A DNA stretch of 31,463 bases. Source: Candidatus Eiseniibacteriota bacterium. Lineage in GTDB: Bacteria > Arandabacterota > Arandabacteria > JAGLYR01. The DNA lies in assembly GCA_023132135.1 (NCBI GenBank), contig JAGLYR010000195.1, positions 1 through 31,463 of the forward strand. The letters are read 5' to 3'. Every line of letters starts with the position of its first letter. Within the stretch, counting starts at the first letter, position 1. The notes below the pieces were generated by a model that was not told where the DNA came from, did not search any database, and worked only from the letters and a program-made list of their open reading frames with translations. The position numbers were made by a program, and so were the translations under genes. Shown here piece after piece: positions 1 through 31,463 of the stretch.

Positions 1-36
1 CCGGGGGCTTCAACCCCTCCGATGCTCCTGTCCTTG

Positions 37-111
37 CACGAAGCACGGGGCACGGAGCACTGCTTCCAATGCCCTTTTCCCTTGGACTAGGGACTCCGGA
101 CTAGCGACTGC
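37..111 (+). repeat. two heptamer tandem repeat blocks (CACGNNG and GGACTNS)
   Basis: Units of 7 bp run at 37-64 (CACGAAG, then CACGGGG, then CACGGAG, then CACTGCT). After a T/C-rich link, a second series runs at 84-111 based on GGACTAG. The second overlaps the last codons and the stop of the M28 peptidase gene. Confidence 0.75.
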
Positions 112-1339
112 TTTTGCCCAGAATCGCTTCCAGCGTAACGCGCTTTGAATCCCTCAGCACTTCAATGGCTACCGTGTCTCCCGGACTGCTGGCGCCGAGG
201 GCTGCGAACAGATCGCCGATGTCGTTCACATCCACGCCGCCCAGGTTAACGATGGCGTCTCCGGCCTGAAGGCCCGCCTTCTCAGCGGGGCTGCCCTCGC
301 GGACTCCGCTGATGGCCATTCCCCGATCACTTCCTCCGAAATCCGGGATAATTCCAAGGTGCGCGCCCTTGCCGCCGTGGGTCCGGGGCCGGGTCCGCTC
401 GGCCGGTTTCTCGAACGTCAGAGATCCCGGGAGCTGGTCCAGGGTCCCCACGAAACGCGCCGCCAGTCCCGTGATCTGCTCAAGACCAGGGTAGTTGATC
501 TTGTCCGCTGTGTCGGTGGGACGGTGGATGTCCGTGTGCGCTGCGCCGAAGAAATGAACGGCCGGGACGTTCTTCAGAACGAAAGAGGAGTGATCGGATG
601 GTCCAACGTTGCCGTGTCCGATCTTGATCTTGAGCCCCTCGGTGTTCGAGATTGCCAGAAGCGAATCGAACTCCGCAGCGGTCTTCATCCCGAACAACGT
701 GACTTCTCCCGGGGTGGGTCGTCCCACGGCGTCGAGGTTGATCATCGCCAGGGTCTTGTCCAGCGGGATCGCTGGGTGGTCCGCGAAATATGCCGACCCC
801 AGAAGGCCGTGCTCCTCCGCGGAAAAAGCGACGAAAACCAGAGTACGATGCAGGGGGTCCGCGCCGGCAAAGTACTCGGCCATCTCGAGAAGCCCGGCGA
901 TTCCCGAGGCGTTGTCGTCCGCTCCCGGGTGCACGGCATGGACTCCGGGGTCATTCGAGCCGTACTCGCCGTATCCAAGGTGGTCGTAGTGAGCGCCCAG
1001 GATGATGTAGTGACCGGGCTGAGTCTCCGCGCCCGGAAGCAGTGCAACAACATTGCGCGCCGCGAAGTTGCCGATCTTGGTTCTCGCCTCGAAGGGTTGA
1101 AAGAAGGTCCCGCCTTGTCCGGCCGGTTGGAGACCGAACTGCTCGAACTGGTGAGCGATGTACGCGGCCGCGCTGTCGATCCCGGCCGTGCCCAGCCCGC
1201 GCCCTTCCCTGGCCGGGTCGGCGAGGTATTCCACGTGGGCCTCAAGCTCATCGAGCGTGATGGGAGGGACCGCCGTACCGACGGCAGCAATTGCCGGCAC
1301 CGTAACAAGAATAAACGCGATGGTCAGAATGCGCATCAT
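101..1339 (-). CDS. secreted M28-family zinc metallopeptidase with C-terminal PDZ domain
   Basis: Predicted exported di-zinc peptidase of 412 aa. The start is one of two adjacent ATG codons at 1339/1336, preceded by AAGGAG; the longer open frame upstream has no homology-like sequence. Residues 1-19 form a signal peptide (MMRILTIAFILVTVPAIAA). The M28 metal and catalytic residues are visible: H117 in GAHYDH, D141 in GADDNASG, catalytic E175 and metal ligand E176 in SAEEHG, D203 in NLDAVG and H272 in DIHRPTDT. A PDZ domain follows at about residues 325-408 (GVREGSPAEKAGLQAGDAIVNLGG), as in many bacterial M28 aminopeptidases. It starts 14 bp after the upstream M1-like peptidase gene ends, so the two probably form one transcript for extracytoplasmic peptide breakdown. 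The exact substrate cannot be read from sequence. Confidence 0.9.
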   Translation of the reverse strand: MMRILTIAFILVTVPAIAAVGTAVPPITLDELEAHVEYLADPAREGRGLGTAGIDSAAAYIAHQFEQFGLQPAGQGGTFFQPFEARTKIGNFAARNVVALLPGAETQPGHYIILGAHYDHLGYGEYGSNDPGVHAVHPGADDNASGIAGLLEMAEYFAGADPLHRTLVFVAFSAEEHGLLGSAYFADHPAIPLDKTLAMINLDAVGRPTPGEVTLFGMKTAAEFDSLLAISNTEGLKIKIGHGNVGPSDHSSFVLKNVPAVHFFGAAHTDIHRPTDTADKINYPGLEQITGLAARFVGTLDQLPGSLTFEKPAERTRPRTHGGKGAHLGIIPDFGGSDRGMAISGVREGSPAEKAGLQAGDAIVNLGGVDVNDIGDLFAALGASSPGDTVAIEVLRDSKRVTLEAILGKSSR

Positions 1340-1353
1340 GTTCTCCTTACTCC

Positions 1354-3537
1354 TCAGTCCTTGATGCTGAGTTCCACACTCATCGGCGAATCGTACACCC
1401 GCCAGGTTCCCTTCTCGATTGCGCGGCCGCCTTCGTTGCTGAACACAACGTAACTGTACTTGCCGTAGTGGGGCAGCTTCCGGACCATGGGCCCGAGAGC
1501 GGAGGGATCGTCGGTCAGCACCCATGTGTAGTTCATGTCCGGATCCTCCGAGTCCCGGATGGTGAAGACCAGAGTCCGGTTCGGTCTCTCGATGAGCTGG
1601 TCCTGGATCTCCCAGTGCGTCTCCGTGCGGCTGATGCCGGGGATGCCGTCCACCCACTCGAAGAACATCAGCGCGCCGGGGGATGGTGTTGTGCCGGGAA
1701 GGGCGGATTCATCGACCACCGACGTTTGTCCGCGCTCAGCCCATTGGTCGGCAAAACCGCGATAGGTGTCTTCGGCGCCACGGGGAAGAACGACCAGCGT
1801 GGTGTCCGCCCCAAGGAGTTCTCCCAGAATCGCGGGAACCTCATCCCGCTGGATGAGGCGGAAAACATCGAAGTCGGGATCTACTGAAAAGCAAGGAGTG
1901 TCCATGTCCACATGCAGGGTGTCCGGTGTGCGGTCATCGAAAAGATTGAGATTGAGCGCTGTCCGCTGCGGAGAAACGAGCCACGAGGGAACTTCCGCCC
2001 TCAGGGGCGTCCGCTCACCCGAGAGCTCCACGGTCCACGTCGTTTCCCGATCGGCCCTTTGGAGACGGACGGGCACGGAGAGAGGATGCGTCGGCATCGA
2101 TTGCCGGATGACTCCCTCGAATCGGTAGCCGCCGTCGGAGGGGACCAGAGATGCCTCCTCGATGGACAGGCTGGGCGCTCCGCTGCGGCGCACCCAGATG
2201 TCGAAGTAGTCGTCGAGATCGAGACCCGATGTTTTCTCGAAGGCCGCCTGGACATCGTCCCAACTGGCGATCCGGAAGAGGTTGGTTTCGTAAAAGGTTC
2301 GGAGGCTCTCCCAGAAGCCGTCGTCCCCCAACCGGCGGCGGAGCATGTGGAAGAGCATCATCGCCTTGCCGTAGCCAATGGCCTGGGTGGAAGCGCTGTG
2401 GCGCTCGTGGAACTCGGCCAGGGAAATTTCGTGTTTCTCCTTCACGTAGTTCATGTAGCTGGCCAGTGTCTCCAGCCGGTACTGCCTGGCCGCATCCTCC
2501 CCGGACATCTCCTTGTAGAGGTAGTCCGCGCCGTAGACGGTGATGCCTTCACACCAGTTGCCGCTGTCCCAGTCCACGAACACTCCGTTGCCCCACCAGT
2601 TGTGGAGAATCTCGTGACCGTAGGAGGTGTGAACGATCCACGGGAAGCGGATGACCTGGCTGCCCAGAAGGGTGAAGGACGGCATCCCGTAGCCGGTTTG
2701 CCAGAAGTTCTCCACAAGGGCGAATTTCCTGAACGGATAGGGGCCGATAAGTTCCTCGTACATCGAGAGATACCGGCCCGTGGCGGACAGGTACTTGTCG
2801 CTCAGTTCCGTGTCGGCTTGCCGGAGATACGTCATGGCCTCCACGTCCCCGAAGGTCCGGGTCTCCACGTGGAATTTCGCCGCGACGAGGTAACACTCTT
2901 CCATGGGGTGCGGGCAGTGCCACTTCGTTGCGGCCCACTGCCGGTTGGATGCAAGAACTGTTCTCTCGCCCTGGCTCACTGTTTCCCAGCCCGCCGGCAT
3001 ACGGGTCTCGAGATCGAAGGTGAACAGATCGTCCATCAGCATCGGAATCCACAGTGTGCCGCCGCCCAGGAACACGCCGGCGGTGTCGATCAACCCCGTC
3101 GTCGTTGCAAATCCCTTCGAGTACGATCGGGACGGAGCCCGGAGCGAATCGTAGATCACGCCCTCGTACTCGACCCGGAAGGAGAATCCCCTTTTCGGCC
3201 AGCGTTTTTTCTTCGGCTCAAGGATGATGGCCTGCGCGCGCTCGACGAATTGAGCCTCATCGGAATCCGGCTCGGCGAAGAACCACTCCGGGTTCGGGTT
3301 GTCCTCGGCCCGCCATTTGATCCCGGAAGCCGAGGTTACCTCCGTGACTTCAAGTTGCCTGGCCAGGAGGAGACGGATGGGTTTGGAGCGGTCCTGTGGG
3401 ATGAGTGTGATCTCGTCCCAACCCGAAATCCAGGCTTTCGACGGATCGATCTCGACGTTGATGGTGTGGTGCGTCTGTGCAAGGATCGCGGACGGGACAA
3501 TGCAGAAAAGAGCCAGCAGCAGGATGGTCTTCTTCAT
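1354..3537 (-). CDS. secreted M1-like gluzincin metallopeptidase, non-canonical active site
   Basis: 727 aa. ATG at 3537 has GGAG about 8 nt upstream and begins a clear signal peptide (MKKTILLLALFCIVPSAILA). The zinc motif HEILH lies at residues 308-312, followed by WWGN and the third ligand in WCEG at E330, giving HExxH-x17-E. Classical M1 enzymes have HExxH-x18-E. The region where M1 aminopeptidases carry GxMEN reads YGMPS (about 283-287), so the glutamate that holds the free amino terminus is missing. The protein is therefore M1-clan by fold, but exopeptidase activity is not assured. It is the first gene of a two-gene unit with the M28 peptidase. I infer a periplasmic or outer-surface role in protein degradation. 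Confidence 0.85.
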   Translation of the reverse strand: MKKTILLLALFCIVPSAILAQTHHTINVEIDPSKAWISGWDEITLIPQDRSKPIRLLLARQLEVTEVTSASGIKWRAEDNPNPEWFFAEPDSDEAQFVERAQAIILEPKKKRWPKRGFSFRVEYEGVIYDSLRAPSRSYSKGFATTTGLIDTAGVFLGGGTLWIPMLMDDLFTFDLETRMPAGWETVSQGERTVLASNRQWAATKWHCPHPMEECYLVAAKFHVETRTFGDVEAMTYLRQADTELSDKYLSATGRYLSMYEELIGPYPFRKFALVENFWQTGYGMPSFTLLGSQVIRFPWIVHTSYGHEILHNWWGNGVFVDWDSGNWCEGITVYGADYLYKEMSGEDAARQYRLETLASYMNYVKEKHEISLAEFHERHSASTQAIGYGKAMMLFHMLRRRLGDDGFWESLRTFYETNLFRIASWDDVQAAFEKTSGLDLDDYFDIWVRRSGAPSLSIEEASLVPSDGGYRFEGVIRQSMPTHPLSVPVRLQRADRETTWTVELSGERTPLRAEVPSWLVSPQRTALNLNLFDDRTPDTLHVDMDTPCFSVDPDFDVFRLIQRDEVPAILGELLGADTTLVVLPRGAEDTYRGFADQWAERGQTSVVDESALPGTTPSPGALMFFEWVDGIPGISRTETHWEIQDQLIERPNRTLVFTIRDSEDPDMNYTWVLTDDPSALGPMVRKLPHYGKYSYVVFSNEGGRAIEKGTWRVYDSPMSVELSIKD

Positions 3538-3601
3538 TTCAGATCTCCACAGGGGGAAAGAGGATTGGACGGACACCATTGCGGCGGCGGTCAACGGGGA
3601 T

Positions 3602-3630
3602 AATGTAACGGGGCCGGGGCGATGCGTCAA
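3602..3630 (-). promoter_or_regulatory. sigma-70 type promoter for the M1/M28 peptidase pair
   Basis: On the minus strand, TTGACG (3630-3625) and TACATT (3607-3602) are separated by 17 bp. The -10 box lies 65 bp before the M1-like start codon at 3537. The match is moderate (5/6 and 4/6). Confidence 0.45.
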
Positions 3631-3722
3631 CGGGGAACTGAGAAACGGGGGCTGGATATCAGCGATGGTTCCGTGTAGTCTGCGACCGAGAGTTGTGCAA
3701 CCCATCAGAGTTGAGGCTGGAC

Positions 3723-4910
3723 GTGGTACGAATCTCACCACATCGGATCCCCACAAGAAAGCGCCGGATCATCGCGTACATTATCCACTACGCGATCCGA
3801 ATCCCTCATCTCATCTGGCGGATTCTCACGTTGCGGCTGTGGCGGGAGAGGTCTTTTCCCGCGATCGTTCGGAAGGTCCTCATCATCCGGGCGGATGGTC
3901 TGGGCGATGTGGTGATGAGCATGCCGGCCATCTCGGCTCTGCATGATCTCTTTCCTGACGCCGAGTTCACGCTTTTGGCCGGGGCGCCGTCCAGGGCCCT
4001 GATCCCCCATCTTTGCAGCATCGAGCGCGTCATATGGCTGGATCTTCCATGGGCCCAGCGCGGTGTGAAGCGGATCGATTGGTCGGAGCTGAGACGGGTT
4101 CTTGCGGAAATCCGTCGAGCGGATTTTGATCTAGTCATCGATCTGCGGGGCGATTTCCGGAATATTCTCCTGTCGCTGTTCATGGGACGCGGCTACCGGG
4201 TCGGCTTTGGGTGTAGCGGTTGCGGATACCTCCTGGACAGGGAAATCCCGAGCGGGGAAGACCGGCACCAGGTTGAGCACGCACTGGATGCTGCACGGGC
4301 CCTGGGTGCGACCGCCGGAGAGGTACGTTTTGATCTGGCTGTTTTCGAAGAGGATCGCCGGTCGGTCGACGACCGGCTCGCCGACCTCGGGGTGGAGGGC
4401 AATCGGTTCATGGTTATGCATCCCGGGGCGCAGTGGGCGGGGAGACAGTGGACCGTCTCCGGTTACGCCGAGATAGCGGATCGCGCCATCCGGGTTCTGG
4501 ATCTTCCGGTGGTCATGACCGGGATCGCGCGCGAGTCCGGTCTCTGCCGGCAAGTCATGGAACGGATGGACGATAACCCCATTGATCTGACGGACCAGAT
4601 CTCCTTCGGAGAATTCCTGGCGTTGTTGTCCCGGGCACATCTGTTCTTTGGTGTGGACTCCGGGCCCATGCACTTGGCTGCGGCGCTGGGAGTGCCGACA
4701 GTGGTCCTCTTTGGCGCAGGAGATCCCCATGCCATCGGGCCATACGGGGCGGGCCACGTCGTTGTATCGGAAGGGCATCGTTTCCCGTGCAGCCCGTGCG
4801 CCCAGGACCATTGCCGGTGCGAAGGGGCTGACTGCATGGCCGCGATTTCGGTGGATAGTGTTTGGAAGGCTATCGTCTCAGGGCGCGATTGTCCCACAAC
4901 AGATTCTTGA
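3723..4910 (+). CDS. GT9 family glycosyltransferase (heptosyltransferase-like)
   Basis: 395 aa. Family 9 enzymes such as WaaC/WaaF transfer heptose or other sugars from an ADP-activated donor to lipopolysaccharide core at the inner face of the cytoplasmic membrane. The amino-terminal Rossmann domain opens with VLIIRADGLGDVVMSMPAI, and the donor-binding half contains HPGAQWAGRQW and FGVDSGPMHLAAALGVP, all family hallmarks. A cysteine cluster near the C terminus (FPCSPCAQDHC) is also common in this family. I chose GTG 3723 because GAGG lies 6 nt upstream; an in-frame TTG at 3693 is the alternative. The amino end is basic and partly hydrophobic (about residues 12-35), which could tether it to the membrane. 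It is divergent from the peptidase pair and has no LPS neighbours here, so the acceptor is unknown. Confidence 0.88.
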   Translation: MVRISPHRIPTRKRRIIAYIIHYAIRIPHLIWRILTLRLWRERSFPAIVRKVLIIRADGLGDVVMSMPAISALHDLFPDAEFTLLAGAPSRALIPHLCSIERVIWLDLPWAQRGVKRIDWSELRRVLAEIRRADFDLVIDLRGDFRNILLSLFMGRGYRVGFGCSGCGYLLDREIPSGEDRHQVEHALDAARALGATAGEVRFDLAVFEEDRRSVDDRLADLGVEGNRFMVMHPGAQWAGRQWTVSGYAEIADRAIRVLDLPVVMTGIARESGLCRQVMERMDDNPIDLTDQISFGEFLALLSRAHLFFGVDSGPMHLAAALGVPTVVLFGAGDPHAIGPYGAGHVVVSEGHRFPCSPCAQDHCRCEGADCMAAISVDSVWKAIVSGRDCPTTDS

Positions 4911-5256
4911 TCCTCAACAGTTTCAACATTTTAGTTGTCAGATTTGGAGCATTCTGGTAATGTGGCGAGCGGATGGACAACCAAATAACCTGCGAGCCGG
5001 TGTCTGTTCGTAAGCGGCCACGGAGCGGAGCGAAGCGGCTGAAGCCTTTGAGCGAAGCGGAGATTGTCGCTGCCCTTGATTCGTAAGGGAACTTGGCAAC
5101 CTGCGGAATCTCGTCGTGAAGGGGGTTGATGCGCTTTGATGAACAACAAGTGGCTGTTAGACTTGATTGTCTGGCTCCTGGCAGGATGTGGATTCGATAC
5201 ACACTGGTGACGACCGTGTGTGAGAGCTCTCAATCTGCTGCGGTGGAGTCTGAAGG
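4911..5256 (+). other. 346-bp region without a recognised gene
   Basis: No reading frame here resembles a known protein. The stretch holds an imperfect repeat rich in GAAGCGG/GAGCGAAGCGG (about 5012-5065). It also holds one tiny frame, 5139-5210, predicting a 23-residue hydrophobic peptide (MNNKWLLDLIVWLLAGCGF then DTHW) without a good ribosome binding site. I recognise no tRNA, SRP RNA, tmRNA, RNase P or riboswitch core. It probably contains the promoter of the HD-GYP gene, but I could not pick out convincing boxes. Confidence 0.5.
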
Positions 5257-6627
5257 GTGGTCGCGACACCGGTTCGCACCGGTTCTATTGGCCGACCCAT
5301 GCAAAATCTCCCGCGCGGGATTCTCATCTACCTCAGTGTTGTTGTTGGACTGGGTGTGGTATGCCTTGTCCAGCAGACCGCGAACTTTCCACTGTCAGAT
5401 CTGGGACAGGCCGTTTTCTGGGCGATCCTTCTTGTTCTGGCGACCCTCTCGCCCATCACGTTGCCCCGGGGCGGGGCGACGATCACACCCTCCTCCGCCG
5501 TGACGTTTGGAGGCCTCGTGGTCTTTGGGCCGGCGGTGGCGTCATGGTTCGCGGTTTTCAATGCCCTGGTCTCGGACGGCGTGGTTCGCCGGGCTCCTGT
5601 TCACAAGGTGGTATTCAATGCGTCCCAGTTGGTGATCACAGTGGTGATCGCCAGCTGGGTGTACTGGAATCTGGGAGGGCGTTGGGGAGTCGGTCCTCAC
5701 AATTCCGTGGATGCTCTGGGGGTTGCGGACCTGGGCCGTATTCTGGTCTCGGGCGTGGTCTACTTCCTTGTGAACACCACCCTGGTAAGCGGGGTGATTG
5801 GGATAGGTGAGGGGATTTCTCCGCGGAGGGTGTGGCAAGTCAACTACCTCCCGACTGCACCCCTCTTCCTTGCCGTGCTGCCCGTGGGCATTCTGATGGC
5901 CGTCATGCACATTCGCGTGGGCATGTTGCCTGTGGCTCTCCTATTCATTCCTCTTCTCATAGCGCGGTACTGCTTCAAGCAGTACATGGACATCCGGGAG
6001 GCGCACCTCGAGATCATCCGGGCCCTGACCTCTGCCATAGATGCCGTCGATCCATATACGGAGGGACATTCCCAGGAAGTATCTCGGATGGCTGTGGAGG
6101 TGGGGCGGAAGCTGGGAATGCGGGAGTCCCAGGTTGAAGAACTGGAGTGTGCGGCACTTCTCCACGACATCGGGAAAATCGTGATCCAGTCGGATATCCT
6201 CTGCAAGGAGGCTCCCCTGACGCCCGAGGAAATGGATATCGTACGCAACCATCCGCATGTGGGGGCCGAGTTGGTGGGCAAGCTCAAGTCCCTGTACAAG
6301 GTAGCCGATATTGTGGCGGCGCATCACGAACGGCCGGACGGGCGAGGATATCCGTATGGAAGGAGAAACAGCGAGATCCCCCTGGCAGCCCGGATTATCC
6401 ATGCGGTGGATGCCTATCACGCCATGAGATCCGACCGACCGTACCGAACCAAGCGAACGAAAACCTATGCTCTTCGAGAACTACTCGAAGGCGCCGGGAC
6501 CGATTTCGACCCTCGGGTCGTTGGCGCTATTGAATACCTGTGCTCCAACGGGAGCTTCGACGCGGCAGAAGGGTGGGTTCCCCTGGAAGGTAAGGCTGCC
6601 CAGAGCATTTCGAGCTTGACTGGTTAG
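5257..6627 (+). CDS. membrane-anchored HD-GYP cyclic-di-GMP phosphodiesterase
   Basis: 456 aa. Residues about 20-240 form a multi-pass membrane domain of roughly seven to eight hydrophobic segments that I do not recognise by name; it probably senses a signal. Residues about 250-440 are an HD-GYP domain, which hydrolyses cyclic-di-GMP and so lowers this second messenger. The catalytic set looks intact: GHS at 270-272, HDIGK at 303-307, and HHERPDGRGYP at 356-366 with the diagnostic GYP. GTG 5257 is preceded by GGAG at 8 nt; ATG 5299 is an alternative start without a visible ribosome site. The gene ends in TAG about 40 bp before tRNA-Phe, and a probable tRNA promoter overlaps its last codons. 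Confidence 0.9.
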   Translation: MVATPVRTGSIGRPMQNLPRGILIYLSVVVGLGVVCLVQQTANFPLSDLGQAVFWAILLVLATLSPITLPRGGATITPSSAVTFGGLVVFGPAVASWFAVFNALVSDGVVRRAPVHKVVFNASQLVITVVIASWVYWNLGGRWGVGPHNSVDALGVADLGRILVSGVVYFLVNTTLVSGVIGIGEGISPRRVWQVNYLPTAPLFLAVLPVGILMAVMHIRVGMLPVALLFIPLLIARYCFKQYMDIREAHLEIIRALTSAIDAVDPYTEGHSQEVSRMAVEVGRKLGMRESQVEELECAALLHDIGKIVIQSDILCKEAPLTPEEMDIVRNHPHVGAELVGKLKSLYKVADIVAAHHERPDGRGYPYGRRNSEIPLAARIIHAVDAYHAMRSDRPYRTKRTKTYALRELLEGAGTDFDPRVVGAIEYLCSNGSFDAAEGWVPLEGKAAQSISSLTG

Positions 6628-6643
6628 CCACAGGTGTTATTCT
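6616..6643 (+). promoter_or_regulatory. probable tRNA-Phe promoter
   Basis: TTGACT (6616-6621) and TATTCT (6638-6643) are separated by 16 bp. This places a start site near 6650, about 20 nt before the tRNA. The -35 box overlaps the end of the HD-GYP reading frame. Confidence 0.45.
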
Positions 6644-6668
6644 CCGCGGCTGAACATGTGCGGTAGGT

Positions 6669-6744
6669 GTCGCGGTAGCTCAGTTGGTAGAGCACAGGAC
6701 TGAAAATCCTGGTGTCGACAGTTCGACTCTGTCCCGCGACACCA
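6669..6744 (+). tRNA. tRNA-Phe (anticodon GAA)
   Basis: A full 76-nt cloverleaf. The acceptor stem GTCGCGG pairs with CCGCGAC, followed by discriminator A and encoded CCA. The D stem is GCTC/GAGC, the anticodon stem CAGGA/TCCTG has loop CTGAAAA, and the T stem is GACAG/CTGTC with loop TTCGACT. Confidence 0.97.
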
Positions 6745-6825
6745 TTCCATATTCATCTCGACAAAGAGCACGCGCTCCTGTATCGTAGTACATAGGCTAT
6801 TTGTTGTTGGAGCAGGTTGGACGGG

Positions 6826-6901
6826 GCTGGTGTGGCTCAGTTGGTAGAGCAGCTCACTCGTAATGAGCAGGTCAGCGGTTCGAGTCCGCTCACCAGCTCC
6901 A
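6826..6901 (+). tRNA. tRNA-Thr (anticodon CGT)
   Basis: A full 76-nt cloverleaf. The acceptor stem GCTGGTG pairs with CACCAGC, followed by discriminator T and encoded CCA. The anticodon stem GCTCA/TGAGC has loop CTCGTAA, and the T stem is AGCGG/CCGCT. It lies 81 bp after tRNA-Phe. Confidence 0.97.
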
Positions 6902-7021
6902 GTTCGTCTGCCTGTCTTCCGGGTTGGTGAGATCCTGGCCCACGAAGTCCTCGATCCGTGGACGAGGTCTTCCGAGGGCCGGGTTTCTTTTTTGCTGCAG
7001 TTTCCGGTGGGAGATCAAGGG

Positions 7022-8386
7022 ATGCATGCTGGAGGAACCCTTGTGATTGGGGTATCCGGGGTGCGGGGCGTTGTGGGGCATGGACTGACCCCGGATGTGG
7101 CCGCCCGGTTTGCATCCGCCATGGGCTCCTTCTGCCGGGGCGGCCGGGTGATTGTGGGCCGGGACACGAGGCCGTCGGGCGAAATGCTCCGGCACGCCGT
7201 GATCTCCGGATTGCTGGCCACAGGCTGCGAAGTGATCGACCTCGGGGTTTGCCCGACGCCCACGGTACAGCTGGCTGTCCGGGAGCGGGGCTCTGCCGGG
7301 ATCATCATCACGGCTTCCCACAATCCGGGGGAGTACAACGGGCTGAAGTTCGTCTCGACGACCGGGATTTTCCTGACAGCAGAGGAGGGCGCCGAGCTCC
7401 GGGCCATCTTTGACGCTGATCGCTTTGCCTACATAGGCCATCAGCCGCCAGGGGATGTAAGTATGGACGGCGAGGCGGCGAAGCGCCACGTGTCGATGGT
7501 CCTGGGTCTTTCGGTCCTTGACGTCCCTCGCATCCAGGCGCGAAAATTCAAGGTGGTCCTGGATCCCGGCAACGGGACAGGCGTGGTGGTGGCCCTCCCT
7601 GTCCTGGAGGCCCTGGGTTGTGAGGTGGTGCTCGTCAATGCAGAACCGACGGGGATTTTCTCCCGGGGTCCCGAGCCGATTCCGGAGAACCTGGGCGATC
7701 TGTGCAAGCGGGTTGTCAGCGAGGGAGCCGACGTAGGGTTCGCGATAGACCCCGACGGAGATCGCCTGTCCATTGTCACCGAGCAGGGTGTGGCCATTGG
7801 GGAGGAATTCTCAATGGTTCTGGGTGCGGATCTGGTGCTGTCGCGGGCCGGAGGCGGCGTCGTTGTCACGAATCTGTCTACCTCCCGGATGGTGGACAGG
7901 GTTGCGGAGCGGTGGGGTGGACACGTGTCTCGGACGCCCGTCGGGGAGGTGCACGTTTCCCTGGAGATGATGGCAAAGGACGCGGTGTTTGGTGGTGAGG
8001 GAAACGGCGGAGTGATTCTCCCCGAAGCGCACCTGGGCCGGGACGCGTCGGTGGGATTAGCTCTGGTGCTGGAACTCCTTGCGGACCGGCGGTGTTCAGT
8101 GTCCGAGGCGCGGGCATCCCTTCCCCACTACACGATGATCAAGACGAAGGCCCGCGTGGATCGTGGATTAGGCGATCGTCTCCTTGAGGTTCTCGCTCCC
8201 CTGGTGGAAGGGGGCAGGATAGAGAAGTCCGATGGGGTAAAGATCAGTTGGGACGATGGGTGGTTGCACGTCCGCAGTTCCAACACCGAACCCATCGTCC
8301 GGGTTGTTGCCGAGGCGGAACATCGGTCTCGGGCCGAAGCGCTGGTGGAGGAAGCCCTGCATCTTCTCAGCCAAGGGAAAACATAG
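7022..8386 (+). CDS. glmM: phosphoglucosamine mutase (alpha-D-phosphohexomutase family)
   Basis: 454 aa. It interconverts glucosamine-6-phosphate and glucosamine-1-phosphate on the route to UDP-GlcNAc for peptidoglycan and LPS. The four family landmarks are present: phosphoserine loop TASHN (97-101), metal loop DPDGDR (243-248), sugar loop GEGNGG (325-330) and phosphate-binding loop RSSNTEP (418-424). The sugar loop GEGNGG resembles archaeal-type mutases more than the usual GEQSGH of bacterial GlmM, so sequence alone would also allow a phosphomannomutase/phosphoglucomutase. The adjacent glmS 30 bp downstream argues for GlmM. ATG 7022 has GGGAG 8 nt upstream. GTG 7043 has an even better GGAGG 7 nt upstream and would start MIGVSGVRG, so the true start is uncertain by seven codons. 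Confidence 0.87.
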   Translation: MHAGGTLVIGVSGVRGVVGHGLTPDVAARFASAMGSFCRGGRVIVGRDTRPSGEMLRHAVISGLLATGCEVIDLGVCPTPTVQLAVRERGSAGIIITASHNPGEYNGLKFVSTTGIFLTAEEGAELRAIFDADRFAYIGHQPPGDVSMDGEAAKRHVSMVLGLSVLDVPRIQARKFKVVLDPGNGTGVVVALPVLEALGCEVVLVNAEPTGIFSRGPEPIPENLGDLCKRVVSEGADVGFAIDPDGDRLSIVTEQGVAIGEEFSMVLGADLVLSRAGGGVVVTNLSTSRMVDRVAERWGGHVSRTPVGEVHVSLEMMAKDAVFGGEGNGGVILPEAHLGRDASVGLALVLELLADRRCSVSEARASLPHYTMIKTKARVDRGLGDRLLEVLAPLVEGGRIEKSDGVKISWDDGWLHVRSSNTEPIVRVVAEAEHRSRAEALVEEALHLLSQGKT

Positions 8387-8416
8387 CACCCCGAAAATGC
8401 AAAGGGGGTTTGCAAT

Positions 8417-10246
8417 ATGTGCGGAATCATCGGGTATGTCGGTGGCTCCTCGGCCGAACCGATCCTGGTGGAAGGACTCAGGCGACTGGAGTACCGGGGC
8501 TACGACTCCGCCGGTCTTGCGATATGCAACGGGGGGGTCCTCACGTGTACCAAAGTGGCCGGGAAGATTGCCCGGTTGGAGGAGGAGATCGACGGGAGGG
8601 AGCTGCCGGGGCAGTGCGGCATCGCCCACACCCGCTGGGCCACTCACGGACCTCCCACCCAGGACAACGCCCACCCCCATACGGATTGCTCTGGCAAGAT
8701 AGCGCTGGTTCACAACGGCATCATCGAGAACTACGCCTACCTGAAGGATACCCTCGAGAAAGAGGGTCATGTGTTCACCAGCGAGACGGATTCAGAAGTC
8801 CTGGTGCACCTGATCGAGAAGTACTTCAAGGGTAATCTGGAATCGGCGGTACAGCAAGCGCTTCAGTGGGTCACCGGAACCTACGGGATCGGCGTGGTTG
8901 CCGTGGATGATCCCGGCAAGATCGTCGGCGCCCGGAACGGGAGCCCGCTGGTGGTGGGAATCGGGAATGGGGAGTATTTCCTGGCCTCCGATGTCCCGGC
9001 TATCCTGAGGCATACGCGGCAGGTCATCTACCTGGACGATCAGGAACTGGTTGTTCTTACCAAAGATGGTCTGCGGACCAGCACCATTGCCGATAACGAG
9101 GCCGTGACCAAGATCGTGCAGGAGATTTCCTGGGACGTGGATCGGGCCGAGAAGGAGGGCTATGCCCACTTCATGCTGAAGGAGATCTACGAGCAGGCGC
9201 GAACGGTGAGCGACGCCATTTCCGGCCGCACTGTCCAGGACGATGGGACGGCCCGGCTCGGGGGTTTGAATCTGACCGACGAGCAGCTCCGCTCGACAAA
9301 GCGGGTTATCATCACGGCCTGCGGGACTTCCTTCCATGCCGGGCTTATCGGGGAGTACATGTTGGAGGAGTGGGCCCGGATCCCCGTGGAGGTGGAGTAC
9401 GCATCCGAGTTCCGATACCGCAACCCGGTGATTGAGGATGGAACCCTCTGTATCGTCATATCCCAGTCCGGAGAAACGGCCGACACACTGGCGGCAATGC
9501 GGGAGGCCAGACGTCGCGGCGCCCGGGCCTTGGGCATCTGCAATGTCGTGGGCAGCATGATTGCCCGGGAGGCGGATGGAGGAGTGTACATCCATGCCGG
9601 GCCCGAGATCGGCGTGGCTTCCACCAAGGCCTTCACATCCCAGGTGGTGGTGCTCTCCCTTATCACCCTGCTTATGGGACGGATGCGTCACATGTCCGTT
9701 GCAGACGGCCAGAGGACCATTGCTGCACTGAGGGCTCTGCCCGGCCAGATCCAGACCATTCTGGAACAGGCCGATGAAATCAAGAGGATTGCCAAGATCT
9801 ACTGTGAGCATGACAACTTCCTCTATCTCGGCCGTGGCTGCAACTACCCGGTCGCGCTGGAGGGGGCCCTCAAGCTGAAGGAAATCAGCTACATTCACGC
9901 GGAAGGATACCCGGCGGCGGAGATGAAGCACGGTCCCATTGCCCTTATCACGAAGCACATGCCGGTTGTGGTGATCGCCACCAAGGATAGTGCCTACGAG
10001 AAAGTGATGGGGAATCTGTCTGAGGTCAAGGCACGGCGGGGACGCATCCTCGCCATTGCCACAGAGGGAGACAGTGAGATCAAGAACCACGCGGAGCATG
10101 TCTTCTACATACCGCCCACCCTCCAGGCGTTGACGCCGGTCCTGAGCGTTATTCCTCTCCAATTGCTGGCGTACTACATCGCGGTCATGAGGGAATGCAA
10201 TGTGGACCAGCCGCGAAACTTGGCGAAGAGTGTGACCGTAGAATAG
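8417..10246 (+). CDS. glmS: glutamine--fructose-6-phosphate aminotransferase (isomerizing)
   Basis: 609 aa, the normal length. It makes glucosamine-6-phosphate from fructose-6-phosphate and glutamine, the first committed step of amino-sugar synthesis. The amino end MCGIIGYVG exposes the catalytic Cys after Met removal. The class-II glutaminase domain fills about residues 1-225 (HTRWATHG, HNGIIENY). Two SIS isomerase domains follow, with ITACGTSFHAG, SQSGETADTL, ASTKAFTSQ and EMKHGPIALI. The C terminus QPRNLAKSVTVE is the hallmark GlmS tail. ATG 8417 has AAAGGGGG about 8 nt upstream. It sits between glmM (30 bp gap) and ridA (13 bp gap). There is no room for a glmS ribozyme upstream. Confidence 0.97.
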   Translation: MCGIIGYVGGSSAEPILVEGLRRLEYRGYDSAGLAICNGGVLTCTKVAGKIARLEEEIDGRELPGQCGIAHTRWATHGPPTQDNAHPHTDCSGKIALVHNGIIENYAYLKDTLEKEGHVFTSETDSEVLVHLIEKYFKGNLESAVQQALQWVTGTYGIGVVAVDDPGKIVGARNGSPLVVGIGNGEYFLASDVPAILRHTRQVIYLDDQELVVLTKDGLRTSTIADNEAVTKIVQEISWDVDRAEKEGYAHFMLKEIYEQARTVSDAISGRTVQDDGTARLGGLNLTDEQLRSTKRVIITACGTSFHAGLIGEYMLEEWARIPVEVEYASEFRYRNPVIEDGTLCIVISQSGETADTLAAMREARRRGARALGICNVVGSMIAREADGGVYIHAGPEIGVASTKAFTSQVVVLSLITLLMGRMRHMSVADGQRTIAALRALPGQIQTILEQADEIKRIAKIYCEHDNFLYLGRGCNYPVALEGALKLKEISYIHAEGYPAAEMKHGPIALITKHMPVVVIATKDSAYEKVMGNLSEVKARRGRILAIATEGDSEIKNHAEHVFYIPPTLQALTPVLSVIPLQLLAYYIAVMRECNVDQPRNLAKSVTVE

Positions 10247-10259
10247 GAAGGAGCGAGAA

Positions 10260-10670
10260 ATGCGGAAGGTTGTTGCTACGGACGCTGCCCCGGCTGCGGT
10301 GGGCCCGTACAGCCAGGCGATTGTAGCCGGAAGCGGAGCCGGAAGCGGAGCCGGAAGCGGGAACTGGGTGTTCAGTGCGGGCCAGCTGGGGATCGACCCC
10401 AAAACGGGCAAGTTTGCCGAAGGTGTGGAGGCTCAGACAAGACAGGCGCTCCGGAACCTGGAAGCGGTCTTGACGTCGGCCGGGTCCGGTCTGGACAGGG
10501 TTGTCAAGGTAACGGTTTTCCTTCAGAACATGGGGGATTTCAAGAAGGTCAACGCGGTCTACAGTGAGTTTTTCGAAGATGAACCGCCGGCCCGTTCGGC
10601 GGTCGAGGTTGCAGCTCTGCCTCTTGGAGGACTGGTCGAAATCGAGGCAGTTGCCTTGGTTATCGAATAG
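10260..10670 (+). CDS. ridA: RidA family reactive enamine/imine deaminase with a repeat-encoded loop insert
   Basis: 136 aa. RidA/YjgF/UK114 proteins are trimeric cytosolic enzymes that hydrolyse reactive enamines/imines released by PLP enzymes. Recognisable parts are AAVGPYSQAI near the amino end, FSAGQLGIDPKTG, QTRQALRNLEAVL, VVKVTVFLQNM and the C-terminal PARSAVEVAALPLGGLVEIEA with the active-site Arg of PARSAVEV. Between AIVAG and NWVF is an insert made of Ala-Gly-Ser-Gly units, encoded by three copies of a 12-bp tandem repeat at 10326-10361; usual family members have only about one to three residues there. AGGAG lies 6 nt before the ATG. It is 13 bp after glmS, and tRNA-Sec begins 4 bp after its TAG stop. 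Confidence 0.93.
   Translation: MRKVVATDAAPAAVGPYSQAIVAGSGAGSGAGSGNWVFSAGQLGIDPKTGKFAEGVEAQTRQALRNLEAVLTSAGSGLDRVVKVTVFLQNMGDFKKVNAVYSEFFEDEPPARSAVEVAALPLGGLVEIEAVALVIE
10326..10361 (+). repeat. 12-bp tandem repeat, three copies, inside ridA
   Basis: Unit GCCGGAAGCGGA occurs at 10326-10337 and 10338-10349, and with one final-base change at 10350-10361. It keeps frame and encodes three Ala-Gly-Ser-Gly units. Confidence 0.95.
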
Positions 10671-10674
10671 CGGC

Positions 10675-10772
10675 GGGAGTGGACGGGTTCTGGTGGACCT
10701 CCAGGACTTCAAATCCTGATGTCGGGCGCTAATCCCGTCCGAGGTGGGTTCGATTCCCACACATTCCCGCCA
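10675..10772 (+). tRNA. selC: tRNA-Sec (anticodon TCA), selenocysteine tRNA
   Basis: A 98-nt gene with the special shape of bacterial tRNA-Sec. The long acceptor arm is GGGAGTG pairing with CATTCCC plus a further G-A position. The 6-bp D stem is GGGTTC with GGACCT closing a TGGT loop, the anticodon stem CAGGA/TCCTG has loop CTTCAAA, and a long variable arm includes CGGG/CCCG. The T arm is GTGGG/CCCAC with loop TTCGATT, followed by discriminator G and encoded CCA. The molecule reads UGA as selenocysteine and needs SelA, SelB and SelD, which are not in this window. It lies 4 bp after ridA and may be processed from the same transcript. Confidence 0.93.
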
Positions 10773-10791
10773 AATGAGACTCGGACAGGAG

Positions 10792-10812
10792 AATAGAAAA
10801 TAGACAATAGAC
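10792..10812 (+). repeat. heptamer tandem repeat block (AATAGAM, three units)
   Basis: Three consecutive 7-bp units, AATAGAA once then AATAGAC twice, in the gap between tRNA-Sec and the next gene. It is one of five blocks in the window sharing a 7-bp period but not a sequence. Confidence 0.7.
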
Positions 10813-10816
10813 CGCA

Positions 10817-11425
10817 ATGGAGAAGTGTGAGTGTGTTTCTATGATGCTCTTTTCCGAGGACGGGGCACGTAGCACGGGGCACGAAGCACCGCTTCTGAAG
10901 CCCTTCTCCTCCAACCGCAGACGGTGGATTCCCGTTGCCTGTCTCACGGGTTTATCCCTGTTTCTTGCGTGTGGTGCGGGATACGGGGAGGAGCGGGATG
11001 GCAGCGCAAGAGTCTCGCCCCGGAATGCACTCCTGATGTCCACGGTGGTGCCGGGTTGGGGGCAACTGGCCACCGGGCATAGGGTGAAGGGAGCCGTCTG
11101 CTTTGCCGCTGGTGCGGGGCTCTTGGGGAAGTACTTCATTGAGGATCGGCGGGCCGACCGGGCCCTCGAACGGGCCGGCCTGGCTACTACAAACAGCGAG
11201 TATGTTCACTTCTACAACGAGTACTCGCGGCATTTCGACCGGAAGAACGACGTTGTGTGGTGGGCCGTGTTCTTCTGGCTGTACGCGATGATTGATGCGT
11301 ACGTGGATGCGCACTTGGTCGGTTTTGACAAGGGATTCGACGGGGAGCCGCAGGGGGACAGATTGAGGCCTTGGGGAGAAGTCACGCAGACCGGGTTCAG
11401 GCTGGGAATTCGCATAGGAGCATAG
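10817..11425 (+). CDS. DUF5683-like small membrane/exported protein
   Basis: 202 aa as drawn from ATG 10817. The core STVVPGWGQLATGHRVKGAV followed by a hydrophobic stretch is the pattern of DUF5683-type proteins, whose function is unknown. A second hydrophobic segment (VVWWAVFFWLYAMIDAYVDA) follows. Before the core is a hydrophobic segment ending LSLFLAC (about residues 37-52), which could be a signal or lipoprotein signal peptide. The first 35 or so residues look unnatural: part of them is encoded by a heptamer repeat block at 10859-10893. The ribosome binding site is poor, and a double ATG at 10841/10844 is an alternative start. It ends 1 bp before the lepB start, so the pair is surely co-transcribed. 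Confidence 0.7.
   Translation: MEKCECVSMMLFSEDGARSTGHEAPLLKPFSSNRRRWIPVACLTGLSLFLACGAGYGEERDGSARVSPRNALLMSTVVPGWGQLATGHRVKGAVCFAAGAGLLGKYFIEDRRADRALERAGLATTNSEYVHFYNEYSRHFDRKNDVVWWAVFFWLYAMIDAYVDAHLVGFDKGFDGEPQGDRLRPWGEVTQTGFRLGIRIGA
10859..10893 (+). repeat. heptamer tandem repeat block (CACGNNG, five units)
   Basis: Five consecutive 7-bp units close to CACGGGG/CACGAAG; the last unit CACCGCT continues into TTCTGAAGCCCTT. The same arrangement, with CACTGCT and TTCCAATGCCCTT, occurs at 37-77, so the two are copies of one dispersed element in the same orientation. Confidence 0.75.
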
Positions 11426-11426
11426 A

Positions 11427-12053
11427 GTGGTAATGGCGAGTGCTGCGACAAAAAAGGGGCAGGCCCCGAAGGGCAAGAAATCACTGGTGAGGGAGTATGC
11501 GGAAGTTATCGTCGTTTCCCTGGTTTTGGCCTTTTTTGTTCGGGCGATGGTGGTCCAGGCCTTCCGGATTCCCACTGGTTCCATGGAGGAAACCCTCCTC
11601 ATCGGCGACTACCTGTTGGTGAACAAGTTCCTCTACGGCGCGAGGATCCCATTTCTGAGTGCCAGACTCCCGGCGATTCGCTCCCCGCATCGCGGTGACA
11701 TCATTGTGTTCCGGTCGCCCACCCAGAACAAGGATTTCATCAAGCGTTGTGTTGCTACCGGCGGCGAGATCATCGAACTTCGGGACAACGTGGTGTACAT
11801 TGATGGAGAACCGCTGGAGGAGTTCTACACTCACTTCGTCGGCCGACCTCACAAGGGTAACTTCGGCCCGGTGAAGGTTCCCAAGGGATACGTGTTTGTT
11901 CTCGGGGACAACCGGAACAACAGTCAGGACAGCCGCTACTGGGGCATGCTCGACATAGAGCGCATCAAGGGCAAGGCGATGGTACTGTACTTCTCGTGGA
12001 ACGCGAAGAAGCACTGGCCCAGGTGGGCGAGAATCGGGAGAATACTACATTAA
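11427..12053 (+). CDS. lepB: signal peptidase I
   Basis: 208 aa. This membrane serine protease removes signal peptides from exported proteins. One membrane segment near residues 27-40 is followed by box B with the catalytic Ser (PTGSMEETL, S52), box D with the catalytic Lys (DFIKRCVATGGE, K106) and box E GDNRNNSQDSR. GTG 11427 is chosen because AGGAG lies 6 nt upstream; ATG 11433 would be 12 nt away. It starts 1 bp after the DUF5683-like gene stops. Its TAA stop is also the first three bases of a dispersed 20-bp repeat. lepA follows after a terminator-like hairpin, keeping the familiar lepA/lepB neighbourhood in reverse order. Confidence 0.95.
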   Translation: MVMASAATKKGQAPKGKKSLVREYAEVIVVSLVLAFFVRAMVVQAFRIPTGSMEETLLIGDYLLVNKFLYGARIPFLSARLPAIRSPHRGDIIVFRSPTQNKDFIKRCVATGGEIIELRDNVVYIDGEPLEEFYTHFVGRPHKGNFGPVKVPKGYVFVLGDNRNNSQDSRYWGMLDIERIKGKAMVLYFSWNAKKHWPRWARIGRILH

Positions 12054-12070
12054 CCGGCATTTCTCACCAG
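12051..12070 (+). repeat. dispersed 20-bp motif TAACCGGCATTTCTCACCAG
   Basis: The first copy of a motif also found at 14101-14120, inverted at 14143-14162, and at 25433-25452. Here it begins exactly at the lepB stop codon. Read on the other strand it ends GTGAGAAATGCCGGTTA, which could be the relic end of a mobile-element gene (inference). Confidence 0.7.
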
Positions 12071-12157
12071 CGGCCGGAAGGCAGTGCGGATATGAGGCTC
12101 TTACCTTCGACCCTCGCTAGCTCTAGGCTCTGAGCTGGTCAGAGCAGAACGTCGTAG

Positions 12158-12183
12158 GGGCGACCCGGTGGGTCGCCCTTTTT
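12158..12183 (+). terminator. rho-independent terminator after lepB
   Basis: A perfect 9-bp stem GGGCGACCC/GGGTCGCCC closes a GGT loop and is followed by five T. It lies 105 bp after lepB and 40 bp before lepA, so lepA needs its own promoter or read-through. The hairpin sequence also resembles widespread GC-rich palindromic repeats. Confidence 0.8.
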
Positions 12184-12223
12184 CCCTGCAAGCACTTAAG
12201 CCCCTACTGGACTGGAAAGACCT

Positions 12224-14014
12224 ATGGACCGCGACATACGGAACTTCTGCATCATCGCCCACATCGATCACGGCAAGTCGACGCTGGCCGATCGGTTGCT
12301 GGAGAAGACCCGAACTCTCCGGCCCAGCCAGATGCGCGAACAGGTTCTGGACAACATGGAACTGGAGCGGGAACGAGGGATTACCATCAAGTCCCACGCA
12401 ATCCAGATGAAGCACCTGGCCCGGGACGGGCGTTCGTACCGGTTGAATCTCATAGATACGCCTGGACACGTCGATTTTTCCTACGAAGTCTCGCGGGCTC
12501 TGGCTGCGTGTGAGGGGGCCTTGCTGGTGGTGGACGCGGCCCAGGGCGTAGAAGCGCAGACGGTGAGCAATTTTCTCCTTGCGCGAGCCGCGGGGCTCAC
12601 GGTGATTCCGGTAGTGAACAAGATTGACCTGCCCGGGGCACGCCCCGAGGATGTTGTTCTGGAAGTTGCCGAACTCACCGACACGGATCCGGAGGATGCA
12701 CTGCTGGTCAGCGCCAAGGCTGGGTGGGGGGTCAGCGAAATCCTTGAGGCCGTCGTTGCCAAGGTGCCCCCGCCGGGAGGAGACCCTTCTGCGCCCCTCC
12801 AGGCTCTCATCTTCGATTCGGAGTTCAACTCGTACCGCGGGGTTCTCACCTATATCCGGGTGTTCGAAGGAGAAATTCGCCCCGGGGTGCGAATCCAGCT
12901 GGCGTCCACGGGAAAGCGGTTTGAAGTGCAGGAGGTTGGGGTGTTGAGGCTTGATCTCGATCCCCGGCCGGCTCTCCGCGCCGGCGACGTGGGCTACGTC
13001 GTGGCTGGCATCAAACGGCTGTCGGATCCCAAGGTGGGTGATACCATTGTGGAAGCGGGGAGCGAAGCTGGACCCCTTGCCGGATACCACCCGGCGAAGC
13101 CTATGGTGTTCTCGTCTTTCTTTCCGTCGGCCGAGGAGGATTTCGCCCGACTCCAGGTGGCTTTCGAGAAACTGAGCCTCAACGATGCTTCTCTCCACTT
13201 CGAACGGGAGAGCTCCGATGCACTCGGACAGGGGTTCCGGTGCGGGTTCCTCGGACTCCTGCACATGGAGATTACAAAGGAGCGTCTTCGCAGGGAGTAT
13301 GAGGTGGAACCCATCGTGACCCTGCCTTCGGTCCGCCATCGCGTCCTCGGGGCACGTGGGGAAGTAGTGGAAATCGATAGCCCGGCCCGGTTCCCCGACG
13401 CGAAGGTTGCAGGAGTGGAAGAGCCCTTCGTGCGTGTCGATATTGTCACTCCGACCTCGGCCATCGGGTCGATAATGGCCCTCATCAAGGATAAGCGGGG
13501 TGTCTTCCGGGAATCCCGCTACCTCAGTGAGAATCGGGTTCACCTGGTCACGGAACTGCCGCTGTCGGAAATCCTCGTCGATTTCAACGACCGGGTGAAA
13601 TCGGTGTCCCAAGGCTACGCCAGTTTCGACTACGAGATCATTGGATACAGGAGTGCGGATCTGGTTCGTCTCGATGTTCTTCTCAACGGCATTCGGGTGG
13701 ACGCGCTGAGCCGCATCGTGGCCCGCGAGAAGGCCTACTACCAGGGCCGCTCGCTGGTGCAGAAGCTCCGTGAGACCATCCCCCGGCACATGTTCCAGGT
13801 GTCGATTCAGGCTGCCGTTGGGAGCCGCATAATTGCGGTGGAGAAACTGCAGGCGCTCAGGAAAGACGTCACAGCCAAGTGTTACGGAGGTGACATCACG
13901 CGGAAAAGGAAGCTGAGGGAGAAGCAGAGGGCGGGCAAAGCGCGAATGCGGCAGTTCGGGAAGGTTGTACTGCCGCAGGAGGCGTTTTTCGAGGTGCTCA
14001 AGAGCGAGACATAG
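12224..14014 (+). CDS. lepA: elongation factor 4 (LepA) GTPase
   Basis: 596 aa, the normal length. LepA is a ribosome-binding translational GTPase linked to back-translocation and ribosome assembly under stress. G1 HIDHGKST, switch region RERGIT, G3 DTPGHVDF and G4 NKID are present. The LepA-specific C-terminal domain shows CYGGDITRKRKL and ends in a basic stretch with LPQEAFFEVLK, which separates it from EF-G. ATG 12224 has a weak GGAAAG about 5 nt upstream. It sits between the lepB terminator and the heat-shock operon. Confidence 0.96.
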   Translation: MDRDIRNFCIIAHIDHGKSTLADRLLEKTRTLRPSQMREQVLDNMELERERGITIKSHAIQMKHLARDGRSYRLNLIDTPGHVDFSYEVSRALAACEGALLVVDAAQGVEAQTVSNFLLARAAGLTVIPVVNKIDLPGARPEDVVLEVAELTDTDPEDALLVSAKAGWGVSEILEAVVAKVPPPGGDPSAPLQALIFDSEFNSYRGVLTYIRVFEGEIRPGVRIQLASTGKRFEVQEVGVLRLDLDPRPALRAGDVGYVVAGIKRLSDPKVGDTIVEAGSEAGPLAGYHPAKPMVFSSFFPSAEEDFARLQVAFEKLSLNDASLHFERESSDALGQGFRCGFLGLLHMEITKERLRREYEVEPIVTLPSVRHRVLGARGEVVEIDSPARFPDAKVAGVEEPFVRVDIVTPTSAIGSIMALIKDKRGVFRESRYLSENRVHLVTELPLSEILVDFNDRVKSVSQGYASFDYEIIGYRSADLVRLDVLLNGIRVDALSRIVAREKAYYQGRSLVQKLRETIPRHMFQVSIQAAVGSRIIAVEKLQALRKDVTAKCYGGDITRKRKLREKQRAGKARMRQFGKVVLPQEAFFEVLKSET

Positions 14015-14038
14015 CATGTACTACGCCATGTTTTGATC

Positions 14039-14067
14039 TTGACATCCTCTCTCGATGTTCCTATTTT
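14039..14067 (+). promoter_or_regulatory. sigma-70 promoter of the hrcA operon
   Basis: TTGACA (14039-14044) and TATTTT (14062-14067) are separated by 17 bp. The start site would lie about 14074, immediately before the CIRCE operator. Confidence 0.75.
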
Positions 14068-14076
14068 CTAATTGCC

Positions 14077-14103
14077 TTAGCACTCTCCTTATGAGAGTGC
14101 TAA
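14077..14103 (+). promoter_or_regulatory. CIRCE operator (HrcA binding site)
   Basis: The arms TTAGCACTC (14077-14085) and GAGTGCTAA (14095-14103) are perfect inverted copies with a 9-bp spacer, exactly the CIRCE consensus. Its place at the predicted start site of the hrcA operon fits autorepression by HrcA, relieved by heat shock. Confidence 0.96.
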
Positions 14104-14162
14104 CCGGCATTTCTTACCATGGACCGGTACCGTACCGGAAACTTGGTGAGAAATACAGGCTA
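14101..14162 (+). repeat. MITE-like inverted repeat in the hrcA 5' untranslated region
   Basis: The dispersed motif TAACCGGCATTTCTTACCAT (14101-14120) is mirrored by TTGGTGAGAAATACAGGCTA (14143-14162); the ends match at 15 of 20 positions. The middle contains a further palindrome, CCGGTAC/GTACCGG. In the hrcA mRNA the whole would fold as one long hairpin just before the ribosome binding site GAGGAG at 14163-14168. Confidence 0.7.
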
Positions 14163-14176
14163 GAGGAGATAGTAGC

Positions 14177-15214
14177 TTGCGGAACATGGAGTTGACAGAT
14201 CGACAGAAGGAGGTTCTCCGTGCGGTAGTGCTCCAGCACGTCCGAACGGCTGAGCCTGTGGCGTCCCGCGCTCTTGCGCGCCGGTTTCAGATGGCGGTCA
14301 GTCCCGCCACAGTCCGCAACGTGATGGTGGACCTGGAGGAGGCGGGTCTTCTGGAACAGCCCCACACCTCTGCCGGCAGGGTTCCCACCGATGTGGGCTA
14401 CCGCGTGTTCGTCGACAGGCTGATGGTGAAAGAAGCACCCACCCGGGAGGAAATCGTGCTCCTCCGGACGGAGCTGGGTCACGAAAGACGGACTGTGGAG
14501 AGTTTCTTGAAGCGAACCTCGCGCGCCCTGGGCAAGGCCGCTGACCAGCTGGGAATTGCCATTTCCCCCGGCATCCGAGCAGGCGCGCTGGCCAGGATTG
14601 AGGCCAGTCCCCTTGCCGGGGGACGCCTGCTCCTGGGCTTTGCTTTTGTGTCCGGTGCGGTTCGTACGATTCACACCCGGATGGATAAGGATGAGGCCGG
14701 GGCCTCACTCTCTGAGGCGATGAGTTGGGTCAACCGGAGGATCGATGGGTTGGGGTTGAAGGACCTGTCCAGGTTCCTCGAACGTGAGATTGGCTCGCAC
14801 ATGCTGCCGGCCGACTGGCGGGGAGTGTTCGGTTTGCTGCGGGAAGCCGTTGAGATGCTCCTGGGAATGGAGGAGGGGGAACAGGTGCACTTCGGCGGCG
14901 CGGCTAATATCATGGCGCAGCCGGAATTCAGCGATCCGGAGCATTTGCGGCCCATCGTGGCCATGATGGAGCAGTCGGATCTGCTGGTCCGGAGTCTCGC
15001 TGGTGCAGAGGAGGAAGGGGTTCGCATCATCATCGGAAGGGAAAACAAGTGGCGTCCGATGAGGCACTGCAGCCTGGTCGTTTCAACCTACCAGTCGGGC
15101 TCAGTCCGGGGAAGAATCGGGGTCGTCGGACCCATCCGAATGCCCTACCCGAGGCTGGTGCCGCTGGTGGAGCGGGCGGCGGAGATAGTCAGCCGATCGC
15201 TCGAGTCGATGTAG
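14177..15214 (+). CDS. hrcA: heat-inducible transcription repressor HrcA
   Basis: 345 aa, the usual family length. HrcA binds CIRCE and represses chaperone genes until heat titrates GroE. The amino-terminal winged helix contains the signature TVRNVMVDLEEAGLLEQPHT followed by SAGRVPTDVGYRVFVD. The rest is the GAF-like HrcA core. TTG 14177 is chosen because GAGGAG lies 8 nt upstream; ATG 14186 would be 17 nt away. It is the first gene of hrcA-grpE-dnaJ, and its own CIRCE site lies 74 bp upstream. Confidence 0.94.
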   Translation: MRNMELTDRQKEVLRAVVLQHVRTAEPVASRALARRFQMAVSPATVRNVMVDLEEAGLLEQPHTSAGRVPTDVGYRVFVDRLMVKEAPTREEIVLLRTELGHERRTVESFLKRTSRALGKAADQLGIAISPGIRAGALARIEASPLAGGRLLLGFAFVSGAVRTIHTRMDKDEAGASLSEAMSWVNRRIDGLGLKDLSRFLEREIGSHMLPADWRGVFGLLREAVEMLLGMEEGEQVHFGGAANIMAQPEFSDPEHLRPIVAMMEQSDLLVRSLAGAEEEGVRIIIGRENKWRPMRHCSLVVSTYQSGSVRGRIGVVGPIRMPYPRLVPLVERAAEIVSRSLESM

Positions 15215-15237
15215 AAGGGGAGGATATCAGAGAGCCC

Positions 15238-15849
15238 ATGTCGAAGCAGAGCCGACGCACCAGAGAAACCCCTGTGGAAGAAGCCGGGGGGGGGAAGCGG
15301 AAGAACAAAGGAACGAAGAAGGCTCCTCCGGAGCATAAGGAAACTGAGCAGTCCGCGGTCGAGGTCCAACGTGCTGCCGGAGAGTCCTCGGTGGCATGTG
15401 ACGAGGGGATCGCCGAACTTGAGATGAAACTTGAAGAAAGCAACGATAAGTACTTGAGAACACTAGCAGATCTGGATAACTTCCGGAAGCGGACCGAGAG
15501 GGAGAAGGCGGATCTTCTCCGGAGCGCTGGAGAACGATTGATCGGAGATCTCCTCGAAGTACTGGATGGATTTGATCAGGCTCTGGCTATGGATGCGGGT
15601 ACGGAGGCAGCGGGGAGTTTTGTGGAGGGTATGGTGCTGCTTCGACGGCAGCTCATGCGTATTCTGGAGAAGGAAGGGCTGACCGAGATCGTGTCCACAG
15701 GACAGCCCTTTGACCCGAACATACACGAGGCCGCGATGCAGGTGGAGTCCGCAGAGCATTCCTCTGACACAGTGGTGCAGGAACTCCGGAAAGGGTACCT
15801 CCTGAACGAGCGCTTGTTGCGGCCGGCGAGGGTAGCGGTTGCCAAGTAG
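15238..15849 (+). CDS. grpE: GrpE, nucleotide exchange factor for DnaK
   Basis: 203 aa. GrpE releases ADP from DnaK. Residues 1-60 are charged and low in complexity. A coiled coil follows (ELEMKLEESNDKYLRTLADL), then the typical DNFRKRTEREKADL, and the beta domain near the end has FDPNIHEAAMQVES and GYLLNERLLRPARVAVAK. ATG 15238 follows GGAGG at a rather long distance (about 14 nt). It is 23 bp after hrcA and 22 bp before dnaJ; dnaK is not in this cluster. Confidence 0.95.
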   Translation: MSKQSRRTRETPVEEAGGGKRKNKGTKKAPPEHKETEQSAVEVQRAAGESSVACDEGIAELEMKLEESNDKYLRTLADLDNFRKRTEREKADLLRSAGERLIGDLLEVLDGFDQALAMDAGTEAAGSFVEGMVLLRRQLMRILEKEGLTEIVSTGQPFDPNIHEAAMQVESAEHSSDTVVQELRKGYLLNERLLRPARVAVAK

Positions 15850-15871
15850 GGGGTGAGGACGGACGAGATCC

Positions 15872-16987
15872 ATGGCGAAACGAGACTACTACGATATCCT
15901 GGGCGTCGACAGGAGCGCCAGCGCGGAAGAAATCAAGAAGAGCTACCGCGGGCTGGCGCTCGAGTTTCATCCCGACCGCAACCCGGGCAATACGGAGGCA
16001 GAGAGGAAGTTCAAGGAGGCGACGGAAGCGTACGAGGTTCTGAAGGACCCGGAGGAACGGGCGCGCTACGATCGGTTTGGCCATGCCGCGTCGGCCCCAT
16101 CGGGATTCGACGGTTTCGGTTCTGGAGGAATTGACCTCGGCGATGCGCTCCGGATTTTCATGCGGGATCTGGGTGGGTTTGGAGGAATGTTCGATGAGTC
16201 CCGGACCCGCGGCGCGGCAGGGTGGGCCAGTTCCAGCGGAGAGGATCTGCGGGCCAGGGTTGCCCTTACACTCAAGGAAGTGGCCGCGGGCACAGAGAAG
16301 AAAATCCGTTTCAAGCGCATGGTCGTTTGCAAGGAGTGTGGGGGAACTGGAGCGGAGAAGGGAGAAGCGTTGCGCTCATGCCCGGACTGCGGAGGGTCGG
16401 GGCAGGTTCAGCATGTGCGGCAGACTCTCTTCGGACGCTACGCAACGGTTTCGCCGTGCCGGCGATGTGGGGGGATGGGAAAGGTAATAGAGAAAACGTG
16501 CCCCGTGTGCCGGGGCAAGGGACGTATGGAAAAAAGGGAAACCATCAACGTCAAGATCCCCGCCGGCGTGAGTGCGGGCAACTACATTCCATTTCCGGGC
16601 AAGGGCAACGCGGGGGAGCGAGGGGGACCGCCGGGAGACCTGATTGTCATGATTGATGAGACAGGCGATCCGGTCTTCGAGCGGCACGAGCATGATGTCC
16701 TCCTGGACGTGGCCATTACGATGAGCCAGGCCGCATTGGGAAGCGAGATTGAGATTCCCGCGGTCACGGGACGTGTGAAACTCCGGATTCCCAAGGGAAC
16801 GGAGACGGGGCGGATCTTCCGACTGCGAGGCAAGGGAATTCCCAGGCTTCATGGGCGAGGATCGGGAGATCAGCTGGTGCGGGTCAGGATCTGGACGCCG
16901 CAGAAACTCAGCAGCAAGCAGAAGTCCCTCTATGAGGAGCTGGGAGCACTTGACGCGAAGGACCTCCCGCCTGTGGGCAAAGAGTGA
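15872..16987 (+). CDS. dnaJ: chaperone DnaJ (Hsp40)
   Basis: 371 aa. DnaJ delivers substrates to DnaK and stimulates its ATPase. The J domain (1-70) carries HPD at 33-35. A glycine/phenylalanine-rich linker follows (FDGFGSGG). The zinc-binding domain has all four repeats: [24 protein letters not shown] and CPVCRGKG. The C-terminal substrate domains contain [15 protein letters not shown] and [19 protein letters not shown]. It is last in hrcA-grpE-dnaJ, with no clear terminator after its TGA. Confidence 0.97.
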
Positions 16988-17095
16988 TGGAGGGAATGCG
17001 GAAGCGACAGGGTTGAGAGGAACAGGTCCAGGGTCCCGGGAACCATGGCCATCTGCGATTCACGGGCTTCGCGGGCCAGTGCCGGAACTCAGGGC

Positions 17096-17124
17096 TTGAC
17101 AAGACGGTGAATGGGCATTATACT
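17096..17124 (+). promoter_or_regulatory. strong sigma-70 promoter of the rpsU cluster
   Basis: TTGACA (17096-17101, perfect) and TATACT (17119-17124, 5/6) are separated by 17 bp. The start site falls near 17131, giving a leader of about 250 nt before rpsU. Confidence 0.8.
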
Positions 17125-17130
17125 TATGGT

Positions 17131-17381
17131 GTGATGTGATCGATTCTGAATCCCTGTAGCTCAAGTCTCGCTATTGCGAAGGTTACAGCGATTCGTACAT
17201 GGTGTGCTGGCGGCAGCAGACTCTGCCCGGATGGGCGGGTGTGTGGTTCCGTTTACCCTTTTCGGTTGCTGGGCCTTCCGTGAAGGTGCCTGCACCCAGG
17301 GAGTCCCGTTGCGGTTTCCGTAAGGAGTTGACATCTACATGAAGGAAGGAAGGCTTTGGTCGGGGGGGGGAGGTGGATGGT
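17131..17381 (+). promoter_or_regulatory. structured 5' leader of rpsU with G9AGG Shine-Dalgarno
   Basis: The non-coding stretch between promoter and start codon can form several hairpins. CTGTA (17154-17158) pairs with TACAG (17184-17188) around an inner TCGC/GCGA. GCCC (17225-17228) pairs with GGGC (17233-17236). CTGGG (17269-17273) pairs with CCCAG (17295-17299), enclosing CCTTC/GAAGG (17274-17286). The leader ends in nine G then AGG (17362-17373), 8 nt before the GTG. I recognise no Rfam-type core. Autoregulation by a ribosomal protein is an inference from position and shape. Confidence 0.5.
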
Positions 17382-17579
17382 GTGCCGGGGGTAATCGTAA
17401 GGGAGTCTGAGTCGTTTGAGAGTGCATTCAAGCGGTTCAAGAAGCGGTGCGAGAAGGAGGGCATTCTAGCTGACTTTCGCAAGCACCAGCATTTTGAAAA
17501 ACCGAGCGAGCGCCGCAAGCGCAAGATACACGCGGCCAAGAGGAAGAGCGCTCGCAAGGGTAGAACGAGCACCAGATAG
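17382..17579 (+). CDS. rpsU: 30S ribosomal protein bS21
   Basis: 65 aa, the normal size. GTG 17382 gives the canonical start MPGVIVRESESFESAFKRF, with AGG ending 8 nt upstream; an in-frame GTG at 17373 overlaps the Shine-Dalgarno and is less likely. The middle CEKEGILADFRKHQHFEKPS and the basic tail RRKRKIHAAKRKSARKGR are typical. bS21 sits next to the anti-Shine-Dalgarno end of 16S rRNA and influences initiation. It leads the rpsU-mutS2-dnaG-rpoD row, a version of the classical macromolecular-synthesis operon. Confidence 0.95.
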   Translation: MPGVIVRESESFESAFKRFKKRCEKEGILADFRKHQHFEKPSERRKRKIHAAKRKSARKGRTSTR

Positions 17580-17707
17580 TCAGAACTGGTCAGGCAACAT
17601 TCGCTTGCTGAAGTATCCACGGGGGGTGCGCTGCGAGGGTTGCTTGACCGGCTCTTGTTCAGGTCCGGTAGGGGGGCCGGCAGCGTCGAGGTCCCCCTAT
17701 CCCTATG

Positions 17708-17742
17708 AATCCGGATTCTTCGAATGCAAGCCGGGTTTTCTT
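17708..17742 (+). terminator. possible terminator or attenuator after rpsU
   Basis: AATCCGG (17708-17714) pairs with CCGGGTT (17731-17737) with one T-G pair, enclosing a small ATTC/GAAT hairpin, and is followed by TTTTCTT. It lies about 130 bp after rpsU and could reduce read-through into mutS2-dnaG-rpoD. Confidence 0.4.
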
Positions 17743-17866
17743 ATCCGGGTCGGCCTCTGTGTGGTGGTGAGCAGTTCTTCTGACTGAGTGGGACTTTCCT
17801 GTGCCCCGGGCGATCCCTGCTGGACGAAGGGCTGCAGTTGAGCGCGGGACCAAATCGATTCCCAGG

Positions 17867-20221
17867 ATGGTAGACGCCCATACGTTGCAGGTCCTTGAAT
17901 TCCGGAAGATCCTCGATCTGCTGGTCAGTCGCGCCCGGACGAGAGTCGGCAAGGAGCGCGCGGCCGAACTGGATCCCATTGACGACATCCAAATACTCAG
18001 GAATCGCCTGGAGATTGTCTCGGCGTTCCGAGAGATCCTCTCCTCCGACGGTGCCATTTCCCTTGAGGGGATTCACGATATCCGGGCCCAGCTCAGCGCC
18101 GCCGAAGTGGAGGGGAACCTCTTGGATCCCGGGGATCTCCTGCAGGTGATGGAGACGGCGAGGGTGATGGCCCAGTTGGCCAGCAGCCTTGCTCGCTACC
18201 ATGATCGCCTGCCGCTTGCCGCGGGGGAGGCCGGTGGCATCATTCCTACTCCTGCCCTTGTTGAGACGATTGGCAGGAGCATAGAGGATAGCGGCCGGGT
18301 TTCGGATCGGGCTACGCCCCGCCTGGTGGAAATCCGGAGACGCAGGAATCGTGTGCGGGGCCAGCTTCGACAGCACCTCGAGAAATACCTGGGGAGTTCG
18401 GTTCTGGAAGACGCCAGGCAGGAGGATCTGATTACCATCCGGAACGGGCGCTTTGTCATTCCGGTCAAGGCAGAACGCCGGCGCCGGGTTCCGGGCATCG
18501 TGCACGACCGCTCGGCGAGCGGGGCAACGGTTTTCGTTGAACCTCTCGATACCGTGGATCTCAACAATGAACTTCACGAGCTTGATGGCGAGGAGAGAAC
18601 CGAAATCCGGCGGGTGCTGCAGAACCTCACCTCCATGGTCTCGGAAGCCGCACCGGCGCTCCGGCGGAATCTCGACATCACGGGGGCGGTGGACCTGGAT
18701 TTTGCCATGGCGCGGCTGTCCATCGATCTCGGGGCCGAGCCTCCCGAACTGAATCGGGATGGGCAGATTCACATTGTACAGGGTCGACATCCACTGCTGG
18801 AAGGGATGGCAACTGGTGGGGACGGGGCGGCTGTTCCCCTGGAAATGGAACTGGGACCGAGGAAGCGGGTGTTGGTGGTTACGGGCCCCAACATGGGAGG
18901 GAAGACGGTCGCTCTCAAGACCGTTGGTCTTCTGACCCTCATGGCCCAGTCCGGGCTCCATGTGCCTTCGGGGGCGGGTACCCGCCTGGCGATTTTTGAA
19001 AAGATCTACGCCGATATCGGCGATGAGCAGTCCATCGAACAAAGTCTCAGCACCTTCTCCTCCCATCTGAAACACCTGGTGCGTGTGCTGGACAACGCGG
19101 ACAACCGGACTCTGGTTCTCCTGGATGAGCTGGGTGCGGGAACAGACCCGGAAGAAGGAGTTGCCCTGGGAATCTCGGTGATCGAGACTTTGGCGGACCG
19201 GGATGCGCGAGTTGTGGCGACAACTCACCACGGGGCATTCAAGGTCCTTGCCGAGAACCACAAGTGGTTCGAGAACGCGTCTCTGGAATTCGATCCTGAG
19301 ACCCTGCGGCCGACCTACCGGTTTCGTATGGGAATCCCGGGGCCCTCCCGAGGGCTGGATCTGGCCGCCGGTGAGGGTGTTCCGCCGGCGGTTCTGGAGA
19401 GGGCCCGGGCCCTGATGGGATCGGAGCGATTGCAGCTGGAAGCGATGCTCATGGACCTGGAGACGCGCCTGGCGGATATCGATCGGGAACGAACAGCGAT
19501 TGCCGGAGAGCGCGAGGTCCTGGAGGAGCGAAATCAGATTCTGGCAAAGCGGCTTCGGGGAGTCCGGAGAGAAGAGAAGGAACTCCGCGAGAAGGCGCTT
19601 TCCGAAGCTTCCCGCGTTGTTGAGGATGCCCGCAAGCTGGTGGAGCGGACCGTTGCAGAGGTGAGAGCCAAAGGCGCAGATCGGCCGGCTATCAAGAAGG
19701 CCAGAGCTGATCTGGACCAAGCGGCGAAAAAGCTGGAAGCCGGCCGTGAGTCTTCGCCCCCTGCCCATCTGCCCGCAGCCCGCGTGGGGGACGAGGTCTG
19801 GATCTCAACCCTGGACAAGCGGGGTGTGGTAGTGGCGGAGCCGGACAGCGGCGGGCGAGTGACGATCCAGAGCGGGAAGCTCCGGCTGAAGGTGCCGCTC
19901 GAGAGTCTGGGCACACCGCCGGACGGATCGGGTTCTCAGGAGACCGCTGGGAAGGTGCGTTGGGATGGAGAGGTTTCGGCGGCCACGGAAATCGACGTGC
20001 GGGGGTTGCCGGCGGATGAGGCTATCCAGTGGATTGACCGCTTCCTGGACGAGGCAATGCTGGCTGGACTGAATGAAGTTCGGGTGATCCACGGGAAGGG
20101 TAAGGGAATTCTGAAAAGGGAAGTCGAGGCGGCGCTGGCGCGGGACCAGCGTGTGCGCGGGTTCCGGTTGGGAAACTGGAACGAGGGGGGGTGGGGTGCC
20201 ACAGTTGTGGTGCTGAAGTAG
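17867..20221 (+). CDS. mutS2: MutS2 family ATPase/endonuclease
   Basis: 784 aa from ATG 17867, which aligns with the usual family start (a short lead, then LQVLEFRKILDLL). A GTG at 17801 would add 22 residues. MutS2 proteins lack the mismatch-binding domain of MutS; they act on branched DNA and, in some bacteria, on collided ribosomes. Visible parts are a clamp/core region, Walker A GPNMGGKT (about 341-348), the DEQSIEQSLSTFSSHL motif, Walker B LVLLDELGAGTDP, a long charged coiled coil (about 520-630), a KOW-like segment and the C-terminal Smr nuclease domain (about 705-784) with DVRG and VIHGKGKGIL. It stands between rpsU and dnaG, where many bacteria have no gene. Confidence 0.95.
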   Translation: MVDAHTLQVLEFRKILDLLVSRARTRVGKERAAELDPIDDIQILRNRLEIVSAFREILSSDGAISLEGIHDIRAQLSAAEVEGNLLDPGDLLQVMETARVMAQLASSLARYHDRLPLAAGEAGGIIPTPALVETIGRSIEDSGRVSDRATPRLVEIRRRRNRVRGQLRQHLEKYLGSSVLEDARQEDLITIRNGRFVIPVKAERRRRVPGIVHDRSASGATVFVEPLDTVDLNNELHELDGEERTEIRRVLQNLTSMVSEAAPALRRNLDITGAVDLDFAMARLSIDLGAEPPELNRDGQIHIVQGRHPLLEGMATGGDGAAVPLEMELGPRKRVLVVTGPNMGGKTVALKTVGLLTLMAQSGLHVPSGAGTRLAIFEKIYADIGDEQSIEQSLSTFSSHLKHLVRVLDNADNRTLVLLDELGAGTDPEEGVALGISVIETLADRDARVVATTHHGAFKVLAENHKWFENASLEFDPETLRPTYRFRMGIPGPSRGLDLAAGEGVPPAVLERARALMGSERLQLEAMLMDLETRLADIDRERTAIAGEREVLEERNQILAKRLRGVRREEKELREKALSEASRVVEDARKLVERTVAEVRAKGADRPAIKKARADLDQAAKKLEAGRESSPPAHLPAARVGDEVWISTLDKRGVVVAEPDSGGRVTIQSGKLRLKVPLESLGTPPDGSGSQETAGKVRWDGEVSAATEIDVRGLPADEAIQWIDRFLDEAMLAGLNEVRVIHGKGKGILKREVEAALARDQRVRGFRLGNWNEGGWGATVVVLK

Positions 20222-20293
20222 CCGGGATTCCCTAATAACCCGGGCTAGCCTGTGCATGGTCCGGTCTGGGTGCTGTGATGGGAAGGTCGTTCT

Positions 20294-22063
20294 GTGGTCG
20301 ATAGCAGGGAAACAACGGTTGAGGACATCCGGGCCCGGAATGACATCGTGGAGGTCATTTCCGAGTTTGTGCGGCTTCGGAAAGCGGGACGGAGTTTCAA
20401 GGGGCTCTGCCCGTTTCACAAGGAGAAGACCCCGTCCTTCGTGGTGAATCCGGAGCGCCAGATGTACCACTGCTTTGGATGTGGCGTGGGCGGTGACGTG
20501 TTCAGTTTCATCATGGATCATGAGAAACTGGATTTCCCTGAGGCCTTGCGGTATCTGGCCGAGCGGGCGGGCCTGCCGCCGCCGCGAGCGCGGGCGGGCG
20601 GGCAGACGTCGAAGAACGATCCCGCATACCGGGCCAACGAGTTTGCAGCGCGGTTTTTCCAGGAACAGCTGAAATCCCCTGCCGGGAAGCAGGCTCTTTC
20701 GTATCTTCGGAAGCGAGGCCTCAGTCCAGAGGTGATCGCCCTGTTCCAGATCGGGTTCGCACCGCCGGGGTGGAACGATCTTCTGAATGCTGCGGCCCGG
20801 GAAGGCCTGGGCACTGAGGCATTGGCCATGGCGGGACTCGTGGGGAAGGGGGAGCGGGGATGGTACGATAGGTTCCGCAACCGGATCATGTTCCCCATTC
20901 TGGAGGTCACAGGTCGCGTCGTGGGTCTGGGTGGTCGAGTGCTGGGGGACCAGGAACCCAAGTATCTGAATTCCCCCGAGACCCCGGTGTTCCGCAAAGG
21001 AGCTCATCTTTATGGGCTCAACTGGACACGGGGTGAGATCGGCCGGGAGGACCGGGCGCTCCTGGTGGAAGGTTACCTGGATCTGGTGGCTCTCAAGCAG
21101 TATGGAATTGAAAACGTCGTGGCCAGCATGGGAACAGCTTTGACGTCAGAGGCGGCGCGCCGGTTGAGCCGCCTCTCGAAACGCGTGACCATTGTCAACG
21201 ACGGGGATGAGGCAGGCCGAAAAGCGGCCGTGAGATCGGCCGAAGTACTTCTGGCGGAAGGATTCCGGGTCCATGTTGCGGTACTTCCCGCGGGAACAGA
21301 TCCGGACAGCTACGTTCGCTCCAGCGGCGCCGAGGTTTTCCGGCGGTTGGTCCGGGATGCACCCGGAATCGTCAATTTCCTGTTCCGCGAGGCGGATGAC
21401 TACGAGTCCCGTGAGAAAGCGACCCGGGAAGTTCTGAATCTGTTCTCCCGGATAGATGATCCGATCCGGAGAGGTTGGTATGTGAAGGAACTGGCCGAGC
21501 GGTCGGGACTGGACGAGAAGGTTCTGCAGCGGGCGGCGGCCCGGAAGACGGGCCTGCCCCGCAACACACCGGCGTCGGGTCCCCGGAAGTCGTCGGCCGA
21601 TGGGGCGCTCCAGGCGGAACGCGGCCTTGTCAAGTACCTTCTGGATGCGGAGATGCTGGAGCCGGAGGTCGTGGAACGCATCCGGTCGTGCGAGTTCAGG
21701 GATGCCGCCAGCCATCGGCTGGCCGGCGTGTTGCTGGATGCCCTGAAGGAAGGACACCGGCTCACGGCCACGGAAGTGGTGTCGAGACTCCAGGACCGGG
21801 ATGCCTTGGCCTTGCTTGCGGCCGTCTCATTGAAAGAAGACATTGTGGATGAGGCCAAGCAGATCCGAGACTACCTGAGCCACCTGAGGAAGCGGGAGCT
21901 GCGGGAGAGAATTACAGAGACGAAGGGCGAGATGCGCGAGGCGGAGCGCCGGGAAGACGAAGAAGCCCTTCGCCGTCTCCAGGTACACTACTTGGACCTG
22001 ATGGCGGAGATAAAGGGGCTGGTGACCGGATTGGGGAATTTCGAAAGGAGTTCCGGGCGATGA
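20294..22063 (+). CDS. dnaG: DNA primase
   Basis: 589 aa. It makes RNA primers at the replication fork. The zinc ribbon uses C39, H42, C60 and C63 (CPFH, CFGC). The catalytic core contains RNRIMFPI and [21 protein letters not shown]. The TOPRIM fold is marked by LLVEGYLD (about 256-263) and [11 protein letters not shown] (about 302-312). The C-terminal part is charged and helical, consistent with the DnaB-binding domain. GTG 20294 has GGAAGG about 8 nt upstream. It overlaps rpoD by the ATGA at 22060-22063, so the two are translationally coupled. Confidence 0.96.
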
Positions 22064-23787
22064 AGAAATCGCAAACGCGGGATGGCATTGAGCAGCTCAA
22101 GAAGCTGGCTCTCCGCCAGGGGTATGCAACCCACGACCAAGTCAACGAGTTCCTCCATGAGGATGCGTCGCCCGATGAGATGGACGACACGTACATCATG
22201 CTGGGGGATCTCGGTATTGACGTGGTGGATTCGCCTGAGGAGCACTATCGCCGGAAGGCCCAGCGCAAGGAGAAGGAAAAGACCAAGCGGGTCGCCGAGG
22301 AGGCGGACCAGCGGGGCCGGTATGACGACCCCGTACGGATGTACCTGCGCGAGATGGGCCGCGTTCCCCTCCTGAACCGTGAGGGAGAAATTGAAATCGC
22401 CATGCGCATCGAGTCAGGCGAGCGGATGGTGACCCTGGCCGTATTCCGGTGTGCCACCAGTCTCCGTGATCTCAGGAATCTCCGCGATAAGCTGGACAAG
22501 GGAAACGTGGCCGTCGAGGATATTGTTCATGTCGATCTGGGGGGCTGGGGGACGGGCTATGCAGCTCGGAAAGAGCGCCAGCGAGCACTCCGGAGCATCG
22601 ACCGGATTCAGAGACTGGAAAACGAGATCCAGGGCTTCAGGAAGAAGCACGATGTAGAGAAAGCGACGGACCGCCAGCGCAAGACAGCGATCGAATGCAT
22701 CGACCGCCGCCAGAAGAAAATCGAGCAAGAGCTGGATGGTCTCCGGCTCCATCCCCGGCAGATCGAAAAACTGGTTCACAGGCTCACCGGGATGATCGAG
22801 CGGGTGGAAGAGACGGAGAAGGAAATCCGCTCTGCAGAGCGGATCTGCACCCGGTGCATGAAGAATGCCAGGCGGCCCAAGGGGGGCAAAGGCGCGGCGA
22901 GGCCCCAGAGCAAGAAGGCCCAGATCGAACACGCTGCGGCCATGCGGCAGATGAAGAATGCCCGCCGGAAAATCCGGCGCATCGAGATTGAGGCCGGTCT
23001 GGAAAGGGGCAGACTCCGGGAGGTGATCGGCCAGATCAGCTTGGGCCGGGACACGACCGAGCAGGCCAAGCGGGAAATGATTGAGGCCAACGTCCGCCTG
23101 GTGATCAGCATTGCGAAGCGCTACACCAACCGGGGTCTCGAATTCCTGGACCTGATCCAGGAGGGCAACAGCGGCTTGATGCGGGCCGTGGAGAAGTTCG
23201 ACTACAAGAAGGGCTACAAGTTCAGCACGTATGCCACGTGGTGGATCCGGCAGGCTATCACGCGAGCCATCGCTGATCAGGCGCGGACTATCCGGGTCCC
23301 CGTGCACATGATTGAGGCCATCAACAAGGTGGTTCGGGTCTCGCGCCGACTGGTTCAGGAGTACGGGCGCGAGCCTGTCCCGGAAGAGGTGGCCAAGAAG
23401 CTGGACATGCCCCTGGACAAGGTGAAGTCCATCCTCAAAGTTGCCCAGGAACCGATTTCCCTGGACCGACCCATCGGCGAGGATGAGGACAGCAATCTGG
23501 GGGATTTCATCGAGGACACGAAGGTCATTTCCCCCGCACACTCGGCTGCCTTTGTGATGCTGCAGGAGCAGATGGGGAACGTCCTGGGTACGCTGTCGCG
23601 CCGGGAGGAGAAGGTAATACGGCTCCGGTTCGGGCTGGGCGATGGTTGCCCGCGGACCCTGGAAGAAGTGGGATCCATCTTCAACGTGACCCGCGAGCGC
23701 GTGCGCCAGATCGAAGCGAAGGCGCTGCGCAAACTGCGCCATCCCTCGCGGTCGAGGAAACTCAAGGGTTACGTCGAAATGCCGTAG
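22060..23787 (+). CDS. rpoD: RNA polymerase primary sigma factor (sigma-70)
   Basis: 575 aa. The order is region 1.1 (about 8-60), region 1.2 ([17 protein letters not shown]), and a long charged non-conserved region with a lysine/proline-rich patch and a CTRC pair. Region 2 ([37 protein letters not shown]) follows, then region 3, and region 4 ([38 protein letters not shown]). The presence of region 1.1 marks it as a group 1 housekeeping sigma. It is translationally coupled to dnaG and closes the rpsU-mutS2-dnaG-rpoD row. Confidence 0.97.
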
Positions 23788-23825
23788 AGCGGAAAGGCGA
23801 GAGCAGTATTCCCCAATCCTAGTCG

Positions 23826-23908
23826 CTTGTCACCCTGTCACCTGTCACTGGGTTGGGGCCAGCGCCCCGTCCGTGTGACGAGGGCGAGTGACGAGTGTCA
23901 AGTGTCGA
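23826..23908 (+). repeat. heptamer repeat pair in inverted arrangement after rpoD
   Basis: Units near CCTGTCA run at 23826-23847 and units near GTGACGA/GTGTCAA at 23875-23908, about one per 7 bp. Between them GGGGC/GCCCC encloses a CAGC loop, and GTCAC/GTGAC pair further out. The hairpin may end rpoD transcripts, but no T run follows. Confidence 0.6.
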
Positions 23909-23938
23909 GGAAATAGGGTAAAGTCCGAGACCGCAACG

Positions 23939-25327
23939 CTAGTCCGTTCCCTTGAATCTGTCTTTCATCCTGGTCCACGTTATGGCGTCCACCCCTGACG
24001 CTCCGCCTCCGCATGGGCATCCCACCCCGAACGCCCCAACCTGCCCGCAGCCGTATCCGTCAATGCATGGAGAACACTCCTGGAGCTGGAAGCACTCGCC
24101 GTCTGAATCGCAGAAGAGTGGATCCTCGGAGAAGTTGCCGGTGCTCCCCGGCTGATTCGACGGGCATCCTGCCCAGTCGCCCCCCGCGTTACCGTAGATG
24201 TCGGAACAGGTGAGACTGAGCCCCGTCACAGACTCGTCACAGCCGATGCCTTCCCCTTCTGTGCTGAAGACAATGAGCGTGTTCACGATCTCGGGTGAGG
24301 ATCCCAGATCGCACCAGATCCCGCCGCCATCGGGGGCCGAGTTCCCGCAGAGAGTGCAGTGCCGGAGGGATGGGGAACCGTTCCCGCAGTACATGCCCCC
24401 GCCCCAGACGGCCGAGTTGCCTGCCAGGAGGCACTCGGTCAGGAGGGCGGAAGACTCGTAGCACCAGATCCCGGCTCCCTGGAAGGCGGTATTGCTGGCG
24501 AACGTGCACCGGGTCAGTACGGGTGAGGATGAGAAACATTGCACGGCGCCGCCCAGGTGCGCCGAGTTGCCGGTGAACGCACAGCGGGTCAGCTGGGGAG
24601 AGCCGGATGGGTAGCACCAGATCGCGCCACCGCCCATGTCCGCCAGGTTCTGGTCGAATACGCAATCGGTGAGTGAGGGGGATGACTGGCTGCAGCTGAT
24701 CCCGCCCCCGTAGTATCTCACGGACTCGTTGCCGCGAAAGGTGCATTCGGTAAGGAGAGGTGCGGATTCGTGGAGGAAGACAGCGCCGCCGGCGTCGTAG
24801 GCCGTGTTGTCCAGGAACCTGCACCGGGTGAAGGTGGAAAAGCACTCCCGCGCGTAGATCGCGCCGCCGCTGTACCAGGTTGTGTTGTTCGTGAAGATGC
24901 AGTCGGCGAAAGTGGGCGAGGCCTCCCAGCAGTAGACGCCTGCGGCATTCTCACTTCGAAACGCGCCGGTGAGGGTAATCCCCTCGAGCACTGATTCCGG
25001 TCCCTCGCCGGACTGGAAGTAGAACCCGCGGTGCTCATATCCGGGGCCGGCCTCGCAGTCGATGATGCACGCCTTGGGATTCCCGCTCCGGGACCGGAGG
25101 GTGATGGCCTTGCCGAGGAAGTCGATGTCCCGGTTTCCGTCGCCGGTGAACGTGCCGTCGGAGAGCTCGATCACGTCGCCGCCGGTGGCTGCGGCGATGG
25201 CGTCCTGGATTGTCGGGAAATCCCCAGTGCCGTCAGGTTCAATGAGATAGACAGCGGCGATTGCGGGGGAGGAGAAGACCGCGACCGCAACGGCCGCCGC
25301 TGTCAATATGTTGAGAAGGCAATTCAC
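23939..25327 (-). CDS. secreted right-handed beta-helix repeat protein
   Basis: 462 aa. A signal peptide (about 1-25, ending SSPAIAA) is followed by YLIEPDGTGDFPTIQDAI, the usual opening of bacterial parallel beta-helix proteins. From about residue 115 to 360 a repeat of 23-24 residues recurs, with pattern SSPxLTxCxFxxNxAxxGGAI, about ten turns, as in Pmp-like (chlamydial polymorphic outer membrane protein) repeats. The C terminus is Cys/Gly-rich (CSPCIDGYGCGQVGAFGVGC), then GVDAITWTRMKDRFKGTD. The start is a GTG at 25327 with only a weak GGGA ahead. It has no catalytic motif that I can see; adhesin or surface carbohydrate binding is a guess. Confidence 0.85.
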   Translation of the reverse strand: MNCLLNILTAAAVAVAVFSSPAIAAVYLIEPDGTGDFPTIQDAIAAATGGDVIELSDGTFTGDGNRDIDFLGKAITLRSRSGNPKACIIDCEAGPGYEHRGFYFQSGEGPESVLEGITLTGAFRSENAAGVYCWEASPTFADCIFTNNTTWYSGGAIYARECFSTFTRCRFLDNTAYDAGGAVFLHESAPLLTECTFRGNESVRYYGGGISCSQSSPSLTDCVFDQNLADMGGGAIWCYPSGSPQLTRCAFTGNSAHLGGAVQCFSSSPVLTRCTFASNTAFQGAGIWCYESSALLTECLLAGNSAVWGGGMYCGNGSPSLRHCTLCGNSAPDGGGIWCDLGSSPEIVNTLIVFSTEGEGIGCDESVTGLSLTCSDIYGNAGGDWAGCPSNQPGSTGNFSEDPLFCDSDGECFQLQECSPCIDGYGCGQVGAFGVGCPCGGGASGVDAITWTRMKDRFKGTD

Positions 25328-25432
25328 GGGTAGTCCCAGGGTAGAAGATAGCTATTCCATTAGCAATTGCATATGATAGCACACCTGAAGGACTATCTGT
25401 AGATACCAAGCGGCATTTGGCCATCAGGGGTT

Positions 25433-25452
25433 TAACCCGCACTTCTCACCAG
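25433..25452 (+). repeat. dispersed 20-bp motif, copy at 25433
   Basis: TAACCCGCACTTCTCACCAG differs at two positions from the copy after lepB (12051-12070). It lies in the divergent gap between the beta-helix and methyltransferase genes. Confidence 0.6.
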
Positions 25453-25547
25453 CCATCTGCTGCGGCATTCGAGGATTGTCACGGAAATGTCAAACGGGTA
25501 TCATATCGGCGGAATCCACGGGCCCGGAAGAGAAAGCGGGGGAAGGC

Positions 25548-26771
25548 ATGGACGAGACCACCCAAGCCGTTCGCGATATGTATGAGCAGTATCCATATCC
25601 TGCCGGGTCGCCGCAGCTGCGCGCGGGATCCGACGCACGGCTGCTTCTGAGCTATGTTGAGCGGGCCAGGCCGGCCGGGGGGCTGATCCGGGTGCTTGAC
25701 GCGGGGTGCGGGCGTGGACTGGGCGTGCTGGGAAGCGCCATGCTCCAGCCGCGTGTGTCGTTCCTGGGGGTGGATATCAACCGGGTTGCGCTCGAGGAGG
25801 CATCGGCCAGGGCAAAAGAAATGGGGCTCGCCAACGTGCGGATTCAGGAGTGCGACCTGATGACGCTCGATGGGCTGGACGTACCTCCGGGCGGCTTCGA
25901 CGTGATCTACTCCCTGGGCGTCGTCCATCACATGTCGCAGCCCGAAGTCGGTCTGCGCAATCTCAGGGAAGTGCTCGCCCCGCACGGCGTGATCTGCTTC
26001 ATGGTCTATGCGGAGCTCGGCCGCTTGCCGCTTAGGCGGGTCACCGACGCGAGCCACCTGCTGCTCGATGAATCGGCGCCACTGGCGGATCGCATGGCTG
26101 TTGGCCGCTGCGTTGCCGGTTTCGCCAGGGGCACGGTGATGCACAATACCTTCTGGGAGCCAACAGCGAACGTCAACGACGTGGAGTTCGTGGACCGGTG
26201 TCTCAACGTGAATGAGGCCTGCTACGACGTATCATCGCTCTGGCGCCTCATCGGGGAGGCCGGCCTGCGTTTCATCCGGTGGTTGGAGCCGCAGGAATGG
26301 TCCGCTGCGGATGTCTTCCCGGAAGGTGAACTGCGTGAGCGCGCCGCGAAGCTGCAGGAACTCGATCAGTATCGTCTCATCGAGAAGCTTTGCGAGCGGA
26401 ACGCCTTCGAGATGATCCTGGCTCGGGAAGACAATTCGCCGCGCCGGCCCGTCACGCTCGAGAGCCTTGACAAGCAACACTTCGCCGTCAATCCGGACGT
26501 GTCCCTGCTCTTTGAGAAGCGCAACCTCCGCGGCTCTCAGCGCGTCGAACGCCTGTCGTACCGTATCAGGCACAGGGAGCCCGTTGTGCTTCCTCGCGGC
26601 GAGTTGGCCACCGCCGCGCACGCACTTGAGAACCAGACCGAGCCGTTCAACATGGATCTCTGGCTGCAGGCCATGGGCAAGGTCGGCCTCAACGCAGAAC
26701 AGGCGCGCGCCGCACTTCTGAAACTCGTTCAACTTGAGGTGTTGTATACTCCGCATCCGGGGGATGTCTGA
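25548..26771 (+). CDS. class I SAM-dependent methyltransferase
   Basis: 407 aa. ATG 25548 follows a purine-rich GGGGGAAGG. The amino end MYEQYPYPAG precedes the Rossmann fold; a Tyr-Pro-rich segment like this stands before the SAM domain in several bacterial methyltransferases. Motif I is VLDAGCGRG, motif II reads GVDINRVAL, and the post-motif region has YSLGVVHHM. The second half (about 225-407) is not a plain methyltransferase core. It ends in a helical segment (NMDLWLQAMGKVGLNAEQAR then ALLKLVQLEVLY) that may form a winged-helix-like regulatory domain. The substrate cannot be told. It is divergent from the beta-helix gene and stands alone before the cassette array. Confidence 0.8.
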   Translation: MDETTQAVRDMYEQYPYPAGSPQLRAGSDARLLLSYVERARPAGGLIRVLDAGCGRGLGVLGSAMLQPRVSFLGVDINRVALEEASARAKEMGLANVRIQECDLMTLDGLDVPPGGFDVIYSLGVVHHMSQPEVGLRNLREVLAPHGVICFMVYAELGRLPLRRVTDASHLLLDESAPLADRMAVGRCVAGFARGTVMHNTFWEPTANVNDVEFVDRCLNVNEACYDVSSLWRLIGEAGLRFIRWLEPQEWSAADVFPEGELRERAAKLQELDQYRLIEKLCERNAFEMILAREDNSPRRPVTLESLDKQHFAVNPDVSLLFEKRNLRGSQRVERLSYRIRHREPVVLPRGELATAAHALENQTEPFNMDLWLQAMGKVGLNAEQARAALLKLVQLEVLYTPHPGDV

Positions 26772-26811
26772 AGACGTGAGCGAGCCGTAAGGCCGGCCAT
26801 CACGTTTTCCC

Positions 26812-26853
26812 CTATTTCCGATTTTCTATTGCCTGTTGCCTATTTTCTCTTTG
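26812..26853 (+). repeat. heptamer tandem repeat block (CTATTKY, six units)
   Basis: Six 7-bp units in a row vary around CTATTTC/CTATTGC. They lie in the gap after the methyltransferase gene. Confidence 0.7.
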
Positions 26854-26871
26854 GCATTTCGGTTTGCCGGC

Positions 26872-26934
26872 CAGACATAGACAAATGGTGCCGGTGACCA
26901 GCACAACACAATCAGATATGGACAGATGGTGCCG
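26872..26934 (+). repeat. 22-bp direct repeat, two copies
   Basis: The copies at 26872-26893 and 26913-26934 match at 19 of 22 positions and share ATGGTGCCG at their ends. They lie 41 bp apart, start to start, in a non-coding stretch of about 290 bp (26772-27059) in which I find no gene. Confidence 0.65.
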
Positions 26935-27059
26935 AAAAGATACACAATAAGTTAATAAAGCTAACTACGTCCCGGAAAGCCTGCCCTGATAAGGGTTCCG
27001 TCCAGGTCCGCCATGAACACGAATTGCTTCATCTGTTTCGCCTTCGTCTATTTGGGTCT

Positions 27060-27127
27060 TGCCAACGCGAACATCACCAGTGGGTGGGCCGGTCCGGCCC
27101 GCACATCTGGTGAATGTAGTGTTACGC
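27060..27127 (-). other. degenerate attC-like site closing the cassette array
   Basis: Core-like boxes TGCCAAC (27060-27066) and GTTACGC (27121-27127) flank an imperfect palindrome. TCACCAG and CTGGTGA are equidistant (7 bp) from the boxes, and the centre GGGCCGG/CGGCCC is a near-perfect hairpin. Spacing and shape match attC sites, but the boxes deviate from the GCATAAC/GTTATGC pairs seen elsewhere in the array. It lies 58 bp after the helicase stop. Confidence 0.5.
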
Positions 27128-27185
27128 AAGTCCCGTGCCACCCTTCCCGAGCCTGCAATGCCCTATACTCGCCACTTCACCAGAC

Positions 27186-28214
27186 TCAATTCGCGTGAGA
27201 TGTCATGAGACGCTCTGGGATGAGATATACACTATTCCAAGCACGTGTGCAGGCAACATAGAGCTTATTCCGTGTCTGAGGCTTCAGTTCGTGCCCCTTT
27301 CCCTTCTCCAGCTTCCGCAAGGTTGCGGTATTCAATGCAACCGCAATGTCTTGGTAATCATCACCTTTCGATGCCCCCCAGTTGCAGGATCGACAGCGAT
27401 ACTTCTGATGTGATTGGTAGAATAACTTGACCACTTCATTAGCGTCCTGAATTCGAGTGGCCTCTTCTTGACAGGTGACCCATCGGATGTCCGTGGCATT
27501 TTTCCGATGCGAGGTCATGACAATGCCGAGGTTGTCCTTGACGAAGGAACACAGCGTCGGACTGCATCGATAACTCCGCTCGAGAGTCTGTTTGTCCACG
27601 CTGAAGCCAATGCGCTCAAGGCGCGTGACAAACGCGTCAAGACTCTGGTGGAGGTTCTTGTTCACATTGCCATCCCTGCTAGTGTCGTACGTGTGTTGAA
27701 AGAAGTCACCTACCAGACACATGTCGACATGGCTGCTCGCTAGCTGCGAGAGAAGATTGAAGTCATGCCCAGCGAAATCCTGGACCTCGTCAATCAGCAG
27801 CGCGTCGAAGTACTTCTCAATTCGTGCTTGCACCTGGCCCAATACGTTTTCCATCTCGAGTAACTTCGCCAACCGATTGTGGTATACTCTCCGCTTCTCG
27901 TCGAAGTAGTATAGTCTGTTATCTCTCCGCTTCGTACGAGTCCACTGTGGGGGCATCCCCCATCTCATACCCCGTGGTCTGGTGTCCCTCCATAGAAACG
28001 GTCTGAAGCAGAATGAGTAGAGAAAGGTGAAGTAGGAGCTCAGCGTGACATGCTTTGGGAAGACCCCAAACTCCTTGATGATCTTGCGACGCAGGTTCGC
28101 GAGGTTGTTCTCCGTATACGTAATGACGAGAGAGGGCCTGCCATCACGGAGCCTGCGCACGATGCTGGTGGTCTTGCCTGACCCAGCGACAGCGAGAATT
28201 ACTCTCTTATCCAT
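27186..28214 (-). CDS. compact UvrD-like SF1 helicase (GajB-like)
   Basis: 342 aa. SF1A helicase motifs are all recognisable: Walker A AVAGSGKTT (8-16), motif Ia TYTENNLANL, motif II LLIDEVQDF (139-147), motif III LVGDFFQHTY, motif IV LERSYRC (211-217), a motif V-like GASKGDDYQDI (280-290) and motif VI LYVACTRA (318-325). It is much shorter than Gabija GajB (about 490 aa) or UvrD, so the 1B/2B inserts must be reduced. Its ATG at 28214 overlaps the end of the OLD-nuclease gene by 16 bp, so the pair is translationally coupled. Helicase following an OLD-type ATPase/nuclease is the Gabija arrangement; I infer an anti-phage role. Base composition is visibly lower in GC than the genes left of 26771. 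Confidence 0.85.
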   Translation of the reverse strand: MDKRVILAVAGSGKTTSIVRRLRDGRPSLVITYTENNLANLRRKIIKEFGVFPKHVTLSSYFTFLYSFCFRPFLWRDTRPRGMRWGMPPQWTRTKRRDNRLYYFDEKRRVYHNRLAKLLEMENVLGQVQARIEKYFDALLIDEVQDFAGHDFNLLSQLASSHVDMCLVGDFFQHTYDTSRDGNVNKNLHQSLDAFVTRLERIGFSVDKQTLERSYRCSPTLCSFVKDNLGIVMTSHRKNATDIRWVTCQEEATRIQDANEVVKLFYQSHQKYRCRSCNWGASKGDDYQDIAVALNTATLRKLEKGKGHELKPQTRNKLYVACTRAWNSVYLIPERLMTSHAN

Positions 28215-29764
28215 GCTATGGCATCCGCGAAGTAGCGTGGCGGCTCAAGCTCATCGGCCTTGTGCAGCAGCAGTGCAAAGGCAGCTTCGGCTTTGTTTCC
28301 TAGCATATACTCCTGGACCGTGAGCGTCCGCCTTGACGCAGCGAAAAGCGCATCACAGACTGGCGCATTCTGCGCATAGAGCGAAATCTCAAATGTGCGC
28401 TTTTCGTTATCGCTTTCTGAGAATACCTGTATGTTGGCGCCCGTGTATTCTGCGAATCCTTCGACGCAGTTCTGTTGGTAGTTGCCGTCATTGTCTCGCA
28501 CCACCGCTGTCTTGATATCAAGCAGGACCGCAAGCTCTAGGTATCGTTTGAAACTCGTGCCTCCGACTGAAATGATATGAGTGTTGGAGTCCTCGCTTGC
28601 ATGACCAGTGATCTTTTTGAAGAACGCCTCGGCTAAGATGTATTCAGCATCACCTTCGACCAAGATAACTCGCTGGGAGAGGATGAACTCAAGAACATTG
28701 CTGCTTGGGGCTTTCATAAAGAATAAGGCTGTGTCCTCCGTGAGGTTATCCAACAGAGCCACCGCAGTGTTGTTGCTGTTGAGGAGTAGGCACTTGCGTA
28801 GGTCAAGCCGTGTCGAGATAAGGCTGTTGTGAGTCGCGATCACAAGCTGTTTCTCGGTGCGCTCGCGAATCATCCCAATAAGTCGCTTCATATTGACGTG
28901 GCTGAGGTGATTTTCTGGTTCCTCCATGAGCAGTATGTCGATAGGAGCTGAAGACCGCGATCTATTCAGAGCGAACGCTGTCTTGATGAAGCACTGCTGC
29001 CCGCGACCTTTGTTCTGAATGGCTATTCCCTCTTCTGCAATTGTTAGATCAGACTCGAGTGTGGCTTTTCCGGTAGTGCGGAGGACAAAGTCGTACCTCT
29101 CAACTCTATCGTTGAGCTCTCTAAGCACGTCGGCTTGGAAGCTCTCCTTATGGCGGCGGTATTCGTTACTGTGCTTACTCTTCTCGGTTCCCTGAACATG
29201 AGCGAGGTATAGGTCTTTTATATATTCTCGTGTGGCGTATTCATTGTTGATATGGGCGCTGTCGATGTGAACATGCCGGACTGGCCTGTTGTATGCAGCA
29301 TAGGGCTTTCCGGAGAAGGTATTGAAAGTCACCTCATAGTACTCAAAGGGAAAGGCGGAGGAGTCATCAGCGAGAATCGCGGCGATATCGGCCGAAACCA
29401 GATAGTTCGGCGAGCAGACGAGCTGCACGCCATCACATGCGCGTCCCTCTGAGTTGTTCGTGCCGTTGAGATCGGGGTCGTTCTGCTCGTCGAGGTATAG
29501 TTCAACGGATAGGAGGGGGAGGTCTTCTATTCTCCGATCTGACTCCAAAAACGCTTCAATTGCGGCTGAATTGAATAGGGATTCCAGGCCGAGCGTTTCG
29601 ACCCGCGTTCTACTACCACCAAGGGTCAAATCGACAGCAAGCAGAATCGAGCTTTTGCCTGATTCGTTGTCTCCAATCAGGACGTTCAGATCCGGGCTGA
29701 AACGCGCTTCAAGTGTCTGGAAACGCTTGAAGTTGCATAGCTTGATTTTCTGCAGGACACCCAT
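28199..29764 (-). CDS. OLD-family ATPase/TOPRIM endonuclease (GajA-like)
   Basis: 521 aa. The ABC/SMC-like ATPase comes first: Walker A GDNESGKSS (31-39), a signature-like NKGRGQQCF (251-259), Walker B DILLMEEPENHLS (276-288) and switch His in THNSLIS (H312). The TOPRIM nuclease follows: VEGDAE (E370), RDNDGN (D424, D426), TFE (E459) and GNKAEAA (K491), the set expected of an active OLD nuclease. The length is close to GajA of Gabija (about 580 aa). ATG 29764 has AGGA 4-5 nt upstream and lies about 90 bp after the attC core that opens this cassette. Alternatives are another OLD class-2 pair or a housekeeping DNA-repair OLD; the coupled helicase favours defence. Confidence 0.88.
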   Translation of the reverse strand: MGVLQKIKLCNFKRFQTLEARFSPDLNVLIGDNESGKSSILLAVDLTLGGSRTRVETLGLESLFNSAAIEAFLESDRRIEDLPLLSVELYLDEQNDPDLNGTNNSEGRACDGVQLVCSPNYLVSADIAAILADDSSAFPFEYYEVTFNTFSGKPYAAYNRPVRHVHIDSAHINNEYATREYIKDLYLAHVQGTEKSKHSNEYRRHKESFQADVLRELNDRVERYDFVLRTTGKATLESDLTIAEEGIAIQNKGRGQQCFIKTAFALNRSRSSAPIDILLMEEPENHLSHVNMKRLIGMIRERTEKQLVIATHNSLISTRLDLRKCLLLNSNNTAVALLDNLTEDTALFFMKAPSSNVLEFILSQRVILVEGDAEYILAEAFFKKITGHASEDSNTHIISVGGTSFKRYLELAVLLDIKTAVVRDNDGNYQQNCVEGFAEYTGANIQVFSESDNEKRTFEISLYAQNAPVCDALFAASRRTLTVQEYMLGNKAEAAFALLLHKADELEPPRYFADAIAWIRE

Positions 29765-29854
29765 TTCCTGTCCCTCATTCTTCTACCGGCAAGGCGCACC
29801 CTATCTTGCCACTGGAGGCGTCTCAAGGGCACAACCCATGCGCTTGGTTTGCGA

Positions 29855-29914
29855 GCATAACGCCCAGCATCAGCGGCGGCGCGAAGCGCCGTTCGCTGCA
29901 TGCTGCTGTTATGC
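29855..29914 (-). other. integron attC recombination site (60 bp)
   Basis: The inverted core boxes GCATAAC (29855-29861) and GTTATGC (29908-29914) are exact mirror copies. Between them an imperfect palindrome folds around GGCGC-GAA-GCGCC. On the minus strand it follows directly after the 173-aa gene and ends GGGCGTTATGC, the usual right end of attC sites. Confidence 0.88.
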
Positions 29915-29936
29915 GACCGCCCGGTCGACCTTGCCA

Positions 29937-30458
29937 TCAGATATCCACTCGCTTGCCTTCCGCCATTAGGCTGAGCGCTTCCTGCTCTGAGAGCACCTTG
30001 CGTCCGAACAGCTTCGCGAGCAACTGACTCAACGACTCCGTCATACCCGACAACACTGTATGCGCCAAACTCAGGGACCCTTGAATCTCGCGGATTTCGG
30101 CAATCATGGTCTTCCGGCCTTCCACCGAGTGGATAGCGAAGTTGTGCTTCCGAAAGAACTTGTGCGTCAGGTAGTTTCGTTTATCCAGCGCGTCGTTCAC
30201 GGTAGCGATAATGCTGTCATCAATCTGTCCCATTCTTCGGAGCTGCCGAAACAGATTGCCGAAGGTGCATTTGTTTACATCATGAACTAGCGCTCGGAAG
30301 AACTCTCGCTGTTCGTCCGTGATCTTGGACGTGTCAAGGAGCATGGTTGCATAGACCAAAGCGAGGTTTCCGGCTTCCATCTCCATCACCTGTGCCATCT
30401 CAGCAGCTCGTCCGAACTCGTAGTAGAGCTCTCGCAGGTCATCTGGGCAACTGGTCAT
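29937..30458 (-). CDS. HEPN-like helical protein, putative RNase/toxin
   Basis: 173 aa, predicted almost entirely helical; I do not recognise a named family. The stretch LDKRNYLTHKFFRKH (about 91-105) holds R94-N95-x3-H99. This fits the HEPN ribonuclease rule R-x(4-6)-H with a polar residue after Arg. ATG 30458 has GAGG 4 nt upstream and lies only about 20 bp after the preceding cassette core site; the TGA stop lies 22 bp before its own attC. The gene is thus a typical single-gene integron cassette. No nucleotidyltransferase (MNT) antitoxin is adjacent, so it is either self-sufficient or not a classical HEPN/MNT toxin. RNase function is inference from one motif. Confidence 0.7.
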   Translation of the reverse strand: MTSCPDDLRELYYEFGRAAEMAQVMEMEAGNLALVYATMLLDTSKITDEQREFFRALVHDVNKCTFGNLFRQLRRMGQIDDSIIATVNDALDKRNYLTHKFFRKHNFAIHSVEGRKTMIAEIREIQGSLSLAHTVLSGMTESLSQLLAKLFGRKVLSEQEALSLMAEGKRVDI

Positions 30459-30478
30459 CCGGCCTCGACCTCAGGTGC

Positions 30479-30577
30479 GCATAACGTTGGTTTCACCTGC
30501 AAAGACGGCTTGGCGCGAGCCGTGCGCCAGCACGGTGCGTGCCAAATGGCTTTGTCAGGTGCAAGCTCTTGTTATGC
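30479..30577 (-). other. integron attC recombination site (99 bp)
   Basis: The core boxes GCATAAC (30479-30485) and GTTATGC (30571-30577) are exact mirror copies and identical to those of the 29855-29914 site. The arms pair as TTTCACCTGC with GTCAGGTGCAAG, with GGCACG-type pairing nearer the centre. The TAA stop of the Abi_C gene lies inside the first box on the minus strand, as is common in tight cassettes. Confidence 0.87.
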
Positions 30578-31402
30578 TTTCTTCTTCTCCAGGTTGTCTA
30601 ACAACAACGCTGACAGCGTCCCAATAAACTCGATCGCTGCCGAGATCTCGCCTTCTTCCAAGTCTGGCAACCAAGGGCGTCCATGTCCGGTCCCCTGCTT
30701 GTTTCGAAGGTTATTCACCGCACAGGCGGTCTCATACATTCCACGTTGCAGCCTTGCCCTTGGATGATCCCCTTGTTGTGGCTTCTGTTCGGGCGTTGCC
30801 ATGTCCAAGGCTACAAAAGCCTGACCCAAAAGAGCAGGAAAATTCGCGGTCGTAGGATATTGCCCCCACACCTCTTGAATAACGTGTGCCGCCACTGCCT
30901 CCATAAGATCCTTACTTGTGCCAACCACAAGGGCGCCGTCCTCGATGCCCTTTTTTGCTCTTTCTACGTAACCACGGAGTGCACTTGTTAGCCGTTTTCC
31001 CGAAAGAGATTCGAGTGCCACCGGTGACACAGATCCGTCCTGGCCAAGGACAACACCAAGTGGCTTGATCGCATCGGAAAGATTTCGAACCGAGTCCGCA
31101 CCGACGAAGTTCGGAGAACTTTCGCGAAACCCTCCACAACTCCTCACAGTTGCAATGAGACCGGTGGCGAAAACTTCTGCTTGCTGAGGGGAATGTTCCA
31201 TCGCCCAGTTAAGAATTATTCGAACACGCTTAGACTTCCCAACTGGCGGTCCCAACTTGTTCGGGTCCGCTCCCTCAAGTTTCGCACGCTTGATCTGAAA
31301 CTCGATATCTGAGTGGCTGGGATCACGCCTTTCGGACTGGGCGTCATCGACCAGTCTCGCCAGGGCGTAGACCACAGTGTCATCAATGGGGATTTTACTC
31401 AT
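30572..31402 (-). CDS. abortive-infection family protein with Abi_C-like C-terminal domain
   Basis: 276 aa from ATG 31402 (MSKIPIDD); GTG 31417 would add five residues. The C-terminal part ACAVNNLRNKQGTGHGRPW (about 226-244), followed by a helix (AAIEFIGTLSALLLDNLE), is the pattern of the Abi_C domain of abortive-infection proteins. It contains R233-N234-x5-H240, which also satisfies the HEPN R-x6-H rule. The amino-terminal 200 residues are helical and not recognised. It is the only gene of its cassette: a GTTATGC core lies about 25 bp upstream of its start, and its attC overlaps its stop. I infer a host-sacrifice defence by RNA cleavage; the trigger is unknown. Confidence 0.78.
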   Translation of the reverse strand: MSKIPIDDTVVYALARLVDDAQSERRDPSHSDIEFQIKRAKLEGADPNKLGPPVGKSKRVRIILNWAMEHSPQQAEVFATGLIATVRSCGGFRESSPNFVGADSVRNLSDAIKPLGVVLGQDGSVSPVALESLSGKRLTSALRGYVERAKKGIEDGALVVGTSKDLMEAVAAHVIQEVWGQYPTTANFPALLGQAFVALDMATPEQKPQQGDHPRARLQRGMYETACAVNNLRNKQGTGHGRPWLPDLEEGEISAAIEFIGTLSALLLDNLEKKKA

Positions 31403-31426
31403 CACCTCACTTGCCACCTTCTCTTA

Positions 31427-31463
31427 GCATAACTATGAGTATCTTGTTCCGTATAAGACCCCC
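31427..31463 (-). other. partial attC site at the window edge
   Basis: GCATAAC at 31427-31433 (GTTATGC on the minus strand) is identical to the core boxes of the two complete attC sites. It lies immediately upstream of the Abi_C cassette. The rest of the site runs past the end of the window, showing that the array continues to the right. Confidence 0.65.

Follow-up and report, generated by a model that had tools for sequence, protein, structure and literature searches.

Organization of the locus

The window analysed here (31,463 nucleotides) is the entire contig C107 of a draft genome of 3.4 Mb in 345 contigs, which is 96% complete. Near its right end lie four genes, all on the minus strand, that encode an Abi_C protein, a 173-aa HEPN-type protein and the two subunits of a Gabija system (Table 1). 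Read along this strand, an attI-like sequence at the contig end is followed by a G^TT junction and by three cassettes, each of which holds one gene or operon and ends at an attC site on its 3' side. The minus-strand region from 31433 to 27060 is very probably an integron cassette array. Minus-strand cassettes with 3' ends at attC were part of the original prediction, and both the orientation of the open reading frames and the positions of the core boxes and attC sites bear this out.

Table 1. Features of the cassette array and its boundaries, listed in the order in which they are read on the minus strand
Feature	Coordinates	Strand	Description
attI-like sequence upstream of cassette 1 (provisional)	31434..31463	-	GGGGGTCTTATACGGAACAAGATACTCATA, then G at 31433; contig end
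Cassette 1	30485..31432	-	948 bp; from G^TT at 31433/31432 to next R' at 30485; GTTATGC cores at 31427-31433 and 30479-30485
Abi_C protein	30572..31417	-	281 aa with the listed GTG as start; 276 aa from an in-frame ATG five codons downstream
attC of cassette 1	30479..30577	-	99 nt, GCATAAC...GTTATGC, 7/7 R pairs, DNA fold z -5.8
Cassette 2	29861..30484	-	624 bp; 5' end confirmed by the Nitrosomonas homologue, which diverges at GTTATGC
173-aa HEPN-type protein	29937..30458	-	all-helical model; R94-N95-x-L97-x-H99
attC of cassette 2	29855..29914	-	60 nt, 7/7 R pairs, one extrahelical base in L'', DNA fold z -4.6
Cassette 3	27066..29860	-	2795 bp, two-gene Gabija
GajA	28199..29764	-	521 aa, ATPase and OLD-like TOPRIM; PDLC00102 4e-109
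GajB	27186..28214	-	342 aa, short UvrD-type helicase; PDLC00148 3.2e-54, residues 1-332
Last attC (cassette 3; best reading)	27060..27127	-	R'' GCGTAAC ... R' GTTGGCA; fold z -5.9

The rpoD, dnaG and lepA genes are located on the same chromosomal contig. The GC content of these and other neighbouring genes is 0.60–0.63, whereas that of the cassette genes is 0.51–0.53, and GC3 of the cassette genes is also lower. Similarly, the cassette genes end in TGA, TAA, TGA and TAA, whereas their neighbours mostly use TAG. The predicted deviation in base composition and stop codon usage is thus real, and the GC difference (51–53% versus about 61%) indicates that the array block was imported. A search for an empty site with the flanking sequence 26772–27066, conducted in the bin and in related genomes, returned repeat copies only. 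No second genome with the same array was found, and neither gain nor loss was seen at the locus.

attC sites and core boxes

The GTTATGC/GCATAAC motif occurs six times in the window against 1.3 expected occurrences, and none of 100 shuffled sequences reached this number. Five of the six occurrences, at 29855–31433, are the cores named in the original prediction, and both palindromes fold far better than their shuffled counterparts. The z-scores in Table 1 compare DNA folds of the plus strand, which is the bottom strand relative to the genes, with those of shuffled sequences. For the site at 30479, the folding energy is -33.1 kcal/mol on the bottom strand versus -24.4 on the top strand; for the site at 29855, the two strands are about equal (-23.6 and -24.2 kcal/mol, respectively).

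We scanned for the attC shape, defined as R-box pairs around a long hairpin, using fairly strict settings. The only matches in the window were the 29855 and 30479 palindromes; as controls, 2.17 Mb of Markov sequence yielded five matches and 136 kb of genomic sequence from elsewhere a single one. Together with the site at 27060, these attCs are spaced 0.6 and 2.7 kb apart, and their shape and fold exceed the controls. A bin-wide pattern search for further GCATAAC...GTTATGC sites returned the array locus only, and a search of Rfam gave no attC match. A home-made covariance model built from eight sites (R1) ranked the 29855 site at the top of the window (12.1 bits, E 0.95) and did not list the 30479 site; as the model is too insensitive and missed known attCs, it neither supports nor refutes the array.

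The third site, at 27060–27127, had been described as degenerate. In the last attC of an array, the R' half derives from the target, and a mismatch between R'' and R' is therefore expected at this position. The R'' box (GCGTAAC) pairs with the 5' R' of cassette 3 itself (GTTATGC) and not with the adjoining R' (GTTGGCA): there are three R''–R' pairs in the array, or four with R' at 27060–27066, versus seven, one of them G-T, in the excised circle. Judged by this pairing, the sequence is best read as the last attC of the array. The original call of an attC-type site stands, and the end of the array is a better reading of it than decay.

Gene content of the cassettes

The first cassette encodes a protein with a C-terminal Abi_C domain (PF14355, 2.4e-10, 40.8 bits against a curated cut-off of 24), whose relatives on plasmids are annotated as 'abortive infection family protein'. 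The HEPN motif has been described as Rx4-6H with a polar residue after R (PMC3710099), and the C-terminal LRNKQGTGH, as read from the sequence, fits its Rx6H form with N after R. The AF2 model of the Abi_C protein alone had a pLDDT of 37 and was unusable.

The 173-aa protein of the second cassette likewise contains the Rx4-6H motif, the R again being followed by a polar residue. The corresponding RNxLxH residues are invariant in an alignment of six homologues with identity down to 22%. This protein is matched by phrog_12893 (3.2e-18), a family of phage proteins whose function is unknown, and no copy was found in viral contigs. Its AF2 model (pLDDT 75.7) gave no Foldseek match at E <= 0.001. 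In a structural second look, the HEPN chains 2hsb (Z 6.5), 8yuf (Z 6.0) and 8xdj (Z 5.8) were tied with unrelated helical bundles. The HEPN assignment is thus supported by the motif and not by the fold.

In the third cassette, gajA precedes gajB with an overlap of 16 bp, and the PADLOC Gabija profiles cover both genes at near full length. GajA further matches PF20469 (OLD-like TOPRIM, 1.6e-18) and PF13175 (3.3e-18), and GajB matches PF00580 (1.1e-8). The pair had been predicted as an OLD nuclease and a UvrD helicase, which is correct for the gene types, and its proper name is Gabija. It shares with the Gabija systems of PADLOC both subunits, their order and the overlap of the genes, and differs from them in the GajB of only 342 aa and in its packaging as a single attC-bounded cassette. 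The cassettes probably act against phages: the GajA ATPase-TOPRIM nuclease would, together with the GajB helicase, cut DNA, and the two HEPN-type proteins are predicted to cleave RNA, which could lead to abortive infection. The defence-type content that had been proposed for all cassettes agrees with the matches to Abi_C, the RNxLxH family and GajA/GajB.

Relatives of the second cassette

Of the three cassettes, cassette 2 is the one that was found separately elsewhere with the same boundary. A Nitrosomonas MAG encodes the 173-aa protein with 84% protein identity, and in the DNA alignment the similarity starts at the GTTATGC core; in Nitrosomonas, this core is preceded by another gene and by an attC of 68 nt that also differs. 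The boundary of cassette 2 is thereby demonstrated independently, and the predicted cassette nature of these genes is confirmed at one junction. The shape scan detected no attC behind the gene in the Nitrosomonas copy. This comparison is the strongest evidence for the array and makes a sequence-level case for a likely defence cassette common to this bacterium and Nitrosomonas.

The same alignment bears on the simplest alternative, namely an ordinary chromosomal defence island in which the GTTATGC palindromes have nothing to do with integrons and represent terminators or repeats. Such an island is favoured by the plasmid relatives of Gabija and Abi_C, as the scan found no attC beside those inspected. 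Against it, the similarity of cassette 2 to Nitrosomonas starts at the core box, and a different gene and hairpin come before it. In addition, the hairpin sequences vary from site to site while the R boxes are identical, and the fourth boundary matches the attI-like sequence. We therefore regard the defence island as very improbable and retain the cassette array.

Among 125 genomes of the family of the Nitrosomonas MAG, the 173-aa protein was found only in that MAG and in G263 (33% identity), and five genomes with the protein were identified when 369 genomes of the class of the MAG were searched with a profile. Of the more distant relatives, the copy in G380 lies among several attC-like sites in a five-attC stretch, the copy in G263 has an attC in front, and that in G604 has an attC behind the gene. 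On a Vibrio alginolyticus plasmid, the gene is found within an array that is rich in DUF3265 genes, not far from a 'putative phage abortive infection protein'; the integron context of this copy was judged from annotation and visible repeats. The scan detected no attC beside the Vibrio, G511, G596 and Sinorhizobium copies. Overall, a strict attC was present beside four out of ten homologues versus none of 3000 random segments, and looser criteria gave five out of ten versus 19 of 3000, counts that are descriptive because the homologues were chosen non-randomly and the scan criteria were adjusted along the way. These occurrences point out a small HEPN-type family that is frequently located beside attC sites.

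attI-like sequence and search for an integrase

The sequence preceding cassette 1, GGAACAAGATACTCATAG^TT, recurs at three other loci of the genome. The copy in contig C228 of the same genome (G000:C228) is identical over the 30 bp (14/14 upstream and 18/18 in the core), and the 18-nt core AACAAGATACTCAYAGTT is found unchanged in C282 and with a single mismatch in C218; a control search with the reversed pattern gave one match in the genome. After G^TT, the sequences of the four loci no longer agree, with a downstream identity of 5–11 out of 30, and an outward-reading ORF comes next at each of them. These first ORFs encode the Abi_C protein, a 182-aa protein, a CYTH-domain protein (4e-17) and a 318-aa protein. 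The C228 contig has attC-like sites at 7490–7555 and 8990–9052, suggesting that it probably carries a second array, and the shape scan found no attC in C282 and C218. A further match to the core with one mismatch, in G001:C168, was left out of the count; it falls within a long ORF encoded on the opposite strand.

We provisionally call the shared sequence (AACAAGATACTCATAG at the array end) attI-like and not attI, since two of the loci have no attC in the scan. It might instead be the conserved half of the attC of a preceding cassette, a repeat end or some other motif, in which case the array may continue past the contig. In the window and in C228 the sequence adjoins GGGGTCTTATACGG, an inverted copy of which, CCGCATAAGACCCC, is located about 130 bp upstream in C228, and the lack of attC near the first ORF in C282 and C218 also fits such an origin. 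On the other hand, no complementary attC arm was seen upstream in C228, C282 and C218, the latter two keep the core although the flanking repeat is absent, and the break at G^TT before an outward-reading ORF holds for every locus. We consider this alternative unlikely and continue to treat the sequence as attI-like.

Capture of each cassette probably took place in circular form, through an integron integrase that acts on the attC bottom strand in its folded state and cleaves at G^TT; the cassettes may still be mobile. The genes are read away from the attI-like end, and their transcription would therefore likely start within the cassettes themselves or at a promoter that lies past the end of the contig. 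No IntI (TIGR02249) was found over the cut-off in the 96%-complete bin, where partial matches correspond to Xer-like recombinases. As only 30 bp separate the first core from the contig end, where intI would be expected, this gene may simply be unassembled. Among 145 relatives, 19 have an intI over the cut-off; within the same class it was found in one of seven genomes, with a broken frame near the end, and the suggestion that the array is notable in this lineage was judged on this count.

These data leave somewhat less than an even chance that the array is a CALIN, i.e., that the integrase acts in trans or has since been lost and the cassettes are now fixed as an intI-less fossil and do not belong to a complete integron. 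A CALIN would be a special case of the cassette array and does not compete with it. Beyond the search of the bin, this reading is favoured by the three other attI-like loci, which have no intI within 4.4–6.6 kb on the outer side, by a MITE end located 80 bp outside the array and by the general prevalence of CALINs over complete integrons in bacteria (PMC9668308). It is opposed by the position at which the contig stops and by the attCs of cassettes 1 and 2, which are intact and fully paired. CALINs are known from bacterial and archaeal MAGs (PMC9668308) and resemble the present array as attC clusters without detectable intI, often in fragmented MAGs, whereas here an attI-like end is visible, both at the array itself and at three loci elsewhere.

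Comparison with known integrons

That integrons of other phyla carry defence systems had been pointed out in the original prediction, and this is published for Vibrio and for mobile integrons. Sedentary chromosomal integrons have been presented as defence biobanks for Vibrio arrays (Darracq et al. 2025, Science eads0768; Getz et al. 2025, Nat Microbiol 10:724), and phage defence has been reported on mobile integrons (Kieffer et al. 2025, Science eads0915), all as cited in PMC12444791. As far as these reports are represented there, the array described here belongs to a known type. It shares with the sedentary integrons the attC-bounded cassettes with anti-phage genes, and differs from these Vibrio arrays in having three cassettes, including the 2.8-kb cassette with both Gabija genes, in an uncultured lineage. 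With the mobile integrons it shares defence genes in the form of cassettes, but no mobile integron backbone was seen on this chromosomal contig with rpoD, dnaG and lepA. The array thus adds an uncultured lineage, of which very few relatives have been sequenced, to those in which integrons carry defence genes. A search of the open-access literature, with subscription literature mostly outside its scope, found no description of a Gabija cassette, a family of HEPN cassettes or a single genome with several attI-like ends, and this absence is a weak sign of novelty.

The recurrence of the attI-like sequence also allows a broader, though doubtful, reading. According to it, four or more attI-like docking sites (GGAACAAGATACTCAYAG^TT) are scattered over the genome, no fewer than three of which lack a neighbouring intI, and the cassette or array that follows differs from site to site; a single integrase in trans could then supply several loci with cassettes instead of one. 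Should these repeated ends prove genuine, the view that an integron has a single attI would come into question. Partial attI sites that replace attC are known from class 1 and 2 integrons (PMC12901181). The same apparent docking site is seen at four places although the integrase was not found in the bin. A TTGACATGGTGCA promoter in C282 and C218 was considered as a dedicated cassette promoter and rejected, as this motif is also present at L084:1513, where there is no attI-like site.

Additional attI-like loci in the source genome

A second cassette array is probably present on contig C228 of the source genome, where the attI-like sequence is followed by an ORF of 182 aa, one copy of the inverted-repeat element described below, an attC-like site, a 471-aa ORF without a match in Pfam, PADLOC, NCBIfam or PHROG, and another attC-like site. 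The attI-like core was also found ahead of a CYTH-domain ORF on contig C282 and of a 318-aa membrane-like ORF on contig C218; the attC scan of these two loci detected no site at either.

Coordinates of the features described
Feature	Locus	Position	Strand
Probable second array	C228 (L083)	6606-9052	
attC-like site	C228	7490-7555	
attC-like site	C228	8990-9052	
attI-like core, CYTH-domain ORF	C282 (L084)	4384-5079	
attI-like core, 318-aa ORF	C218 (L096)	1350-337	
Inverted-repeat element, end	window	26909-26981	
Inverted-repeat element	L053	993-1284	
Inverted-repeat element	L053	1791-2082	
Dispersed sequence GATCCGCATAAGACCCCTCGCGA	C228	6489-6618	
Dispersed sequence GATCCGCATAAGACCCCTCGCGA	L058	79	
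Integron integrase gene	G006 (L027)	1126-2160	
239-aa cassette protein	Nitrosomonas MAG (L026)	1484-2203	
Selenocysteine tRNA gene	window	10675-10768	
Secreted-looking protein	window	23939-25327	minus
Secreted-looking protein	C228	4700-6115	minus
Secreted-looking protein	C282	3023-4237	

The inverted-repeat element (~290 bp, with 36-nt arms, GGCTTTCCGGGACGTAGTTAGC...) occurs at many places in the source genome, and one of its ends lies ~80 bp outside the array of the window. A second dispersed sequence, GATCCGCATAAGACCCCTCGCGA, has an inverted end, GGGGTCTTATACGG, which adjoins the attI-like core both in the window and on C228.

Related loci and other features

The same-class genome G006 possesses an integron integrase gene, the final ~30 residues of which are out of frame, on a contig with no clear attC. 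In the Nitrosomonas MAG, the 173-aa gene is preceded by a 239-aa cassette protein, whose sole family match, DUF2880, is insignificant.

A gene for selenocysteine tRNA also lies in the window (70 bits to Rfam RF01852). The C-terminal tails of three secreted-looking proteins, one each in the window, on C228 and on C282, resemble one another (ITWTRMKDRF, TTWGKVKEEF and TTWGHIKSLF) and may represent a sorting signal in this lineage.

Follow-up and report, generated by a model that had tools for sequence, protein, structure and literature searches.

A predicted compact Gabija-like nuclease–helicase pair carried as one integron cassette

Gabija is defined by profile matches and by its gene order, an OLD-type ATPase/TOPRIM gene (gajA) followed by a UvrD-like helicase gene (gajB), and its canonical representative is the system of Bacillus cereus VD045 (8sm3, 8jqb, 8j4t). 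The GajA protein of this system is a class 2 OLD, a class separated from class 1 OLDs by a helical insert of ~50 residues in the TOPRIM domain (PMC10568477). In the canonical system GajA and GajB assemble into a 4:4 complex, and the system protects against phages. Canonical GajB consists of the four subdomains 1A, 1B, 2A and 2B (PMC10822852, PMC10681800), with 2B spanning residues 306-416 of the B. cereus protein (PMC10822852). The 1A and 1B subdomains dock on the ATPase domain of GajA, and a GajB construct comprising residues 224-416 (2A/2B) did not bind GajA (PMC10822852). In one study, purified B. cereus GajB showed neither helicase activity nor DNA binding, and no ATPase activity when in complex with GajA (PMC10681800), which makes it doubtful whether GajB works as a motor even in the canonical system. 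In P. aeruginosa, Gabija targets DNA ends that are unprotected by RecBCD (PMC12407980). Integrons, for their part, are established as stores of phage-defence genes with streamlining to cassette size (Darracq 2025, Kieffer 2025, Getz 2025, as cited in PMC12409362 and PMC12444791).

The locus described here lies in Candidatus Eiseniibacteriota bacterium (assembly GCA_023132135.1, contig JAGLYR010000195.1; the window, i.e. the whole stretch of DNA analysed, comprises 31,463 nucleotides) and probably encodes a compact, Gabija-like, DNA-degrading defence against phages that fits into a single integron cassette. A preliminary description made from the sequence had reported two genes in gajA-gajB order that overlap by 16 bp, and the reanalysis confirmed their positions and arrangement, on the minus strand:

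28199..29764, minus strand: compact gajA-like gene, 521 aa, ATG start (ORF, Pfam, PADLOC and AF2 model)
28199..28214, minus strand: 16-bp overlap of the gajA end with the gajB start, in the same register in 91/91 compact loci
27186..28214, minus strand: compact gajB-like gene, 342 aa, ATG start (ORF, PADLOC and AF2 model)

The GajA-like protein is composed of an N-terminal ABC ATPase with a dimerisation insert and a C-terminal TOPRIM nuclease domain (E370, D424, D426), with Pfam matches to OLD-like_TOPRIM (1.6e-18) and AAA_15 (3.3e-18). As had been proposed, it keeps its ATPase and metal-site residues, namely Walker A GDNESGKS, Walker B EEP and the TOPRIM motifs EGD and DND; the three TOPRIM residues named above, together with K37, E282 and H312, are invariant across 69 sequences. 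The AF2 model (pLDDT 88) aligned over its full length both with B. cereus GajA (Z 18.1, 414 residues) and with its best full-length fold match, the class 1 OLD of Thermus scotoductus (TsOLD, 6p74; Z 21.5, 409 residues). Catalytic residues and general fold are common to the compact pair and canonical B. cereus Gabija, but the C-terminal part of GajA differs: only 95 residues follow the DxD motif in the window and 90-98 in compact relatives, compared with 144 in B. cereus GajA (published D434, length 578). Canonical relatives have 142-144 residues there, and the remaining OLDs paired with UvrD-like genes have 136-217. Judged by length rather than by superposition, compact GajA lacks a post-DxD TOPRIM extension of ~47 residues. 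Because the missing stretch fits the ~50-residue helical insert of class 2 (PMC10568477), we read the protein, by length and model, as a class-1-like TOPRIM in class 2 gene company. The tail of class 1 OLDs, at ~95 residues after the DxD, equals that of compact GajA; class 1 OLDs, however, are single genes, whereas compact GajA is always coupled to a helicase partner.

The GajB-like protein is a UvrD-like SF1A core of subdomains 1A, 1B and 2A, without a 2B subdomain. Motifs I to VI, already recognised in the preliminary description, are present (I AGSGKT, Ia TYTENN, II DEVQD, III GDFFQ, IV RSYRC, VI VACTRA), motif V taking the form of a V-like SKG, and K14, D142-E143-x-Q145-D146, R216 and R324 are invariant across 70 sequences. 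The fold of 1A, 1B and 2A and the motifs are shared with the housekeeping helicases UvrD, Rep and PcrA (AF2 model, pLDDT 94, against Rep: Z 22.9, 314/342 residues aligned, rmsd 3.9); unlike these, compact GajB has no 2B, is half the size and lies beside an OLD gene. The model leaves no room for a 2B subdomain, and the spacing between motifs II and VI is 176 residues in the window and 177-179 in sampled compact relatives, as opposed to 316-317 in canonical relatives. By length and model, the absent stretch is about the size of 2B plus some linker. Foldseek matched the GajB model to B. cereus GajB (8tk1_F, 3.5e-10; 8sm3_B, 7.4e-8). The B. cereus protein was not among the matches listed for this model by VIA-align, which is no evidence against kinship because Foldseek finds it.

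The compact branch is already caught as Gabija by the PADLOC library. When the search with GajA and GajB profiles suggested in the preliminary description was run, PADLOC called both proteins Gabija, the GajA-like protein matching PDLC00102 end to end (4e-109) and the GajB-like protein matching PDLC00148 with residues 1-332 on profile positions 1-352 of 369 (3.2e-54). The same models matched all relatives (GajA, 69/69; GajB, 70/70). Besides full-length matches to both proteins and a shared gene order, the PADLOC Gabija models (PDLC00102/PDLC00098, PDLC00148/PDLC00140) also have similar lengths, 532-534 aa for GajA and 365-369 aa for GajB. The earlier statement that the helicase is far shorter than known GajB therefore stands against the B. 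cereus protein (494 aa) and falls against the PADLOC models of 365 and 369 aa, which it matches end to end. In our sample, the top scorers of PDLC00102 belong to a sister clade (L127, 708 bits, compared with 389 for the compact locus G008 and 364 for the window), in which GajA is ~30% identical (L114/L115).

To place the pair among its relatives, we gathered 80 loci from genomes and 11 from viral contigs, plus plasmids. Both the order of the OLD-type and helicase genes and the lengths of their products are conserved: nearly all intact relatives with conserved starts encode a GajA of 519-524 aa and a GajB of 333-353 aa. With the gajB start measured relative to the conserved Walker A motif in 93 related loci, all 91 compact loci, which stem from many phyla and include some near-copies, had an overlap of exactly 16 nt, while the register in the sister group (L114, L115) was 11 nt. 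This suggests translational coupling of the two genes. A metagenome-assembled Bacteroidales genome carries a natural fusion of GajA and GajB in a single open reading frame of 854 aa (L102:709-3273). The fixed overlap and this fusion together argue for a joint function of GajA and GajB. The TOPRIM motifs of the fusion read EGPSE and TDNDS.

In trees of GajA and of GajB, the window falls into a compact clade whose sister comprises the best PADLOC scorers. Unconstrained, both trees put the canonical Gabija rows apart from the compact and sister clades, yet forcing all three together was not rejected by the AU test (p-AU 0.63 for GajA and 0.69 for GajB), and the likelihood under this constraint was even higher than that of the free tree. 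In a 70-row search, the GajB family was nearer to Rep/PcrA (1.5e-9) than to B. cereus GajB, which was unlisted at E <= 0.001 with 70 rows and reached 0.0011 with 5 rows; the GajA family, likewise, showed no special closeness by sequence to B. cereus GajA. From these comparisons, kinship with canonical Gabija is not rejected rather than demonstrated. One might hence ask whether the same two families were paired twice, the compact pair being a separate OLD and helicase defence system, independent of canonical Gabija, that differs in sensing or cutting. We consider this possible but doubtful. It would account for the missing TOPRIM extension and 2B subdomain, and it agrees with the Rep/PcrA-like GajB profile, with the separate clade of compact and sister sequences on the free trees and with the scatter of UvrD-paired OLDs over the OLD tree; opposed to it are the higher likelihood of the unrejected union and the fact that canonical relatives (L124-L126) have the same gene order and also overlapping genes. 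A shade less probable again is the fuller proposal of a second OLD-helicase immunity architecture that evolved apart from canonical Gabija, in which a class-1-like OLD would have an SF1A motor without 2B as its permanent partner, the whole being integron-cassette-sized, spread worldwide on enterobacterial plasmids and unnamed. The preliminary description had offered two options, a Gabija branch that is minimal or distinct, and a separate OLD-helicase system; the profiles, the own clade on both trees and the lost elements support a coherent compact branch of Gabija-like OLD-helicase systems. We favour the compact Gabija-like system.

Both genes share a single cassette of 2,795 bp that extends from the core site at 29855-29861 to that at 27060-27066, in agreement with the roughly 2.8 kb between core sites given before. 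The cassette and its surroundings comprise the following further features:

30572..31417, minus strand: 281-aa protein of a neighbouring cassette, Abi_C (Pfam PF14355, 2.4e-10)
30479..30577, minus strand: attC-like site of 99 nt with core boxes and hairpin fold, terminating the Abi_C cassette
29937..30458, minus strand: 173-aa protein of a neighbouring cassette, without a family match
29855..29914, minus strand: attC-like site 5′ of gajA with core boxes GCATAAC/GTTATGC, terminating the preceding cassette
27060..27127, minus strand: attC-like site 3′ of gajB, the cassette's own attC, with R'' GCGTAAC

The genes lie between these three hairpins with core boxes and in cassette orientation. The array comprises three cassettes or more, reads from right to left and runs off the contig end at 31463. 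All three hairpins folded better than each of 200 dinucleotide shuffles, with z-scores of -6.1 (30479..30577), -5.2 (29855..29914) and -4.6 (27060..27127). Exact 7-nt arms spaced 35-65 nt occur nowhere else in the assembly than at the site 5′ of gajA, and such arms spaced 66-96 nt nowhere else than at the site behind the Abi_C gene. At the cassette ends, R' GTTATGC and the complement of R'' GCGTAAC match at 6/7 positions; the window's cassette lies below a stricter 8-mer R'/R'' screen. The outer box GTTGGCA of the site 3′ of gajB diverges and pairs incompletely, as might be expected if this is the array-end site, whose outer half would be part of the adjoining DNA. The cassette genes have a GC content of 51-53%, compared with 61% for the remaining contig. 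No integron integrase scored above the TIGR02249 cut-off in the 96%-complete host assembly, in which the array reaches the contig end. The four tyrosine recombinases of the host, considered as IntI candidates, turned out to be two XerC/XerD-like and two phage-type proteins instead. The Abi_C (abortive infection C-terminus) gene constitutes a second putative defence gene of the array, and the 173-aa protein contains the sequence RNYLTH, which resembles the Rx4-6H motif of HEPN RNases. Just past the end of the array, a 22-bp direct repeat (86%; 26872-26893 and 26913-26934) separates the last attC-like site from a methyltransferase gene of convergent orientation.

As to how the compact pair might act, the gene overlap would couple translation, so that GajA and GajB are produced together and assemble into a complex. 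In it, GajB would dock on the ATPase head of GajA via 1A and 1B, the parts retained in compact GajB. By analogy with the B. cereus complex, in which 1A and 1B make the contact and the 224-416 construct fails to bind, a 2B-less GajB could still dock. GajB would then bind to, or translocate on, exposed or unprotected DNA ends arising from phage infection, and its ATPase state would free nucleotide-held GajA, whose TOPRIM site would cut the invading DNA. Devoid of 2B, GajB may sense DNA ends or translocate over short distances on ssDNA rather than act as an unwinding helicase regulated by 2B. In Rep, the 2B subdomain is autoinhibitory; a motor that lacks it would perhaps be constitutively ready. 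The anti-phage reading draws support from the mobility on plasmids and cassettes, from defence-rich neighbours and from the Abi_C cassette in the array; a search of the literature found no phage test of the compact branch.

More than 1,600 plasmids, most of them enterobacterial, carry the compact pair, with identities of ~51% (GajA) and ~45% (GajB), and it is also present on chromosomes of many phyla. An E. coli copy was matched over >=80% of its length in 732 of the 5,426 complete genomes of this species, i.e. about one in seven of a set that is probably biased to clinical strains. These E. coli copies are almost confined to plasmids (780/790 places), and the genes flanking the pair outside the enterobacterial records are variable, including type I and type III restriction, pPIWI-RE and reverse transcriptases, so that a housekeeping pair outside mobile contexts can be rejected. 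Among the records listed, RefSeq labels the two proteins only as ATP-dependent nuclease and UvrD helicase. A vapBC module lies directly 5′ of the pair in the inspected E. coli, Klebsiella and Leclercia plasmid records. We found no third conserved gene: vapBC in front of the pair is confined to the inspected enterobacterial plasmid records, and among 117 flanking proteins no Pfam family recurred more than 3 times. The distance from vapBC to gajA is ~75 nt on enterobacterial plasmids of the IncF type and others (L021, L022, L178, L179).

The same distribution bears on the notion that the pair primarily serves DNA repair or element maintenance, such as plasmid or cassette end protection or the exclusion of rival plasmids, rather than anti-phage defence. 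Its mostly plasmid-borne occurrence directly 3′ of vapBC in those records would suit such a module, as would the connection of the OLD and UvrD families to RecBCD-type repair and the plasmid-cost compensatory mutations in a UvrD gene that was later read as Gabija (PMC11637435). We nonetheless regard it as unlikely, given that the pair also occurs in integron cassettes and on chromosomes of many phyla, beside mostly unrelated genes of which several are defence genes. Finally, the idea of a UvrD or GajB that has decayed or been truncated, in a dying cassette, can practically be discarded: although the protein falls 150 aa short of B. cereus GajB and no integrase accompanies the array in the assembly, the conserved GajB length and overlap register rule out decay, the motifs are invariant and the modelled fold is complete and of high confidence. 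A repair helicase truncated by frameshift, which had been named beforehand as a refuting outcome, was rejected on the same grounds, length and start register being conserved in all 91 compact loci. The compact Gabija-like anti-phage system remains our preferred reading.

Beyond the window, at least four loci look like cassettes, with R'/R'' cores matching at both ends of gajAB: Sulfurovum (L027), Nitrincola (L032), Vreelandella (L038) and Labilibacter (L050). As the R'/R'' test yielded only a small excess (4/94 real versus 10/558 mismatched pairs) and the count alone is weak, these four cassette calls rest on inspection. A generic attC hairpin scan of all loci returned 150 real versus 129 shuffled hits and was replaced by the R'/R'' test; the hairpins of the Nitrincola and Sulfurovum loci fold no better than shuffles. 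In the Sulfurovum metagenome-assembled genome, gajAB comes straight after the remnant of an integron integrase with an internal deletion, and the Nitrincola genome encodes a full IntI elsewhere (380 bits). Recurrent carriage of gajAB in cassettes is likely. The compactness of the pair is not due to cassette life alone, since copies on plasmids and chromosomes are just as short. The Sulfurovum integrase remnant (L027:7076-7970) is oriented divergently from the compact gajAB, with an attI-like stretch between the two.

Small, shuffled and size-streamlined defence genes are likewise typical of the integron defence cassettes of Vibrio and mobile integrons, as cited in PMC12409362 and PMC12444791; compared with these, a gajAB cassette of 2.8 kb and two genes is large, as had been noted for this unit. 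Gabija is unmentioned in those two papers, and no such cassette carrying it was apparent from the titles and abstracts of the literature on Gabija with integron cassettes. Likewise, we found no literature on these exact proteins or on the Gabija of pEK499, and no description of the compact branch as a distinct type or architecture. If recurrent cassette carriage is true, a two-gene nuclease-helicase machine joins the defence repertoire shuffled by integrons, and if the pair defends, the plasmid-borne copies in E. coli represent a common phage barrier that has gone largely unread. As a natural GajB that retains its motor motifs and the half that docks on GajA but has no 2B, the compact protein makes the role of GajB testable without engineering.

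On many Klebsiella plasmids (records H80, H82-H90), compact GajA is represented only by fragments, for the most part unannotated, that cover 17-76% of the query, which suggests decay or IS disruption of the gene on these plasmids. Two Listeria phage records without annotation (OR846759.1 and OR848108.1) encode a full-length GajA relative of 30.9% identity.
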